Positions 1 through 64,000 of a stretch of 64,000 nt of DNA are shown in pieces. Every line of letters starts with the position of its first letter. Position 1 is the stretch's first letter. The DNA comes from Sphingomicrobium lutaoense (lineage in GTDB: Bacteria > Pseudomonadota > Alphaproteobacteria > Sphingomonadales > Sphingomonadaceae). The position numbers were made by a program, and so were the translations under genes. The stretch is taken from the NCBI RefSeq assembly GCF_014195685.1, contig NZ_JACICF010000001.1:280992-344991 (forward strand). Reading direction: 5' to 3'. Below the pieces are notes generated by a model. It was not told where the DNA came from. It did not search any database and saw nothing but the letters and a program-made list of their open reading frames with translations.

Positions 1-191
1 CTGACCGACACGAAATCGCGCCCGAAATAGACGCCATCGACCATGCCCGTCGCGAACAGCGCTTCGGCAAGTGGGCTGGCCTCGGCGCTTTCGGGGGTCG
101 GAAAATCGCGTCCGCCGGCCTCCATCACCGTGCGTCCGGGAAGGAATTTGCGGGTCGCCGGATTGGGCGTGGCTTCGGTCTGGATCAGCAT
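1..191 (-). CDS. NifU/Nfu family Fe-S protein, N-terminal part (cut by window edge)
   Basis: The visible 63 residues open with MLIQTEATPNPATRKFLPG, the typical start of the Nfu N-terminal domain found in alphaproteobacterial and mitochondrial Nfu1 proteins, which carry Fe-S clusters to target enzymes. The C-terminal NifU-like domain with the CxxC cluster ligands would lie beyond the window edge, so cluster binding cannot be confirmed. The gene follows mmsB on the same strand with a 30-bp gap and may be read from the valine operon, although Nfu has no known link to valine breakdown. The ATG at 191 is the family start. Confidence 0.8.
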   Translation of the reverse strand, partial: MLIQTEATPNPATRKFLPGRTVMEAGGRDFPTPESAEASPLAEALFATGMVDGVYFGRDFVSV

Positions 192-221
192 GGGCCTGAT
201 GTGGGGTCGATGGCGGGGCGA

Positions 222-1133
222 TCAAGCCTCGCCATTCTCGCCCGGTGCCTTCCAGCTGTCGTCAAGCATCTTGATGATCGCCGAGAAATCCTTGCCCGCG
301 CCGCCACGGTCGACGAAGCGGCTATAGAGTTCCTCCGCATGCGCCCCCATCGGGGTATAGGCCTCGTTATTGTCGGCGGCTTCCATCGCGAGCTTCAGGT
401 CCTTGAGCATCAGCGCCGCGGCAAAGCCGCCTTCATAGTCGCGGTCGGCAGGCGTTTCGGGACCGACGCCCGGCACCGGGCAATAGCTGGTCATCGACCA
501 GCTCTGCCCCGAGGCCTTGGAGGAAATGTCGTAGAAGGTCTGGAGGTCGAGCCCCAGTTTCTCGGCCAGCGCAAAGGCTTCGCAGGTCGCCACCATGGTC
601 GCGCCGAGCAGCATGTTGTTGCAGATCTTGGCGGCCTGCCCCGCGCCGGGACCCCCGGCATGGATGACCGCCTTGCCCATCTTGTCGAGAATGGGCTGGG
701 CGCGCCCGAAGCCGTCTTCGCTTCCGCCCACCATGAAGGTCAGCGTGCCCGCATCGGCGGCGGCGATCCCGCCCGAAACGGGCGCATCGACCATCGTCAG
801 TCCCGCCTCGGCGGCCTTGGCCTCGACGTCGCGCGCGGTGGCGACGTCGATGGTCGAACAGTCAATGAGGATCGCCGACTTGTCGGCATGGGGAATGACG
901 CTCTCGGCGTAGACGGCGGCGACATGCTTGCCCGCCGGCAGCATGGTCACCACGGCTTCGGCGCCCTTGACCGCGCTCGCGGCGTCGCTGGCAGGGGTGC
1001 AGCCCTTGTCGCGCGCCTTGGCCATCGCCTCTTCCGAAAGGTCGAAGGCCAGGACCTCATGTCCCGCCTTGGCGAGATTGGCGGCCATCCCGCCACCCAT
1101 GTTCCCAAGTCCGATGAAGGCGATCTTCGCCAT
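222..1133 (-). CDS. mmsB: 3-hydroxyisobutyrate dehydrogenase
   Basis: This 303-residue enzyme oxidises 3-hydroxyisobutyrate to methylmalonate semialdehyde with NAD in valine catabolism. The N-terminal Rossmann motif is GLGNMG at residues 8-13. The substrate-binding SGG is at 120-122, within DAPVSGG. The catalytic lysine is K169 in GAGQAAKICNN. Length and motifs match the beta-hydroxyacid dehydrogenase family throughout. It is the last metabolic gene of the operon, 2 bp after the 158-residue unknown gene, and its product is the substrate of MmsA at the other end of the operon. Confidence 0.95.
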   Translation of the reverse strand: MAKIAFIGLGNMGGGMAANLAKAGHEVLAFDLSEEAMAKARDKGCTPASDAASAVKGAEAVVTMLPAGKHVAAVYAESVIPHADKSAILIDCSTIDVATARDVEAKAAEAGLTMVDAPVSGGIAAADAGTLTFMVGGSEDGFGRAQPILDKMGKAVIHAGGPGAGQAAKICNNMLLGATMVATCEAFALAEKLGLDLQTFYDISSKASGQSWSMTSYCPVPGVGPETPADRDYEGGFAAALMLKDLKLAMEAADNNEAYTPMGAHAEELYSRFVDRGGAGKDFSAIIKMLDDSWKAPGENGEA

Positions 1134-1135
1134 GC

Positions 1136-1612
1136 TTACTCTCCTGATGTTTCCTGGCCAGCGGGCTGACCGAGATAGGCTTCGATGTCCAGACCGTCGG
1201 CGCCCGTCGCGGCGACGAAGGCGTCGCGCTCGTCGATGATCACGTCCATGTCCCAGACGCAGATCGACTGCCGCTCGTTGGCAGGCGCGAACTTCGCGCT
1301 CCCTGCGGGCGCAACCCAGGTGACGAGCTTCAACTCGTTATGATTGTCCCACCGGCCGCACACCAGATAGTCGCCCACCGGGGCCTGGTGGAAAATGACG
1401 AAGCCGACGCCCGGGCGGCGCGCATCGCTCGGCGGCTGGGGCAGGGCAGGGGCGATGGCGTCCTGCCATCCCGCGAAGCGGCCGGGATCGAATGTCTCGC
1501 CCGGCGCCTCGATCGAATGGCATTTGAGCCGATAGCCATGCGCGCTCTCGACCCCCAGCCGCCGCGTCGGGCGCGGCGGAAGGTGCGGGTTACCGAGCGC
1601 GCGGAGGCTCAT
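1136..1612 (-). CDS. conserved hypothetical protein in valine operon
   Basis: I do not recognise a family for this 158-residue protein. It has no signal peptide or membrane segment. The central part (about residues 60-120) is rich in aromatic and acidic residues, with [20 protein letters not shown] and an ICVWDMDVI stretch, and looks like a compact alpha/beta fold. The start ATG overlaps the stop of the enoyl-CoA hydratase gene by 4 nt (ATGA-type coupling) and mmsB follows 2 bp later. It is therefore almost certainly co-translated with valine enzymes. A role in that pathway is inferred from position only. Confidence 0.75.
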
Positions 1613-2388
1613 TTGCCCTTCCAGTTCCCCGGCCGCTTCTCGACAAAGGCCTTCATGCCCTCGGACTGGTCCTCGGTGCCGAACAGGCCGTGGAACAGCC
1701 GCCGCTCGAACTTGATGCCTTCGGCCAGCGTCATTTCATAGGCGGCATTGACCATTTCCTTGTTGGCCATCGCTGCCAGCGGCGCCATTCCCGCGATCGT
1801 CCGCGCGGTGGCCATCGCTTCGTCGAGCAGTTTGTCGGCAGGCACGACCTTGGCCACCAGCCCGCTCGACAGCGCTTCTTCGGCGCCCATCATCTCGCCG
1901 GTGAGGCACATGTGCATCGCCTTGGCCTTGCCGACCGCATGGGTGAGGCGCTGCGATCCGCCCATTCCGGGCGTCACGCCCAGCTTGATTTCGGGCTGGC
2001 CGAACTTGGCGCTGTCGGCGGCGATGATGAAATCGGCCATCATCGCGACTTCGCAGCCGCCACCCAGCGCATAGCCCGCCACCGCCGCGATCCACGGCTT
2101 GCGCGTCGCGGTGACCTTTTCCCAGCCGCCGAAGAAATTCGCCTTGTACATGTCGGCAAATCCCTGGTCCTGCATTTCCTTGATGTCGGCGCCTGCGGCA
2201 AAGGCCTTTTCCGAACCGGTGAGGACAAGGCAGCGCTGGCTGTCGTCGCCGTCATAATCGGCAAAGGCCTCGATCAGTTCGCCAAGGACCTGGCTGTTGA
2301 GGGCATTGAGCGCCTTGGGCCGGTTGAGCGTGACCAGCGTCACGCCATCGGACTGTTTCTCGACGAGGATCGTTTCATACTGGCTCAT
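1609..2388 (-). CDS. enoyl-CoA hydratase (crotonase family), probably methacrylyl-CoA hydratase
   Basis: This 259-residue crotonase-fold protein hydrates 2-enoyl-CoA. In this operon the likely substrate is methacrylyl-CoA, giving 3-hydroxyisobutyryl-CoA. The oxyanion-hole segments [11 protein letters not shown] (about 62-72) and GYALGGGCE (about 105-113) are intact. Both catalytic glutamates are present, E113 in GGGCEVA and E133 in GQPEIKLG. Length equals the short-chain hydratase norm. It sits between the hydrolase and the unknown gene, with 3 bp to the former. The exact acyl specificity cannot be read from sequence. Confidence 0.92.
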
Positions 2389-2391
2389 GGC

Positions 2392-3444
2392 TTAGCTCTC
2401 CGGGAAAGGGGTCCAACGTTCGGATGCGGTGAGGGGAGCGAAGAGTGCATCGACCAATTCGTCGCTGACCGCTTCGGGCGTGGGCGGATCCCATTGCGGC
2501 GCATTGTCCTTGTCGATGAGCAGCGCGCGCACGCCCTCGATGAAATCATGCGTGCGCACCACCTTGGTCGCCAGCGCATATTCGGCCTGCATTTCCTCGG
2601 CGAAATCCTCGCGTCCGGCGCCTTCGCGCACCAGCCGCAGCGAGACCTTGCACGATAGCGGGCTCTTGGCGCGAAGCGTCGCCAGTTCATTCTCGGCCCA
2701 GTCGCTTTCGCCCGCTTCCAGGCTGGCGATGATGTCCTCGAAGGTCGCATGCTGGAAATGCTTGGCGATGCGCGGCATGCTTTCGGCGATGCGCGCTTCG
2801 GGCGGGGTCGCCGATGCCGCGCCCAGCATTCCCTGCAGCCGTTCGGGCGCCGAGGCGATCCGCTCCTTGAGCGCTTCGAGTTCGCTGCTCTCGACATAAT
2901 GGGTGGCAAGACCGAGGTCATAGCATTCGGCCCCGTCCATCCGCGCACCCGTCAGCGCCATGAATTCGCCGACATGGCCCGGAAGGCGCGACAGGTAGCG
3001 CCCGCCGCCGACATCGGGGAAAAGCCCGATCCCCGTCTCGGGCATCGCCAGCCGCGTATTCTCGGTGGCGACCCGATAGGTGCAGGGCAGCGAGATGCCC
3101 ACGCCCCCGCCCATGGTGATGCCGTCCATGAAGGCGGCAACGGGCTTGGGATAGGTGAAAAGGAGATGGTTGAGCCGATATTCGGCATGGAAGAATTCGG
3201 CCGCCGCGCGCCCGTCTTCCTTGCCCGACTTGTAAAGGAGAACGACATCGCCGCCCGCGCAGAAACCGCGCCCCTCGGCATGGTCGATGATGACCGCGTC
3301 GATATCGGGATCGCTCCGCCATTCGAGCAGTGCCGCGCTCATCGCTTCGCACATGTCGAGGGTGAGGGCATGGATCGCCTTGGGGCGATTGAGGCGGATC
3401 CGGCCCAGTCGGCCTTCCCGCAGGATCAGCACATTCTCGCTCAT
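2392..3444 (-). CDS. 3-hydroxyisobutyryl-CoA hydrolase
   Basis: This 350-residue crotonase-superfamily hydrolase releases 3-hydroxyisobutyrate from its CoA ester, the step that avoids build-up of reactive methacrylyl-CoA. The features of the HIBCH branch are GRGFCAGGDV (59-68), MGGGVGISLP (111-120) and MPETGIGLFPDVGG (134-147), where E136 and D144 are the catalytic acid residues. It is longer than simple enoyl-CoA hydratases because of the HIBCH C-terminal helical part. It lies 8 bp after the acyl-CoA dehydrogenase gene in the valine operon. An annotation as generic enoyl-CoA hydratase/isomerase would be less precise. Confidence 0.93.
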   Translation of the reverse strand: MSENVLILREGRLGRIRLNRPKAIHALTLDMCEAMSAALLEWRSDPDIDAVIIDHAEGRGFCAGGDVVLLYKSGKEDGRAAAEFFHAEYRLNHLLFTYPKPVAAFMDGITMGGGVGISLPCTYRVATENTRLAMPETGIGLFPDVGGGRYLSRLPGHVGEFMALTGARMDGAECYDLGLATHYVESSELEALKERIASAPERLQGMLGAASATPPEARIAESMPRIAKHFQHATFEDIIASLEAGESDWAENELATLRAKSPLSCKVSLRLVREGAGREDFAEEMQAEYALATKVVRTHDFIEGVRALLIDKDNAPQWDPPTPEAVSDELVDALFAPLTASERWTPFPES

Positions 3445-3452
3445 CTCGGTCC

Positions 3453-4595
3453 CTACTGGCGCAGCATTTCGCGGCTGACGATCAGCCGCATGATCTGGTT
3501 GGTGCCCTCGAGGATCGAATGGACGCGAAGGTCGCGCCAGAACCGCTCGATGGGATAGTCCTGCAGATAGCCATAGCCGCCGTGCAGCTGCAGCGCCCGG
3601 TCGACCACCGAGGAACCGGTGTCGGTCGCGAGCCGCTTGGCCATCGCCGCGAACTTGGTCTTGTCGGGCGCATTCTCGGTCACCTTGACCGCCGCGGCAT
3701 AGAGAAGCACGCGGGCGGCCTGCAATTCGGTTTCCATGTCGGCCAGCATGAACTGGGTATTCTGGAAATCGGCGATCGACTTGCCGAACTGCTTGCGATC
3801 CCTGGTATAGGCGATCGCTTCGTCGAGGCAGCGCTGCGCCCCGCCCAGCGAACAGGCACCGATGTTGAGACGACCGCCATCGAGGCCCATCATCGCGATA
3901 CGGAAACCCTCGCCCTCGCCGCCGATGCGGTTAGAGACCGGAACCCGCACCTCATCGAAATTGACCTGCCGCGTGGGCTGCGAATGCCAGCCGAGCTTCT
4001 TCTCGTTGGCGCCGAAGCTCACGCCTTCCATGTCCTTCTCGATGACCAGCGCGCTGATCCCCTTGGGACCCTCCTCGCCGGTGCGGGTCATTACCACATA
4101 GACCTCATTCTCGCCCGCGCCCGAAATGAAGGCCTTGGACCCCGACACGACATAATGGTCGCCGTCGCGAACCGCCTTGGTCTTGAGCGCCGCCGCATCC
4201 GACCCCGACGAAGGCTCGGTGAGGCAATAGCTCGCCATCCGCTCCATCGTGATCAGCGAGGGCAGATATTTGTCCTTCAGCTCCTGGTCGCCGAACCGGT
4301 CGATCATCCAGCTCGCCATGTTGTGGATCGAGATGAAGGCGCTGGTCGACGGGCAGCCATAGGCCATCGCTTCCATGATCAGCGCCGCCTCGAGCCGCCC
4401 GAGCCCGATCCCGCCCGATTCCTCGGACACGTAGATGGAGCCGAAGCCGAGCTCGGCGGCCTGCCGGATCACGTCCTTGGGAAAGATATGCTCCTCGTCC
4501 CATTTGCCGGCATGGGGCGTGATCGCGTCGGCGGTGAATTTCTGCGCCATTTCGAAGATCTGGCGCTGATCGTCTGTAAGGTCGAACTGGGTCAT
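3453..4595 (-). CDS. acyl-CoA dehydrogenase, probably isobutyryl-CoA dehydrogenase
   Basis: This 380-residue flavoprotein should oxidise isobutyryl-CoA to methacrylyl-CoA and pass electrons to ETF. Family signatures are LTEPSSGSDAAALKT (FAD-binding region) and QLHGGYGYLQDYPIERFWRD near the C-terminus. The catalytic base is E363, within SILEGTNQIM, the position used by short-chain and isobutyryl-CoA dehydrogenases. The assignment to isobutyryl-CoA comes from the neighbouring HIB-CoA hydrolase, mmsA and mmsB. About 45 bp separate it from the lipoprotein gene upstream, so a secondary promoter there is possible. Confidence 0.92.
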   Translation of the reverse strand: MTQFDLTDDQRQIFEMAQKFTADAITPHAGKWDEEHIFPKDVIRQAAELGFGSIYVSEESGGIGLGRLEAALIMEAMAYGCPSTSAFISIHNMASWMIDRFGDQELKDKYLPSLITMERMASYCLTEPSSGSDAAALKTKAVRDGDHYVVSGSKAFISGAGENEVYVVMTRTGEEGPKGISALVIEKDMEGVSFGANEKKLGWHSQPTRQVNFDEVRVPVSNRIGGEGEGFRIAMMGLDGGRLNIGACSLGGAQRCLDEAIAYTRDRKQFGKSIADFQNTQFMLADMETELQAARVLLYAAAVKVTENAPDKTKFAAMAKRLATDTGSSVVDRALQLHGGYGYLQDYPIERFWRDLRVHSILEGTNQIMRLIVSREMLRQ

Positions 4596-4640
4596 GGCGC
4601 GGCCCCTAGCACCGCAATTCGGGGTTGGGGAAGGGGGTGG

Positions 4641-5030
4641 TTAGCGGCAGCGCAGATAGACCGTGCGCCGCGCCCGATCATCGGGGCTGCGCACCAGCTC
4701 CTCGCCATCGACTTCAACAACCTCAGAAACGCCTTCGGAATTGGTGAAACGGAACCGCCCGCCGCCCATGATTTCGGCCAGCGTCGACAATTCGCCGCGA
4801 TAGGCAAAGCCCTGGTCGAAAAGCTCGACATATTCGTCCATGTAGAGATTGTCGGGATCGCAATCGGCATGGCTCGCTCCGTAAAGCCCTTCATGCCGCG
4901 CCAGCGCCGAACGGTCCGAAAGGTCATGCGCCGCCGCCGCCTCGACCGCCTCGCCCGGCACCGCCTGCGCCTCTTCCCGCTCGCACGCGGAAACGAGCAA
5001 GGCCATCACCGCAAGGTGCCAGGGCCGCAT
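4641..5030 (-). CDS. small predicted lipoprotein
   Basis: No family is recognised for this 129-residue protein. It has a short lipoprotein signal: MRPW, a hydrophobic core, then the lipobox LVSAC with the acylated cysteine at residue 16. The mature part is acidic and ends in YLRCR. It holds two further cysteines (in DCDPDN and at the C-terminus) that could form a disulfide. The next lipoprotein gene upstream ends on its start codon (one shared base), and the two proteins have a similar layout with a C-terminal cysteine, so they are probably paralogues sharing a periplasmic role. Their presence inside a valine operon is unexplained. Confidence 0.75.
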   Translation of the reverse strand: MRPWHLAVMALLVSACEREEAQAVPGEAVEAAAAHDLSDRSALARHEGLYGASHADCDPDNLYMDEYVELFDQGFAYRGELSTLAEIMGGGRFRFTNSEGVSEVVEVDGEELVRSPDDRARRTVYLRCR

Positions 5031-5473
5031 CAGGCGGTGCAGCGATTGTAGCTGAGCGACCCGGTCAATTGCTGGTCATCGAGATCGCGGCGAACGAGGC
5101 TCTGCCCGTCCTCCTCGACTTCGAGCGCGATCTTGCGGCTCCACTTCTGCCCCTCGCCCTCGAATTCGAAAATGGCGATGAGGCGATGCGGCTCGGCCTC
5201 GCTGATCTCGTCGAGCATCGCGGTGGATTCGTAGAAGACGAGCCGGTCGGCCTCGACTTCCATCCGGCCCTTGGCATCGCCGCGGCTGTCGTCACAATCG
5301 CCGGGCGTCATGCCCCAGGTGCCGCGCAGTTCGCGCGGGATCTCGTCGGCCATCACCGCATCGGCCTGCGCCCCTTCCCCGACCGAATCGACGGGAGGCG
5401 GCGCAACCTCGCTTTCGCTCGAACAGGCGCCGAACAGAAGGAACAGGGGGAGTAGATAGGACTGTCTAACCAT
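5030..5473 (-). CDS. small predicted lipoprotein, related to its neighbour
   Basis: This 147-residue protein has a clear lipoprotein signal, MVRQSYLLPLFLLFGAC, with the lipid-carrying cysteine at residue 17, followed by a Ser/Glu/Pro-rich linker. The folded part from about residue 47 starts ELRGTWGMTPGDCDDSRGDA and ends NRCTA. The GDCDDSRGDAKGRMEVE pattern is common in small alphaproteobacterial lipoproteins of unknown function that follow the W-G/A-C-D plan. The start overlaps the end of the RidA-like gene by 8 bp, indicating co-translation. Function unknown. Confidence 0.75.
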   Translation of the reverse strand: MVRQSYLLPLFLLFGACSSESEVAPPPVDSVGEGAQADAVMADEIPRELRGTWGMTPGDCDDSRGDAKGRMEVEADRLVFYESTAMLDEISEAEPHRLIAIFEFEGEGQKWSRKIALEVEEDGQSLVRRDLDDQQLTGSLSYNRCTA

Positions 5474-5870
5474 TGCCGACCAACGCCTCGGCCTCGATTT
5501 CGACCCGCCATTCGTCGCGTAATAGCTGCTTCACGACGACCATGGTGGCGGCGGGCCGAACGTGGCCGAAAAACTCGGCATGGACCTTGCCCACCGCATC
5601 GCCATCGGCGGCATCGGTGATGAACATGCGGGTGCGTACCACATCGCTCGCCGCGCCGCCCAATTCCTCGATCGCCTGCACCGCGATGGCAAAGCATCGC
5701 CGCGCCTGCGCCGCCGCATCGCCCGGTGTGGAGCTTCCGTCCGTCTCGACCGGCCCCGTCCCCGCGACGAGGATCCGGTCCCCCACGCGCACCGCGCGCG
5801 AGAAACCGTAGAGCGCTTCATAAGGCGAGGTACCGGAGGTGCGCTCCAATTCAGCCCTCGCTCTCGGCAT
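5466..5870 (-). CDS. RidA/YjgF family protein
   Basis: This protein of 134 residues from the ATG at 5870 belongs to the Rid family, which includes enamine/imine deaminases. Visible family features are the opening TSPYEALYGFSRAVRVGDRI, then VAGTGPVETDG, the DVVRTRMFITD stretch with the arginine that binds the substrate carboxylate in active RidA, and AATMVVVKQLL near the end. The frame continues farther upstream, but only the part from 5870 is Rid-like and the rest shadows the cupin gene. The start overlaps the cupin gene end by 20 bp. A role in clearing a reactive intermediate of branched-chain amino acid breakdown is inferred from context. Confidence 0.85.
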   Translation of the reverse strand: MPRARAELERTSGTSPYEALYGFSRAVRVGDRILVAGTGPVETDGSSTPGDAAAQARRCFAIAVQAIEELGGAASDVVRTRMFITDAADGDAVGKVHAEFFGHVRPAATMVVVKQLLRDEWRVEIEAEALVGNG

Positions 5871-6219
5871 AATCGTCGGCGCCGAGGAAATGGAGCGAGA
5901 CATAAGGCTCCTCGCCCAGGACGCGGCTGTCGTGCGGATGGGCGGGAACGTGGAAAAGATCGCCTTCGCGCATCTCCACGCTTTTCCCGCCCTCCATCTC
6001 GGCAGTCGCGCAGCCCGACACCACCAGCCCGACATGCTCGACGCGGCAGAAGGGCTCGCCCATCGCCTTGCCCACATCCTTGGCCCAATGCCATCCGGGC
6101 TCATAGGTAGCCCGCCCGATCGTCATCCCGCCCAGCCGGACGATTTCGAACCGCCCCTTGGGAAATTCGCGCACCTCGTCGGGCCGCTCGAACCGCTTCA
6201 GAATGACTTGGGCGTCCAC
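5851..6219 (-). CDS. cupin-domain protein
   Basis: This 122-residue single-domain cupin starts from a GTG at 6219 with AGAGG directly before it, 4 bp after mmsA. The first cupin motif is degenerate (GWHWAKDVGKAMGEPFCRVEH, so His residues are present but not spaced classically). The second part is EGDLFHVPAHPHDSRVLG, which supplies two histidines for a metal. The conserved middle GLVVSGCATAEMEGG is typical of small cupins of unknown substrate. Its place between mmsA and the RidA-like gene suggests an accessory step in valine or propionate metabolism, but this is inference. Confidence 0.82.
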   Translation of the reverse strand: MDAQVILKRFERPDEVREFPKGRFEIVRLGGMTIGRATYEPGWHWAKDVGKAMGEPFCRVEHVGLVVSGCATAEMEGGKSVEMREGDLFHVPAHPHDSRVLGEEPYVSLHFLGADDYAESEG

Positions 6220-6223
6220 CCTC

Positions 6224-7723
6224 TTACCCCATCGTCGGGATGACGAAGGCTTCCTTGTGATCGCCTTGCGCGCTGCCGTCGGGCCAGCGCTGGGTCACCG
6301 TCTTGATCTTGGTCCAGAAGCGCACGCCCTCCGGGCCATGCTGGTTGACATCGCCAAAGCCCGAGCGTTTCCAGCCGCCGAAGGTGTGATAGCTCACCGG
6401 CACCGGAATGGGCACATTGACCCCGACCATCCCGACATTGACCCGCGCCGCGAATTCACGGGCGGCGTGGCCGTTGCGGGTGAAGATGGCGACGCCATTG
6501 CCATATTGATGGTCGCTCGGCAGGCGCACCGCTTCATCGAAGCTGTCGGCGCGCACCATCTGGAGGACGGGGCCGAAAATCTCTTCCTTGTAGCTTTCGA
6601 AATCGGGCTTCACATGGTCGATGAGGGTCGGCCCCACGAACCAGCCGTCGGTGCCCTGCAGCGTCAGCCCGCGCCCGTCGACGACGATCTCGCCGCCTTC
6701 CTCGGCGCATTTGGCGATCCAGCCCTCGACCTTCTCCTTATGCTCGCTGGTCACGACGGGGCCGTAATGGGCGTCGGGGTCGGTCGAGACGCCGACCTTG
6801 AGGCTTTCGATCGCGGGGACGAGCTTGTCGCGAAGCCGCGCCGCGGTGTCCTCGCCCACCGGGACCACGACCGGAAGCGCCATGCAGCGCTCGCCCGCCG
6901 ACCCGAAGGCCGCGCCCGTGAGATCGTTGACCACCTGGTCGAGATCGGCGTCTGGAAGGACGATGCCATGGTTCTTGGCGCCGCCGAAGGCCTGCACGCG
7001 CTTCCCGTTGGCGGTGCCCTTCGAATAGATATATTCGGCGATCGCGGAGGAGCCGACGAAGCTCACGCCCTTGATGTCCTCATGGTCGAGAATGGCATCG
7101 ACCATTTCCTTGTCGCCATGCACGACGTTGAGGATGCCGTCGGGAAGACCCGCTTCCTTCATCAGTTCGGCAAGTCGCAGCGGAACCGAGGGATCGCGCT
7201 CGGAGGGCTTGAGGATGAAGGCATTGCCGACCGCGATGGCGGGGCCGAACATCCACATCGGGATCATCGCGGGGAAATTGAACGGGGTGATGCCCGCGCC
7301 GATGCCAAGCGGCTGGCGCATCGAATAGACATCGATGCCGGGGCCCGCGCCCTGCGTATATTCGCCCTTCAGAAGATGCGGAATGCCGCAGCAGAATTCG
7401 ATCACGTCGAGGCCGCGCTGCACGTCGCCACGGCTGTCGGCGATCACCTTGCCATGCTCGGAAGACAGCATCTCGGCCAGTTCGTCCATATGGGCTTCGA
7501 CCAGTTCCTTGAACTTGAAGAAGACGCGGGCGCGCTTCTGGGGGTTGGTCGCGGCCCATTCGGGCTGGGCGGCCTTGGCGGCGTCGATCGCCTGCTGGAG
7601 AAGCGCGGCGTCGCCGAGGCCGACTTCGGCCTGCTGCTTGCCTTCCGACGGGTTCCACACCTGGTGGGTGCGGCCGCTTGCCGATACGTGACTGCCGTTG
7701 ATGAAATGGTCGATGCTACGCAT
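6224..7723 (-). CDS. mmsA: methylmalonate-semialdehyde dehydrogenase (CoA-acylating)
   Basis: This 499-residue aldehyde dehydrogenase converts methylmalonate semialdehyde to propionyl-CoA using NAD and CoA, the last step of the valine route. The catalytic cysteine is C280 in GSAGERCMALP, the family-specific context of MmsA. N149 in TPFNFPAM completes the oxyanion hole. The usual catalytic glutamate of hydrolytic aldehyde dehydrogenases is absent from its normal place, FGGAKNHGIV, as expected for a CoA-dependent member. It is the first gene of the operon. The divergent M28 peptidase gene starts 89 bp away, so the operon promoter must lie in 7724-7812. Confidence 0.96.
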   Translation of the reverse strand: MRSIDHFINGSHVSASGRTHQVWNPSEGKQQAEVGLGDAALLQQAIDAAKAAQPEWAATNPQKRARVFFKFKELVEAHMDELAEMLSSEHGKVIADSRGDVQRGLDVIEFCCGIPHLLKGEYTQGAGPGIDVYSMRQPLGIGAGITPFNFPAMIPMWMFGPAIAVGNAFILKPSERDPSVPLRLAELMKEAGLPDGILNVVHGDKEMVDAILDHEDIKGVSFVGSSAIAEYIYSKGTANGKRVQAFGGAKNHGIVLPDADLDQVVNDLTGAAFGSAGERCMALPVVVPVGEDTAARLRDKLVPAIESLKVGVSTDPDAHYGPVVTSEHKEKVEGWIAKCAEEGGEIVVDGRGLTLQGTDGWFVGPTLIDHVKPDFESYKEEIFGPVLQMVRADSFDEAVRLPSDHQYGNGVAIFTRNGHAAREFAARVNVGMVGVNVPIPVPVSYHTFGGWKRSGFGDVNQHGPEGVRFWTKIKTVTQRWPDGSAQGDHKEAFVIPTMG

Positions 7724-7812
7724 GATTTTCCTCGTGCCTGACTGGTTTTGCGGCTTGCCCTAGCCAAAGCTTGGCACAAATGCCAGTTGATGCAGGCCCA
7801 AAGGAGATTGCC

Positions 7813-9243
7813 ATGCGTCTGACTGTTCTCGCTCTCGCCCTTGCCACTTCCACCGCCGCTATCGCGCACCCGCAGGAAGCGCATCAGCATGCGCCCGCGA
7901 AGGCGCAGGAAGCCGGCCACCAGATGATGCACGAAGCCCGCGACAAGGCTCTCCTCGAAGCCGCCTTCGAGGTGGACGAAGCGCGGCTGCGCGCCGACAT
8001 CGACCGGCTGGTCGCCTTCGGCACCCGCCACACTTTGTCATCACAGGACGATCCCGAACGGGGTATCGGCGCGGCGGTCAGCTGGGCGATGGATGAGATG
8101 CGCCATGACGGCCTCACAGTCGAGAGGGTGTGCGACACCGTCACCGGCGACCGCATCCCTACGCCCACGCGGGTCTGCAACGCGGTCGCGATCCAGCGCG
8201 GCACCGAGCGGCCCGACGACGTGGTCATCATCACCGGCCATATCGACAGCCGCGTCACCGATCCGCTCGATTTCACTTCGGACGCACCGGGCGCCAATGA
8301 CGATGGCTCGGGCACCGTCGCGGTGATCGAGGCCGCGCGCATTCTCTCGAAAAGGCAGTTTCCCGCGACCATCGTCTATGCCGCGCTGTCGGGCGAGGAG
8401 CAGGGGCTGTTCGGGGGACGCATCCTTGCCGACCATGCCGCCGCGGAAGGCTGGAACGTGATTGCCAATCTCAACAATGACATCATCGGCAACAGCTGCG
8501 GCTCGGACGGCCATTGCGAACCGGACGTTGTCCGCCTTTTCTCCGAAGGCCCGCGCCGCCAGGGCTATGACGAACGCCTCGGCGCGATGCAGCATCGCCT
8601 CGGGGGCGAAAATGACGCGCCCAGCCGCAACCTCTCGCGCTATCTCGATGCGCTCGCCGAGCGGCTGCCGCAGCTCGGGCTCGACGTGCGGCAGATCTGG
8701 CGCACCGACCGCTGGGGGCGGGGAGGCGACCATATCCGGATGCTCGAAAAGGGCTTTCCGGCGGTGCGCTTCACCGTCGCGGTCGAGGATTATGACCATC
8801 AGCACCAGGACCTGCGCACCGAGGACGGCACTTTCTACGGTGATGTCGCGGCCGAGATGGATTTCCCCTATCTCGCCAAGGTCACGCGCCTCAATGTCGC
8901 CGCGCTCGCCGCGCTGGCCAGCGCGCCGCCCCCGCCCTCGGGCGTGAAGGCGAGCGGCGCGGTCTCGACCGATACCGAGGTCAAATGGAACGCGGTCCCT
9001 TCGGCCGATCATTACCAGGTCTGGATGCGCCGCACCGATGCCGCCAATTGGGAAAAGCATGGCCACATTGCCGCGACTGCCTGCACCGACGGGCAATGCT
9101 CGGCGACCCTCGACGGCATTCGCGTCGACGACTGGATCTTCGGGGTGGCGGCGGTCTCGAAGGGCCATCATGCCAGCCCCGTGGTCGCGGCAGTGCCGGG
9201 CGGCGATTTCCGCCCCATCGAGGAAAGCGGAGAGGACGATTGA
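7813..9243 (+). CDS. secreted M28-family zinc aminopeptidase
   Basis: The start at 7813 is chosen because AAGGAGA lies 6 bp upstream and the product then begins with a clean signal peptide (MRLTVLALALATSTAAIA). The 476-residue protein has the M28 dizinc motifs in order: TGHIDSR, GANDDGSGT, SGEEQGLFGG (catalytic and ligand glutamates), NNDIIGN and a late histidine in DYDHQHQD. The last roughly 100 residues form a separate fibronectin-type III-like domain (beginning near PPPPSGVKASGA) often attached to such exported enzymes. It probably trims peptides in the periplasm or outside the cell. It is divergent from mmsA. Confidence 0.9.
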   Translation: MRLTVLALALATSTAAIAHPQEAHQHAPAKAQEAGHQMMHEARDKALLEAAFEVDEARLRADIDRLVAFGTRHTLSSQDDPERGIGAAVSWAMDEMRHDGLTVERVCDTVTGDRIPTPTRVCNAVAIQRGTERPDDVVIITGHIDSRVTDPLDFTSDAPGANDDGSGTVAVIEAARILSKRQFPATIVYAALSGEEQGLFGGRILADHAAAEGWNVIANLNNDIIGNSCGSDGHCEPDVVRLFSEGPRRQGYDERLGAMQHRLGGENDAPSRNLSRYLDALAERLPQLGLDVRQIWRTDRWGRGGDHIRMLEKGFPAVRFTVAVEDYDHQHQDLRTEDGTFYGDVAAEMDFPYLAKVTRLNVAALAALASAPPPPSGVKASGAVSTDTEVKWNAVPSADHYQVWMRRTDAANWEKHGHIAATACTDGQCSATLDGIRVDDWIFGVAAVSKGHHASPVVAAVPGGDFRPIEESGEDD

Positions 9244-9254
9244 GCGGTTCTGAG

Positions 9255-9300
9255 GGGAGGGCATTTTTGGCGCCGCGATTGAACCATGGCGCCCCCTCCC
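9255..9300 (+). promoter_or_regulatory. two-part inverted repeat in front of rnr
   Basis: Bases 9255-9261 (GGGAGGG) pair with 9294-9300 (CCCTCCC), and 9269-9274 (GGCGCC) pair with 9288-9293 (GGCGCC), leaving a 7-nt bulge and a 13-nt loop. The structure ends 13 bp before the RNase R start codon. There is no T-run after it, so it is not a standard terminator of the upstream peptidase gene. It could shape the 5' end of the rnr message. Function is inferred only from position. Confidence 0.4.
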
Positions 9301-9313
9301 GCATTGGCAGGAC

Positions 9314-11542
9314 ATGACACGCCAATCGAAGGGGCTTCCGACCCCCAAGCAGATCCTGGAATTCATCGAATCGAGCGACCAGCCCGCGGGCAAGCGCGAG
9401 ATCGCGCGCGCCTTCGGCATTCGCGGCAATGACAAGATCGCCCTGAAACGGATGCTGCGCGACATGGCCGACGAAGGGTTGATCGACCATTCGCCGGGCC
9501 GCGCCTTTCACAAGATGGGCGGCGTGCCACGCGTCACCGTGCTTCGAGTGGTGTCGGTCGATGACGGGCAGGTCTGGGCCGAACCCGAAAACTGGCAGGC
9601 CGAAAGTCCCAAGCCGCGCCTGCGCGTTCAGCAGAAGGGCAAGCGCAGCGCGCTCGCGGTCAACGACCGCATCCTGGCTCGCACCGAAGAGGCGGGGAAG
9701 GGCCATGTCGCTCATGTGATGAAGAAGCTCGCCCGCTCGGCCGAGATGCTGATGGGCGTGGTGCGCAAGGAAGGCAAACGCCACTTCCTTGCTCCCATCG
9801 ACAAGAAGCAGCGCACCCATTTCGAACTGTCGGACCTGGGCGATGCCGAGGTCGGGGACCTGGTGCTCGCCGAACCGGCGGGCAAGGAAAAGCGCAATGT
9901 CGCCAATGTCGATGCGGTGCTCGGCGATCCCTTCGCGCCCAAGAGCTTCTCGATGATCGCCATCCACAAATATGGCATCCGCCACGAATTTCCCGAGGCC
10001 GTGCTCAAGGAAGCCGAAAAGGTCGCAAAACAGCCGCTCGGCTCGGAGCGCGAAGACCTCACCCATCTGCCGATCGTCGCGATCGATCCCGTCGATGCGC
10101 GCGACCATGACGATGCCATCTGGGCCGAACCCGACGAGGATGAAGGCAATCCGGGCGGCCACAAGGCGATCATCGCCATCGCCGATGTCAGTTACTATGT
10201 CCGCCCCGGCAGCGAACTCGACAAGGAAGCGCGCAAACGCGCCAACAGCGTCTATTTCCCCGACCAGGTCGTCCCCATGCTTCCCGAGCATCTCTCGGCG
10301 GGCATCTGCTCCCTGAAGGAAGGCGAGGACCGTGCCGCGATGGTCGCCCATCTCACCCTCGACAGCGGCGGCAATATCAAGGCGTGGCGCTTTACCCGCG
10401 CCAAGGTGCGGATCGCCGCCAACATTGCCTATGAGGATGCGCAGGCCGCGATCGACGGCGAGAAAGGCCGCGTCGACCCCGACCTCGTCGAAAAGGCGCT
10501 GAAACCGCTGTGGCAATGCTGGAAGGTCCTGCTTGCCGCGCGCAACTCGCGCGAACCCCTGGACCTCGACCTGCCCGAACGGCGGGTCGAACTCGACGAA
10601 AAGGGCCGCATCATGTCGGTCGCTCCGCGCGAACGGCTCGATGCCCACCGGCTGGTCGAGGATTTCATGATCGCCGCCAACGTCGCCGCCGCCAAGGCGC
10701 TCGAACGCAAGAAGGCGCCGGTGATGTATCGCATCCACGAAGTGCCCGACCGCGACAAGCTGCTGACGCTCAAGGATTATCTCAAGACTTTCGATGTCGA
10801 GTTCGCGCTTGGCCAGGTGGTGAAGCCGCAGACCTTCAACCGCATCCTCGAACGGATCGGGCCCGACCATGACAATCGCACCGAGATCACCGAACAGATC
10901 CTGCGCAGCCAGATGCAGGCCCGCTACGGCCCCGAACCGCTCGGCCATTTCGGCCTGGCGCTCGGTTCCTACGCCCATTTCACTTCGCCCATCCGCCGCT
11001 ATGCCGACCTTCTCGTCCACCGCTCGCTCGTCACGGTGTTCAAGCTGGGCGAAGGCGGACTGCCCAAGGGCGAAGCCGAGGAATTCGGCCGCATCGGCGA
11101 GTTGATTTCGATGCTCGAACGGCGCGCGATGGAGGCCGAGCGCGAGACCGTCGACCGTTATGTCGCTGCCTATCTCGCCGACCAGGTCGGCCAGATCGTC
11201 CGCGCCCGCATCACCGGCGTGCAGCCCTTCGGCTTCTTCGCCACGGTCGAGGAACTGGGCGGCGACGGCCTCGTCCTCGCCAAGACGTTGGGCCGCGAAT
11301 ATTTCCGATACGACGAAAAGCGCCAGGCGCTGATCGGCGAGGACAGCGGCGAGGAATATCGCGCCGGCCAACGCCTCGAACTCAAGCTCGTCGAAGCCGA
11401 CCCCGCCTCGGGCGCGCTTCGCTTCGAACTTCCCGAAGGCAGCTATGGCGGCGACAGCCAGGATGCTCCGCGCAAGCGCGGCGACCGCCGCCGCGGCGGG
11501 CGCAAGCCCCATCCCGGCAAGCGGCCAAAGCGCAAGGGCTGA
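9314..11542 (+). CDS. rnr: ribonuclease R
   Basis: This 742-residue 3'-to-5' exoribonuclease of the RNB family degrades structured RNA. The order is an N-terminal winged-helix-like segment (about 1-75), cold-shock-like RNA-binding regions (about 80-230), the RNB catalytic domain with the aspartate cluster in IDPVDARDHDDAIW (about 256-270), and an S1 domain (about 627-710, GQIVRARITGVQPFGFF). The tail after 720 is strongly basic (RKRGDRRRGG...KRPKRKG), as in other RNase R proteins that bind RNA or ribosomes. Start ATG is preceded by GGCAGGAC. Length and domain plan fit the family. Confidence 0.96.
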   Translation: MTRQSKGLPTPKQILEFIESSDQPAGKREIARAFGIRGNDKIALKRMLRDMADEGLIDHSPGRAFHKMGGVPRVTVLRVVSVDDGQVWAEPENWQAESPKPRLRVQQKGKRSALAVNDRILARTEEAGKGHVAHVMKKLARSAEMLMGVVRKEGKRHFLAPIDKKQRTHFELSDLGDAEVGDLVLAEPAGKEKRNVANVDAVLGDPFAPKSFSMIAIHKYGIRHEFPEAVLKEAEKVAKQPLGSEREDLTHLPIVAIDPVDARDHDDAIWAEPDEDEGNPGGHKAIIAIADVSYYVRPGSELDKEARKRANSVYFPDQVVPMLPEHLSAGICSLKEGEDRAAMVAHLTLDSGGNIKAWRFTRAKVRIAANIAYEDAQAAIDGEKGRVDPDLVEKALKPLWQCWKVLLAARNSREPLDLDLPERRVELDEKGRIMSVAPRERLDAHRLVEDFMIAANVAAAKALERKKAPVMYRIHEVPDRDKLLTLKDYLKTFDVEFALGQVVKPQTFNRILERIGPDHDNRTEITEQILRSQMQARYGPEPLGHFGLALGSYAHFTSPIRRYADLLVHRSLVTVFKLGEGGLPKGEAEEFGRIGELISMLERRAMEAERETVDRYVAAYLADQVGQIVRARITGVQPFGFFATVEELGGDGLVLAKTLGREYFRYDEKRQALIGEDSGEEYRAGQRLELKLVEADPASGALRFELPEGSYGGDSQDAPRKRGDRRRGGRKPHPGKRPKRKG

Positions 11543-11617
11543 AGTGGGCCCCGCCGGTTGACGGTCGGGAATGCGGCTGACAGGGTGCCACCATCAACAT
11601 CAACGGGGAGGAAATGG

Positions 11618-11794
11618 ATGCCGCACAAGTTCGTGATCAGCAAGGACAAGCGCGGGGAGTTCCGCGTTTCGTTCAACTATAACAGCGAGAAGATTTTCTG
11701 GACCGAAGGCTACAGCTCCAAGTCCAGCGCGAAGAATGCGATCGAATCGATCTTAAAGAACGGCCCGGGCGCCGAAGTCGTCGACGAAAGCTGA
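11618..11794 (+). CDS. DUF1508 (YegP-type) small protein
   Basis: This 58-residue protein is a single YegP/DUF1508 repeat: KFVISKDKRGEFRVSFNYNS, then a tryptophan and SSKSSAKNAIESI. These small alpha/beta proteins are widespread and their role is not known. The start at 11618 is preceded by GGGGAGGAAA 6 bp away, and upstream in-frame codons do not look coding. It stands alone between rnr and a strong terminator, with its own likely promoter in the 75-bp gap. Confidence 0.88.
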   Translation: MPHKFVISKDKRGEFRVSFNYNSEKIFWTEGYSSKSSAKNAIESILKNGPGAEVVDES

Positions 11795-11823
11795 CGGGAA
11801 AAGCCTCGAAAAGTAAGGCGTTG

Positions 11824-11852
11824 GGCTCCGGTTTTCCGGAGCCTTTTCTTTT
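11824..11852 (+). terminator. rho-independent terminator after the DUF1508 gene
   Basis: A perfect 8-bp stem GGCTCCGG (11824-11831) and CCGGAGCC (11836-11843) encloses a TTTT loop and is followed by TTTTCTTTT. It ends the rightward transcript. The opposite strand lacks an equally good U-run, although the hairpin also sits only 4 bp beyond the dcd stop and may protect that message end. Confidence 0.9.
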
Positions 11853-11855
11853 GCC

Positions 11856-12410
11856 CTAGAGCCTTGGCAGCGTGACCCCGCGCTGCCCCATATATTTGCC
11901 CGCCCGGTCCTTGTAGCTCGTCTCGCACCGCTCGTTCCCCTTGAGAAAGAGGAACTGGCACGCACCCTCGTTGGCGTAAATCTTGGCAGGAAGCGGCGTG
12001 GTGTTCGAAAACTCCAGCGTCACATGTCCCTCCCAGCCGGGTTCGAGCGGCGTGACATTGACGATGATCCCGCACCGCGCATAGGTCGATTTGCCAAGGC
12101 AGATCACCAGCACGTCCTCGGGCACGCGGAAATATTCGACCGTCCGAGCCAGCGCAAAGCTGTTGGGCGGGATGATGCAGCAATCGGTCTGCTTGTCGAC
12201 AAAGCTGTTCGACGCGAAATTCTTGGGATCGACCACCGCGGAATCGATATTGGTGAAGATCTTGAACTCGTCTGCGACCCGCGCGTCATAGCCATAGCTC
12301 GACAGGCCGTAGCTGATATTGCCTTCGCGCCGCTGCGCCTCGACGAACGGTTCGATCATGCCGTGCTGCTTGGACTGCTCGCGAATCCACTTGTCGGAAA
12401 GAATGCTCAT
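11856..12410 (-). CDS. dcd: dCTP deaminase
   Basis: This 184-residue housekeeping enzyme deaminates dCTP to dUTP to feed dTMP synthesis. It begins [10 protein letters not shown] and has [15 protein letters not shown], the nucleotide-binding [13 protein letters not shown], and [12 protein letters not shown] with the catalytic glutamate. Start is set at 12410 because the family begins there and the upstream in-frame residues are not conserved. It is divergent from dnaB with 119 bp between starts. It is unrelated in fold to the antiviral deaminase at 21 kb, though both act on dCTP. Confidence 0.95.
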
Positions 12411-12455
12411 GGCGCTTGGTGTGCCGCCTAAAAACTGTCCACGCAATCCTTCGAC

Positions 12456-12464
12456 TTATCCACA
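12456..12464 (+). promoter_or_regulatory. DnaA box in the dcd-dnaB intergenic region
   Basis: TTATCCACA is a perfect match to the consensus DnaA box. Two weaker look-alikes flank it (CTGTCCACG at 12435-12443 and CGTCCACGA at about 12468-12476), followed by an AT-rich run at 12475-12488. The position, 66 bp before the dnaB start, fits DnaA control of dnaB or dcd transcription. Three sites in about 40 bp are too few to call a replication origin. Confidence 0.6.
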
Positions 12465-12529
12465 GCGCGTCCACGAAAAATTTTAAATCGGCACGCACGG
12501 CCCGCGCTTTTGCTATAGAAGATCGTCCC

Positions 12530-14050
12530 ATGGCCGAAGTGATTCAGATTGGCGAGGGCGGGGGCCCCGACGCGACGCAGCATCTCCCACAGAATATCGA
12601 GGCGGAAGCCGCGCTTCTGGGCGCGCTGATGATCGACAACCGCCTGGTCGAGGACGTGCAGATGAAGCTGCGCGCCGAACATTTCTTCGAACCGTTGCAC
12701 GGCCGCATCTACGACGCGATCCTCAAGATGAACGATCGCAACATGGTCGCCAATCCGGTGACCCTCAAACCGCTGTTCGAGGCCGACGAGGCGATGAAGG
12801 AAGTCGGCGGCACCGGCTATCTCGCCACTCTCACCGGCTCGGGGGCGAGCGTCATCGGCGCGCGCGATTTCGCCAACCAGGTCTATGATCTCGCGCTCCT
12901 GCGCGCATTGGTCGATGTCGGCCGTGACATGGTCGAAGGCGCGCTCGACACCTCCGAGGACATCTCCCCGCTCCAGCAGGTCGAGGAAGCCGAAAGCGCG
13001 CTTTATCGCGTCGCCGAGGAAGGCGGCGCCGAAGGCAAGGCCAAAAGCTTCGGCGAAGCTACCAAGCTCGCGGTCGAGATGGCCGAACGCGCCCTCAATT
13101 CGGGCGGGCATCTGTCGGGCATCACCACCGGCATCGAAGGCGTCAACGCCAAGATCGGCGGCTTGCACAAGTCCGACCTCACCATCCTCGCGGGGCGTCC
13201 CGGCATGGGCAAGACCTCGCTCGCCACCAACTTCGCCTTCAACGCGGCGCAGCGCTGGGTGCAGGACCATGCCGACGGCATCGATCCGGCGAAAAGCGTC
13301 GGCGCTCCGGTCGCTTTCTTCAGCCTGGAAATGTCGGCGGACCAGCTGGCCACGCGTATCCTCGCCGAACAGTCGGGAATCAGCTCGGAAAATCTCCGCA
13401 TGGGCAAGATTTCCAAGCAGGAATTCCAGAGCCTCGCCCGCGCCGCCGGGGAATTGTCGACGCTCCCGCTCTATATCGACGATACGCCGGGCCTCACCAT
13501 CGCCGCGCTCCGCACTCGCGCCCGCCGCCTCAAGCGGCAGAAGGGCATCGGCATGGTCGTGGTCGACTATCTCCAGCTGCTCCAGGGCTCGGGCAAGGGC
13601 TCGGCGGGCGACAATCGCGTGCAGGAAATCTCCGAAATCTCGCGCGGTTTGAAACAGCTCGCCAAGGAACTCGACGTGCCGGTGCTGGCGCTCTCGCAGC
13701 TCAGCCGTGCGGTCGAGCAGCGCGAAGATAAAAAGCCGATGCTTTCCGACCTTCGCGAATCCGGCTCGATCGAACAGGACGCCGATATCGTGCTGTTCGT
13801 CTATCGCGAGGAATATTACGTCAATTCGCGCGAACCCAAGCGCCCGATCGAAGGCGACGACGTCAAGGTCTGGGAAGCGCATGAACAATGGCAGCGCGAC
13901 ATGGAGCGCGTCTACCAGATGGCCGAACTGATCGTCGCCAAACAGCGCCACGGCTCGACCGGCCGGGTGAAGATGAAGTTCGACGCCAACATCACCCGCT
14001 TCTCGGACGCACCGCTCGACGACAGCTACGCTCCGGAGCCGCGGGGGTAG
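12530..14050 (+). CDS. dnaB: replicative DNA helicase DnaB
   Basis: This 506-residue hexameric helicase unwinds DNA at the fork. The N-terminal domain begins at HLPQNIEAEAALLGALM and contains the EHFFEPLHGRIYDAI stretch. The RecA-like domain has Walker A GRPGMGKTS (about 222-230), FFSLEMSADQLATRIL (motif H1a), Walker B MVVVDYLQLLQG and the DLRESGSIEQDADIV motif. No intein is present at these usual insertion points. ATG at 12530 is chosen because upstream frame residues are not conserved. The next gene starts on the last base of its TAG stop. Confidence 0.96.
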   Translation: MAEVIQIGEGGGPDATQHLPQNIEAEAALLGALMIDNRLVEDVQMKLRAEHFFEPLHGRIYDAILKMNDRNMVANPVTLKPLFEADEAMKEVGGTGYLATLTGSGASVIGARDFANQVYDLALLRALVDVGRDMVEGALDTSEDISPLQQVEEAESALYRVAEEGGAEGKAKSFGEATKLAVEMAERALNSGGHLSGITTGIEGVNAKIGGLHKSDLTILAGRPGMGKTSLATNFAFNAAQRWVQDHADGIDPAKSVGAPVAFFSLEMSADQLATRILAEQSGISSENLRMGKISKQEFQSLARAAGELSTLPLYIDDTPGLTIAALRTRARRLKRQKGIGMVVVDYLQLLQGSGKGSAGDNRVQEISEISRGLKQLAKELDVPVLALSQLSRAVEQREDKKPMLSDLRESGSIEQDADIVLFVYREEYYVNSREPKRPIEGDDVKVWEAHEQWQRDMERVYQMAELIVAKQRHGSTGRVKMKFDANITRFSDAPLDDSYAPEPRG

Positions 14051-14346
14051 TGGCGGCACCAAGGTTAGGGAAATGGCAATGGGCACATAGGCTATCTGGA
14101 ATTGCCGGCCTCTTAGCCACCGCTTTCCTGGCGCTTATATTTTTCAACGTTTACTTTGGTTTTCGTAGCCCGGACCTTCCGTGGCTAGTCCATGTCGGCG
14201 CGTGGGTCATCATGTTGACGCCATTCGTGGCCACCTATTTTGCGACCAGCAATAAGGGCATGGAAACGAGCAAATGGTGGCAGGCGCCTGCGATCGGACT
14301 TGGAATACAGCTATGCGCCGTCCTGCTCATGAACGGCGGAGCGTGA
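14050..14346 (+). CDS. small integral membrane protein of unknown function
   Basis: A GTG at 14050 shares one base with the dnaB stop codon and gives a 98-residue product with three hydrophobic stretches (about 20-42, 49-70 and 80-95), so probably three membrane helices. No family is recognised. Base use is clearly more AT-rich than in dnaB or astD, with TTA, ATA, TTT and AAT codons that neighbours avoid, which suggests recent acquisition or relaxed selection. Convergent astD ends 7 bp after its stop. The coupled start argues that it is translated behind DnaB. Confidence 0.6.
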   Translation: MAAPRLGKWQWAHRLSGIAGLLATAFLALIFFNVYFGFRSPDLPWLVHVGAWVIMLTPFVATYFATSNKGMETSKWWQAPAIGLGIQLCAVLLMNGGA

Positions 14347-14353
14347 TCGACCG

Positions 14354-15775
14354 TCAATCCTCGAGCATGTTGGGATCGCGAAGGCCCTGCCCGATATTGG
14401 CGCGGCACAATTCGCTTTCGACGCTGGTCACCGGATAGGCGCAATAGTCGGCGGCATAGAAAGCGCTCGGGCGATGGTTGCCCGAAATGCCCACCCCGCC
14501 GAAGGGCGCGGTCGACGGCGCGCCATTGGTCGGCTTGTTCCAGTTGATCACGCCCGCGCGCACATTGGCCCAGAACTTGTCATAATATTCGGGCGTGCGC
14601 GTCAGGACGCTCGCTGCCAGCCCGAAGCGCGTGCGATTGGCCTCGTCGATCGCTTCGTCGAAATCGCGCACCCGGATCAGCTGCAGCACCGGCCCGAAGA
14701 TTTCCTCGTCGGGGCGGTTCTTTACATTGGTAACGTCGATGATCGCAGGGGTGAGATAGGGCCGTTCCTCGTAAGGACGGTCGAGCCTGCGGATGGGGGT
14801 GCCGCCCTTCATCATCAGGTTCATATATTGATCCTGCACCATGTCGGCCGCCTCATTGTCGATCAGCGGCCCCATGAAGGGCTGGGGATCGGCATGGGGA
14901 TGGTCGACCATGATGCGATCGACCAGTTTGAGCGTTTCCTCGAGGAGCTGTTCATGCCCTTCCTCGGGAACGATGAGGCGACGCGCGCAGGTGCAGCGCT
15001 GTCCCGCCGACAGGAAGGCCGACTGGGTGATGATCGCGGCGGCGGCATGAATGTCCTTCATGTCCCAGGCGACCAGCGGATTGTTGCCCCCCGCCTCGAT
15101 CGCCAGCAGCTTCTGCGGCGTGTCGGCGAACTGGCGATGAAGGATCTTGCCGACCTTGGCCGAACCGGTGAACAGCAATCCGTCGATGCCCGGATGCGAT
15201 GCCAGCGCCTTGCCTTCGTCGGGCCCGCCGATCAGCAGGCGGAGAACCCCTTCGGGCACCCCCGCTTCATGGAAACAGTCGACGAGGAAGGCCCCGCTCG
15301 CCGGGGTCTTCTCGGATGGCTTGAACACCACCGCATTGCCCGCCAGCAGCGCGGGCACGATATGGCCGTTGGGCAGGTGCGCGGGGAAATTGTAAGGGCC
15401 CAGCACCGCGAGCACGCCGTGCGGCTTGTGGCGCACTGCCACCTTGCTCCCCATCGCGGCTTCGGAGGTGCGGTTGGGAGTGCGCTCGGAATAGGCCTTG
15501 ATCGAGATATCGACCTTGCCCACCACCGCGCCGACTTCGGTCTTGGCTTCCCAGAAAGGCTTGCCCGCCTCGCGCGCGATGAGGTCGGCGAATTCCTGTT
15601 CCTTTGCGCGCACCACATTGGCAAAGCGGCGCAGCGTCTCGGCGCGATAGGTGAAGCTGTGGGCGGCCCATTCGGCCCAGCTCTTGCGGGCGATCGCCAC
15701 TTCCTCGGCGGCATCGCCGATCTCGCCGGTCCAGATTTGCTCGCCCGTTGCCGGTTCAGTTGAAATCAGCGTCAT
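14354..15775 (-). CDS. astD: succinylglutamate-semialdehyde dehydrogenase
   Basis: This 473-residue aldehyde dehydrogenase oxidises N-succinylglutamate semialdehyde in the arginine succinyltransferase pathway. The active-site cysteine is C261 in LSAGQRCTCARRL, the double-cysteine context typical of AstD. The glutamate is E227 in AIEAGGNNPLV, and GPYNFPAHLPNGH is at 126-138. It is separated from astA and astB, which lie about 20 kb away in this window. It ends 7 bp from the convergent small membrane gene. No other arginine gene is adjacent. Confidence 0.93.
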   Translation of the reverse strand: MTLISTEPATGEQIWTGEIGDAAEEVAIARKSWAEWAAHSFTYRAETLRRFANVVRAKEQEFADLIAREAGKPFWEAKTEVGAVVGKVDISIKAYSERTPNRTSEAAMGSKVAVRHKPHGVLAVLGPYNFPAHLPNGHIVPALLAGNAVVFKPSEKTPASGAFLVDCFHEAGVPEGVLRLLIGGPDEGKALASHPGIDGLLFTGSAKVGKILHRQFADTPQKLLAIEAGGNNPLVAWDMKDIHAAAAIITQSAFLSAGQRCTCARRLIVPEEGHEQLLEETLKLVDRIMVDHPHADPQPFMGPLIDNEAADMVQDQYMNLMMKGGTPIRRLDRPYEERPYLTPAIIDVTNVKNRPDEEIFGPVLQLIRVRDFDEAIDEANRTRFGLAASVLTRTPEYYDKFWANVRAGVINWNKPTNGAPSTAPFGGVGISGNHRPSAFYAADYCAYPVTSVESELCRANIGQGLRDPNMLED

Positions 15776-15809
15776 CGCAGCGTGGGCCTCGCAGTTCCGA
15801 ACCGCATGG

Positions 15810-17198
15810 TCAAGGCGCTTTTACCATGGCCTCGCCCATCCGTCGCACCGCCGCGATCTTGGCGTCGAGAAGCGACCAGTCGTCGCTCTCGGCGATCGCG
15901 TCCCAGATCGCCTCGACTTCCTCGATATGCATGCTGCACGGCTGGGGATCGGACCAATAGGCATGGCTGCGCTCGCCTTGCCGTCCCTCCAGCAAGGCGG
16001 CGATCCGGCGAAAGGCCTCGTCGCCATAGGCACCTTCGGAGCCGGGGTCGCGGCCGCCGCGCCAGTCGAAATAGAAACGGTCGATGGTCACGCTTTTCTG
16101 CCCCAGCGCGGCAACCATCCACTGCGCCAGCTCGCGGTCTTCCTTCTCGGTAGTTCGTGCCACGCCGAGCCGCCCCAGCATCGCCTCGATCAGCGCCAGG
16201 TCGAACCGCCGCGACCAGTCGCCGAGGATCGCTTCGAGCGGTGCCGCCTCGGCGATGAGCGACAGGCAGCCTCCCAGTTGCGCAAGGTCCCAATGGATGG
16301 CCTCGGGCTGGCGACCGAAACTGTAGAGCCCCGTTTCATCGAAATAGGCAGCGGTGAATTTCTCGTCCCAGGTGGGCGTGAAACGCCATGGCCCATAATC
16401 GAAACTCTCGCCGGTGATCGCGATATTGTCGCTGTTGAGAACGCCATGGACGAAGCCTGCCGCCATATAGCTCGCGGCCAGCCCCGCGGTCGCGCTCGCG
16501 ACGAGGTCGAACAGTCGCTCGGCCCGCTCGCCCGCCGTCCCCTGCGGCGGCTCGCCATAAAGATGTTCGAGGCAATAATCGGTCAGCGCCTCCAATGCGG
16601 CGCGATCCTCCAGAAAGGCCTGCCGCTGGAAATTGCCGATGCGGATATGGCCGTGCGACAACCGCGTCAGAACGCTCGACCGGGTAGGCGAGGGCTCGTC
16701 GCCGCGCCACAATTCCTCCCCCGTCTCATAGAGGGCGAAGGTCTTGGAGGTGTTGACCCCCAGGGCCTCGAGCATCTCGGTAGCAAGAATTTCGCGCACC
16801 CCGCCCTTCAGGGTCAGCCGCCCGTCGCCCCGGCGGCTCCACGGCGTCTGCCCGCTTCCCTTGGTGCCAAGGTCCAGCAGCCGCCCGTCGGGCCCGCGCA
16901 GCTGGGCAAAGAGAAAGCCGCGCCCGTCGCCGAGATCGGGATTGTAATGGCGGAACTGGTGCCCGTGATAGCGCAGCGCGAGCGGGGTCTGGAGATTGTC
17001 GGGAAGCGGCGCGAAACGGCCGAAATGCGCCGCCCGCTCCGCTTCAGAGAGGTCACCAAGGCCCAGCGTGGCGGCATGGCGGTGGTTGAAGAAACGCTCC
17101 TCGACCTTGGGAAAATCGGCGGCCTCGACCCGATCGTAGAAGGCATCGCCCAGCGTCAGGATGCGCGGGTCGGGACGATAGGGTTGCGATTGCGCCAT
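15810..17198 (-). CDS. selO: protein adenylyltransferase SelO (YdiU/UPF0061)
   Basis: This 462-residue pseudokinase-fold enzyme transfers AMP to protein hydroxyl groups, linked in other bacteria to redox stress. Signatures are PLALRYHGHQFRHYNPDLGD, GRGFLFAQLRGPDGRLLDLGT with the nucleotide-contacting GSGQTPWSR, and the metal-binding segment HGVLNSDNIAITGESFDYGPW. The C-terminal region is PQPCSMHIEEVEAIWD, and no selenocysteine is indicated. Length is near the family norm. It is divergent from the alpha/beta hydrolase gene, with 35 bp between starts. Confidence 0.93.
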   Translation of the reverse strand: MAQSQPYRPDPRILTLGDAFYDRVEAADFPKVEERFFNHRHAATLGLGDLSEAERAAHFGRFAPLPDNLQTPLALRYHGHQFRHYNPDLGDGRGFLFAQLRGPDGRLLDLGTKGSGQTPWSRRGDGRLTLKGGVREILATEMLEALGVNTSKTFALYETGEELWRGDEPSPTRSSVLTRLSHGHIRIGNFQRQAFLEDRAALEALTDYCLEHLYGEPPQGTAGERAERLFDLVASATAGLAASYMAAGFVHGVLNSDNIAITGESFDYGPWRFTPTWDEKFTAAYFDETGLYSFGRQPEAIHWDLAQLGGCLSLIAEAAPLEAILGDWSRRFDLALIEAMLGRLGVARTTEKEDRELAQWMVAALGQKSVTIDRFYFDWRGGRDPGSEGAYGDEAFRRIAALLEGRQGERSHAYWSDPQPCSMHIEEVEAIWDAIAESDDWSLLDAKIAAVRRMGEAMVKAP

Positions 17199-17233
17199 CG
17201 CCCCGCGATAGGGGAGGCGAGAGGAAAGCGATA

Positions 17234-18097
17234 GTGGCCGACTATAAGGATCGATATTGGAACAGCGCCGACGGCGCGATCAAATTGCATTATCGCGACT
17301 ATGCCGGCCCGATGGACGGCCCGCCGATCATCTGCATGCCCGGCCTGACGCGCAACGCCCGCGATTTCGAACCCGTCGCCGACCGCTTCGCGGGCGAATG
17401 GCGCGTGATCGCGGTGGAGTTTCGCGGTCGCGGCCTGTCGGGCTGGGATCCCGATCCCGAACGCTACGACCCGCCCACCTATGCCGCCGACATATTGAAG
17501 CTCCTCGACCAGCTCGGCCTTGCCGACGCGGTCTTCGTCGGCACTTCGCTCGGCGGCATCGTCACCATGCTCTTGAGCGCCACCGACGGCGAACGGATCG
17601 CGGGCGCGCTCATCAACGACATCGCGCCCGAACTGCACGAACCGGGCATCGAACGGATCCGCGGCTATGTCGGCAAACAGCCGATCTACGAAAGCTATGC
17701 GGTCGCCGCCGCCGCGCTCAAGGAACGCATCGGCGACATCTATCCCCGCTGGGACCTTGCCCAATGGGAAGTCTTCGCCCGCCGCCTCATGCGCGAGGTA
17801 AAGGGCGGGGTGCAGTTCGACTATGACCCCCGCATCGCCGACAATGTTTTGAAATCGAGCGAAGCGAGCATGGATGCCTGGCATCTCCTCGGCGGCCTCG
17901 CCGAGATCCCCGTGACGATCCTGCGCGGCGAACTCAGCGACCTCTTCACCGAGGAAATGGCCCAGCGCATGCTGAAGGAACTGCCCAGGGCGAAGCTCGC
18001 GACCATCCCCGACGTCGGCCACGCGCCGAGCTTCGATGAACCCGAATCGCTCGCCGCGCTCGAAGAACTGCTGAAGCGCGTCCGTGCCGCCCAATGA
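17234..18097 (+). CDS. alpha/beta hydrolase
   Basis: This 287-residue alpha/beta-hydrolase-fold enzyme starts at GTG 17234 with GAGGAAA 6 bp upstream. The oxyanion region is IICMPGLTRNARDF (about 33-46) and the nucleophile serine is in FVGTSLGGIV (about 100-109). The acid is probably within LRGELSDLF, and the histidine in DVGHAPSFDEPE. The SAxxL, non-HG start of the cap and the RGLSGWDPDPERYDPPTYA segment are shared by a large alphaproteobacterial group of unknown substrate. No cofactor or signal peptide is present, so it is cytoplasmic. Confidence 0.88.
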   Translation: MADYKDRYWNSADGAIKLHYRDYAGPMDGPPIICMPGLTRNARDFEPVADRFAGEWRVIAVEFRGRGLSGWDPDPERYDPPTYAADILKLLDQLGLADAVFVGTSLGGIVTMLLSATDGERIAGALINDIAPELHEPGIERIRGYVGKQPIYESYAVAAAALKERIGDIYPRWDLAQWEVFARRLMREVKGGVQFDYDPRIADNVLKSSEASMDAWHLLGGLAEIPVTILRGELSDLFTEEMAQRMLKELPRAKLATIPDVGHAPSFDEPESLAALEELLKRVRAAQ

Positions 18098-18098
18098 A

Positions 18099-18130
18099 AA
18101 AGGGGTCGCCCGCTTGAGGGCGGCCCCTTT
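18099..18130. terminator. bidirectional rho-independent terminator
   Basis: The inverted repeat AAGGGGTCGCCC and GGGCGGCCCCTT, with one G-U pair, surrounds a 6-nt loop, with A-rich bases on the left and a TTTTCC run on the right. It lies between the convergent alpha/beta hydrolase gene (stop at 18097) and the outer-membrane protein gene (stop at 18155), and fits termination for both strands. Confidence 0.85.
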
Positions 18131-18154
18131 TCCTTCTCGGATCGGAAATCCCGC

Positions 18155-18637
18155 TTAGAAGCGGAAGCCCGCACCGATCAGCGTCTGCCAGTAATGAACG
18201 TCCAGTTCATAGTCGGCATAGCGCTGTTCGAGCTTGGCATAGCCATTGGTGCCGAGCTTGATCTCGCCGCCCACGCCGAACTTCACGCCGTCGAGCTTGA
18301 TGTCGAGGACTTCGAGGTTGGTGTAGCCGACGGTGCCGTAAAGCAGCGCGCTCGATCCAACCGGAACGCCGGCACGGGCCGAGATCGCCAGTTCGCGATC
18401 GATATCGTCGCTCTTCTGCAGTTCGGCGGTGAAGCCGACGATGGCCTTGTCGCCCGCGGCGAAGTCATAGCCGACTTCGGCGCCATAGGTGAATTCCTCG
18501 GTGCCGAAGAGGTCGTCATCGGCGAGGCCGAGCGTCGCGCCGACGCGCGCACCTTCGAACGAAGCGGCGTCCTGCGCCACGGCGGGGGTCGCAACAAATG
18601 CTGCGGCAAGCGCGGCCGCACTAACAATCATTTTCAC
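18155..18637 (-). CDS. small outer-membrane beta-barrel (porin-like) protein
   Basis: This 160-residue protein has a signal peptide ending near ATPAVAQ (about residue 22) and a mature part made of alternating short amphipathic strands with glycine-rich turns (GARVGATLGL, FTYGAEVGYDF, AISARAGVP, LLYGTVGY, VKFGVGGEIKL). It ends in GAGFRF, a C-terminal phenylalanine recognised by the BAM machinery. The strands suggest an eight-stranded barrel of the OmpA/OmpW-like size. The start is GTG at 18637, or possibly ATG at 18631. Function unknown. Confidence 0.82.
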   Translation of the reverse strand: MKMIVSAAALAAAFVATPAVAQDAASFEGARVGATLGLADDDLFGTEEFTYGAEVGYDFAAGDKAIVGFTAELQKSDDIDRELAISARAGVPVGSSALLYGTVGYTNLEVLDIKLDGVKFGVGGEIKLGTNGYAKLEQRYADYELDVHYWQTLIGAGFRF

Positions 18638-18756
18638 GGAAAAATTCCCTTTACTCTACGATAATCGGGCGCGGGAATGCGCCAGCGGCGGGGCAGGTAG
18701 GAATCCCCCTCCCGCTTGTCCACACCCGGGCGACGATTTTTTTGCCCTCGGCCTGG

Positions 18757-19350
18757 TCAGCTGCTGGCCAACCGCTCCAGCTTGGCGAGCGCCGCTTCGC
18801 GCCCCTCCTCGCTCGTCAGCGTCCCGATGAAGCGCCCCTCGCTGTCCATCAGGAACACCGCCGCGCTATGATCGACGCTATAGCCGCCTTCGCCGTCGGG
18901 TACTTTCTCGCTATGCACCGCGAACTGCTTCTTGACCGCCCCGATCTGCGCCTCGCTCCCGGTCAGCCCGATCACCGGCGTATCGAACAGCCTCGCATAT
19001 TCGCCCACTTCGGAAGGCCCGTCGCGCTCGGGATCGACCGTGATGAAAAGGATGTCGAAAGCATCCTCGCCCACTTCGCGCCGCAGCTTCGCCAGCCGCG
19101 CCAGCGTCGTCGGACAGACATCGGGACAATGGGTAAAGCCGAAGAATACCGCGTGCGGCCGCCCCTCGAGCGAAGCGCTGCGGAACGGCTCGCCATCGCT
19201 TGCCACCAGCTCATATTCCCCGCCGATGCTCGACTGGAAATCCATCGCGCTTTCGGTCGGCTCGGGCTGGTTGATCCACATGAGGCCCGCGCCGACCGCC
19301 ACCGCGGCCACCAGCGCCCAAAGGATCATGCGAACGGTCGAAAGGCTCAT
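18757..19350 (-). CDS. SCO1/SenC family copper chaperone
   Basis: This 197-residue membrane-anchored thioredoxin-fold protein delivers copper to the CuA site of cytochrome oxidase. It has one N-terminal membrane helix (about 8-26), the metal-binding CPDVCP motif in FGFTHCPDVCPTT, and the distal ligand histidine in YSVDHSAA. Start is taken as ATG 19350, which overlaps the stop of the PCuAC gene by one base, so the two copper proteins are co-translated. This pairing of SCO1 with PCuAC is common and supports CuA assembly. Confidence 0.93.
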   Translation of the reverse strand: MSLSTVRMILWALVAAVAVGAGLMWINQPEPTESAMDFQSSIGGEYELVASDGEPFRSASLEGRPHAVFFGFTHCPDVCPTTLARLAKLRREVGEDAFDILFITVDPERDGPSEVGEYARLFDTPVIGLTGSEAQIGAVKKQFAVHSEKVPDGEGGYSVDHSAAVFLMDSEGRFIGTLTSEEGREAALAKLERLASS

Positions 19351-19802
19351 CAACGGGCTCCCGCTTCTTCGATGGATATGGTCAGTTCAAGGTCCGGCCC
19401 GTCCTCGAAGGACAGCATGACCGGCAGCTGCTCTCCTGCCGCAAGAGACCGCTCGAGGCCGGACAGCATGAGGTGCAGCCCGCCCGGCGCAAAGTCGATG
19501 TTTCGCCCGGGAGCGATCTCGACCCGCTCGACAGGCCGCATCCGCGCCACGCCATTTTCCTCGCGGCTTTCGTGCAGGCCCACCGATGCGGCGAGGGGAG
19601 AGGATGCCCCCGTCAGCACCGCCGGACAGTCGCCTTGGTTGGAGAGGCGGAAATAGGCCGCGCCCATCGCCTGCGCGGTGAGGCTTTCGCGCGCCCAGCC
19701 CTCACTCGCCACGGGCCGGGCGGCTTCGCAATCGACAACCCCGCCAGTCGAACAGGCCGCAAGCGCGAAGCAGGCACCGTAAAGAGAAGCAAGCCGAAAC
19801 AT
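19350..19802 (-). CDS. PCu(A)C-type periplasmic copper chaperone (lipoprotein)
   Basis: This 150-residue protein begins at ATG 19802 with a lipoprotein signal ending ACFALAAC. The DUF461/PCuAC fold is recognised from AYFRLSNQGDCPAVLTG, the copper-ligand set H-M in ASVGLHESREENGVARMRPV, and LHLMLSGLERSLAAGEQLPV. These His and Met residues bind Cu(I) for transfer to SCO1 and cytochrome oxidase. It is upstream of, and overlapping, the SCO1 gene. The in-frame extension to 19838 is not conserved and was left out. Confidence 0.9.
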   Translation of the reverse strand: MFRLASLYGACFALAACSTGGVVDCEAARPVASEGWARESLTAQAMGAAYFRLSNQGDCPAVLTGASSPLAASVGLHESREENGVARMRPVERVEIAPGRNIDFAPGGLHLMLSGLERSLAAGEQLPVMLSFEDGPDLELTISIEEAGAR

Positions 19803-19834
19803 GGCCGCGCGCCTAGCGCAGCCACACGCAGGCA

Positions 19835-20374
19835 TCAATGCGGCGCTGACGGCCTCTCCAACTCCAGCCGCATCATGATGTCCCGCTGCACATCCTTCCC
19901 GATGGTGAAGCTGTGGACACCAAAGGGCTCGAATCCCTGCCGCTCGTAAAATCGGATCGCCTTGGGATTATCTTCCCACACGCCCAGCCAGATCGCCTCA
20001 ATCCCCTCGTCGCGGGCAATGCCGAGCGCAAAATCGAACAGCGCCTTGCCCACGCCCGCGCCCTGGAAGGCGCCATCGACATAGATCCGCTCGATCTCGA
20101 GCGTCCGGCCCGCCACCTTCTCGGTCTGCGCCTCGTCCATGTTCAGCTTGAGATAGCCCGCCACTTCGCCGTCGACGCGGGCGAAGAAGAAATGCGACCC
20201 CACCGCCCCGATCTCGCCGAGGAGCTGCGCCTCGGCAAAGGCCTTCTCCAGATAGTCGGCAAAATCCTCGGGATCGTTCCCGCTTTCGAACGTCTCGATG
20301 AACGTCCGTCTCCCGATGGCGGCCAGGACGGCCACATCCTGCGGCCCGACCGCGACGATTTCGACATGCGACAT
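19835..20374 (-). CDS. GNAT-family N-acetyltransferase
   Basis: This 179-residue acetyltransferase starts at ATG 20374. The frame continues upstream through the tRNA-Cys gene, which cannot be coding. The acetyl-CoA-binding motif is in IERIYVDGAFQGAGVGKAL (the R/Q-x-x-G-x-G/A pattern is QGAGVG), followed by WLGVWEDNPKAIRFYERQGF, the classic C-terminal GNAT part. The acceptor is unknown; similar proteins act on small amines or ribosomal-type N-termini. It is the gene directly 3' of tRNA-Cys, and probably the ancestral neighbour of the island insertion point. Confidence 0.88.
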   Translation of the reverse strand: MSHVEIVAVGPQDVAVLAAIGRRTFIETFESGNDPEDFADYLEKAFAEAQLLGEIGAVGSHFFFARVDGEVAGYLKLNMDEAQTEKVAGRTLEIERIYVDGAFQGAGVGKALFDFALGIARDEGIEAIWLGVWEDNPKAIRFYERQGFEPFGVHSFTIGKDVQRDIMMRLELERPSAPH

Positions 20375-20428
20375 CGCGCCACCGTGAAAGGCGGACGTGC
20401 GGGCGTCAAGCAGATGTCGATAGGAGAG

Positions 20429-20502
20429 TGGAGGCCCGAGCCGGAATCGAACCGGCGTGCAAGGATTTGCAGTCCTCTGCGTAACCACTCCGCCATCGGG
20501 CC
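20429..20502 (-). tRNA. tRNA-Cys (GCA), CCA encoded
   Basis: Read on the minus strand, the acceptor strands GGCCCGA (from 20502) and TCGGGCC (ending 20433) pair fully. The anticodon loop is CTGCAAA with anticodon GCA, the T-arm contains GGTTCGATTCC, and the gene ends T-CCA at 20429. Length is 74 nt including CCA. The 5' half (20466-20502) is duplicated 2.4 kb away, so this intact copy was rebuilt by an integration event and its upstream sequence is island DNA. Confidence 0.96.
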
Positions 20503-20504
20503 TC
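20466..20504. repeat. left attachment repeat (attL), 39 bp
   Basis: These 39 bases, from the anticodon loop of tRNA-Cys to 2 bp beyond its 5' end, recur exactly at 22910-22948 in the same orientation. Identity stops abruptly on the tRNA-outer side and becomes patchy on the anticodon-stem side, where only 6 of the 9 neighbouring bases match. This is the expected signature of site-specific integration with crossover in the anticodon loop. Confidence 0.88.
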
Positions 20505-20544
20505 ATCGGCAGGAAACTGCGGATCATTGCATATGCCATAACCC

Positions 20545-20580
20545 GAGTTTGCAGTCTTCTTCGATAAGAGTTTGCAGTTT
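20545..20580. repeat. left-end pair of 9-11 bp arm-type repeats
   Basis: GAGTTTGCAGT occurs at 20545-20555 and again at 20568-20578, 23 bp apart, about 40 bp inside the left attachment repeat. The second copy extends to GTTTGCAGTTT (20570-20580). The same word occurs near the other end of the island and also resembles TTTGCAGT in the core of the attachment repeat itself. Paired, helically phased short repeats beside an att core are typical of tyrosine-integrase arm-binding sites. Confidence 0.5.
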
Positions 20581-20712
20581 GAGTGGTATTTCGTTGTGAT
20601 TTGAGTGGCTGATAGCGACGCGAAATTCACGACGCAAGAGGTTGCGCGATTTAAGAAGTCCGCAACAAAGTGCCCGGCAGAACCTTTCGATGGTATGCGC
20701 CAAAAGGTTTTA

Positions 20713-20740
20713 TTGATCCCTTTTAGTGCGCGGCTATACT
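20713..20740 (+). promoter_or_regulatory. putative sigma-70 promoter for the avcD leader
   Basis: TTGATC (20713-20718) and TATACT (20735-20740) are separated by 16 bp, a good housekeeping-type promoter in an otherwise GC-rich genome. Transcription would start near 20747 and run toward avcD, giving a leader of about 370 nt before the coding start. Confidence 0.5.
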
Positions 20741-20746
20741 GTCATC

Positions 20747-21116
20747 GATTAATGTAAGCGGAGGGTGCAAGTTTGGTGCGTGATTCGAGGCGTTTGAAAC
20801 GCCCTTCTCATCTGCAAGCCGTTCCTCTCGAAGTCTTGAGTGATTCTCACCGAGAATCAACTCTGCGGCTTTCCAGCTACTTCAGTCTTAGCATCTCCGG
20901 ATCAGAGTTCCGTACGACTTCAGTCCAGCGCTCATTTTTCTGGAAAGACACGCCCATACGACGAGCCATCCGATCAGCGGTCTCGGCTAGCCTGCGTTCA
21001 TAAGTATTTGAATCAGCAGTGTGATTGTTCACAGCACGGTCCCCCTTTTGCTTCGATATGTCACGATAAGCATGAAGCGCGCGCTTTTGCAACGGGCCGA
21101 CTAATAGGAGTTTCGA
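20747..21116 (+). ncRNA. candidate AvcI-like antitoxin RNA / structured leader of avcD
   Basis: In described AvcID systems an RNA encoded just upstream of avcD keeps the deaminase inactive. Here the upstream stretch has a promoter, no convincing coding frame, and several hairpins. At 20789-20803 GGCGT pairs with ACGCC. At 20838-20863 an 11-bp stem with one bulged A and a 3-nt loop is built on TGATTCTC / GAGAATCA. At 21020-21033 TGTGA pairs with TCACA. End points are not determined, and a separate small RNA may cover only part of this span. The function is inferred from position and structure. Confidence 0.4.
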
Positions 21117-22730
21117 ATGGCGAACGAGCCGAAAGCGAAGACACATCCCGAGCTAGTAATTGGGATAGCGGGTCCGATCGGGATCGACATTGATGCGATG
21201 ACCGACGAGATCACTCGTGCACTCAAATCGGTTGGATATGACTCTCATCCCATTCGTGTAACTCAATTGATGGAGAAATATGAGGCGCCCGGAGTGAAGA
21301 AGGCGAAAAAAGACTATTTTTCGCAAATGAATTACAAAATGGATTACGCAAACAAGCTTTGCGAAGTGGCAGACGACCCCGCTTTTCTCATGCGCGTGGC
21401 TGTCCAAGGAATTGCCCAGGTGCGGAGAGCTCAAAATGCCACGAAAGGTCAAAATTCGGCTACTCAAGGTGAAGGTGAGCCCACTGAGGAAGAAGACCCG
21501 CAGGTGCTGCCTTCAACGGCATACATTATCCGTCAGTTGAAACGTCCTCAGGAAGTAGAGCTGCTTAGGAAAATATACGGGAAGCTTTTTGTACTGGTGT
21601 CTGGTTACGGAAGCGAAGAACACCGTCGTGCCCGGGTTCTTGAGAAGGGCCGATCGACATTGCCAGTGTCAACCAAGCGTCCTGATTTAGAACGAAAAAC
21701 CGCTGCACTGATTGAACGCGATCACGACGAAGGGTTAAGCAAGCACGCTCAGCATCTCCGTGATACTTTTCACCATGCGGACGTGTTTGTAGACGGCATC
21801 AATCGCGATCAGATGAAAACCGGCATTGAGCGCTTTTTTAACGCCTTTTTTGGGCGCGTTGATGTTGGGCCGACAAAATCGGAATATGGTATGTATGCGG
21901 CTAAAGCAGCATCACTGCGCTCGACCGATCTTTCTAGGCAAGTGGGTGCTGCTGCATTCACACAAGATGGGGATCTTATTTGCCAAGGATGTAACGAGGT
22001 TCCGAAAGCCTTTGGCGGAACATATTGGTATGGCGAAGAGCCTGATTATCGCGATGTTCGTCTAGGCTTTGATCCCAACGACAGTTTGAAAAAAGACGTA
22101 ATCCGGGACCTTCTTGAAAAGCTAGAAGATGGGGGGCTTCTCTCTGCGGCTATTAAAGACGCAGTTTGGTCCGAAGACTTCGTCGACGAGTTATTGGGAC
22201 GGGTAGAGAAAGACGCTCAGCATATCGGATGCCTTAAAGATTCTCTGATAACTGCTCTAACTGAATATGGCCGTGTCGTGCATGCCGAAATGGTTGCAAT
22301 TTGCGACGCAGCGCGTCTCGGGAAGCCGCTGAAGGGGTCGATCCTCTACGTGACTACATTTCCTTGCCATGGCTGCACGAAACACATTCTCGCGGTGGGT
22401 ATAAAACGTGTCGTGTACATGGAGCCTTATCCAAAGAGCCGTGCTAAAGAGCTTCATTCGCATGAAATTGAGATCGAAAAGTTAAGCGAAAATAAGCTAT
22501 CATTTCTGCCATTTCTTGGCATTTCTCCGTATCGCTATCGTGACATATTTGAAAAACAATCTCGAAAGACGGGGGGAAAAGCCCGCACATGGTATAGCGA
22601 GGATGATGAACCTCGCCCAATGCTACCGATCTCCGATCCGATCTACCTAGAAAACGAAATGCTTGAGGTCGCGAAAATGGGGGGCTCCTTTGGGCCCGCT
22701 GGCGATCCAAAACCGCAAATCGATGAGTAA
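21117..22730 (+). CDS. avcD: AvcD-type antiphage dCTP deaminase
   Basis: This 537-residue protein has an N-terminal nucleotide-kinase-like part beginning ELVIGIAGPIGIDIDAMTDE (residues 12-31), the non-canonical P-loop start seen in this family. It also has a C-terminal zinc-dependent deoxycytidylate-deaminase domain from about residue 262 (AAKAASLRSTDLSRQVGAAA). The zinc site is complete: H389-A-E391 (HAE) and P416-C417-x-x-C420 (PCHGC). AvcD enzymes deaminate dCTP/dCMP during phage infection, starving phage DNA synthesis, and are held in check by the RNA AvcI. The start has TAGGAG 9 bp upstream. Codon use is AT-richer than flanking genes. It is the sole large gene of a tRNA-Cys island. Specificity between dCTP and dCMP is not visible from sequence. 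Confidence 0.88.
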   Translation: MANEPKAKTHPELVIGIAGPIGIDIDAMTDEITRALKSVGYDSHPIRVTQLMEKYEAPGVKKAKKDYFSQMNYKMDYANKLCEVADDPAFLMRVAVQGIAQVRRAQNATKGQNSATQGEGEPTEEEDPQVLPSTAYIIRQLKRPQEVELLRKIYGKLFVLVSGYGSEEHRRARVLEKGRSTLPVSTKRPDLERKTAALIERDHDEGLSKHAQHLRDTFHHADVFVDGINRDQMKTGIERFFNAFFGRVDVGPTKSEYGMYAAKAASLRSTDLSRQVGAAAFTQDGDLICQGCNEVPKAFGGTYWYGEEPDYRDVRLGFDPNDSLKKDVIRDLLEKLEDGGLLSAAIKDAVWSEDFVDELLGRVEKDAQHIGCLKDSLITALTEYGRVVHAEMVAICDAARLGKPLKGSILYVTTFPCHGCTKHILAVGIKRVVYMEPYPKSRAKELHSHEIEIEKLSENKLSFLPFLGISPYRYRDIFEKQSRKTGGKARTWYSEDDEPRPMLPISDPIYLENEMLEVAKMGGSFGPAGDPKPQIDE

Positions 22731-22909
22731 CAAATCTGTTGTACAAATATCGGCAACGGGGCTTGCGACCCTGATGTTCTTACGCCTCAATCGTTGCTCA
22801 TAGGAACGCACAAAAGTTAGCAGTTTGGAGCTCTTTCCTCTGGAGAGAAATTTCCAAGCCTCACGGCAAAAACTGCAAACTATCGCGGAAATCTGGGGAT
22901 GTGCCCGGC
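22731..22909. other. non-coding right end of the island with arm-type repeats
   Basis: No gene is seen here. GTTAGCAGTTT at 22816-22826 is one mismatch from the left-end repeat GTTTGCAGTTT. AAACTGCAAAC at 22870-22880 is its exact reverse complement, about 30 bp from the right attachment repeat. No clear terminator for avcD was found. The arrangement mirrors the left end and supports an attP-like origin for both ends. Confidence 0.5.
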
Positions 22910-22946
22910 TTTGCAGTCCTCTGCGTAACCACTCCGCCATCGGGCC
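22910..22946 (-). pseudogene. 5' half of tRNA-Cys (right attachment remnant)
   Basis: This is an exact copy of the tRNA-Cys 5' half from the acceptor strand through the anticodon loop. The 3' side of the anticodon stem has changed (GCCGG instead of TCCTT in the minus-strand sense), and the T-arm and 3' acceptor strand are missing, so it cannot fold as tRNA. It is part of the 39-bp direct repeat 22910-22948. It marks the original chromosomal position of the tRNA 5' end before insertion of the island. Confidence 0.88.
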
Positions 22947-22948
22947 TC
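22910..22948. repeat. right attachment repeat (attR), 39 bp
   Basis: Identical and in direct orientation to 20466-20504. The period between the two copies is 2444 bp. Beyond 22948 the sequence returns to ordinary GC-rich chromosome leading to the Pcm-like gene. Confidence 0.88.
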
Positions 22949-22954
22949 GGAGGT

Positions 22955-22994
22955 GGAATGGGGCCGTTTGGTCTAGCCCGCCCCCGCTTGTCAA
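22955..22994 (-). promoter_or_regulatory. probable original tRNA-Cys promoter, now driving only the half-tRNA
   Basis: On the minus strand a perfect TTGACA is at 22994-22989, with CTAGAC-like bases downstream as a weak -10, about 43 bp before the 5' end of the half-tRNA at 22946. Spacing fits a native tRNA promoter with initiation some 10 nt before the mature 5' end. The insertion separated it from the working tRNA copy. Confidence 0.45.
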
Positions 22995-23117
22995 CGCACT
23001 TGTTTCGACAAAATGCGGTGATCCGCGCTTGGCCTTGCCACCAAGGGCCGATAGAGACGGTTGAAAGCCAACTGTATTAGTGTCATACAACAGCTACGAG
23101 AAAAGGGAATGATTGTC

Positions 23118-23738
23118 ATGTCCATGGCATTGCGAAAGGCGATGATCGACAGCCAGCTGCGCCCGCAGGGCGTGTCCGACCGGCGAGTGCTCGATGCCTT
23201 CCTCTCGGTCCCGCGCGAGGAATATCTCCCCGAAAATGTCCGCGCGCTGGCCTATCGCGACCGCTCGGTCCCGCTCGGCGATGGCCGTTCGATGCCGGCC
23301 GCCGCGGCTCTCGCCAGCCTCATCCAGTCGCTCGATGCCCGCCCGGGCATGTCGGCGCTGGCGATCGGACCGGGCGCTGCCTATGCCGCCGCGCTGCTCG
23401 CGCACATGGGCCTCAAGGTCGTCGCGCTCGACGAAAAGAAGCTTTCCGGCCCCACTCCCGAAGGCGCCACCTACCGGACCGGCAACCCTGCCGAGGGGCA
23501 TGCCGATGCCGGTCCCTATGACCGCATCCTCATTCTCGGCGCGGTCGAGGAACTGACCGATGCCATCTGCGGCCAGCTTGCCGATGGTGGTCGCCTTGCC
23601 ACCGGCCGCTTCGATCGCGGCGTCACTCGGCTCGCTGCCGGGGGGCGGGTCGATGGCCGGGTCAAGCTTGACGATTTCGCAGACGCACAACTGCCGTTGA
23701 TCGAACAATTCGCTCGAAAACCGCAATTTGTGTTTTGA
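23118..23738 (+). CDS. protein-L-isoaspartate O-methyltransferase-like protein
   Basis: This 206-residue protein has the start of the PCMT family (ALRKAMIDSQLRPQGVSDRRVLDAF, then VPREEYLPE). The SAM-binding motif I, normally LEIGTGSGYQ, is here ALAIGPGAAYAAALL, and later motifs are eroded, so methyltransferase activity is doubtful. Such shortened, degenerate Pcm-like genes are regularly found just before tolC in alphaproteobacteria. ATG 23118 is chosen for its better spacing from AAAAGGGA, though 23109 is possible. TolC follows 25 bp later. Confidence 0.82.
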   Translation: MSMALRKAMIDSQLRPQGVSDRRVLDAFLSVPREEYLPENVRALAYRDRSVPLGDGRSMPAAAALASLIQSLDARPGMSALAIGPGAAYAAALLAHMGLKVVALDEKKLSGPTPEGATYRTGNPAEGHADAGPYDRILILGAVEELTDAICGQLADGGRLATGRFDRGVTRLAAGGRVDGRVKLDDFADAQLPLIEQFARKPQFVF

Positions 23739-23763
23739 TGTCCGCGTGACGGGAGGGAGAATC

Positions 23764-25242
23764 ATGTCCACGAGAATGACGATGGCGCTGGCCCTCCTGG
23801 CCGCGGCAGCGACCCCTGCCTCGGCCGACACTCTCCAGGAAGCGCTGGCAAAGACCTACGCGACCAATCCCACCCTCAATGCCCAGCGCGAGGCGCTGCA
23901 GGCCACCGACGCGGGCGTGGCGATCGCCCGCGCGGGCGGCCGTCCCACCGTCACCGGCAGTGCCAGCCTCACGCGCACGCTCAGCCAGACGGGCTCGCTT
24001 ACGCGCCAGAGCCTCGGACCCTTCTTCAACAGCAGCGTCGATCTCAACCTGCCGCTTTTCCAGGGCGGCACGGTGCGCAACGACATCAAGGCCGCCAAGG
24101 AGCGGGTGCGCGCGGGCCGCGCGACGCTGCGCGCGGTCGAAGGCGACCTCTTCGTCGAAGCGGTGGCCGCTTATATGGACGTGATCCGCGACCGCGCGAC
24201 GGTCGAACTTAACCGCAACCAGGTCGAGGTACTCTCGACCAATCTGCAGGCGACCAGCGACCGGTTCGAGATCGGCGATTTGACGCGCACCGACGTTGCC
24301 CAGTCCGAAGCGCGCCTCCAGCTTGCCCAATCGAGCCTGCTCGCCGCCCAGAGCCGCCTTGCCGCCTCGGTCGAGAATTACCGCCGCGTGATCGGCGACA
24401 TGCCGGACGATCTTGCCCCGCCGCCGCCGCTTCCCCCGCTCCCCGACAGCGCCGACGAAGCCGTGCGCATCGCGCTCGTCGATAATCCCGATCTTCTCGC
24501 CGCGACCCGCCAGGCCGAGGCGGCGGGCTATGACGTGCGTTCGACGCGCGGTTCGCGCTGGCCCACGCTCAGCGCCTTTGCCTCGGGGCAATATCTCAAC
24601 ACGCTCGCGGGCGATGTCGGCTTCAATCCCTTCACGCAGGCAAGCAATCCGCGCAGCGCCACCGCGACCAGCGCGGGCCTGTCGGCGCGGGTGCCCTTCT
24701 ACCAGGGCGGCTTGCCCTCGGCACGGGTGCGCCGCGCCCGCGCATTGGAAGGGCAGGCACTCGAACAGATCATCGCCACCGAACGTTTCGTCGTCGCCGA
24801 GACGCGCTCGGCTTTCGCTGCCTATGAGGCCGCGGTGCAGGCGATCGAGGCAAACGAGGTCGCGGTGCAGGCCAATGCCCTGGCATTGGAAGGCGCCCGG
24901 CTCGAAAACAGCATCGGCAGCCGCTCGATCCTCGACGTGCTCAACGCCGAACAGGAATTTCTCAACAGCCGCGTCGCGCTCGTCACCGCGCAGCGCGACG
25001 CCTATGTCGCGGGATTCCGCCTTCTGAACGTGATGGGGCAGGCCGAGGCCGCCGACCTCAATCTCGATGCCGGCGCGCTCTACGACCCGCTCGGCAATTA
25101 CCGCCGCATCGCCAATGACTGGAACGACTGGGCGGGCGAGGGGCGTCACCCGATCGATTCGACTCGTACCGTGCAGCCCCAGGAAGAGCCCGTGCCGCCT
25201 CCGCCCGCCATCACGCAGGGCGTGACACAAGGCGATCAATAA
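23764..25242 (+). CDS. tolC: TolC-family outer-membrane efflux/secretion channel
   Basis: This 492-residue exported protein has a signal peptide ending at TPASA-DTLQEAL (about residue 22). It has the two-fold repeated TolC layout of long alpha-helical barrels, with TLQEALAKTYATNPTLNAQRE and DEAVRIALVDNPDLLAATRQAE starting each half. The ILDVLNAEQEFLNSRV motif is the standard C-terminal TolC signature. The last 60 residues form a proline-rich tail (QEEPVPPPPAIT). GGGAGA precedes the start. It would pair with type I secretion or RND pumps encoded elsewhere, and popZ follows 14 bp later. Confidence 0.94.
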   Translation: MSTRMTMALALLAAAATPASADTLQEALAKTYATNPTLNAQREALQATDAGVAIARAGGRPTVTGSASLTRTLSQTGSLTRQSLGPFFNSSVDLNLPLFQGGTVRNDIKAAKERVRAGRATLRAVEGDLFVEAVAAYMDVIRDRATVELNRNQVEVLSTNLQATSDRFEIGDLTRTDVAQSEARLQLAQSSLLAAQSRLAASVENYRRVIGDMPDDLAPPPPLPPLPDSADEAVRIALVDNPDLLAATRQAEAAGYDVRSTRGSRWPTLSAFASGQYLNTLAGDVGFNPFTQASNPRSATATSAGLSARVPFYQGGLPSARVRRARALEGQALEQIIATERFVVAETRSAFAAYEAAVQAIEANEVAVQANALALEGARLENSIGSRSILDVLNAEQEFLNSRVALVTAQRDAYVAGFRLLNVMGQAEAADLNLDAGALYDPLGNYRRIANDWNDWAGEGRHPIDSTRTVQPQEEPVPPPPAITQGVTQGDQ

Positions 25243-25256
25243 GCAATAGAAAGCGC

Positions 25257-25700
25257 ATGAGCGCACCAGGCCAGCCTTCGATGGAAGACATCCTCGCCTC
25301 GATCAAGAAAGTGATCGCCGAGGAAAAGGAGTTCCGCCAGTCCGCCCCGCCGGGCCCCGGTGAGGATGACGAGGTGCTCGAACTCGACAGCAGCATGGAA
25401 CAGCCCCCCGAAGCCGAAGCTGAGGGGGCCGAAGCCTCGTCCGCACCGCCGCCCGCCGCGGGAGACGAGGACGAGGTTCTCCTTGCCGAGGAAGCCGCGG
25501 GCACCAGCCGCGCCCGGCTTGATCAACTCGCGGGCATCGCTGCCGAGCGGCCCGAGGCCGCGGCGGGAAATCCGCTCGAGGACATGATCCGCGAGATGCT
25601 TCGCCCGGTGCTCAAAGCCTGGCTCGACGAGAAATTGCCGGGCATTGTCGATGAACATGTCCGCCGCGAAATCAGCCGCATCACGGGGCGCAAGCTCTAA
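25257..25700 (+). CDS. popZ: PopZ-like polar organising protein (DUF2497)
   Basis: This 147-residue acidic protein has the PopZ/DUF2497 plan. A short N-terminal helix (QPSMEDILASIKKVIAEE, residues 7-24) binds partners. A disordered acidic, proline-rich middle spans about 30-85. A conserved C-terminal oligomerisation region covers NPLEDMIREMLRPVLKAWLD and LPGIVDEHVRREI. In Caulobacter PopZ forms a polar microdomain that anchors the chromosome centromere. The same order tolC-popZ-valS is common in sphingomonads, so the symbol is given with fair rather than full confidence. Confidence 0.85.
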   Translation: MSAPGQPSMEDILASIKKVIAEEKEFRQSAPPGPGEDDEVLELDSSMEQPPEAEAEGAEASSAPPPAAGDEDEVLLAEEAAGTSRARLDQLAGIAAERPEAAAGNPLEDMIREMLRPVLKAWLDEKLPGIVDEHVRREISRITGRKL

Positions 25701-25737
25701 TCTTTTCCACGCCCTTACTCCCTGCTAGTCAGCGGGC

Positions 25738-27774
25738 ATGAAAAAGCTCATCGCGCTCACCGCGCTCGCCGCCACGACCTTTCTCGTATCGCCCGCCGCC
25801 GCCCGGGAAATGACGCCCGAGGATCTGGTGAAGATGAAGCGCATGGGCGCGCCCTCGGTCTCGCCCGACGGGGCCGTCGCACTGTTCAGCCTCTCCTCGG
25901 CCAAGGAAGATCTCGCGGGGCGCGAAACCAGCCATCTCCTCCACAGCCTCGAAACCGGCGCGACCGTCGAGGCTTCCGAACTAGACCATTACAAGCCCCG
26001 CGGCGCGCGCTTCGGCGGCGATGGCGCGGTCTGGTTCGTCAGCGCCCATTCGGGAACCGACCAGGTCTATCGCATGATGCCCGGCGAGCCTGCGGTGCAG
26101 GTCTCGGCACTGGAAGGCGGCTCGATCGACGATTTCGTGCTGGCGCCCAATGTCTCCAGCGTGGTCCTCGTCGCCACCCGTGACATCAAGTGCGCCGACT
26201 TCGAATGCGCCAACGTCCCCGCGCCCGAAAAGGGCGACGGCGTGATGGAATATGACGAGATCTTCGTCCGCCACTGGGACAGCTGGGTCGAACCGGGCAT
26301 GAAATCGCGCCTGTTCGGCTATCGCATCGAGAATGGGAAGATGGTCGGCGGTAAGCCGCTCGATCGCGGCCTCGATGGCAACACCCCCTCGCGTCCCTTC
26401 GGCGGGATCGAGGAAATCGACATCGCGCCCGGCGGCGAAGCGGTCTTCTTCGCCCAGCGCGCGGGTGGCCGGACCGAACCCACCTCGACCAATCTCGACA
26501 TCTATTACGCCCCCATCGACGGCTCGATGGCACCCTACAATCTCACCGCCACCAACAAGGCGCATGACAATCTTCCCGCGGTTTCTCCCGACGGGCAGAC
26601 CCTGGCCTATGTCGCGATGGCCCGCCCGGGCTACGAAAGCGATCGCCTCGTCGTCCACCTGCGCGACCTCAAGAGCGGCAATGTCCGCGCGCTGACCGCC
26701 GACTGGGACGCCAGCGTCGGCTCGCTCGAATGGACCCCCGACAGCCGCGCCCTCATCGTCGGCGTCGGCGAAACGCTCGAACATCCGCTCTACCGCATCG
26801 ACGTCGCGACCGGACAGCGCACCCGCCTCACCGGCAAGGGCAATGCCAGCAGCCCCGTCGCGCTCCCCGACGGCCGCATCCTCTTCACGATGAACAGCCT
26901 CGAAGCGCCGAGCGACCTCTACCTCTACAGCGCCGGCCGCATCGAACAGCGCACCCATGTCAACAAGGCGCTCCTCGACGAGCTCGACCCGATCGAGGTC
27001 GAGACCTTCACCTTCAAGGGCGCCGACGGCGACACCGTCTGGGGCTACCGCCTCAAGCCCGCCGACCATGAAGGCAAACTTCCCGTCGCCTTCGTCGTCC
27101 ACGGCGGCCCGCAGGGCAGCTTCGGCAACCTCTGGTCGAGCCGCTGGAACAGCCGCATGCTCTCCGCCCCCGGCTATGGCGTGGTCTCGATCGATTTCCA
27201 CGGCTCGACCGGCTACGGCCAGGACTTCACCGACAGCATCAACCAGGACTGGGGCGGCAAGCCCCTCGAAGACCTGAAGCTCGGCCTCGCCCACGCCCTC
27301 GAGATGGACGATCAGCTCGCCGGCGACCGTATCTGCGCGCTGGGCGCCAGCTACGGCGGCTACATGATGAACTGGATCGCCGGCAAATGGCCCGAGCGCT
27401 TCAACTGCCTCATCAACCACAACGGCCTCTTCGACACGCGCTCCTTCTATTATTCGACCGAGGAGCTCTGGTTCCCCGAGCATGACTTCGGCGGCCCCTA
27501 TTTCCTCAATCCCGAGAGCTATGAGAAATGGAACCCGGTCAACCATGTCGACCAGTGGCAGACCCCGATGATGGTCGTGCTCGGCCTCAAGGACTATCGC
27601 GTTCCCTATTCGCAGGGCCTCGGCGCCTTCACCGCGCTGCAACGCCGCGGCATCCCGTCCAAGCTCCTCGTCTTCCCCGACGAGAACCACTGGGTGCTCA
27701 ACGGCCGCAACTCGGTCCGCTGGCATCAGGAAGTGTTCGACTGGATGGACCGTTGGACGGCGAAGGATGAATAG
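25738..27774 (+). CDS. S9-family prolyl oligopeptidase / dipeptidyl aminopeptidase
   Basis: This 678-residue secreted serine peptidase has a signal peptide ending near SPAAA (residue 22). An N-terminal beta-propeller spans about 25-400 and includes PAVSPDGQTLAYVAMARPG. It is followed by an alpha/beta-hydrolase domain. The triad is S538 in GASYGGYM, D619 in GLKDYRVPYSQ and H651 in PDENHWVL. VVHGGPQGSFG supplies the oxyanion region. It is a periplasmic or outer-membrane-associated peptidase for proline-containing or N-terminal dipeptides, abundant in sphingomonads. valS starts 40 bp downstream but is probably separately expressed. Confidence 0.93.
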   Translation: MKKLIALTALAATTFLVSPAAAREMTPEDLVKMKRMGAPSVSPDGAVALFSLSSAKEDLAGRETSHLLHSLETGATVEASELDHYKPRGARFGGDGAVWFVSAHSGTDQVYRMMPGEPAVQVSALEGGSIDDFVLAPNVSSVVLVATRDIKCADFECANVPAPEKGDGVMEYDEIFVRHWDSWVEPGMKSRLFGYRIENGKMVGGKPLDRGLDGNTPSRPFGGIEEIDIAPGGEAVFFAQRAGGRTEPTSTNLDIYYAPIDGSMAPYNLTATNKAHDNLPAVSPDGQTLAYVAMARPGYESDRLVVHLRDLKSGNVRALTADWDASVGSLEWTPDSRALIVGVGETLEHPLYRIDVATGQRTRLTGKGNASSPVALPDGRILFTMNSLEAPSDLYLYSAGRIEQRTHVNKALLDELDPIEVETFTFKGADGDTVWGYRLKPADHEGKLPVAFVVHGGPQGSFGNLWSSRWNSRMLSAPGYGVVSIDFHGSTGYGQDFTDSINQDWGGKPLEDLKLGLAHALEMDDQLAGDRICALGASYGGYMMNWIAGKWPERFNCLINHNGLFDTRSFYYSTEELWFPEHDFGGPYFLNPESYEKWNPVNHVDQWQTPMMVVLGLKDYRVPYSQGLGAFTALQRRGIPSKLLVFPDENHWVLNGRNSVRWHQEVFDWMDRWTAKDE

Positions 27775-27814
27775 CGCGCTTGAAGCCTCCGCTTCCCCCC
27801 TGTAGGCGCGCTCC

Positions 27815-30430
27815 ATGACCGAGCTAGCGAAGACTTTCGAACCCGGCCCCATCGAGGCCAAATGGTATCAGCATTGGGAAAAGGGCGGCCTCTTCCGCCC
27901 CGACCGACCCGAGGCCGAGCCCTTCACGATCGTCATCCCGCCGCCCAACGTGACGGGCTCGCTGCACATCGGCCATGCGCTCGACAATACGCTGCAGGAC
28001 ATCCTCATCCGCAAGGCGCGGCTCGAGGGCAAGGACGCACTCTGGGTGGTCGGCATGGACCATGCGGGCATCGCCACCCAGATGGTCGTCGAACGCCAGC
28101 TCGACCAGCAAGGCGTCAAGCGCACTGACCTCGGCCGCGAGGCCTTCCTCGACAAGGTCTGGCAGTGGAAAGAGGAAAGCGGCGGCACCATCACCCGCCA
28201 GCTCCGCCGCCTCGGCGCGAGCTGCGACTGGGAAAATGAACGCTTTACGATGGACGAGGGCTTCTCGCGCGCGGTCCGCAAGGTGTTCGTCGATCTCTAC
28301 GACCGCGGCCTTCTCTACCGCGACAAGCGGCTGGTGAACTGGGATCCCAAGTTCCAGAGCGCGATTTCCGACCTCGAGGTCGAGACCGCCGAAATGCCCG
28401 GCCATTTCTGGCATCTGCGCTATCCGCTCGCCGACGGCTCGGGCGAGATCCATGTCGCCACCACGCGCCCCGAAACCATGCTCGCCGACATGGCGGTCGC
28501 GGTCCATCCCGAGGACGAGCGCTATCGCGACATGGTGGGCAAGATGGTGCGCTTGCCGCTCACCGGGCGCGAAGTCCCGATCATCACAGACGAACATGCC
28601 GATCCCGAATTGGGCTCGGGCGCGGTGAAGATTACCCCCGGCCACGACTTCAACGATTTCGAGGTGGGCAAGCGCGCCGGCATCGCCCCCGCCGACATGC
28701 TCAACATGCTCAATGCCCGCGCCGAGGTCTGCCAGACCGCCGACGGCCTCGTTCCCGAGGCGCTCATCGGCCTCGACCGCTTCGAAGCGCGCAAGCGCGT
28801 GGTCGAGATGCTCGAAGCCGAAGGCGCCTTGATCCGCGTCGAGGACCGGCAGATCGCCACGCCCTATGGCGACCGTTCGGGGGTGGTGATCGAACCCTGG
28901 CTCACCGACCAATGGTATGTCGATGCCGCCACGCTCGCCAAGCCCGCGCTCGAAGCGGTGCGCTCGGGCGACATCGCGGTGGTCCCCGAGACCTGGAAAA
29001 AGACCTGGTACAACTGGCTCGAAAATATCCAGCCCTGGTGCGTCTCGCGCCAGCTCTGGTGGGGCCATCGCATCCCCGCATGGTATGACGATGAAGGCAA
29101 TGCCTATGTCGCCGAGACCGAAGAGGAAGCTCAGGCCAAGGCAGGCGAGGGCTTGACGCTGCGCCGCGACGAGGACGTGCTCGATACCTGGTTCTCCTCG
29201 GCGCTCTGGCCCTTCGCGACGCTCGGCTGGCCCGAACAGACGCGCGAACTGGAGCGCCATTACCCCAATGACGTGCTCGTCTCGGGCTTCGACATAATCT
29301 TCTTCTGGGATGCCCGCATGGCGATGCAGGGCTTCGAATTCATGGGCGAGAAACCGTGGAAGAAGCTCTATCTCCACGGGCTGGTGCGCGACAAGCATGG
29401 CGCCAAGATGTCCAAGTCCAAGGGCAATACCGTCGATCCCCTGGGCCTCATCGACCGATATGGCGCCGATGCGCTGCGCTTCACGCTCACCGCGATGGAA
29501 AGCCAGGGCCGCGACATCAAGCTCGATGAAAAACGGGTCGAGGGCTATCGCAACTTCGCGACCAAGATCTGGAATGCCGCGCGCTTCCTGCAGGGCAATG
29601 GCATCGGCGCATCGGACAGCATCGCCGCGCCCAAGGCAGAAAAGGCGGTCAACCGCTGGATCATCGGCGAGGTGGTCGAAACGCTCGCGCGCCTCGAAAA
29701 GGCATTTGACGAACTGCGCTTCGACGGCATGGCCGACGCCATCTACCATTTCACCTGGGGCACTTTCTGCGACTGGTATCTCGAACTCATCAAAGGCGAG
29801 ATGGACGAGGAAACCCGCGCGGTCGCGGCCTGGACCTTCGACCAGATCCTCGTGATGCTTCATCCCTTCATGCCCTTCCTCACCGAGGAATTGTGGCAGG
29901 CGATGGGCGCGGGCAGCCGCGACGATTATCCGCTGATTACCGCCCAATGGCCCCAGCCCGAGGCGAAGGTCGACGCAGAGGCCAAGAAAAGCATCGAGAG
30001 TGCGATCGCCATGGTGTCCGAGGTCCGCGCGCTCCGCGCCGAACTCAACATCCACTGGTCGAGCCGCTTGACGCTTCACCCGCTCGAAGGCAGCGCGCCC
30101 GATGTCGGCGCATCGCTCGACCGCATGGCCAAGGCCGGGTTCGGCGATCCGGTGGACGCTCCCGCGCCCGGCTCGGCGCAGATCGTCGCGGCGGGGCAGG
30201 GTTTTGCCGTGCCGCTCGCCGATGCAATCGACCTCGATGCCGAACGCGCACGCCTCAAGAAGGCGGTCGAAGCCGCCGACAAGGAAGTCAAAAGCCTCGC
30301 GGGGCGTTTGAACAATCCCAATTTCGTCGAACGGGCCAAGCCCGAAGCGGTCGAAAAGGCGCGTGCCGACCATGCCGAACGCAGCGCCGAGGCCGAGCGG
30401 CTGCGCGCCGCGCTTGACCGGCTGGGCTAG
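27815..30430 (+). CDS. valS: valyl-tRNA synthetase
   Basis: This 871-residue class I synthetase charges tRNA-Val. The HIGH motif is H51-I-G-H54 in [12 protein letters not shown] and KMSKS is at 531-535 followed by KGN. The editing domain (CP1) lies between, with the [19 protein letters not shown] segment. The C-terminal tail from about 810 ([19 protein letters not shown]) is the ValS coiled coil. Length fits the alphaproteobacterial form. The stop overlaps that of the convergent lipid-kinase gene by 4 bp. Confidence 0.97.
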
Positions 30431-31311
30431 GCGGGAACCACTACCCGGACCGCTTGCGGCACCACCTCGACCTTGGCGGGGGTCGAGGCACGGATTTCGC
30501 CGTCGATCGAGATGTCGCGCGGCGGATCGGTCTCGATCCAGAATTCGGGAGCTTCGACTTCGATCATCGTGCGCTTCTGCGACTTGAGGTGGAGGAGAAC
30601 GAGGATCCAATTGAGCGCGAGGCGCCACATGCTCTTTCCCGTGACCGCATCGACGGTGATCCGCGCATCGTCCATCTCGGCTTCCTCGACCAGTTCGACC
30701 CCGCCATGGAAGCTGCCATTGGCGATGCGCACTTCGCTGGCATGGGTGACGGTGCGGCTGCCCTCGCTTTCGATCGTCAGGCGGAAGGCGGAAAAGGAAA
30801 AGGCGATGCGGATCGCCCAGACGATATAACCGAAGATGCCCAGCCAGCGCTTCAATGCATCGGGAATGGTATCGGCGATCAGCGGCGACAGGCCGATCGC
30901 GGCGACATTGGCAAAGGTCTCGCCATTGATGCTGCCGATATCGATCGCCCGGCTCTCGCCCTTGGCGATGACCCTGGCGACGTCCTCCAGCTCGAGCGGC
31001 AGGCCGAGGCTGCGGGCAAAGCTGTTGGCCGTACCCATCGGCAGCACCGCCAGCACGCAGTCCTCGCCCTCGAATTCGCCGATGAAGCTCGAGATGGTGC
31101 CGTCCCCGCCGCCGACGATCACCATGCCGGCCTTCTTGACCGCCTTGCGAACGGTGGGCCGCAGGTCGTCGCCATTCTCGACCGCATGGCTCTCGATCAG
31201 CCGGACGCCCGCCTCCTCGAGCAGGCGGCGTGCTTCCTCATATTGCTCGGCGCCGCGGCGGCTCATGGCATTGACGACGAGGATCGCGTCACGGGAAGGG
31301 TTGGCCGTCAT
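30427..31311 (-). CDS. diacylglycerol kinase-family lipid kinase
   Basis: This 294-residue protein has the DAGK catalytic fold shared with YegS. The nucleotide-binding [17 protein letters not shown] is at about 64-80. [20 protein letters not shown], conserved in lipid kinases, follows, and the C-terminal beta-rich part includes [17 protein letters not shown]. It begins [17 protein letters not shown], close to the NPxSG start of YegS-like enzymes. It probably phosphorylates a membrane lipid such as diacylglycerol or a sphingoid base. Sphingomonads make sphingolipids, so a sphingosine-type substrate is possible but unproven. Confidence 0.87.
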
Positions 31312-31373
31312 TTGCTGCCAACGCCTTTACCCGCCTTTCTTTCCGCGCCTGTATGGCGCTAAAGGCATGGTCC

Positions 31374-32354
31374 ATGAGCCATTATCCCGCCCTGCGCATG
31401 CGCCGTCGCCGTTCCGCGTCCTGGATGCGCGCCATGCTCACCGAGCACCGCCTCCATCCGTCCGATTTCATCTGGCCGTTGTTCGTCTGCGAAGGGGAAG
31501 GGGAGGAACAGCCCATTTCTGCGTTGCGCGGGGTGCATCGCTATTCGATCGACCGGCTGGTCGAGAAGGTGCGCCAAGCCAAAGAAGCGGGCATTCCCTG
31601 CATCGCGCTCTTCCCCAACACCCCCGAGGACAAGCGCCATGAGGAAGAGGCGCTCGACCCCGATAATCTCATCTGCCGAGCGGTGCGCGCGGTGAAGGAC
31701 AAGGTGCCGGATATCGGGGTGATGACCGATGTCGCGCTCGATCCCTATACGCCGCACGGCCATGACGGCGTGCTCGCCGAGGATGGCAGCGTCGACAATG
31801 ACCGCACGGTCGAACTGCTCGCACGGCAGGCGGTGGTGCAGGCCGAGGCGGGCGCCGACATCGTCGCGCCTTCGGACATGATGGACGGGCGCATCGGCGC
31901 GATCCGCGACGCGCTCGAAGAGGCGGGCCATCCCAATGTCGCGATCATGGCCTATTCGGCCAAATATGCTTCTTCGCTCTATGGCCCCTTCCGCGAAGCG
32001 GTCGGCTCGAGCGACCGGCTCAAAGGCGATAAGAAGGGCTATCAGATGAATCCCGCCAATGGCGGCGAGGCGCTGGCCGAGGTCGAACTCGACATGGACG
32101 AAGGCGCCGACTTCGTGATGGTCAAACCCGGCCTTCTCTATCTCGACGTCGTCGCACGGACGGTCGATGCCTTCGACATTCCGGTCTTCGCCTATATGAC
32201 CAGCGGCGAATATGCGATGATCGAGGAAGCGGCGGCGGCAGGCGCGGGGGATCGCGATGCCATGCTGATGGAGGCGCTCACTGCCTTCAAGCGCGCGGGC
32301 GCGACGGGCATATTGTCCTATCATGCGCTCGAAATGGCGCGCCGCCTCGGATGA
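31374..32354 (+). CDS. hemB: delta-aminolevulinic acid dehydratase (porphobilinogen synthase)
   Basis: This 326-residue enzyme of heme synthesis condenses two 5-aminolevulinate molecules. The two active-site lysines are K197 in AYSAKYAS and K251 in FVMVKPGLLYLD. The metal site reads DVALDPYTPHGHDG, with aspartates where zinc-type enzymes have cysteines, so this is the magnesium-dependent class. ATG 31374 gives the usual MSHYPALRMRRRR start. The permease gene begins at the overlapping ATGA. Confidence 0.96.
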   Translation: MSHYPALRMRRRRSASWMRAMLTEHRLHPSDFIWPLFVCEGEGEEQPISALRGVHRYSIDRLVEKVRQAKEAGIPCIALFPNTPEDKRHEEEALDPDNLICRAVRAVKDKVPDIGVMTDVALDPYTPHGHDGVLAEDGSVDNDRTVELLARQAVVQAEAGADIVAPSDMMDGRIGAIRDALEEAGHPNVAIMAYSAKYASSLYGPFREAVGSSDRLKGDKKGYQMNPANGGEALAEVELDMDEGADFVMVKPGLLYLDVVARTVDAFDIPVFAYMTSGEYAMIEEAAAAGAGDRDAMLMEALTAFKRAGATGILSYHALEMARRLG

Positions 32355-33619
32355 CGAAAAGCCCCGGCCATTATCGCCGCGACATGGGGACGCTCGGCGT
32401 CCTTTTCCTTGTCGTCAACGGCCTCATCGGCGCGGGCATCTTCGGGCTTCCCGAGATTCTCCATGTCGCGGTCGGCGCCTTCGCGCCTTGGCTGCTGCTG
32501 TTGGGCGGCATGCTCGTCATGACGATCGTGCTCTGCTTCGCGCAATTGACTCGCCTCACTGACCGGTCGGGCGGGCCGCAACGCTTCGTCACCGATGCCT
32601 ATGGCCGTTTCGCGGGCTTCCAGATCGGCTGGCTCTTCTTTTCGGCGCGCCTCATCAGCCAGGGCGCCAACGTGCTCGTGCTTGCTGCCTATGCGGCGGC
32701 TCTCTGGCCCGTGCTGGGCGAAGGCGTCGCGCGCACCGCGCTCATCGTCGCGGTGCTGGGCGGGCTCACGCTCGTCAACATCTTCGGCATCCGCCGCGTG
32801 GTCACGATCCTCGGCGCGATGACCTTCTTGAAGCTGCTGCCGCTCATCCTGCTGATCCTCTTCGGCTTGGCCGCGGCAAGCACGCCCGGTCCCGTCGCGC
32901 TGCCCCAGTTCAGCGCCGTGGAAGGCATTGCACTGGCCGCGCTCTACGCTTTCGTGGGCTTTGAAAATGCCACCATCCCGGCGGGCGAGACGCGCGATCC
33001 GCGCCGCGCCATGCCGCGCGCTTTGCTCCTCGGGCTGGCGCTGGTGACGATGATCTATTTCGGGCTGCAATGGGTCTATAGCCATTCGCCCATCGCGGGC
33101 AGCGGCCCCGATGCCCCGCTCACCACGCTCGCGGGCCTGTTGGGCGGCGATGCCGGGGCATGGCTCATCGCCGCGACCATCGTCTTGTCGGTGCTCGCCA
33201 ATCTCACCGCGGGCCATACCTCGGCCAGCCGCATGCCCCCCGCGCTCGCCGACGATGGTCTCCTCCCCGCATGGTTCGGACAGGTCTCGCGCTGGGGAAC
33301 CCCCGCCAATTCGATTGCCTTCTTCGGCGCGGGCGCGATCCTCTTCGCCTTGAACAGCAGCTTCCTCGCGCTCGCGATCATCTCCACGCTGGCGCGCCTC
33401 ATCGCCTATATCGCCTCGATCCTCTCGCTTCCGCGCCTCCGCAAGGCCGCGGGCCTCCCAATGTTCGACGCCCTCACGCTCCTCGCCGCGCCCATCGCGC
33501 TGGCGCTCAGCATCTGGGCGACCTTCCAGACCAACGCCGGCCAATGGCAGGCCCTCGCCGCTTTCGTGGCAATAGGAACTTTCCTATATTTCATCGCCCG
33601 CCGGACCCCCCGATCATGA
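32351..33619 (+). CDS. APC-superfamily amino-acid permease
   Basis: This 422-residue integral membrane protein has about 12 predicted helices. It opens with MGTLGVLFLVVNGLIGAGIF, the APC signature in helix 1 where the broken helix binds the amino-acid backbone. The FENATIPAGETRDPRRAMPRA loop is also typical. The start ATG overlaps the hemB stop by 4 nt and its own stop overlaps the next acetyltransferase start. The substrate is not readable. An arginine or glutamate-type amino acid is possible but unsupported. Confidence 0.88.
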   Translation: MTKSPGHYRRDMGTLGVLFLVVNGLIGAGIFGLPEILHVAVGAFAPWLLLLGGMLVMTIVLCFAQLTRLTDRSGGPQRFVTDAYGRFAGFQIGWLFFSARLISQGANVLVLAAYAAALWPVLGEGVARTALIVAVLGGLTLVNIFGIRRVVTILGAMTFLKLLPLILLILFGLAAASTPGPVALPQFSAVEGIALAALYAFVGFENATIPAGETRDPRRAMPRALLLGLALVTMIYFGLQWVYSHSPIAGSGPDAPLTTLAGLLGGDAGAWLIAATIVLSVLANLTAGHTSASRMPPALADDGLLPAWFGQVSRWGTPANSIAFFGAGAILFALNSSFLALAIISTLARLIAYIASILSLPRLRKAAGLPMFDALTLLAAPIALALSIWATFQTNAGQWQALAAFVAIGTFLYFIARRTPRS

Positions 33620-34206
33620 CCGACCAGCAAACCGTTGCAGTAACCGACCGCCTCCTCCTCAAGACCTGGCGCGAAGAAGACAGCCGCCGCTTCTGGGAAG
33701 TGATGAACACCCCCGCCGTGATGAAATGGCTCGGCGGCCCGCAACCCTTCGAAAGCTGGCACGAAGGCTTCGCCCGCCTCCAGACCTACCAGCGCGACTA
33801 TGGCCATTGCTTCTGGCTGGTCGAACGGCAGAGCGACGGCATGCTGCTCGGCTTCTGCGGGTTGAAGAAAATCAACTACGAAGGCGCCCCCAACATGGGG
33901 ATGCCCGAGATCGGCTGGCGCTTCCGCGAGGAAGCCTGGGGCAAGGGCTATGCCAAGGAAGCGGCGATCGCCTGCCTCGACCTGGGCTTCGACCGTTTCG
34001 GCTATGACGAAATCACCGCGGTGACGGTCAGCGGCAACGAGGGCAGCTGGGGGCTGATGCTGCGCCTTGGCATGCGCGAACGGGAGGAACTCGCCTTTCA
34101 CGACCTCAAGTACAGCCCGCTTTACGGTCCGGCGCGGCAGTGGGTGATCACCAAGGACGAGTGGGCCGCCGAGCGGCCCCGGGTCATGGCGTCAGCTGCC
34201 CGGTAA
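33616..34206 (+). CDS. GNAT N-acetyltransferase (RimJ/RimL type)
   Basis: This 196-residue protein is translated from ATG 33616, overlapping the permease stop (ATGA). RimL-type features are TDRLLLKTWREEDSRRFWEV at the start, LGFCGLKKINYEG, EIGWRFREEAWGKGYAKEAA (acetyl-CoA loop) and a C-terminal GSWGLMLRLGMRE. This subgroup often acetylates protein N-termini or small amino compounds. Its last 23 bp overlap the convergent lipoprotein gene. Confidence 0.9.
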   Translation: MTDQQTVAVTDRLLLKTWREEDSRRFWEVMNTPAVMKWLGGPQPFESWHEGFARLQTYQRDYGHCFWLVERQSDGMLLGFCGLKKINYEGAPNMGMPEIGWRFREEAWGKGYAKEAAIACLDLGFDRFGYDEITAVTVSGNEGSWGLMLRLGMREREELAFHDLKYSPLYGPARQWVITKDEWAAERPRVMASAAR

Positions 34207-34681
34207 GACGGTCGATCAGCGCGGATTGGCGGGCATCGATCTCGGCAACGCGCGCAGCGGCTTCGGCGATGGCGGCGCGGTTGGCGGGTGCCACCCATGC
34301 TTCGCGCGCCACCCGCCCGGTCGCCAGCTGGTCGAGGTCGGCGAGCGCCCGGATCGTCGGTGCACGGGCGGCATCGAGACGCGAGAGCATTTTTTGTGCT
34401 GCGGTCCAGCTTTCGCTGCCCGGCGCGCCTGCCGAGGCGACAAGGGACCGGGCCTGGGGCGCAAAGGCATCGAACGCGGCTTCGCCTTCGCGGGCGCGGG
34501 CAATGAGCTGTTCGATTTCGCGGGCGAGGGTGACTTCGCCGGGGCCCGCGGGTTCGGATTCGACCGGAAGCCGTGGATCGATCGCTTCGGCCGGACGATA
34601 GTCGAGCGAAGGCGCGTCGATCGCGGGGCCACAGGCCGCAAGACCGGCAGCCAGAAAGAGGGGAAGGGCAGGGCGTTTCAC
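34184..34681 (-). CDS. predicted lipoprotein with helical domain
   Basis: No family is recognised. Starting from GTG 34681 (with AGAAGAG just upstream), the 165-residue product has a lipoprotein signal (KRPALPLFLAAGLAAC). The mature domain, after a proline-rich linker, is rich in alanine and charged residues and forms several amphipathic helices (REIEQLIARAREGEAAF, AAIAEAAARVAEIDARQSAL), a plausible coiled coil. An alternative ATG at 34717 lacks a ribosome site. It overlaps the convergent acetyltransferase gene by 23 bp. Confidence 0.68.
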   Translation of the reverse strand: MKRPALPLFLAAGLAACGPAIDAPSLDYRPAEAIDPRLPVESEPAGPGEVTLAREIEQLIARAREGEAAFDAFAPQARSLVASAGAPGSESWTAAQKMLSRLDAARAPTIRALADLDQLATGRVAREAWVAPANRAAIAEAAARVAEIDARQSALIDRLTGQLTP

Positions 34682-34788
34682 GGCCACTCTTCTAGGTGCA
34701 GCAAGATGTTGCGGCAATCACTTTGCGGATCGCGGACATTATGGGGTTGCAAGGCGCCTAAGAGGCCACTAATGCCCCGCAAGACCAA

Positions 34789-34865
34789 GCGCCCGTAGCT
34801 CAGCTGGATAGAGTACCTGACTACGAATCAGGTGGTCGGAGGTTCGAATCCTTCCGGGCGCGCCA
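34789..34865 (+). tRNA. tRNA-Arg (ACG), CCA encoded
   Basis: Acceptor strands GCGCCCG (34789-34795) and CGGGCGC (34855-34861) pair. The D-arm contains TAGCTCAGCTGGATAGAG, the anticodon loop is CTACGAA (ACG, read as ICG after deamination), the T-loop is GGTTCGAATCC, and G-CCA ends at 34865. Length is 77 nt with CCA. A terminator follows within 7 bp. No integrated element is visible at its 3' end. Confidence 0.97.
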
Positions 34866-34871
34866 CTAATA

Positions 34872-34912
34872 GGAAAGGGCCGCGCGATCCGTTCGCTGCG
34901 GCCCTTTTTCCT
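34872..34912. terminator. rho-independent terminator after tRNA-Arg
   Basis: GGAAAGGGCCGC (34872-34883) pairs with GCGGCCCTTTTT (34898-34909) around a 14-nt loop, leaving a T-rich 3' side. It fits termination of the tRNA transcript and, from the other side, of the small minus-strand gene ending at 34920. Confidence 0.85.
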
Positions 34913-34919
34913 TGGTGGG

Positions 34920-35078
34920 TCAGATGGAGACGGCCTGGGCCTGTTCGGCCCGCCGCGCGAAGCGTGCGGCCAATGCCTCATGTCGGGAGCGCGCTTGCGG
35001 CGTAATGGCCCGGATGGCCATGAGCCGTTCCTGTGCGGCGCGGCGCAGATAGAAGCGATGATCGGATTCGGTTCGCAT
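34920..35078 (-). CDS. small conserved protein (52 aa)
   Basis: The minus strand from ATG 35078 encodes 52 residues beginning MRTESDHRFYLRRAAQERL and continuing with an alanine/arginine-rich amphipathic helix (ARSRHEALAARFARRAEQAQ). The pattern Y-L-R-R-A-x-Q-E-R followed by R-H-E-A-L-A resembles small one-helix-pair proteins common in sphingomonads, of unknown role. GTGAGTGAGGACG lies before the start. Neighbouring longer frames on this strand lack such a pattern. Confidence 0.6.
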   Translation of the reverse strand: MRTESDHRFYLRRAAQERLMAIRAITPQARSRHEALAARFARRAEQAQAVSI

Positions 35079-35199
35079 ACTCGTCCTCACTCACCTGTCG
35101 ATTCGTAAAAACAGACGGAGACTGACGACAAATGGTTGAGAGACCGTAAAGAAATCGGACCCGTCTTGTTTCGCCCCGCCCAGCCATTAGATTGGCATC

Positions 35200-35538
35200 A
35201 TGCGAACGCTTCTTGCCGCTCTTGCCCTTGCGACCCTGCCAATGCCTTCACCAGCCCTGGCACAGGCCAGCGATTTCACGCTGGTCAACGGAACGGGGCA
35301 GGCGCTGGGCAACCTCTCGATCCGCCGGACCGGAAGCGAGGAATGGCGTCCGTTGGGAGCGGCGCCGACCGTCGGGGCGAGTTCGGCCATTGCCTTTAAT
35401 GATCCCGATTGCGCTTTCGACATTCGCGCCTCGGGCGCCAATGGCAGTGCCCTCACATGGTCGGGGGTCAATCTCTGCGAAGTCAGCGCCGTGACGTTGC
35501 GCTTGGCAGCTGGGACGCCTTACGTCGAATATCGCTGA
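35200..35538 (+). CDS. secreted small protein of unknown function
   Basis: This 112-residue protein has a signal peptide ending at SPALAQ (about residue 22), then ASDFTLVNGTGQALGNLSIRR and a beta-rich domain with two cysteines (PDCAFDIRA and NLCEVSAV) suited to a periplasmic disulfide. The pattern F-x-L-V-N-x-T-G near the N-terminus of the mature part recurs in small exported alphaproteobacterial proteins without known function. Its 3' end overlaps the convergent membrane-protein gene by 56 bp. Confidence 0.72.
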   Translation: MRTLLAALALATLPMPSPALAQASDFTLVNGTGQALGNLSIRRTGSEEWRPLGAAPTVGASSAIAFNDPDCAFDIRASGANGSALTWSGVNLCEVSAVTLRLAAGTPYVEYR

Positions 35539-35839
35539 TGCGCCGATGGCGGCGCGGACGATGCGCCCGCTTGCGCAGTCTCGTCTGCGGCAAATAGGGG
35601 CCGGCAGCCACGGCAGGCTTTTCAGGCCGGGCACGCACCGCGTCGAGCAGCTTCGCGCCCGCAATGAAGGGCAGGGCCAGACAGCAGGCAAAGAGCAGAA
35701 GCCCGCCCGATCCGGGATATTGCTGGAGATAGACTTGCCCGCGCGAAATGGCCCCCAGCGCGATCGCATAGGTCACGGCATAGGCCTCGAAGCGCGTCTT
35801 GATGACGAACAGGCGGGCAAGCTTCTTTACCATCGACAT
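35483..35839 (-). CDS. small membrane protein of unknown function
   Basis: This 118-residue protein has the start KKLARLFVIKTRFEAYAVTY and two hydrophobic segments (about 18-32 and 45-65), followed by a basic, arginine-rich tail. The R-L-F-x-I-K-T-R-F-E-A start and YLQQYPGSGG stretch resemble a small family in sphingomonads without assigned role. The basic tail is encoded where the gene overlaps the convergent secreted-protein gene, so the exact C-terminus may vary among relatives. Start at 35839 or 35833. Confidence 0.7.
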   Translation of the reverse strand: MSMVKKLARLFVIKTRFEAYAVTYAIALGAISRGQVYLQQYPGSGGLLLFACCLALPFIAGAKLLDAVRARPEKPAVAAGPYLPQTRLRKRAHRPRRHRRISDIRRKASQLPSATSRR

Positions 35840-35910
35840 TGGTTAAGCAAACGCCGTGCCAAGCACGGTGTTCCGCCAAAAATGTCTTTATGCGAATGGT
35901 AAACTGTTAA

Positions 35911-37170
35911 TTAATTCGACGAAAGTTCGCCCAATTCCATCAATTCGAGAATCGCGTTGCGCGCATCCCTGACGGCGCGGACGAGCGTCTCGCTCTGCAA
36001 TTCGCGACCGTCGATTTCCTCGGGCCAATAGGCTTTGACGACTTCCGCCATGCGATCGAGCTTGTCGGGGTCCACCAGAAAGCGCGGATCGACCCGGGCG
36101 GGGTCGCAGGCCACGCGCAAGCGCAGGCAGGCGGGACCGCCGCCATTGGCCATCGACTGGCGCACGTCCACCACCTCGACGCGGCGGATCGGCCCGTTGC
36201 TGGCGAGATGCGCCTGGAGCCAGGTCCAGACGCTTTCGGTCTCGCGGCATTCCTCGGGCACGACGAGAGTCATTTCGCCGTCGGGCGGCGTGACCAATTG
36301 CGCGTTGAACAGATAGGAACGGATCGCGTCGTCGAGCGGAACGTCGGCACCCGACACCTCGACATATTCGAGCGAGGGGAAGCGTTCGCGGATCGCCTCG
36401 ACCGAGCCGTCGCGGTCGGCGAAGGCCTTTTCATGGGCAAACAGCACGCGTTCGTTTGCAACGGCGACCACGTCATTGTGGAAGGCGCCGGCGGCGATCG
36501 CTTCCTCGGACTGCTGGATATAGAGCGTCCGGTCCGGCGACAGGCCGTGGAGGCGGGCAATCGCCCGGCTCGCCTCGATATGCTGGCGAGCGGGATAGGG
36601 TCCGCCCGAGACGCCATAGACGAAAATCTCAAGTCCCGATTGCCCATGCTCTTCAGTGAGGCGCATGAAGTTGGCGGCGCCTTCATCGCCGAAAGCGGGC
36701 GGCACCGGGTCATGCACAGCAAAAGCCGACCCGTCGGCGAAAGCGAGCCTGAGCTGACGAAGCGTATCGGGCCATTCATGGCTGCGGTGCGCCATGGTCT
36801 TGAGATTGGCAACGGTGAGATGGCAGCGGCCATCGCCGGTATCGGGCGCGGGCGACACGGTCGCCGCATTGGCCGCCCACATCGAGGAAGCCGACATGGC
36901 ATTGGCGGCGAGCGCATGGTTGCACAGGTGGAAATCGGCGCCGAGCGCTGCGAGCCAGTCATTATTTGGACGGGGCAGCGGCATGAAAACGCCCTGGACG
37001 AGGCCGAGCCCGATGTTGGCGCGCATCTTCTCGATGCCCTGCAGCGCGGCAGCGCGGGGGCGCGAGATGTTGCCGGCGTGCCGGGTGGAAGCCAGATTGC
37101 CGAGGCTGAGGCCCGCATAATTGTGGCTGGGGCCGATCAGCCCGTCGAAATTGATTTCACGGATGGTCAT
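35911..37170 (-). CDS. astB: N-succinylarginine dihydrolase
   Basis: This 419-residue enzyme hydrolyses N2-succinylarginine to N2-succinylornithine, ammonia and CO2 (second AST step). It begins EINFDGLIGPSHNYAGLSLGN, the family start. It has FHNDVVAVANERVLF (catalytic histidine region) and the nucleophile C348 in NGGGPACLRLRV. Length is near the usual 440. The start overlaps the end of astA by 4 nt. It is the last gene of an M20-astA-astB operon. Confidence 0.95.
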   Translation of the reverse strand: MTIREINFDGLIGPSHNYAGLSLGNLASTRHAGNISRPRAAALQGIEKMRANIGLGLVQGVFMPLPRPNNDWLAALGADFHLCNHALAANAMSASSMWAANAATVSPAPDTGDGRCHLTVANLKTMAHRSHEWPDTLRQLRLAFADGSAFAVHDPVPPAFGDEGAANFMRLTEEHGQSGLEIFVYGVSGGPYPARQHIEASRAIARLHGLSPDRTLYIQQSEEAIAAGAFHNDVVAVANERVLFAHEKAFADRDGSVEAIRERFPSLEYVEVSGADVPLDDAIRSYLFNAQLVTPPDGEMTLVVPEECRETESVWTWLQAHLASNGPIRRVEVVDVRQSMANGGGPACLRLRVACDPARVDPRFLVDPDKLDRMAEVVKAYWPEEIDGRELQSETLVRAVRDARNAILELMELGELSSN

Positions 37171-38189
37171 CGGCGGTTCACCGCGAGAAGCATGTCGCCT
37201 TCCTTCACCTCGAGCATCTTTGCCGCCTGCGGATCGAGGCGGAGGCCGCCGTCGGCATCCTTGTGCGCATGGGCATAGCAGCAGCGGAAATCCTCGAGTT
37301 TGCCGGTGGCGACGAGCATTTCCACGTCGCCCTCTTCTTCGCCCGTGCCGGCGAAGGCGATTTCATTCGCATCGCGCACCGACTTGATGCGGTCGGTCTT
37401 GGCGATAACGGTGGGGCCGCCATCGAAAATGTCGACATAGCCGTCCCAGGCAAAGCCTTCCTTTTCGAGCATGCGCAGCGCGGCGCGGCCCGAGGGATGG
37501 GGCTGTCCGATCACCGCGCGGGCGCTTTCGGGCAGCATGTTGATGTAGATCGGCGTCGAGGGCATCAGGTCGGCGATGAACTGGGTGCCATGAACGGCAT
37601 TGAATTCATCGGCTTCGGGGAAGGACATGCCGAAGAAGCGGCCCGCCAGCGCATCCCAGAAAGGCGAATGCCCCGCTTCGTCCATCACGCCGCGCAATTC
37701 GGCCAGCGTGCGATCGCCGAACCGTGCGCGATGCTGCTTGATGAACAGATAGCGCGAGCGCGCGAGGAGAAGGCCGAGCCCGCCCGCCCGTTCGTGGGGA
37801 TGGAGGAAAAGCCCGCCCACTTCGCTCGACCCTTCGAGATCGGTGACCAGGTTGAGGAGCTGGTTGCGGAAGGTGCGCTCCAGCTCCTTGCTGTGCTGGG
37901 TGAGCGTGGTGATGCGATAACTGTAGAAGGGCTGGGTGGTGCCGACCTCGCCGAAGACCTGGCAGGTGCCGCGGATTCGGCCCGTCGCGTATTCCTCGAG
38001 CATGAAGATGTAGAGATCGCCCGACTGCTCGTCGCCGTCGCGCGCGAAGCCCGCCGAGGAGGATTCGAGCTTTTTCGCCAGCGTTTCGCGCTCGGCAGGC
38101 AGGTTGGTGAAACCGCCGCCCGTCAGCTTGGCAAGGTCGTAGAGCGCATCGAGATCGTCGGGCCTCGCGGCGCGGATCCGGTGGGTCAT
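37167..38189 (-). CDS. astA: arginine N-succinyltransferase
   Basis: This 340-residue GNAT-like enzyme transfers succinate from succinyl-CoA to arginine, the first AST step. It starts IRAARPDDLDALYDLAKLTG and has LFLHPHERAGGLGLLLARSR as the acyl-CoA loop. FWDALAGRFFGMSFPEAD and DLMPSTPIYINMLPESA are segments shared by AstA proteins. It overlaps the M20 hydrolase upstream by 4 nt and astB downstream by 4 nt, so the three are translationally coupled. Presence of astA and astB here and astD at 14 kb gives most of the pathway. Confidence 0.95.
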   Translation of the reverse strand: MTHRIRAARPDDLDALYDLAKLTGGGFTNLPAERETLAKKLESSSAGFARDGDEQSGDLYIFMLEEYATGRIRGTCQVFGEVGTTQPFYSYRITTLTQHSKELERTFRNQLLNLVTDLEGSSEVGGLFLHPHERAGGLGLLLARSRYLFIKQHRARFGDRTLAELRGVMDEAGHSPFWDALAGRFFGMSFPEADEFNAVHGTQFIADLMPSTPIYINMLPESARAVIGQPHPSGRAALRMLEKEGFAWDGYVDIFDGGPTVIAKTDRIKSVRDANEIAFAGTGEEEGDVEMLVATGKLEDFRCCYAHAHKDADGGLRLDPQAAKMLEVKEGDMLLAVNRR

Positions 38190-39400
38190 GAATGGACAAT
38201 CCTCAAAATGGTCAGCGCCGACAGCGCCGCCCGTTCGGCGAGGCTGTCGACGATCATGAATTCGTCGGGGGAGTGGATCGAGCCGCCGCGCACGCCCATC
38301 GTGTCGACGACCGGCACATTCTTCGCGGCAATGTTGTTGCCGTCGCAGACGCCGCCCGTGGCGCGCCAGCCGATTTCCTGCCCGAGGTCGCGGCCTGCCT
38401 CCTGCACCAGATGGAACAGCTTCTCCATCGGAGGCGTCATCGGCTTGGGCGGCCGGGCAAAGCCGCCATGCCGCTCGATCCGCACCTCATGTTCGCGGGC
38501 GACCGCGGCGGCGCTTTCCTCGAGGAGCCGTTCGGCCCGTGCCTGGTCTTCGGTCGATACGGGGCGCAGGTTGACGCGCAGGATCGCGAGGTCAGGGACG
38601 ACATTGTTAGGACTGCCGCCGTCGATCTTCGCGGGATTGACCGACAGCGTGTCGTCCATCCCGGCCTTGAGGCGCAGCGCAAGATCGGCCGCGGCGACCA
38701 GCGCATTGCGGCCGTCGCGCGGATTGCGCCCCGCATGAGCCGACTTGCCATGGATGGTGAAGCTGAAATTGCCGCTTCCGCCGCGCGCTCCCGCCAGCGT
38801 GCCGTCGGGCAGGGCCGAAGGTTCGTAGGTGAGGCCCGCTTTCTTGCCGCTGGCGAGCGAAGCGATGAGAGCGGCGCTCGACAGGCTGCCGACCTCCTCG
38901 TCGCTATTGATGAGAACGTCATATCCGAAGTTGGCGGCGCAGTCGGGATCGGCCTCGATCGCCCGGAGAGCGGCGAGCATCACCGCGATGCCGCCTTTCA
39001 TGTCGGCGACGCCGGGACCTCCGAGGACCTTGTCCTGATCGATCCAGTGCAGTTGCTGGAAGGGGTGATCGACGGGAAAGACCGTGTCCATATGGCCGGT
39101 GAAGATGAGCTGCACCGGCGCGTCGGGGCGGACCGAGAGATGGAGATGCCTTCCATGGGGCAGTTCATATTCGCGGCCCTGCTCGTCGACCGCGGTGACG
39201 GGCGCGGGATCGACCATGCGCACATCGCCCGGCAGCGCCGAGAAGGCGTCGGCAAGTTCGCTGCCCATCGCGGCGAGCCCGTCGAGATTGCGCGAACCCG
39301 AATTGATCGCCGCCCAACGTTCGACGCTGGCCAGCATCTCGGCCTGGCCGGACTGTGCCCGTTCGACCGCGGCGCGTTCCCTCTTGTTCATCTCGCCCAT
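38186..39400 (-). CDS. M20-family metallohydrolase (carboxypeptidase G2-like) in the ast operon
   Basis: This 404-residue dizinc hydrolase of the M20/ArgE/CPG2 type has zinc ligands in TGHMDTVFP and GPGVADMKGGIAV, and the catalytic glutamate pair in NSDEEVGS. The dimerisation (lid) domain covers GGSGNFSFTIHGKSAHAG, and the last ligand is near SIHSPDEF. It is first in the operon with astA and astB. The canonical last AST enzyme, AstE, is an M14 protein and none is seen, so this enzyme is a good candidate for removing succinate from succinylglutamate. That substrate is inference. Start 39400, or 39391. Confidence 0.9.
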   Translation of the reverse strand: MGEMNKRERAAVERAQSGQAEMLASVERWAAINSGSRNLDGLAAMGSELADAFSALPGDVRMVDPAPVTAVDEQGREYELPHGRHLHLSVRPDAPVQLIFTGHMDTVFPVDHPFQQLHWIDQDKVLGGPGVADMKGGIAVMLAALRAIEADPDCAANFGYDVLINSDEEVGSLSSAALIASLASGKKAGLTYEPSALPDGTLAGARGGSGNFSFTIHGKSAHAGRNPRDGRNALVAAADLALRLKAGMDDTLSVNPAKIDGGSPNNVVPDLAILRVNLRPVSTEDQARAERLLEESAAAVAREHEVRIERHGGFARPPKPMTPPMEKLFHLVQEAGRDLGQEIGWRATGGVCDGNNIAAKNVPVVDTMGVRGGSIHSPDEFMIVDSLAERAALSALTILRIVHS

Positions 39401-39428
39401 GGCCCGGCCTCCTAGCGCGGCAATGCGG

Positions 39429-39902
39429 CTAAAGCCAGCGCGCGAATCCCTCGATGATCGCGCGGTACATGTCGCGCTTGAAGGGGACGATGAGGTCGGG
39501 AAGCTGGCGCGGCGAAACCCATTGCCAGGCCGAAAATTCCGGATGGTCGGTGGCGATGTTCACATCGCTGTCGCGGCCTTCGAATCCGGCGAGGAACCAG
39601 TGCTGCCTCTGTCCGGCATAACGGCCGCCCCAGAGGTTTTCGCGCAGCCCTTCGGGGATGTCGTAGACGAGGTCGAGCATGGGGGCTTTCTCGACGCGCT
39701 GGACGAGCGAGGGAGCGATGCCGGTTTCCTCTTCCAGTTCGCGCAGAGCGCCCTGCCAGCTGTCTTCGCCGGGGTCGATTCCGCCCTGCGGCATCTGCCA
39801 TGCGGGGCCCGGATTATCGATGCGCTGGCCCACCCAGGCGAGGCGGTCGCGGTTGAGGAGCATGATGCCCGCACCGAAACGATATGGCTTGTCGCTGTTC
39901 AT
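39429..39902 (-). CDS. rppH: RNA pyrophosphohydrolase
   Basis: This 157-residue Nudix hydrolase removes pyrophosphate from mRNA 5' ends to start decay and can act on dinucleoside polyphosphates. The opening YRFGAGIMLLNRDRLAWVGQR and WQMPQGGIDPGED match RppH of alphaproteobacteria. The Nudix box runs from G40 to I62 with REL-EEE-TG at its core, and the glutamates are intact. It stands alone, divergent from korA with 98 bp to its start. Confidence 0.94.
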   Translation of the reverse strand: MNSDKPYRFGAGIMLLNRDRLAWVGQRIDNPGPAWQMPQGGIDPGEDSWQGALRELEEETGIAPSLVQRVEKAPMLDLVYDIPEGLRENLWGGRYAGQRQHWFLAGFEGRDSDVNIATDHPEFSAWQWVSPRQLPDLIVPFKRDMYRAIIEGFARWL

Positions 39903-40000
39903 GGCTGCGCCCTAGCGTAATTTTCGGGGGTAGCGAAGCGCCCTTCACGGCTCTAAGGGCAGCCACTAGATAAGATTGAGCAGTTAAGGAAATGGTCGCG

Positions 40001-41872
40001 ATGGTTGCAGCCACCCACACATTGCATGGAGACGAGGATCTCGCCCAGAGCGAAGCGGTGGTCGTGCGCTTTGCCGGCGACTCCGGTGACGGGATGCAGC
40101 TGACGGGCGGGCAGTTCACTTTGTCGACCGCGCTGGCCGGGAACGACCTGGCGACTTTCCCCGACTTTCCGGCCGAAATCCGTGCGCCGCAGGGGACGAC
40201 CTTCGGCGTGTCGGCTTTCCAGATCAATTTCGGGTCGGCGGCGATCGAGACCGCAGGCGACCAGCCCGACGTGCTCGTCGCGATGAACCCGGCGGCGCTC
40301 AAGGTGAATGTCGAGGCGCTGCGCGAAGGCGGCCTCATCATTGCCGACAGCGGCGAGTTTTCGAAGCGCAACCTCGCCAAGGCGGGGTATGAGGTCAATC
40401 CGCTCGAGGACGGGAGCCTGGCGCGCTGGCAATTGCTGGCGTTCGACATCTCGGCGCGCACGCTCGAGGCGGTCAAGGATTTCGGGCTTTCCAACAAGGA
40501 AGCGCTCCGGTCGAAGAATATGTGGACGCTGGGCCTTGCCCTGTGGATGTTCGACCGCGACCGCCAGCCGATCATCGACTGGCTCAAGACCAAGTTCGCC
40601 AAGAAGCCCGAGATCGCCGAAGCGAATATCGCGGCCCTCAACGCAGGCCATGCCTATGGCGAGACCGCCGAAATCGGTGGGCATGTGAAGCAGCAGCATA
40701 TCGCGCCCGCTCCGGCGGAGCCCGGGCTTTACCGCACCGTCACCGGCGCGGAATCGCTGGCGGTCGGCTTGGTCGCGGGGGCGCGGCTGGCGGGGCTTCC
40801 GATGTTCTTCGGCAGCTATCCGATCACGCCCGCGAGCCCGCTTCTCCATCACCTGTCGCGGCTCAAGGAATTCGGGATCACCACCTTCCAGGCCGAGGAC
40901 GAGATCGCGGCGATCTGCGCGGCGCTGGGTGCCAGCTATGCGGGTAGCCTTGGCGTGACCTCTTCGTCGGGGCCGGGGATCGCGCTCAAGACCGAAGCAA
41001 TCGGGTTGGCGGTGATGACCGAACTGCCGCTGGTGATCGTCAATTCGCAGCGCGGCGGGCCGTCGACCGGCCTTCCGACCAAGACCGAGCAGTCCGATCT
41101 TTACCAGGCGGTGTATGGCCGCAATGGCGATGCCCCCTTGCCGGTGATCGCCGCGGCTTCGCCCGCCGACGCCTTCGACTGCGCGATCGAGGCGTGCCGG
41201 ATCGCGACCCGCTACATGACGCCGGTGATGCTGCTGACCGATGGCTATATCGCCAATGCCGCCGAGCCCTGGAAGGTGCCGGACATGGGTGAATATGCCG
41301 AATTCCCCGTCGAGTTCGCGACTGCGCCCGAAGGCGATTTCACGGTGAAGCCCTATGCGCGCAACGAAGATGGCGCGCGCCCCTGGATCAAGCCCGGGAC
41401 GCCCGGCCTCGAGCATCGCATCGGGGGCATCGAGAAGGCGCCCGAAACGGGCGACATCGACTATTCGCCCAAGGCCCATTCGCTGATGACCGCGCAGCGC
41501 GCCGAGAAGATCGCCAATGTCGCCGACAGCATCCCCGACCAGGACGTGTGTCTCGGTGAAAATGGCGGGAAACTGGCGATCGTCGGCTGGGGTTCGACCT
41601 TCGGGCCCATTCACCAGGCCGTTCGCCGCGCGCGCAAGCAGGGCATGGACGTGGCGCATATCCATATCCGCCACATCTGGCCTTTCCCGAAGAATCTCGG
41701 CGATCTCCTGCGGTCCTACGATCGCATCATCGTGCCCGAGATGAACATGGGCCAACTCAAGACCATGCTGCGCGACCAGTTCCTCGTCGATGCCCAGCCG
41801 CTCAACAAGGTGTCGGGCCAGCCGTTCCGCATCGCCGAGCTTGAAAAGGCGATCGTGGAGGCGCTGTCATGA
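40001..41872 (+). CDS. korA: 2-oxoacid:acceptor oxidoreductase, fused gamma-alpha subunit (2-oxoglutarate:ferredoxin oxidoreductase type)
   Basis: This protein of about 623 residues joins the gamma domain (about 20-200, VRFAGDSGDGMQLTGGQF) to the alpha domain (about 225-620, FFGSYPITPASPLLHHLSRL, with TTFQAEDEIAAICAALGASY). With KorB it makes succinyl-CoA and reduced ferredoxin from 2-oxoglutarate. The GDSGDG start is typical of the aerobic, oxygen-tolerant two-subunit KOR. ATG 40001 is preferred because AAGGA is too close to the in-frame ATG at 39992. The stop overlaps the start of a tiny membrane ORF. Confidence 0.92.
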   Translation: MVAATHTLHGDEDLAQSEAVVVRFAGDSGDGMQLTGGQFTLSTALAGNDLATFPDFPAEIRAPQGTTFGVSAFQINFGSAAIETAGDQPDVLVAMNPAALKVNVEALREGGLIIADSGEFSKRNLAKAGYEVNPLEDGSLARWQLLAFDISARTLEAVKDFGLSNKEALRSKNMWTLGLALWMFDRDRQPIIDWLKTKFAKKPEIAEANIAALNAGHAYGETAEIGGHVKQQHIAPAPAEPGLYRTVTGAESLAVGLVAGARLAGLPMFFGSYPITPASPLLHHLSRLKEFGITTFQAEDEIAAICAALGASYAGSLGVTSSSGPGIALKTEAIGLAVMTELPLVIVNSQRGGPSTGLPTKTEQSDLYQAVYGRNGDAPLPVIAAASPADAFDCAIEACRIATRYMTPVMLLTDGYIANAAEPWKVPDMGEYAEFPVEFATAPEGDFTVKPYARNEDGARPWIKPGTPGLEHRIGGIEKAPETGDIDYSPKAHSLMTAQRAEKIANVADSIPDQDVCLGENGGKLAIVGWGSTFGPIHQAVRRARKQGMDVAHIHIRHIWPFPKNLGDLLRSYDRIIVPEMNMGQLKTMLRDQFLVDAQPLNKVSGQPFRIAELEKAIVEALS

Positions 41873-41955
41873 AACAGTTGAACATCTGGCCGCTCTTGGC
41901 CTTGTTGGCGATCGTCCTCTTCCTCATATGGTGGCTGGCTGGAGGCATGGCATGA
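41869..41955 (+). CDS. 28-residue single-helix membrane microprotein between korA and korB
   Basis: The ATG at 41869 overlaps the korA stop and the TGA at 41953-41955 overlaps the korB start at 41952, so the small frame bridges the two subunits exactly. The predicted product, MKQLNIWPLLALLAIVLFLI followed by WWLAGGMA, is one hydrophobic helix. No family is recognised, and it is too short for ordinary gene calling. The seamless ATGA junction on both sides favours real translation, perhaps coupling KorA and KorB synthesis or tethering the complex to the membrane. Confidence 0.6.
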   Translation: MKQLNIWPLLALLAIVLFLIWWLAGGMA

Positions 41956-42962
41956 ACGAAGTGACCAAATTGACCGCGAAGGACTGGGCCAGCGACCAGG
42001 AAGTGCGCTGGTGTCCGGGCTGCGGCGACTATGCCGTGCTCAAGGCCGTTCAGCGGACCATGCCCGAGCTTGCCGAAAGCCTCGAGAAGACGGTGTTCAT
42101 TTCGGGCATCGGCTGTTCGAGCCGCTTTCCCTATTACATGGCTTCCTACGGCTTCCACACCATCCATGGCCGCGCGGCGGCGATCGCGACGGGCGTAAAG
42201 CTGGCCAATCCCGAACTCGATGTCTGGATCATCACGGGCGACGGCGATGCCTTGAGCATCGGCGGCAATCACACGATGCATCTCTTGCGCCGTAACCTCG
42301 ATTGCCAACTGCTCTTGTTCAACAACGAGATCTACGGCCTCACCAAGGGGCAATATTCGCCCACCAGCCGGATCGGCACCCGCAGCCCGTCGACGCCTTT
42401 CGGTTCGGTCGACCGGCCTGCGTTGCCCGCGGCCTTCGCGCTGGGTGCCGGAGCGCGGTTCATCGCGCGCGGTATCGACGTGAACAAGAAGCTCACCGAT
42501 GTCCTGAAGGCGGGCCATGCCCATCGCGGCGCGGCCTTCATCGAGATCTACCAGAACTGCATCGTCTATAATGACGAGGTTTTCGCTCCCTTCACCGATC
42601 GCAAGGTGGCATCGGAAAAGCAGCTCTGGCTCGAGGCCGGGGAAAAGATGCTCTTTGCCGACGGGGAGAAGGGCATTGCCTATGACGCGTCGACCAACGC
42701 GCTCAAGGTGGTGAGCGGGGACAGCGAGGAAGTGCTGGTCCACGATCCGAAGAACCGGTCGATGGCGCTGATGCTGGCCGAAATGCCTGCGGACATCTTC
42801 CCGGTGGCGCTGGGGATTCTCTACGAAGATCCCGCGCCGACCTTCGATTCCGCAGTTGTCGAGCAGAACCGCAGCGTGGCCGAAGGCAAAAATGCCGACC
42901 TCCAGGCGCTGGTCGCCAAGGGGCAGAGCTGGCAGGTCACCAAGGAACCGCGCGAAGTCTGA
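41952..42962 (+). CDS. korB: 2-oxoacid:ferredoxin oxidoreductase beta subunit
   Basis: This 336-residue subunit carries thiamine diphosphate and the Fe-S cluster. The cluster cysteines begin with C21 and C24 in RWCPGCGDY, another is in FISGIGCSSRFPYYM. The thiamine/Mg site is GDGDALSIGGNH followed by NNEIYGLTKGQYSPTS. Start is set at 41952 because the sequence MNEVTKLTAKDW is the family start and the ATG overlaps the microprotein stop. It completes the KorAB enzyme, which can replace or complement the 2-oxoglutarate dehydrogenase complex. Confidence 0.94.
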   Translation: MNEVTKLTAKDWASDQEVRWCPGCGDYAVLKAVQRTMPELAESLEKTVFISGIGCSSRFPYYMASYGFHTIHGRAAAIATGVKLANPELDVWIITGDGDALSIGGNHTMHLLRRNLDCQLLLFNNEIYGLTKGQYSPTSRIGTRSPSTPFGSVDRPALPAAFALGAGARFIARGIDVNKKLTDVLKAGHAHRGAAFIEIYQNCIVYNDEVFAPFTDRKVASEKQLWLEAGEKMLFADGEKGIAYDASTNALKVVSGDSEEVLVHDPKNRSMALMLAEMPADIFPVALGILYEDPAPTFDSAVVEQNRSVAEGKNADLQALVAKGQSWQVTKEPREV

Positions 42963-42978
42963 GGCGTCCTACCGCCTT

Positions 42979-43899
42979 ATGGACAATCTCACGCATAGCC
43001 TGGCAGGCGCCCTGTTGGGCCATATGGGCCTGCGCAAGCGGACCCCGCTGGCGATGCCGACGCTGATCATTGCGGCGAACCTTCCCGACCTCGACGCCTT
43101 TGCGACCTTGAGCGGGATCGAGAGCCTCGCGGTGCGGCGCGGCATTACCCATGGGCCGCTGGCGATGTTGGTGCTGCCCGCGATCTTGACGGTCATTATG
43201 CTTGTCTGGAACCGCTGGCGACCCGCCAAGGGCGAGGTGCGCGCGGGCTGGCTGCTTCTTTGCGCCTATATCGGCACGCTGAGCCATCCGGCACTCGACT
43301 GGCTCAACAGCTATGGCATCCGCTTTCTCGAGCCCTTTTCGAGCCGCTGGTTCGCGGGCGATACCCTGTTCATCATCGACCTGTGGGTCTGGGGGCTGCT
43401 TGCCCTCGGGGTGTTCACGAGCTGGCGTTGGCAAAAGCGGGGACGGCGGCTGGCCACTGCGCCGGCATGGACCGCATTCTTCCTGATCTGCGGCTATATC
43501 TTCGCCAACGGACTGATCACCGGCAGCGCCGAGCAGCAGGCGAAAAAGATCGTTTCGCGCCAATGGGCAGTCGAACCGGGCCTTGTCGTCGCCAGCCCCG
43601 TTCCGTTCAAATTCTGGGAGCGGAAGATGCTGTGGCGCGGGGGCGGCGTCTATGGCAGCGGAAGCTATGCCTTGTTCAAGGGGCCACGGCTGGTCGGCAA
43701 GCCCAAGGATACGGGGCTGGGCGATCCGCGGCTGGCGGCGGCGCGCGAGCGGCCTGACGTGCGCGCCTATCTTTTCTGGTCGCGCATGCCGATCGTGATC
43801 GAGCGCGAAGGGCGGGCCTATCTTGCCGACCAGCGGTTCAATGGGGCATTGGTGGGAGATCGTTTCATGGTTCCCCTGGAGGACGCACCCACTGGCTGA
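42979..43899 (+). CDS. membrane-bound metal-dependent hydrolase (YdjM/DUF457-like)
   Basis: This 306-residue protein has the YdjM signature at the N-terminus: MDNLTHSLAGALLG, then NLPDLDAF and the RRGITHGPLAML and GTLSHPALDWLNSYG segments. These His/Asp residues are proposed metal ligands. Hydrophobic stretches near 25-40, 62-78, 90-105, 130-150 and 160-180 suggest four to five membrane helices. A soluble C-terminal part of about 120 residues follows. Substrate unknown. The photolyase gene appears to start inside its last codons. Confidence 0.85.
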   Translation: MDNLTHSLAGALLGHMGLRKRTPLAMPTLIIAANLPDLDAFATLSGIESLAVRRGITHGPLAMLVLPAILTVIMLVWNRWRPAKGEVRAGWLLLCAYIGTLSHPALDWLNSYGIRFLEPFSSRWFAGDTLFIIDLWVWGLLALGVFTSWRWQKRGRRLATAPAWTAFFLICGYIFANGLITGSAEQQAKKIVSRQWAVEPGLVVASPVPFKFWERKMLWRGGGVYGSGSYALFKGPRLVGKPKDTGLGDPRLAAARERPDVRAYLFWSRMPIVIEREGRAYLADQRFNGALVGDRFMVPLEDAPTG

Positions 43900-45283
43900 C
43901 AGGCCGATCATCTGCTGGTTTCGCCGCGATCTAAGATTGTCGGACCAGGCAGCGCTTCGCGAAGCCGTGAGCGAGGGGCCGGTCATCCCGATTTACGTCC
44001 TGGACGATGAAAGCCCAGGCGACCGGAAGATGGGCGCTGCCTCGCGTTGGTGGTTGCATCACAGCCTGACGAGCCTTGCGGACAGTCTCGAGGAAAAGGG
44101 ATCGCGGCTCATTCTGCGGCGCGGTCGGGCCGACGAAGTGATCGCGCGGCTGGCCGAGGAAACGGGCGCGCGCAAGGTTCATGCGCTGCATCATTACGAG
44201 CCCTGGTGGAAAAAGTGCGAGGAAAGGCTGGCCGGGCAGGTCGAGCTTTGCCTGCATGACGGCAATTATCTCGAACCGCCGGGCGCGGTGACGACGGGAA
44301 GCGGCGATCCTTACAAGATCTTCACCCCCTTCTGGCGGTCGCTGCGCGAACGGATGCCGCCTGCCGAACCGCAGCGAAGGCCGCAAAAGATCGACGCTCC
44401 CGACAGCTGGCCAGAAAGCGAGGTGCTGGCGGATTGGGAGCTGCTTCCTACCAGCCCCAATTGGGCCAAGGAGATGGAAGGCTATTGGGTTCCCGGAGAA
44501 GAGGGAGCGCGGCGCCGGTTGGCGGCGTTCGAGGACAATGCCTCGGCCTATGACGGGCAGCGCAATCTTCCTTCCGAGGAAGGCACGTCGAGCCTGTCGC
44601 CGCACCTGCATTTCGGAGAGATATCGCCTGCCACCGTCTATCACCGCGTGATGAACGCGGGCGGTTCGGTCGCGGTCTTCCTCAAGGAATTGGGGTGGCG
44701 CGATTTTGCGCAGAACATCATCTGCCAGTTCCCGGACTATGGCGAGAAGGGTTATCGCGACCAGTTCGCGCAGTTAGAATGGCGCGACTTCCGCTCGTCC
44801 TCGGCGCGCGAGGATTTCGAGGCGTGGAAGGAGGGGCGGACCGGATACCCGATCGTCGATGCGGGGATGCGGCAGCTTTGGGCGATCGGCTGGATCCACA
44901 ACCGAGTGCGGATGATCGTCGCGAGCTTTCTCATCAAGCACCTGCTGATCGACTGGCGCGAGGGTGAGCAATGGTTCTGGGATACGCTGGTCGATGCCGA
45001 TTACGGATCGAACAGCACCAACTGGCAATGGGTCGCGGGGACGGGCGTGGACAGCAACATGTTTCCGCGCATCATGGCGCCGCTCGGCCAATCCGAAAAA
45101 TTCGATGCGGCCGACTATATCCGGCAATGGGTGCCCGAACTGGCCGACCTGCCGGACAGTGCCATCCACGACCCGCATGCGGCGGGATGTTGTCCCGAGG
45201 GCTATCCCGCAAAGCGGATCGGACATAAGGAAGCGCGGCAGCGTGCGCTGGCGGTCTATGGGGAAATGAAGTCGAGTAGCTGA
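43892..45283 (+). CDS. phr: deoxyribodipyrimidine photo-lyase
   Basis: This 463-residue flavoprotein repairs UV-made cyclobutane dimers using blue light. The family start (I-I-C-W-F-R-R-D-L-R-L) lies only a few codons after a CTG at 43892, which has GGAGGA about 9 bp upstream. The nearest in-frame ATG (43841) would add 17 unlike residues. The FAD domain includes EEGTSSLSPHLHFGEISP, GWRDFAQNII, TGYPIVDAGMRQLWAIGW and NRVRMIVASFLIKHL, with the tryptophans of the electron chain. Antenna type is not certain. It is coupled to cfa by a shared base at 45283. Confidence 0.93.
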   Translation: MADRPIICWFRRDLRLSDQAALREAVSEGPVIPIYVLDDESPGDRKMGAASRWWLHHSLTSLADSLEEKGSRLILRRGRADEVIARLAEETGARKVHALHHYEPWWKKCEERLAGQVELCLHDGNYLEPPGAVTTGSGDPYKIFTPFWRSLRERMPPAEPQRRPQKIDAPDSWPESEVLADWELLPTSPNWAKEMEGYWVPGEEGARRRLAAFEDNASAYDGQRNLPSEEGTSSLSPHLHFGEISPATVYHRVMNAGGSVAVFLKELGWRDFAQNIICQFPDYGEKGYRDQFAQLEWRDFRSSSAREDFEAWKEGRTGYPIVDAGMRQLWAIGWIHNRVRMIVASFLIKHLLIDWREGEQWFWDTLVDADYGSNSTNWQWVAGTGVDSNMFPRIMAPLGQSEKFDAADYIRQWVPELADLPDSAIHDPHAAGCCPEGYPAKRIGHKEARQRALAVYGEMKSSS

Positions 45284-46527
45284 TGGCAAGCAGAGGGGAT
45301 CATCTGGTTCGCGCAGGACGGCACTTCGCATCCGGCGGCACGGTCGCGGGACGGCTGCTTGCGCCCATGTTCACGGGGATCGTGAAACAGCTCGACCAGC
45401 GGCTGGCGCGGGGCGGGATCGATGCGACGCTTCCCGACGGGAGCCGCCGCCGCGTCGGCTTCAATGCGCCGGGACCGGTGGCTGTGGTGCATCTCAAGAG
45501 CTGGACCGCGCTGGTGCGGCTAGCGCTGACCGGGTCGGTGGGTTGGTACAAGGCCTGGGCGGCGGGCGAATGGGCCTCGCCCGATCCGGTGTCGCTGTTC
45601 GAACTGTTCATGGCCAACGCGGTCAGCCTTGGCGATGTCGCGCGCGCCAAGGGCCCCACGCGTTGGATCAACGCGGCGGCACACCGGTTGCGCGACAATG
45701 GCCTTTTGCAGGCGCGCGAGAATATCGCGGCGCATTATGACCTCGGCAATGATTTCTACTCGGCCTGGCTCGACCCGAGCATGAGCTATTCGGCGGCCCG
45801 TTTTGCAGAGGGCGACGATCTGGAGCAGGCGCAGCGTCGCAAGGTCGGCCTGCTTCTCGACCGGCTCGACATCCGGCCAGGCACGCGGCTCTTGGAAGTG
45901 GGTTGCGGCTGGGGTTCGCTGGCGATCGAGGCCGCGAAACGGGGGGCAGAGGTCACCGGATTGACCTTGTCTACAGAGCAGAAAAGTTATGCGGAAGAAA
46001 AGATTGCCGCAGAGCAATTGTCTGATCGGGTCGAGATCAGACTTCAGGATTATCGGGAGATTTCCGAGCAATTCGACGCCGTAGCGTCGGTCGAAATGGT
46101 CGAAGCGGTCGGGGAAAGGTGGTGGCCGGCCTATCTCGATGCCATCGCTTCCAACCTGCGGCCCGGCGGGCGTGCGGCGCTTCAATATATCTCGATCGAT
46201 CACCGACTGTTCGAGGATTATCGCAAGAGCGCGGATTTCATCCAAGCCTATATCTTCCCGGGCGGCATGCTGCTCGACGAGCCGCGCTTCTCCGCGCTGG
46301 CGCGCGAGCGCGGCTTGAGTTGGGAAGATCGCGATGGCTTCGGGCTCGACTATGCCCGGACCTTGGCGATCTGGCGCGAGCGTTATGACGCGGCGGTCGG
46401 GCGCGGCGAGCTCGAGGAGTTCAGCAGCGCCTTCCACGATTTGTGGCGATATTATCTGATGTATTGCGAAGGCGGATTCCGCGGGGGCGGAATCGATGTC
46501 GCACAGGTCACGATGGTGAAGGCCTAG
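45283..46527 (+). CDS. cfa: cyclopropane-fatty-acyl-phospholipid synthase
   Basis: This 414-residue SAM-dependent enzyme adds a methylene bridge to unsaturated lipid chains. The SAM motif is LLEVGCGWGSLAIEAAKRG (about 203-221). Family signatures are NIAAHYDLGNDFYSAWLDPS with MSYSAA, VEMVEAVGERWWPAYLDAI and YIFPGGMLLD. The N-terminal 110 residues form the lipid-binding domain. Its ATG shares a base with the photolyase stop. The phr-cfa pair is known from singlet-oxygen and light-stress regulons in other alphaproteobacteria, which fits a joint role against light damage. Confidence 0.94.
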   Translation: MASRGDHLVRAGRHFASGGTVAGRLLAPMFTGIVKQLDQRLARGGIDATLPDGSRRRVGFNAPGPVAVVHLKSWTALVRLALTGSVGWYKAWAAGEWASPDPVSLFELFMANAVSLGDVARAKGPTRWINAAAHRLRDNGLLQARENIAAHYDLGNDFYSAWLDPSMSYSAARFAEGDDLEQAQRRKVGLLLDRLDIRPGTRLLEVGCGWGSLAIEAAKRGAEVTGLTLSTEQKSYAEEKIAAEQLSDRVEIRLQDYREISEQFDAVASVEMVEAVGERWWPAYLDAIASNLRPGGRAALQYISIDHRLFEDYRKSADFIQAYIFPGGMLLDEPRFSALARERGLSWEDRDGFGLDYARTLAIWRERYDAAVGRGELEEFSSAFHDLWRYYLMYCEGGFRGGGIDVAQVTMVKA

Positions 46528-47240
46528 CCTTCGACCCGCATCCGTTCGCCGGTCGGGCAATCGGACTGGATGCGTTCGCAGATCGCGTCAGCCACCGTTT
46601 CGGGTCCCTTGAGAGTGTCGGGATTCTCGCCCGGAAAGGCGCGGGCGCGCATCTTGGTGCGGGTGGCACCCGGATCGACGATATGCACGCGGATCTTGCC
46701 GGCATTGGCATGTTCGTCGGCATAGGCGCCGAGCAGCGTGTCGAGAGCCGCCTTGGAGGCGCCATAGGCTCCCCAGAAGGCGCGCGGTTCGGCCCCCACC
46801 GAGGAAGTGAGCCCGACCAGTTCGGCGCGTTCGGACCGGCGCATCATCGGATCGAAGGCAGCGATCAGGGCCTGGTTGGCGAGGAGGTTGAGGCTGATCA
46901 GCCGGGCGAATTCCTTCCCGTCGATATGTTCGACAGGGCCAAGCGAGCCGAGCGTGGCAGCGTTGAGCACCATGATGTCGAGCGCCTCCCAACGCTGCGA
47001 AATCGCATGGGCGAGCTTGCCGATCGCGCCATCGGCGAGAAGGTCGAGCGGAGCGAGCGTGGCGCTTCCGCCTGCGGCATGGATGCGTTCCTCGACGGAT
47101 TCCATCTCGCCCGCGGTGCGCGCCACCATGACGACATGAGCGCCGCGTGCGGCCAATGCTTCGGCGGTGGCGGCGCCGATTCCGCGGCTAGCCCCGGTAA
47201 CAAGCGCCAGCTTGCCCTCGAAAGGACGATCGGTCGTCAT
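46524..47240 (-). CDS. short-chain dehydrogenase/reductase
   Basis: This 238-residue Rossmann enzyme has the cofactor motif LVTGASRGIGAATAEALAARG (about 12-32), the LNAATLG element, and the catalytic Y-x-x-x-K in WGAYGASKAALDTLL. The LTSSVGAEPRAFWG stretch supplies the serine. The arginine after the first beta-alpha turn suggests NADP preference. The C-terminal end is IVDPGATRTKMRARAFPGE. Substrate unknown; similar proteins are often fatty-acyl or polyketide reductases. It lies 8 bp after purF on the same strand and ends against cfa. Confidence 0.9.
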   Translation of the reverse strand: MTTDRPFEGKLALVTGASRGIGAATAEALAARGAHVVMVARTAGEMESVEERIHAAGGSATLAPLDLLADGAIGKLAHAISQRWEALDIMVLNAATLGSLGPVEHIDGKEFARLISLNLLANQALIAAFDPMMRRSERAELVGLTSSVGAEPRAFWGAYGASKAALDTLLGAYADEHANAGKIRVHIVDPGATRTKMRARAFPGENPDTLKGPETVADAICERIQSDCPTGERMRVEG

Positions 47241-47248
47241 GGAAAATC

Positions 47249-48694
47249 CTATGTGTTGGAGACGAGGCTGAGCTGCTCGGGCGGCTCATTCTCGAAATCG
47301 GTCAGATGGGTGGGATAGTCGCCCGAGAAGCAGGCGTCGCAGCGCTGCGGGGCCTGGCTGTCGCGTTCGTCGCCGAGCGCGCGATAGAGGCCGTCGAGCG
47401 TGATGAAGGCGAGGCTGTCTGCCTTGATATAGTCGCGCATGCCCTCGATCCCCATCTGCGCGGCGATGAGCTTGGACCGCTTGGGCGTATCGACGCCGTA
47501 GAAGCAGCTATGGCGGGTGGGGGGCGAAGCGATGCGCATATGCACTTCGCGTGCGCCGGCATCGCGCATCATCTGGACGAGGCGGAGCGAAGTGGTGCCG
47601 CGCACCACGCTGTCATCCACCAGCACGACCGACTTGCCCGCGATGAGCGCCGAATTGGCATTATGCTTGAGCTTCACGCCGAGGTGGCGGACGTCCTGCG
47701 TCGGTTGGATGAAGGTGCGGCCGACATAATGAGAGCGGATGATGCCCAGTTCGAAGGGGATGTGCGCGGCCTGGCTGAAACCGATGGCGGCGGGCACGCC
47801 GCTATCGGGGATGGGCACGACGAAGTCAGCATTGCAGGGCGCTTCGCGCGCCAGTTCGGCACCGATCGCCTTGCGGGTCTCATAGACCGAGGTGCCCTCG
47901 ATGATGCTGTCGGGGCGCGAGAAATAGACATGTTCGAAAATGCAGGGGCGGGGCCGGGCAGGTTCGAACGGGCGGAAGCTGCGTAGCCCCTCGTCGTTGA
48001 CGACGATCATCTCGCCCGGATCGACTTCGCGGATGAAAGTCGCGCCGATGACGTCGAAGGCTACGCTTTCGGAGGCGAAGATGGTGGCTTCGCCCAGCTT
48101 GCCCATCACGAGCGGGCGGATGCCGAGCGGATCGCGGCAGGCCACCAGTCCTTCGGGCATCAGGCAGACGAGCGAATAGGCGCCCTCGACGTGGCGGAGC
48201 GCATCGGTGAGCCGGTCGACCGGCTTTTCCTTCTGGCTGGTCGCGACGAGATGGATAATGACCTCGGTGTCGCTGGTCGATTGGAAGATCGAGCCACGGC
48301 GGTTGAGTTCGCTACGCAGCGTCATGGCATTGGAGAGGTTGCCATTGTGAGCGAGTGCGAAGCCGCCCATTGCCAAGTCGGCGTAGAGCGGCTGGACGTT
48401 GCGGAGCGCGGTTTCGCCGGTGGTCGAATAGCGCACATGGCCGATGCCCGCGGGTCCGGCGAGCTTGCGGATCACCTTGGGCTTGTCGAAGGTGCCGCCG
48501 ACATGGCCCATCGCCCGATACTGGTGATAATTGGTCCCGTCGAAGCTGACGACGCCCGCCGCTTCCTGGCCGCGATGCTGGAGGGCGTGCAGGCCGAGCG
48601 CAACGAGGCTCGAGGCCTGTTCGGCGCCCCAGACGCCGAAGACGCCGCACTCTTCCTTGAGCTTGTCGTCGTCGAAGGGATGGGTCGTCAGCAT
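47249..48694 (-). CDS. purF: amidophosphoribosyltransferase
   Basis: This 481-residue enzyme makes 5-phosphoribosylamine from PRPP and glutamine, the first step of purine synthesis. A 15-residue propeptide (MLTTHPFDDDKLKEE) precedes the N-terminal nucleophile C16 of the glutaminase domain (CGVFGVWG). The PRPP-binding loop is VVLVDDSVVRGTTS. Cysteines in NADFV-neighbouring and C-terminal regions (HSCFYGVDTP, RCDACFSGDYP) suggest the Fe-S cluster found in the Bacillus-type enzyme. The frame extends upstream to 48955 but without conserved sequence. Confidence 0.96.
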   Translation of the reverse strand: MLTTHPFDDDKLKEECGVFGVWGAEQASSLVALGLHALQHRGQEAAGVVSFDGTNYHQYRAMGHVGGTFDKPKVIRKLAGPAGIGHVRYSTTGETALRNVQPLYADLAMGGFALAHNGNLSNAMTLRSELNRRGSIFQSTSDTEVIIHLVATSQKEKPVDRLTDALRHVEGAYSLVCLMPEGLVACRDPLGIRPLVMGKLGEATIFASESVAFDVIGATFIREVDPGEMIVVNDEGLRSFRPFEPARPRPCIFEHVYFSRPDSIIEGTSVYETRKAIGAELAREAPCNADFVVPIPDSGVPAAIGFSQAAHIPFELGIIRSHYVGRTFIQPTQDVRHLGVKLKHNANSALIAGKSVVLVDDSVVRGTTSLRLVQMMRDAGAREVHMRIASPPTRHSCFYGVDTPKRSKLIAAQMGIEGMRDYIKADSLAFITLDGLYRALGDERDSQAPQRCDACFSGDYPTHLTDFENEPPEQLSLVSNT

Positions 48695-48821
48695 GGCGAA
48701 TCCTGTCGGGTCGGTGGCGCGCCCGGCCCCTATAGTGGCGTGGGCCTTCTCTCGCCACCCCAATCGGTTAGGAGCGCAAGGGGAATTGAGAAGGGGTGCC
48801 GCCTCGTGCAAGGCTGGCCCC

Positions 48822-49247
48822 ATGAAAGTCGCTGCCCCCATGCTCGCCTTGCTTCTGTCTGCCTGTTCGGCGACCGAGCAATCCCAGCCTTCCGAAACGG
48901 CGGCCAGCCTGCCCGATGGCTTGTGGATGGCCGATGAGCGGTCGGGGCTGTGCAAAGCGGGCGAGGAGGCCGCTTACGTGATCCATGCCGCCGATGGCAG
49001 CAATTGCATGGCGCAGGGCGCCATCGAGCAAGGCGAGACGGGGCTGTCGTTCCGGCCGCGCGGTGATGCGAACTGCACCGTCCCCATCTCCATGGACGGC
49101 GAGGGACTGGTGATCGGATCGGGCGCCGATGCGTGCGATTATTATTGCGCGGGCAGCGCGAGCCTGCCGAGCCCGCTGCTACGCAGTGCCGGAGAAAATC
49201 GGGCCATTCTCAAGGACGGCGGCGGCGATCCCATCTGCCCCGACTGA
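48822..49247 (+). CDS. small predicted lipoprotein
   Basis: This 141-residue protein starts at ATG 48822, with a lipoprotein signal (MKVAAPMLALLLSAC) and acylation at residue 15. The mature part has several cysteines (SGLCKAGEEA, SNCMAQG, DANCTVPI, DACDYYCAG, DPICPD), enough for two or three disulfides. The GLWMADERSGLCKAG and YYCAGSASL elements give a W...C/C-rich plan like the two lipoproteins at 4.6-5.5 kb. Function unknown. It is divergent from purF with 127 bp between starts. Confidence 0.75.
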   Translation: MKVAAPMLALLLSACSATEQSQPSETAASLPDGLWMADERSGLCKAGEEAAYVIHAADGSNCMAQGAIEQGETGLSFRPRGDANCTVPISMDGEGLVIGSGADACDYYCAGSASLPSPLLRSAGENRAILKDGGGDPICPD

Positions 49248-49252
49248 TTGAC

Positions 49253-49270
49253 CTTTACGGAAACGTAAAG
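49253..49270. promoter_or_regulatory. LiuR-like MerR operator upstream of the merR-acyl-CoA dehydrogenase operon
   Basis: CTTTACG (49253-49259) and CGTAAAG (49264-49270) form a perfect 7-bp palindrome with a 4-bp spacer. The whole word closely follows the TTTACG-n4-CGTAAA site of LiuR-type MerR regulators of branched-chain acyl-CoA catabolism. It overlaps a TTGACC -35 element at 49248-49253 and ends 12 bp before the merR start codon, as expected for self-regulation. Confidence 0.75.
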
Positions 49271-49282
49271 TAAGGCGAGCGC

Positions 49283-49663
49283 ATGCTTGCTGAATCGAAA
49301 AGCTACACCATCGGGCAGATGTGCGAGGAATTCGGCATCACCGCCCGGGCGCTTCGTTTCTACGAAGACGAGAATCTCATCACCCCGCGACGCAATGGCA
49401 CCCAGCGGCTCTATTCGGAGCGTGACCGGGCGCGCGTGGCGTGGATCCTGCGCGGTAAGCGCGTGGGCTTCAGCCTCTCGGAAATCGGCGAACTCCTCGA
49501 CCTTTATGACTTGGGCGATGCGCGTCAGACGCAGCGCCTCGTCACGCTCGAGAAGTGCCAGGAACGGATCGATGCGCTTCGCCGCCAACGGCTAGACATC
49601 GACGCGACCATCGAAGAGCTGGAGGGCTTCGTCAGCCTGCTCCAGCAGGAAAACAAGGAATAG
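49283..49663 (+). CDS. MerR-family regulator, LiuR-like
   Basis: This 126-residue regulator has an N-terminal winged helix, [20 protein letters not shown] (8-27), followed by [17 protein letters not shown], and a C-terminal dimerisation helix ([20 protein letters not shown]). There are no metal-binding cysteine clusters as in MerR or CueR. A LiuR-like palindrome lies directly upstream, and an acyl-CoA dehydrogenase gene follows 2 bp after its stop. It probably senses an acyl-CoA of branched-chain or fatty-acid breakdown and controls its own operon. Confidence 0.9.
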
Positions 49664-49665
49664 TC

Positions 49666-51462
49666 ATGCCTCTTTACGAAGCGCCCGTCACCGACACCAA
49701 ATATGTCCTCGACCATATCGTCGGGCTGCAGAATTATTCCAACCTGCCGGGGTTCGAGAATGCGACTCCCGACATCGTCGAGGCGATCCTTTCCGAAGGC
49801 GGCAAGTTCGCGGCCGAAGTGCTGGCGCCGCTCAACCGGTCGGGCGACGAGGAGGGCTGCACGCGGCACGAGGATGGTTCGGTGACCACGCCCAAGGGTT
49901 TCAAGGAAGCCTATAAGCAGTTCTGCGACGGGGGCTGGACCACGTTGTCGGCTCCGGTCGAATATGGCGGGCAGGGGCTGCCCCAGATTCTCGCCACCGC
50001 GATCAGCGAATATGTGCTGTCGGCGAACCAGAGCTTCGAGATGTATCATGGCCTTACCGCAGGCGCGATCGCCTCGATCATCGTCAAGGGATCGGACGAG
50101 CAGAAGCAGACCTATCTGCCCAAGATGATCGCCGGGACCTGGACCGGCACGATGAACCTGACCGAGCCGCATTGCGGGACCGATCTCGGGCTCCTCAAGA
50201 CCAAGGCGGTGCCGCAGGATGATGGCACCTACAAGATCAGCGGGACCAAGATCTTCATCTCCTCTGGCGAGCATGACCTGTCGGAGAACATCATCCATCT
50301 CGTTCTCGCCAAGATGCCCGACAGCCCCGACAATGTGAAAGGCATCTCGCTGTTCATCGTGCCCAAATTCCTTGTCAACGAGGACGGGTCGCTGGGCGAA
50401 CGCAATGCCGTGAGCTGCGGGTCGATCGAGGAAAAGATGGGCATCCATGCCAATTCGACCTGCGTCATGAATTATGACGGGGCGACGGGCTATCTCATCG
50501 GCGAGAAGGAAAAGGGCCTCGCCGCCATGTTCATCATGATGAATGCCGCGCGCCTCGGCGTCGGGCTTCAGGGGCTCGCGCAGGGTGAGGTCGCCTATCA
50601 GAACGCCGTCGCCTATGCGAAGGATCGCCGTCAGGGTCGCGCGCTCGACCCGTCGATGCGCGATTCCGATGCCAAGGCCGACACCCTCTTCGTCCATCCC
50701 GACGTGCGCCGGATGTTGATGGATGCGCGCGCCTTCAACCAGGCGGCGCGTGCGCTCATCCTCTGGGGTGCCTTGCAGGTCGACCTGTCGCGCAAGGCCC
50801 AGGACGAGGCGCAGCGCGAGAAGGCGGACGACCTCATTTCGCTGCTGACTCCCGTCATCAAGGGCTATCTGACCGACAAGGGATTCGAGACCGCGGTGCA
50901 GGCACAGCAGGTATTCGGCGGGCATGGCTATATCCGCGAGTGGGGGATGGAGCAGTTCGTCCGCGATGCGCGCATCGCCCAGATCTACGAAGGCACCAAT
51001 GGCGTGCAGGCGATGGATCTTGTCGGGCGCAAGCTCGGCCAGAATGGCGGGCGCGCCGTGCGGGCTTTCTTCGAGGTGCTGGCCGAGGATATTGCTGCTG
51101 CCAAGGCGGCAGGCGATCCGGGCGGTGTTGCCGAGCCGCTCGAAAAAGCGGTCGGTCATTTGCAGGGCGCGACCATGTGGCTGGCGCAGAACGCGCCGCA
51201 GAACCCCAACCATGCCGGGGCGGGCGCCTATGCCTATATGGACCTTATGGGCCTCGTCACGCTGGGCTGGATGTGGATGAAGATGGCGGCGGTGAGCGAC
51301 GGTCTCAAGACCGAGCCGGGCGAGGATGTCGACTTTCACCAGGCCAAGCTGGTGACGGCCCGCTATTATGCCGAGCGCTGGCTGCCCGAGGCCTCGGCGC
51401 TGCGCCGCAAGGTCGAGGCGGGTGCCGATACGGTGATGGAATTGGCAGTGGACGCTTTTTGA
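49666..51462 (+). CDS. acyl-CoA dehydrogenase, long form with C-terminal extension
   Basis: This 598-residue flavoprotein oxidises acyl-Co[20 protein letters not shown] (FAD loop), FISSGEHDL and [19 protein letters not shown] are typical of the 3-methylmercaptopropionyl-CoA / long-chain FadE-like group with a roughly 130-residue C-terminal domain. The catalytic glutamate lies in [11 protein letters not shown]. It starts 2 bp after merR and shares its operator. Substrate may be branched or medium/long-chain acyl-CoA; annotation as DMSP-type DmdC is not supported by context. Confidence 0.9.
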
Positions 51463-51487
51463 GCGGGGGTATGACGGTGGCCGGGGG

Positions 51488-54160
51488 CTATTCGCCTTCG
51501 GCCACTTCTGCCTGGTAATTGGCGTGCCAGGAAGGGGCGACCGACATGGCGTCCTTGTTCCGCTGCTTCTTGGGCGCGAGCCGCGCCATGTCGAAGACGC
51601 CGTCGAACTTCATTCCGAAACGTTCCTGCGTCGCCCAGCGCACTTCGCCGACCACCGGTCCGACGCCGACGATGTCGAGCGTGACCGACTGGCCCGGGCG
51701 CACCTCGACTTCGCCTTCGACCAGCGCGCCCATCAGCGAAATGTTGCGAAGGCGCACTTCGGTCGGTTGGCCGCCGGAGGACATGATCGCGCGGCGCATC
51801 AGGCGCTGGCGCGGTTCGCGCTGCGAGCTGTAGCCATCGGGCTCGACCGTCGCGCTTTCGGCCAGTTCGCGCGCCTTTTCGGCGGGTGCGGGTTTTCCGA
51901 AGATATAGCCCTGGATCTGGCTGCAGCCGAGATCGCGGATGAGCGCGAGATCGTCGAAGGTCTCGACGCCTTCGGCGGTGGTATCCATGCCAAGGCTTTC
52001 GGCGAGCGTCACGATCGCCTTGATGATTGCGCCGTTGCGGCTGCCCGTGATCGAGGCCCCGCGCACGAAGCTCTGGTCGATCTTGATCTTGTCGAAGGGC
52101 GCTTTCTTCAAATAGCCGAGCGAGGAATAGCCCGTTCCGAAATCGTCGAGCGCGAGCCGGACCCCGAGTGCCTTGAGGCGGGCGAAGGTTTCATCGGTTG
52201 CCGAGCTGTCGGCGAGGAACACGCCTTCGGTGATTTCCAGTTCGAGACGTTCGGCGCGGAGGCGATGCTTCTGCAGGGTTCCTGCGACGATTTCGACGAT
52301 CTTGGGGTCGTTGAACTGGATCGGTGAAAGGTTGATCGCGATGCGGATTTCGTCGGGCCATGTCGCCGCTTCGGCGATCGCCTGGTCGAGAACCCAAGCG
52401 CCGATCTTGCCGATGAGGCCGCACTCTTCGGCGATGGGTATGAATTTTTCGGGCGAGATGAAGCCCCGGCTGGGATGCTCCCAGCGGATCATCGATTCGA
52501 AGCCGCAGACATCTTCGCCGGCGGCGCGGACGATGGGCTGATAGACCATCGACAATTCCTCGCGATCGATCGCTCCGCGCAATTCGTTTTCGAGGATCTG
52601 GCGATCCGAGGCCTCGCTGTGCATCGAGGGTTCGAAGAAGCAATGCTGTCCGCGGCCCGCGGCCTTGGCGGCATAGAGCGCGAGGTCGGCGTTGCGCGTG
52701 AGGCTGTCGCCGCAGCTTCGGCCCGGGTCGCCGATAGCGATGCCGATCGATGCGCCGATCGTCACATGGTGGCCGTCCACGTCATAGGGACGCGAGACCT
52801 GCTCGATCATCGTCTTGGCGAGCGATTCGAGGAGACCAGTCTCTACGATGCCCGGCAGAACGGCCTTGAACTCGTCGCCGCCGAGACGGCCGACCTGGCC
52901 ATGATTGCCCATCACCGATGTCAGCCGTTCGGCAACCTGGCGGAGGAGCGAGTCGCCCACCGGATGCCCGAGCGTGTCGTTGACATTTTTGAAGCGATCA
53001 AGGTCGATCAGGAACAGCGCGCAGCCCTTCTGGCGGCGGGCGGCGTTGCGCAGCGCTTCGTCGAGCGTCTGGCGCATCATCGCGCGGTTGGGCAGGCTGG
53101 TGAGGCTGTCGAAGCGAGCGAGGCGAGAAATTTCCTGCTCGGAACGGCGCTGCTCGGTCAAGTCGTTGCCGATGCCTCGGAAGCCGAGGAAACGTCCGCG
53201 GTCGCCGAAGATAGGGTTGCCCGAAATCGACCAATAGGCCTCATTCTCGAGCGCCGATTTGACGACCATGTCGCTGAAGGGAAATTTGGCGCTGAGGTGG
53301 AAGGAAAGGGTGCGTTCCTCGCGCAGTTCGTCATCATTGTCGTCGGCCGAGATAAGGTCAGTGAACTGGCGGCCGAGGAGGTCCTCGGTCGAGCAGCCGA
53401 AGTCGTTGGCGAGCTGTCCCGAGACATAGTTGAGCGTTCCGTCGGCGTCGGTTTCCCAGAACCAGCCGCGGCCCGTGCTTTCGAATTCGGTGACGAAGCG
53501 CAGCGCCTGGTGCGCCTTTTCGTCGAGGACGAAGCGGCGGCGGGCAATGGCGATCATGGTGCGCGCATTGGCGATCGCATAGCCGCTCGCCCCGAGAGCA
53601 AGCACCGCTGCGCCTGCCGTCAGGGCGCGATTGTCGATGAAGACATGGAGGCCGGTAATGGCGACGAGTCCGCCGAACACCGCAACGGGGGGCGAACTGA
53701 TCGCGGTCACGGTCATGATCGCGCCGATGCAGCCGAACAGAATGTGGAGGTTGTGCGAATCGGCGGTGGTGCCGTCATCGACGGTCGCTCCGAGATAGAC
53801 CCAGATCGCCCAGACAAGCGCCACATAGACGGTGATAAGGCGCATCATGATGTGCGGCGAGATATGCAGCTGCGTCCGCTTTTTCATGAGGAGCCAGGCG
53901 CCGAGATCGACGATGATGGCACCCATCAGCGTGGCATGGATCGTCCAGTTCATCCCGACATTCACGAGCAAGGCGAGCGCCGCGAAGGCATGCGCGAGCG
54001 CGATCAGGATCGGAATGTGGTTAAGATGCTCGATACGCTGCTCGGCAATTATGACTTCATCGCGCGACTCCGGCGCGTGGAGGTCGAACAGCAATGCATC
54101 GCGCAGCGAAGCGCGACGACGGCGTTCTTTGGTAACCGTTGAAAAACGTGCCCTAGTCAT
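51488..54160 (-). CDS. membrane-anchored PAS-GGDEF-EAL-PilZ cyclic-di-GMP protein
   Basis: This 890-residue signalling protein has several membrane helices from about 45 to 205 (GGxS-rich sensor region) and a PAS domain (about 215-340, ending GIGNDLTEQRR). The diguanylate cyclase domain (about 345-510) has an intact G427-G-D-E-F. The phosphodiesterase domain (about 530-765) reads E555-S-M instead of EAL, but DDFGTGYSS (672-680), AEGVE and QGYIFG are kept. A C-terminal PilZ-like domain (about 780-890) includes RQRLMRRA and RNISLMGALVEG. It can potentially make, break and bind c-di-GMP. ATG 54160 is preferred to a TTG at 54175. Confidence 0.9.
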   Translation of the reverse strand: MTRARFSTVTKERRRRASLRDALLFDLHAPESRDEVIIAEQRIEHLNHIPILIALAHAFAALALLVNVGMNWTIHATLMGAIIVDLGAWLLMKKRTQLHISPHIMMRLITVYVALVWAIWVYLGATVDDGTTADSHNLHILFGCIGAIMTVTAISSPPVAVFGGLVAITGLHVFIDNRALTAGAAVLALGASGYAIANARTMIAIARRRFVLDEKAHQALRFVTEFESTGRGWFWETDADGTLNYVSGQLANDFGCSTEDLLGRQFTDLISADDNDDELREERTLSFHLSAKFPFSDMVVKSALENEAYWSISGNPIFGDRGRFLGFRGIGNDLTEQRRSEQEISRLARFDSLTSLPNRAMMRQTLDEALRNAARRQKGCALFLIDLDRFKNVNDTLGHPVGDSLLRQVAERLTSVMGNHGQVGRLGGDEFKAVLPGIVETGLLESLAKTMIEQVSRPYDVDGHHVTIGASIGIAIGDPGRSCGDSLTRNADLALYAAKAAGRGQHCFFEPSMHSEASDRQILENELRGAIDREELSMVYQPIVRAAGEDVCGFESMIRWEHPSRGFISPEKFIPIAEECGLIGKIGAWVLDQAIAEAATWPDEIRIAINLSPIQFNDPKIVEIVAGTLQKHRLRAERLELEITEGVFLADSSATDETFARLKALGVRLALDDFGTGYSSLGYLKKAPFDKIKIDQSFVRGASITGSRNGAIIKAIVTLAESLGMDTTAEGVETFDDLALIRDLGCSQIQGYIFGKPAPAEKARELAESATVEPDGYSSQREPRQRLMRRAIMSSGGQPTEVRLRNISLMGALVEGEVEVRPGQSVTLDIVGVGPVVGEVRWATQERFGMKFDGVFDMARLAPKKQRNKDAMSVAPSWHANYQAEVAEGE

Positions 54161-54242
54161 GGACCCCACGTGCAATTCCCTTCCTGGAGGGATTTAGCAG
54201 AGGGGTTTAACTGCTCGCCTATCACTTATGGTTGACGGAGCG

Positions 54243-55166
54243 TTAGGATTCCTCGGGAAGGAAGCCCGGCACCGAGAGATAGCGTTCGCCCGTGTCATAG
54301 TTGAATCCGAGGATTCGCGCGCCTTTTTCGAGTTCGGGCAGCTTGGCGGCGATGGCGGCGAGCGTCGCGCCCGAGGAGATGCCGACCAGCATGCCTTCCT
54401 CGCGCGCGGCGCGGACCGCCATGATCTTGGCATCGTCGCCATCGATGGTGATAACTCCGTCGATCACGCTTCTGTCGAGGTTGGACGGAATGAAGCCCGC
54501 GCCGATGCCCTGAATGGGATGGGGTGAAGGATCGCCGCCCGAAATCACCGGCGAGAGTTCGGGTTCGACCGCGAAGGCCTTGAGGTGGGGCCAATGCTGT
54601 TTGAGCACGCGCGCGGTGCCGGTGATATGCCCGCCGGTGCCCACGCCCGTAATCAGCACGTCGAGCGGCTGGTCAGCGAAATCGGCGAGGATTTCCTGCG
54701 CGGTGGTGCGGGCGTGCACTTCGACATTCGCGGGATTGTCGAATTGCTGGGGCATCCAGGCGCCCTCGGTGTTCGCGACGATTTCCTCTGCACGGGCGAT
54801 CGCGCCTCTCATGCCCTTTTCGCGCGGAGTGAGGGCGAATTCGGCACCATAGGCAAGCATCAACCGGCGGCGCTCGACCGACATGCTGTCGGGCATGACG
54901 AGGATGATGCGATAGCCCTTGACCGCGGCGACCATGGCAAGGCCAATGCCGGTGTTGCCGCTGGTGGGTTCGACGATCGTTCCGCCGGGACGGAGGCGCC
55001 CGGTGCGCTCGGCATCCTCGACCATCGAGAGAGCGATGCGGTCCTTGATCGAGCCGCCGGGATTGGTGCGCTCCGACTTGATCCAGACCGACGCGTCGCC
55101 GAACAGATGATTGATACGGATGTGAGGCGTATTGCCGATGGTTTCGAGGATGTTGTCGACGATCAT
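54243..55166 (-). CDS. cysK: cysteine synthase A
   Basis: This 307-residue PLP enzyme makes cysteine from O-acetylserine and sulfide. The cofactor lysine is K41 in [14 protein letters not shown]. The phosphate/substrate loop is [10 protein letters not shown] (about 69-78), and [10 protein letters not shown] binds the PLP phosphate. ISSGATLAA near the C-terminus binds the pyridine nitrogen. Length is standard. The start overlaps the stop of the MFS exporter by 4 nt, so the two are co-translated, perhaps to export cysteine-like compounds. Confidence 0.96.
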
Positions 55167-56428
55167 GGCAATGCCTCCTTCTTGTCATGGCCCGGCGGGT
55201 CGAAGCTCTTGGCGCGTCGGAGTTCGGGGAATTTCCAGGCCCAGATGACGACTACCGTCACCGCTCCCACGCCGCCGATCACCGCCGCCATCGTCGGCCC
55301 GACGAGACTGGCGATCAGGCCACTTTCGGCATCGCCCAGCTCGTTGGACGCCGAGATGGAGAGAGTCGATACCGCGCCGACCCGGCCCCGCATCTCGTCG
55401 GGGGTATATAGCTGGATCAGCGACTGGCGGACATAGACCGAGAACATGTCCGCGCCGCCGATGATGATGAGGAAGAGGAAAGTGAGCGGCACCGAGCGCG
55501 ACAGGCCGAAACCGATCGTTGCGAGGCCGAAGATGCCGACGGCCAGAAGCATCTTCGACCCGACGTCGGTCTTGAGCGGGCGGATCGCGAAGAGAATGGC
55601 GACGAGTGTGGCGCCGACCGCAGGGGCGGCGCGGAGATGACCGAAAAGGTCGGGCCCGCCGCCGAAGATGTCGGCCGCGAAGATCGGCAGGAGCGCGACC
55701 GCGCTTCCGAGGAGCACGGCAAAGAGATCGAGGCTGATCGCGCCGAGCACCAGCCGGTTGGCGCGCACATAGCGAAGACCGTCGGCAATCTGGCGGAGCG
55801 GGCCTTTCATCCGGTCGGCAACGGTCTGGCGAACTTCGCCGATCATGAACAGGGCAAAGAGCGAAAGGATGAACAGGCCGGTCGCGGTGAAATAGGCCGT
55901 CTCTATCGAGACTGCGAGGAGGTAGCCCCCCAATGCTGGGCCGATGATCGTTCCCGCCTGCCAGGCGATCGAGGACAAGGCGATGGCATTGGGCAGGATC
56001 GAGCGCGGCACGATATTGGAGGCAAGCGCGCTCATCGATGGTCCCATCAGGACACGCGCCACGCCCACGAAGACCGCGATCGCATAGATGATCGGCAGGC
56101 TGATCGTTCCGGTGAAGGTGAAATAGCCGAGGCTGGCGGCGCAGCCGATCTCGATCAGGATCGATGCGCGGGCAAGGATGCGCCGGTCGATGCGGTCCGC
56201 CGCCCAGCCCGCGAAAGGACTGAGGAAGAAGAGCGGCACAAACTGGACGAAGCCGACGAGGCCGAGGCGAAAGGCTGCTGCTGCGGGGCTCATCGTTTCG
56301 CGGGCGATGGCATAGACCTGATATTCGATCGCGGTGACCATCGCGAGCTGGGCAAGCGTCGCCGCCAGCCGTGCCAGCCAGTAGGCGCGGAAATTGGGGA
56401 TCCGCAAGGGTTCGGGAAGCCAGCTCAT
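55163..56428 (-). CDS. MFS transporter (enterobactin exporter-like)
   Basis: This 421-residue protein has about 12 hydrophobic helices from ATG 56428. MFS signatures are [20 protein letters not shown] in the loop between helices 2 and 3 and [20 protein letters not shown] in the EntS-like second motif. [19 protein letters not shown] is the equivalent loop in the second half. This matches the DHA3-type family of EntS-like and macrolide-like exporters. The C-terminus overlaps cysK by 4 nt. The exported compound is unknown. The upstream frame to 56527 is not conserved. Confidence 0.88.
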
Positions 56429-56526
56429 CGGGGATGCGCCTAGAGCAGATCGCGCAGGTTGCCAATTCCATCGTGCGGCCAAAGCATCGCTCGACAAGCT
56501 GCCTCGGCACTGGCTAGCGTGGCGCA

Positions 56527-57894
56527 ATGGCGAAACCCAAGAAGAGATATGTCTGCCAGGCGTGCGGATCGGTGGCGACGCGCTGGCAGGGGCAATGCGC
56601 GGACTGCGCCGAGTGGAATACCTTGGTGGAGGATGCCGGCGCGGTCGTCACGACTTTCGCCAAGAAGCACAATCTGCAGAGCGGTGGCCGGACGGTCGAA
56701 CTGGTCGGGCTCGATAGCGAAGTCGCTCTGCCCGAACGGATGCGGACGGGGATCGCCGAGTTCGACCGCGCGATCGGTGGTGGACTGGTGCCGGGTTCGG
56801 CGACGCTGATCGGCGGCGATCCGGGGATCGGCAAGTCGACCCTACTCCTGCAGGTGGCGGCACGGTTGGCCCAGAGCGGGCAGGGCGCCATCTATGTATC
56901 GGGCGAGGAGGCGGCCGACCAGGTGCGTCTGCGTGCCTTGCGCCTTGGCCTCGGCGGTGCGCCGGTGCGTCTCGCGGCGGCGACATCGGTGCGCGACATC
57001 CTGACCACGCTGGGCGAAGGCCCGCCGCCTGCCTTGCTGGTAATCGATTCGATCCAGACGATGCATTCGGACATGATCGAAGGCGCGCCCGGCACGGTGA
57101 GCCAGGTCCGCGCTTCGGCGCATGAACTGGTGCGCTTTGCCAAGGAGAAGGGGTGCGCGCTCATTCTGGTCGGCCATGTCACCAAGGACGGCAATATCGC
57201 GGGGCCGCGCGTCCTCGAACATATGGTCGATACCGTGCTCGGCTTCGAAGGCGAGCGCAGCCATCAGTATCGCATCCTGCGGGCGGTCAAGAACCGCTTT
57301 GGCGGCACCGACGAGATCGGCGTTTTCGCGATGGAAGGGAAGGGGCTGGAGGAGGTTCCGAACCCGTCGGCGCTGTTCCTGACCGACCGCGCCGAAGAAG
57401 TCAGCGGCACCACGGTCTTTCCCGCGCTCGAAGGGACGCGGCCGGTGCTGGTCGAATTGCAGGCGCTCACGGTACGGCTGGCCAGCGGTGCGACCCCCAG
57501 GCGGTCCGCCGTGGGGTGGGATTCATCGCGGCTGGCGATGCTGCTTGCCGTGCTCGAGGCGCGGTGCGGAATCAGTTTCGCTTCGACCGAGGTCTATCTC
57601 AATGTGGCGGGGGGCTATCGGCTGTCCGACCCGGCTGCCGATCTCGCCGTCGCGGCCGCGCTTGTCTCGGCGCTGTCGGAGCGGCCGATCCCCGGGGGCA
57701 CGGTGATTCTCGGGGAAGTCGCACTGTCGGGCGAGGTCCGGCCGGTCGCGCATACCGCGCTTCGCCTCAAGGAAGCGGCGAAACTGGGCTTCGAGCGCGC
57801 CTGGACACCGCGCAATGCCGAGCCTGCCGACGGGATCGAGGTTGCGAGTTTCGAGCAGCTCTCGCGACTGACCGACCGGATTTTGGGGCGTTAG
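56527..57894 (+). CDS. radA: DNA repair protein RadA
   Basis: This 455-residue DnaB-like branch-migration helicase works in recombinational repair. The zinc finger is C10, C13, C24 and C27 in YVCQACGS...GQCADCAEW. Walker A is GGDPGIGKST (about 97-106), the RadA-specific KNRFGGTDEIGVF follows, and the C-terminal Lon-protease-like domain contains the degenerate S-x-K dyad region. It is divergent from the MFS gene by 98 bp and followed by cvpA. Confidence 0.96.
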   Translation: MAKPKKRYVCQACGSVATRWQGQCADCAEWNTLVEDAGAVVTTFAKKHNLQSGGRTVELVGLDSEVALPERMRTGIAEFDRAIGGGLVPGSATLIGGDPGIGKSTLLLQVAARLAQSGQGAIYVSGEEAADQVRLRALRLGLGGAPVRLAAATSVRDILTTLGEGPPPALLVIDSIQTMHSDMIEGAPGTVSQVRASAHELVRFAKEKGCALILVGHVTKDGNIAGPRVLEHMVDTVLGFEGERSHQYRILRAVKNRFGGTDEIGVFAMEGKGLEEVPNPSALFLTDRAEEVSGTTVFPALEGTRPVLVELQALTVRLASGATPRRSAVGWDSSRLAMLLAVLEARCGISFASTEVYLNVAGGYRLSDPAADLAVAAALVSALSERPIPGGTVILGEVALSGEVRPVAHTALRLKEAAKLGFERAWTPRNAEPADGIEVASFEQLSRLTDRILGR

Positions 57895-57933
57895 GGCTGG
57901 TCAGGCCGAGACCTTCCCGCTAGCCGGTGCGGC

Positions 57934-58446
57934 ATGACTGCACTCGATATTTTCGTGATCCTGCTTCTCGTCGGCGGAACGCTGCTCGGCTTCATCCGGG
58001 GCTTCGTGCATGAAGTGCTCACCCTCTTTGCCTGGGTGGCGGCAATCATCGCGCTTCGCATGTTCCACGAGCCGCTGGCGAGTTCGCTGGTCGAGCCGAT
58101 CGGGACGAGCGCGGGGGCGGCGACGCTGGCGTTCGCCATCCTCTTCCTTCCCACCTATATTGCCTTCAAGCTGGTCGCCCAGCGGCTGGGCAAGCGCACG
58201 CGCCAGTCGATCGTCGGGCCGGTCGATCGCCTCCTGGGCGGGGGGTTCGGCATGCTCAAGGGATTGCTGGCCGCAACGCTCGTCTTCCTGCTCGCCAACC
58301 TGGCGACCGACATGATCTACGGAGCCGATGCGCCGCGCCCGGACTGGATGACCAAGAGCCGCACCTACTCCCTTCTGAATGCCAGCCAGGACGCGATTAC
58401 CGGCTGGTTCGAGGAGCAAAGAATGACTGACGGAGCGATCCTGTGA
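57934..58446 (+). CDS. CvpA-family membrane protein
   Basis: This 170-residue inner-membrane protein of the colicin V production family has four hydrophobic segments (about 5-25, 30-45, 60-85 and 100-120). The start TALDIFVILLLVGGTLLGFI plus RGFVHEVLTL is family-typical, with GPVDRLLGGGFGMLKGLLAA in the third loop. Homologues are needed for normal biofilm or stress behaviour but the molecular role is unclear. It overlaps the GTG start of cysS by 4 nt. Confidence 0.9.
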   Translation: MTALDIFVILLLVGGTLLGFIRGFVHEVLTLFAWVAAIIALRMFHEPLASSLVEPIGTSAGAATLAFAILFLPTYIAFKLVAQRLGKRTRQSIVGPVDRLLGGGFGMLKGLLAATLVFLLANLATDMIYGADAPRPDWMTKSRTYSLLNASQDAITGWFEEQRMTDGAIL

Positions 58447-59762
58447 CGATCCGCCTTTACGACACCAAGGCCCGCGAGAAGCGCGAGTTCGTGCCTGCCG
58501 ATCCCGAGCGCCTGACGATGTATGTGTGCGGGCCCACTGTCTATGCCCGCGCACATATCGGCAATTTCCGGCCCGAAGTGGTGTTCGACGTGCTGGCGCG
58601 CCTTTTGCGCCACGAGTTTCCCGATGCCGAACTGGTCCATGCGCGCAATTTCACCGACATTGACGACAAGATCATGGCGCGGGCCGACGAGAGCGGCCAG
58701 CCCATCGACGCGATCACCTCGCAGGCCGAGCAATGGTATGAAGAGGATGCGCGGACGCTGGGCATCCGCAAACTGCCGATCTCGCCGCGGGCGACCGAAC
58801 ATCTGCCGACGATGATCGCGCTGATGGAAGAACTGATCGAGCGCGGCCATGCCTATGCCGCCGACGGGCATGTGCTGTTCGATGTCGAAAGCGATCCCGA
58901 ATATGGTTCGCTGTCGCGCCGCCCGCTCGACGACATGATCGCGGGAGCGCGGGTCGAGGTCGCTCCCTACAAGAAGAATGCCCGCGACTTCGTATTGTGG
59001 AAACCGAGCAGCGAGGAGCAGCCCGGCTGGCCTTCGCCCTGGGGACGCGGTCGTCCCGGCTGGCATAGCGAATGCTCGGCAATGATCCGTTCGCTTCTCG
59101 GCGAGACGATCGACATTCATGGGGGCGGGCAGGACCTGGTTTTCCCGCATCATGAAAATGAGGCCGCGCAGAGCCGCTGCGCGCATGGCGGCGCGCCGCT
59201 GGCACGTTACTGGATGCACAACGGCTTCCTGTCGCTCGACGACAAGACGATGGCCAAGAGCGAAGGCAATGTGATCACGGTGGATTCGCTCACCAAGGCG
59301 GGCCATCGGGGCGAGACCATCCGGATGGCGATGCTGATGGCGCATTATCGCCAGCCGCTGCCCTGGACCGACAATCTGCTCGACCAGGCCAAGGCCACGC
59401 TCGATGGCCTTTATCGGCGGATCGGGGACACGGAAAGTGGCACTGCCGATGCAGGCGTGGTCGAGGCGCTCTCTGACGATCTCAATACCCCGCTGGCGCT
59501 GTCGCGGCTTGGCCAGATCAAGGATCCGGCCAGTTTGAAAGCGAGCGCGGCCTTGCTGGGGCTTTTGCAGGACAGCGCCGATGTCTGGTTCCAGGGAGAA
59601 GGCGGCGAAGGCTCGCTCGATGTGCAGGCGATGATCGACCGGCGCGCCGAAGCCAAGGCGGCACGCGATTTCGCTGAAGCCGACCGCATTCGCGACGAAT
59701 TGGAGGGGCAGGGCATTCTGCTTGAAGACGGCCCTGACGGAACGACATGGCGGCGGGCCTGA
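58443..59762 (+). CDS. cysS: cysteinyl-tRNA synthetase
   Basis: This 439-residue class I synthetase charges tRNA-Cys. Zinc ligand C29 is in [16 protein letters not shown], with H38-I-G-N41 as the HIGH motif. The KMSKS-equivalent is MAKSEGN in [15 protein letters not shown]. Other zinc ligands are in WHSECSAM and HHENEAAQS. The start is GTG 58443, overlapping the cvpA stop. Its cognate tRNA-Cys gene is at 20.4 kb, where it was rebuilt by an island insertion. The end overlaps the scaffold-like gene by 16 bp. Confidence 0.95.
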
Positions 59763-60178
59763 AGCCCACGCCTTATACGCGCGATATCCTGCGCCTCGCG
59801 GCGTCGATTCCTCATCTCGAGCCCATTGCCGACCCGCAGGGTCGCCGCGAGATGCGCTCGCGCACCTGTGGCGCACGGATGGCGGCGCAATATCGCATCG
59901 AGGAAGGCAAGCTGGCCGCATTGGGGCTGGAAGTGGAGGCCTGCGCCTTCGGTCAGGCGGCGGCGAACCTGATGGCGAGGCATGCGCTGGGCAGCGATGT
60001 GGCCATGGTCCGGCAGGCGGCTAAGGGTCTCGAGGCATGGCTCAAGGGCGAAGCGGCGGAACCACAGGGCTGGCCGGAGCTTGAGCGCTTGTCCCCCGCG
60101 CGGCACCTGGCCGGGCGGCACGAAGCCATGATGCTGCCATTCCGGCTGCTACTTTCGCTGTTCGAGGAAAGCCGATGA
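59747..60178 (+). CDS. NifU/IscU-like scaffold-family protein with incomplete cysteine set
   Basis: This 143-residue protein has the shape of an Fe-S scaffold (U-type). C41 is in SRTCGARM, C66 in EACAFGQAAANLMARHA, and a basic-hydrophobic end is SPARHLAGRHEAMMLPFRLL where active scaffolds carry the third ligand cysteine. Only two of three ligands are therefore present, with a histidine nearby that might compensate. It overlaps cysS by 16 bp and the antiporter start by 4 nt. Whether it binds a cluster is uncertain; the family resemblance is clear. Confidence 0.75.
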   Translation: MAAGLKPTPYTRDILRLAASIPHLEPIADPQGRREMRSRTCGARMAAQYRIEEGKLAALGLEVEACAFGQAAANLMARHALGSDVAMVRQAAKGLEAWLKGEAAEPQGWPELERLSPARHLAGRHEAMMLPFRLLLSLFEESR

Positions 60179-61956
60179 ACGAAACGCCCCATGAAACTGC
60201 CGGCCTGCTTCTCATCGACGGGGCGGTCATGTTGGGGGCGGCGCTTCTTTTCGTGACTCTTTTCCGGCGGATGGGTCTCGGCGCGACGCTTGGCTATATC
60301 GTCGGCGGTGCAATCATCGGCCCCCAGCTTCTCGGGCTGGTCGAAAATGCCGAATCGATCATGGCGATCTCGGAGTTCGGGATTGCGCTGCTGCTGTTCA
60401 TTGTCGGCCTGGAACTGCATCCGAGCCGGTTATGGCGGCTTCGGCGCGACATCTTCGGGCTGGGTCTTATCCAAGTAGTGACCTGCGGGCTCGCGATCGC
60501 GGCGCTCATCCACTATTTCATCGGTTTCTCGGTCGAAGCGAGCATCGCCATTGGTTTGCCGCTGGGCCTGTCTTCGACCGCGCAGGTTCTTCCCATGCTG
60601 CGTTCGACGGGCGATTTGCACCAGCCTTATGGCGAGCGGGCTTTTTCGGTGCTGCTGTTCCAGGATATCTCGATCGTCCCGCTAATCACCATCGTCGCCG
60701 CCATGTCGCGCGCGCCGGTCGACCCGTCGGCGCCGTCGGGGGGTGTGATGGCGCTTTACACGGTGGGGGCGATCATCGGCCTTATCCTTGCCGGACGTTT
60801 CATCATGAACCCGCTGTTCCGGCTGATCGGCCGTTTTGGCGAGCGCGAACTGTTTGTCGTGGCGGGGCTCTTTACAGTGGTGGCCGCGGCGTCGTTGATG
60901 CATGCCCTGCACCTGTCTACAGCACTGGGCGCTTTCATTGCCGGGGTGATGCTGGCCGAGAGCCCCTACCGGCACGAGCTTGAAAGCGATGTCGAGCCGT
61001 TCCGTTCGATCCTGCTCGGCTTCTTCTTCCTTTCGGTCGGCATGCTTCTCGATCTTGGCGCGATTGCCGAACGGCCGATGATGATCGTCGCGATGGCGCT
61101 CGCGATCATCGTCATCAAGGGGGCCTTCATCTTCGGGCTGGCGCGCCTGTTCGGGATGGCGGTGGGACCGGCGCTGCGGCTGGGCCTGCTGCTCAGCCAG
61201 GCAGGCGAATTCGGCTTCGTTCTCCACGCGCAGGCGACCGAGGCGCTGTTGATCGAGCCCGAAGCCATGTCGCTGTTCGGTGCCGTCATCACCCTGACGA
61301 TGGCGACCACGCCTTTCCTCATGATCCTCATCGACTGGCTCGAGAAGCGCGGCGTGGGCGAGGAGGTCGACCTCGACGGGCCCGAGAAGGCGCCGAAGGG
61401 ACAGGTGATCGTGGTCGGTTACGGCCGTTTCGGCCAGACCGTCGCGCAGATGCTGATGGCCAAGAATGTCGGAGTGACGCTCGTCGACTCCAAGGCCGAC
61501 CAGATCGAGATGTCGGGGGATTTCGGGTTCAAGGTCTATTATGGCGACGGCACCCGGGTCGACCTGCTGCGCACCGCCGGGGCGGAGAATGCCCGCGAGA
61601 TCATCTTCTGCAATGACAAGAAATCATTGACCCCCGAAGCGATCGAAGCGGTGAGCGAAGCCTTCCCCCAAGCCGCGATCTTCGTGCGTGCCTATGACCG
61701 CCGCCATCTCCTCGAGATGGACGGGCTGGACCTCGCTTATATCCAGCGTGAATTGTTCGAGAGTGCGGTCGCGATGGGCAAGGAAGCACTCAAGGAACTG
61801 GGCTTTTCGCAGGAAGAGGCCGACCGCGTGGAGCGGGAATATCGCCTGCGCGATGACGAGCGGCTCGAACGGCAGAGCGAGACGGGCGACCTGCACGCCG
61901 CCAAGGATCGCATGTTCACCCAGGACCAGAGCCAGGCGCTGCCCGAGGAAGGTTAG
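60175..61956 (+). CDS. CPA2-family cation:proton antiporter (KefB/KefC-like)
   Basis: This 593-residue protein has a membrane domain of about 12 helices (residues 12-395), with SEFGIALLLFIVGLELHP and the antiporter-type GLSSTAQVLPML. It is followed by a TrkA-N/RCK domain (about 410-530, VIVVGYGRFGQTVAQML) that binds NAD(H) or similar and gates K+ efflux. The charged tail after 540 is unlike KefC. It probably works as K+/H+ exchange in the inner membrane. It is convergent with aroB by 4 bp. Confidence 0.92.
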   Translation: MNETPHETAGLLLIDGAVMLGAALLFVTLFRRMGLGATLGYIVGGAIIGPQLLGLVENAESIMAISEFGIALLLFIVGLELHPSRLWRLRRDIFGLGLIQVVTCGLAIAALIHYFIGFSVEASIAIGLPLGLSSTAQVLPMLRSTGDLHQPYGERAFSVLLFQDISIVPLITIVAAMSRAPVDPSAPSGGVMALYTVGAIIGLILAGRFIMNPLFRLIGRFGERELFVVAGLFTVVAAASLMHALHLSTALGAFIAGVMLAESPYRHELESDVEPFRSILLGFFFLSVGMLLDLGAIAERPMMIVAMALAIIVIKGAFIFGLARLFGMAVGPALRLGLLLSQAGEFGFVLHAQATEALLIEPEAMSLFGAVITLTMATTPFLMILIDWLEKRGVGEEVDLDGPEKAPKGQVIVVGYGRFGQTVAQMLMAKNVGVTLVDSKADQIEMSGDFGFKVYYGDGTRVDLLRTAGAENAREIIFCNDKKSLTPEAIEAVSEAFPQAAIFVRAYDRRHLLEMDGLDLAYIQRELFESAVAMGKEALKELGFSQEEADRVEREYRLRDDERLERQSETGDLHAAKDRMFTQDQSQALPEEG

Positions 61957-63029
61957 GCCAGTTCGAGAAAGGCGCGGAGGCGCTGTTCATCGACCGCCCT
62001 GAGCAGCCGAGCCTCGCCGATGCGTTCGGGCAGGACCAGGGTGGCGGTTCGACCATCGCTTTTCTTGTCGCGGAGCATATGAGGAAGAAGCGTGGTGCCC
62101 TTGCCGGCGAGGCCCAGTGCGCCAAGATTGGTGGGAAGGCCCAATCGGTCGAGAAGTTGCACGAGGCGTTTGGGCACATCGGGCGCGCAATATTCGGTGG
62201 CGGCGGCAAATTGCGAAGCGAGCACCATGCCGGCGGCGACCGCTTCGCCATGAAGCAGCGTGCCAAGACCCGCGACGCTTTCGAAGGCATGGCCGAAGGT
62301 ATGACCGAAGTTGAGCAGAGCGCGGCGGCCTTTCTCATCGCGAAGGTCGCCTGCGACGGCATCGGCCTTCATGCGGATGCACTGTTGCGCGGCCTCTGCG
62401 CAGGCATGCGCGTCGGCGGCGATGACCGTTTCGCCATGCGCCTCCATCCAGCGGAAAAAGCCTTCGTCGGCGATCATCCCATATTTGACGATCTCGGCCG
62501 CACCCGCGCGCATCTGTCGCCGGTCGAGCGTGGCAAGGAGCGCGGGGTCGGCAAGGACCAGCATGGGCGAGTGGAAGGTGCCCACGAGGTTTTTCTGCCC
62601 CTCGGCATCGATCGCTGTCTTGCCGCCGACCGCGCTGTCGACCTGTGCGAGGAGAGTAGTGGGGATCTGGATGACCGGAGTGCCGCGCATATATAGCGCG
62701 GCGGCCAGCCCCGCGACATCTCCGACACTGCCGCCTCCAAGGGCGAGAAAGGGTCTCGACCGAGGGTGGCTGCGTGCCGCCAGTGCGGCAATCAGCGAAA
62801 TGAGGATATTCCACTGTTTGGCGGCCTCGCCGCGCGGCACGAAGATCGGATCGACCGCGATGATGTCCTTCAACAGATGGCCGTGCAGCTTCCAGACATG
62901 CTCGTCGGTGATGCAGGGCAGGGCTGCGCCGTCGGCCGCGCTGGCCAGGAGATCGGCATGGTCGGAAAGCGGGCCGATCGCGGCCCTGCCGGTCCCTCCG
63001 ATCCCGTCATCCAATTCAATGAAGCTCAT
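61953..63029 (-). CDS. aroB: 3-dehydroquinate synthase
   Basis: This 358-residue NAD- and zinc-dependent enzyme carries out step 2 of the shikimate pathway. NAD-binding is GGGSVGDVAGLAAALYMRG, and zinc/substrate residues are within PTTLLAQVDSAVGGKTAID and NFGHTFGHAFE. Conserved HGEAVAAGM is present. Length matches monofunctional AroB. The start overlaps the aroK stop by 4 nt; aroK-aroB is a common pair for shikimate synthesis. Confidence 0.96.
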   Translation of the reverse strand: MSFIELDDGIGGTGRAAIGPLSDHADLLASAADGAALPCITDEHVWKLHGHLLKDIIAVDPIFVPRGEAAKQWNILISLIAALAARSHPRSRPFLALGGGSVGDVAGLAAALYMRGTPVIQIPTTLLAQVDSAVGGKTAIDAEGQKNLVGTFHSPMLVLADPALLATLDRRQMRAGAAEIVKYGMIADEGFFRWMEAHGETVIAADAHACAEAAQQCIRMKADAVAGDLRDEKGRRALLNFGHTFGHAFESVAGLGTLLHGEAVAAGMVLASQFAAATEYCAPDVPKRLVQLLDRLGLPTNLGALGLAGKGTTLLPHMLRDKKSDGRTATLVLPERIGEARLLRAVDEQRLRAFLELA

Positions 63030-63580
63030 TGCTTGCCTAGATGTCTCGTAAGGGCCTTGATGATCGCTTCGACGACATTGGCATGAGCCCCGCTCCCTGA
63101 GCGCACGTGGAGGTGTGCCTCGCGGTAGCTGTCGCCGCGTTCCTGCGCGATTTTCTGCAATTTTTCGCGCCGCTCTTCAACCGGTCCGTTGAGGAGAGGG
63201 CGGGTGTCGGGACGGGCGGTCCTCTGCGCCAGCGTATCCAGGTCCGCATCGAGCCACACGGTGATGGTCTTGCGGTTGAGCAGATCGCGCGTTCTCTTGT
63301 CGATATAGGCGCCGCCGCCCGTCGCGATGACCTGCACCTTCCCTTCGCGGACCAGTCGCGCCACCAGCCGCCGCTCGCCGTCCCGGAAATCCTTTTCCCC
63401 GAAACGTTCGAACACCTCGGCGGGAGTGAAGCCCGAAGCGTCCTCGATCGCCGAATCGCTGTCGATGAAGGGAATGCCGAGACGCTTCGCGAGGCGCCTG
63501 CCGACCGTCGACTTGCCCGCGCCCATCATGCCGACGAGAACGATCGGGCGGTCAAGACGGGTCGTAAGCGGGTGGGTCAT
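63026..63580 (-). CDS. aroK: shikimate kinase
   Basis: This 184-residue P-loop kinase phosphorylates shikimate. Walker A is GMMGAGKSTVG (about 17-27). The substrate-binding aspartate and arginines are in FIDSDSAIED, FRDGERRLV and the GGGAYID stretch. The lid lies near RPLLNGPVEERREKL. It is coupled to aroB by 4-nt overlap. The divergent small membrane protein begins 48 bp away. Confidence 0.96.
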   Translation of the reverse strand: MTHPLTTRLDRPIVLVGMMGAGKSTVGRRLAKRLGIPFIDSDSAIEDASGFTPAEVFERFGEKDFRDGERRLVARLVREGKVQVIATGGGAYIDKRTRDLLNRKTITVWLDADLDTLAQRTARPDTRPLLNGPVEERREKLQKIAQERGDSYREAHLHVRSGSGAHANVVEAIIKALTRHLGKQ

Positions 63581-63627
63581 GGCAAAAGGCCTATACTGAA
63601 GCGGCAGGCTAGGGCAAAAGCCTTCTC

Positions 63628-63789
63628 ATGAGAATCCAGCCTAGCCGCCCGCCCCGTAGACCGCGCGGGCCCATCTACCTCCTGATCTTCGTCCTCCTCG
63701 TTGCAGGCGTGCTCTATTTCCTGTCGCGCAGTGCCAGCGAGGTTCCTCTCGAACCGGTCGAGACCGAGATCATGGTCAATGCGGAATAA
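63628..63789 (+). CDS. small single-pass membrane protein (53 aa)
   Basis: This 53-residue protein opens with a basic, proline-rich start (MRIQPSRPPRRPRGP), has one hydrophobic segment (about 16-32, IYLLIFVLLVAGVLYFL) and a short acidic tail ending EIMVNAE. It is likely a single membrane helix with the positive end inside. No family is recognised. It overlaps the next gene start (63779) by 11 bp, so the two are probably co-expressed. Confidence 0.65.
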   Translation: MRIQPSRPPRRPRGPIYLLIFVLLVAGVLYFLSRSASEVPLEPVETEIMVNAE

Positions 63790-64000
63790 GAAGAAACTGC
63801 TGTGCGCTTCGGCGTTCGCAGCGCTGCTGTTCGGCGGGGTCGCGATTGGCCAGGACCGGCCCGAATCGCTGCTTCCGCCCGGTTTTGACGAGCCGCCGCC
63901 ACCGCCACCGCCGCCTTCGCCTGAGCCCGCACCGCCGCCTGCGCCGCAGCCGCGAGTGACGCCCCCCGCATCGACGGGAGAGGCTTCGCCTGTCGCGGAC
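63779..64000 (+). CDS. exported proline-rich protein, cut by window edge
   Basis: The ATG at 63779 opens a frame of 74 visible codons beginning MRNKKKLLCASAFAALLFGG, a signal peptide cleaved near AIGQ. It continues as a long run of proline and alanine (PPG-FDEPPPPPPPPSPEP, then PPPAPQP). Such a flexible segment often precedes a peptidoglycan- or envelope-associated domain, which would be beyond the edge. Function cannot be assigned from the visible part. Confidence 0.6.
   Translation, partial: MRNKKKLLCASAFAALLFGGVAIGQDRPESLLPPGFDEPPPPPPPPSPEPAPPPAPQPRVTPPASTGEASPVAD

Follow-up and report, generated by a model that had tools for sequence, protein, structure and literature searches.

A single AvcD-type deaminase gene between phage-type attachment ends at tRNA-Cys in a sphingomonad genome

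The window, the whole 64-kb stretch of sphingomonad DNA analysed here, contains a 2,444-bp AT-rich insert with one gene, an anti-phage dCTP deaminase of the AvcD type, which is bounded by perfect 39-bp repeats at tRNA-Cys. Judged by their sequence, the ends of this island form a complete phage-type attP, in which the tRNA-Cys core is accompanied by two P-arm and two P′-arm predicted integrase-binding sites. The reading that we prefer, and to which we give a probability of about 65%, takes the island for a site-specific element that is non-autonomous, consists of a phage-type attP and one AvcD gene, and was integrated in trans. An integration route by a clade of tRNA-Cys integrases found in relatives is well supported by sequence comparison, and we infer integration in trans, present-day mobility and defence activity.

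The left copy of the repeat (attL, 20466..20504) and the right copy (attR, 22910..22948) are identical at 39 of 39 positions and 94% identical over 48 nt, with a spacing of 2444. The left copy lies in an intact tRNA-Cys gene (GCA anticodon; 20429..20502, minus strand; ARAGORN, and Rfam RF00005 at 63.3 bits), which is the only one in the genome (its anticodon-arm site GACTGCAAATC was found once in a genome search). The window holds no third core. The repeat corresponds to the 5′ half of the tRNA, from the anticodon loop to beyond the 5′ end, and a 37-bp core is identical in relatives and phages. Since the duplicated part is the promoter-side half of the gene, the intact tRNA-Cys has the island on its upstream side. 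This orientation is the reverse of that in the usual 3′-end integration, a point absent from the earlier note, which had reported a single gene exactly between two perfect copies of part of tRNA-Cys, in DNA richer in AT than its surroundings. Both observations hold: the repeats enclose one credible gene, and the G+C content of the island is 0.493 versus 0.639 for the window. Base composition is uniform at 49% throughout the island, in the gene and the non-coding flanks alike.

A TTGACA box (22989..22994, minus strand), the orphaned −35 box of the native tRNA-Cys promoter, lies upstream of the truncated 5′ half at 22910, at a distance of 48 bp, and TTGAC occurs at −47/−48 in the displayed empty sites of congeners. 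The position of this box identifies the right-hand copy, which joins the upstream sequence of empty sites, as the chromosome’s original tRNA-Cys 5′ half, so that the 5′ half of the intact tRNA and the DNA upstream of it are now derived from the element. Several other elements at tRNA-Cys have TTGAC at about −37/−38 or −49 in the DNA that precedes the restored tRNA. This suggests that those elements may provide an essential tRNA with a new promoter, whereas the new DNA upstream of the displaced single-copy tRNA-Cys in the window holds no TTGACA-like box.

In 23 congeners the site is empty. An intact tRNA-Cys without an insert stands beside the same PCMT-family gene, and no arm-like sites occur within 160 bp of the tRNA at these 23 sites. 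Among 71 genus genomes, all of them species representatives, the left end of the island occurs in the window’s own genome and in none of the other 70. One copy of the 2.4-kb island is known in species-representative genomes, so that transfer of the integrase-less form is unobserved. A search of related genomes for the uninterrupted tRNA-Cys had been proposed beforehand, with presence of the 2.4 kb in all members and no empty site as the outcome that would speak against an island; the 23 empty sites settle both points in its favour.

The features that assign the ends to a phage-type attP are four integrase arm-type sites of the form AGTT[TCA]GCA[CG]T, which the earlier note had not described. 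The expanded arm consensus has exactly four occurrences in the 64-kb window, all at the ends of the island. On the left, P′-arm site 1 (AGTTTGCAGT, 20546..20555, plus strand) is located at +80 from the core start, with +78 to +80 in relatives, and P′-arm site 2 (AGTTTGCAGT, 20569..20578, plus strand) at +103, with +99 to +101 in relatives. On the right, P-arm site 1 (AGTTAGCAGT, 22815..22824, plus strand) is at −95 from the right core, and P-arm site 2, an inverted AGTTTGCAGT (22872..22881, minus strand), is at −38, with −37 to −39 in relatives. The variant AGTTAGCA at −95, an apparent mismatch, is what several phages carry at that place, and the related locus L217 has AGTTCGCAGT at −96. A conserved P-arm block, ACTATCGCGGAAATC (22879..22893, plus strand), adjoins the core and is also present in the phage attPs L233, L250 and L251, and nearly so in L246. 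In a BLAST search the sole non-coding DNA of the island with a match is its last ~30 bp, which match phage P arms.

The window offsets of +80, +103, −38 and −95 compare with +79, +100, −37 and −94 in the uninterrupted attP of a 42-kb IMG/VR contig (L240), with +79, +100 and −39 at L064, with +78, +99 and −39 at L204 and L221, and with +80, −39 and −96 at L217. All four arm positions are filled in the island, versus at most two of four in 20,000 shuffles of its ends, a test whose consensus was derived from the window as well as from the family and whose offsets were taken from relatives. A scan of genome contigs for the double-arm pattern returned repeat-rich matches, mostly from Bacteroidetes, and no locus with a tRNA-Cys core; it was set aside.

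Elsewhere in the family, the same attachment anatomy accompanies an integrase. A 3.4-kb element in another genus (G315) sits at tRNA-Cys with the same polarity, its copies of AGTTTGCAGT stand at offsets that match, and it codes for a tyrosine integrase (Pfam PF00589) and a HicAB pair. Relatives of this integrase were found in 12 of 398 family genomes. Those with at least 50% identity are at tRNA-Cys wherever a tRNA is in view, and most of the more distant ones are at other tRNAs. A search for the left-end anatomy recovered 8 of the 398 genomes, or 11 with a looser pattern. Phage contigs of 36–49 kb in IMG/VR carry the same integrase together with the tRNA-Cys 5′ half. Integrases of the clade retain the catalytic residues R197, H291, R294 and Y326, so the autonomous relatives would appear to be functional. 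The tRNA-Cys core, which it had been suggested might bound an integrase or other cargo in related genomes, accompanies an integrase in the 3.4-kb element, in other family elements and in the phage contigs.

The island itself has no such enzyme. A tblastn search with 22 clade integrases gave no integrase remnant in it, the best E value among the matches listed being about 0.05, which is noise, and comparison of the island DNA with phages and plasmids gave no match; these searches bear out the earlier statement that it contains no integrase, plasmid or phage gene. The window’s genome (G000), estimated to be 100% complete, has no member of the clade that could serve as a helper. Three tyrosine recombinases are present in this genome, one beside tRNA-Ser and two without a match to the clade query. 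The first of these, a 396-aa integrase adjoining tRNA-Ser (L224, C2:458474), probably marks another island.

The sole cargo is an intact gene for a 537-aa protein (21117..22730, plus strand), which had been recognised from the sequence as an AvcD-type deaminase with an HAE and PCxxC site, and this assignment is confirmed. The protein scores 445.5 bits against the NCBIfam equivalog NF041025, ‘anti-phage dCTP deaminase’, passing its cut-off of 400, and has an E value of 1.6e-147 against PADLOC dCTPase; its zinc motifs, H389-A390-E391 and P416-C417-x-x-C420, are conserved in homologues. NF041025 and PADLOC place it in the anti-phage type, and not with the ordinary dCMP deaminases that had been named as the alternative. 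As to a P-loop-like N-terminal domain, the NF041025 alignment begins at residue 12, but the loop reads GPIGIDI and is without the SGCTT of the loop GPVGSGCTT in the homologue of a congener (G198). Of 200 family genomes, 11 have AvcD-like genes; the homologues in G008 (55%) and G198 (34%) have neither a tRNA-Cys core nor arm sites next to them. IMG/VR gave no AvcD match; the matches in the phage collection, which are 36–38% identical, are unverified scaffolds of ~5 kb and were excluded from the analysis.

A promoter-like site, TTGATC-16-TATACT (20713..20740, plus strand), precedes the deaminase gene; it is weak, and such sites are no commoner than chance. Between this site and the gene is a non-coding leader of 376 nt (20741..21116, plus strand), which could be a candidate place for an AvcI-type RNA antitoxin. 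A search of the leader for an AvcI-like RNA gave no Rfam family and no excess folding (fold z-score +1.03). Two other candidates in this region were rejected. A SAM_alpha match in the RNA search of the leader, at 18.6 bits with a gathering threshold of 36, was taken as chance, and an 89-aa open reading frame on the minus strand (20877-21146), which has no Pfam, PADLOC, PHROGs or plasmid match, is regarded as spurious.

Since the element has no mobility enzyme of its own, it probably borrows a phage integrase. In the mechanism that we propose, a phage or integrative element from another sphingomonad would provide, in trans, a tyrosine integrase of the tRNA-Cys (5′-half) clade, and this enzyme would carry out recombination at the anticodon loop between the core of the element and tRNA-Cys on the chromosome. 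The 5′ half borne by the element would restore the tRNA, and the native promoter would be displaced by 2.4 kb. Re-excision would occur only if such an integrase, together with any excisionase required, entered the cell, and transfer between cells would require transduction, transformation or co-transfer; the island yielded no recognisable signal for packaging or conjugation. By analogy with Vibrio AvcD, the resident deaminase may deplete dCTP/dCMP when a phage infects the cell. That the island would need mobilisation in trans had been supposed in the earlier note; the arm sites in the right geometry at both ends and the lack of a clade integrase in island and genome lend this direct anatomical support, and the movement itself we infer.

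The tRNA-Cys site has other occupants in the family. A 31.7-kb prophage-like element in G402 (L204 and L221, cores at 2314 and 34035) encodes, besides its clade integrase, a DNA methylase and a type IIG restriction enzyme, so that the site hosts other defence cargo as well. In G100, a 10.8-kb element (L217, 1996-12834) with both cores and arms at the offsets given above is integrase-deficient, with an integrase stub of the last 60–100 residues only beside attL; its cargo is a 995-aa phrog_18693 protein (unknown function, 984 bits) and GGDEF/EAL genes. In G276 the integrase of a prophage-like element of about 52 kb is split, and G263 and G017 keep attL with no matching right end. At the G017 locus (L265/L266), where attL arm sites are present at tRNA-Cys and no right core was found, about 7 kb of genes separate the tRNA from the PCMT gene; the two are neighbours in the window’s congeners, and the element at this locus seems to be decayed or fixed. 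Two tRNA-Cys cores in G390 (L203, 17649-17848) are 163 bp apart with an N-run, an assembly gap, between them; the locus has P-arm-like and P′-arm sites and adjoins an integrase-bearing element, and the paired cores are probably tandem elements collapsed in the gap. A core with P′-arm sites in G150 (L206, C27 position 4321), which is without the tRNA 3′ half or opposite P-arm sites, may be a secondary site or a rearranged element.

Decay at the tRNA-Cys site, as in G100, G276, G263 and G017, favours the principal alternative, in which the island is a deletion remnant resembling the CIMEs considered below: a tRNA-Cys element or prophage would have lost all but its ends and the deaminase, and the island would be stuck. 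Loss of the integrase after arrival would leave a similar appearance, and the prophage-like relatives in G402 and G276 are large. However, integrase or phage DNA is undetected in the 2.4 kb down to noise level, the uniform composition of gene and flanks is unlike that of a spliced remnant, and the four arms and both 39-bp cores are intact, though recency alone could explain the last point. We hold a remnant to be unlikely, while granting it a real minority share of the probability.

A second alternative is that the island was a passenger in cis: an integrase-bearing element would have stood in tandem with it at tRNA-Cys, the pair would have been excised as a single composite, and the partner would since have gone. 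The tandem occupation in G390 and the tandem accretion described for CIMEs (PMC5704250) give this some plausibility, but the window genome has no partner now and there is no third core, and we consider it distinctly improbable. A chance origin, in which a tRNA duplication left the repeat behind and the deaminase is a nucleotide enzyme passed on by vertical descent, has nothing in its favour beyond the family-wide occurrence of AvcD-like genes, and is scarcely tenable against the congener empty sites, the foreign base composition, the phage-shared arm geometry and the equivalog match.

Integration in trans, the reading that we prefer, offers a possible route for single defence genes without a visible mobility gene, namely a borrowed phage attachment site. 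Such borrowing would account for some ‘orphan’ defence genes at tRNA genes. Because arm-site geometry can be searched without an integrase gene, other integrase-less cargo should be findable by attP anatomy. A whole class of minimal hitchhikers, each with a complete phage attP and one defence gene, lacking recombinase and packaging genes, and moved by integrases of the very phages that the cargo may oppose, is a tentative extension that we think rather doubtful.

The island shares its core, polarity, arm positions and P-arm block with the sphingomonad phages and elements at the 5′ half of tRNA-Cys; these encode an integrase with HicAB, type IIG restriction or phage genes, whereas the island has AvcD alone. 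Phage satellites (P4-like, PICI and PICMI), some of which carry defence genes, have helper dependence in common with the proposed island. Known satellites hijack particles and have several dedicated genes, while for the single-gene island, which has no packaging-redirecting gene, attachment-site sharing alone is supported. Helper-dependent elements, including phage satellites, have been reviewed as hitchers (PMC11389934). CIMEs, defined as decayed ICEs or IMEs and often in tandem, keep attL and attR while integration and transfer genes are missing (PMC5704250). The island likewise has attL and attR and no integration or transfer genes, and no remnants of ICE, IME or phage genes were found in it; it differs from CIMEs in its phage-type attP ends, its single gene, the lack of a visible decay remnant and the lack of a tandem partner. 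The ssrA islands of Dehalococcoides are also bounded by repeats of an RNA gene and lack the recombinase of their sister islands but, unlike the window island, they are associated with a serine recombinase, rdhA metabolic cargo, the 3′ end of tmRNA and tandem arrays (PMC3146451).

In its passage on 5′-end tRNA integration, PMC6563490 refers to Zhao and Williams (2002) for recombination with the 5′ part of a tRNA as known and infrequent; there, as in the island, recombination is at the 5′ and not the 3′ part. AvcD deaminates dC nucleotides once infection has led to the loss of AvcI, a labile RNA antitoxin (PMC10511110). The AvcID system of VSP-I in Vibrio cholerae has the deaminase family and the HAE and PCxxC site in common with the island gene, but it resides in a larger island and its AvcI has been shown, whereas no AvcI-like RNA is recognised in the window leader (PMC10511110, PMC9455884). 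The 4.6-kb ColRNAI plasmids of Klebsiella (e.g. NZ_CP033778) resemble the island in having AvcD-type main cargo on a very small carrier; unlike it, they replicate, encode a protein 30% identical and have no tRNA attachment site. Integrase-less islands with att sites are already known, so the novelty that had been suggested for a free-standing unit of this size is confined to its minimal form, and what differs from the known systems is the combination of a complete phage-type attP with a single defence gene only.
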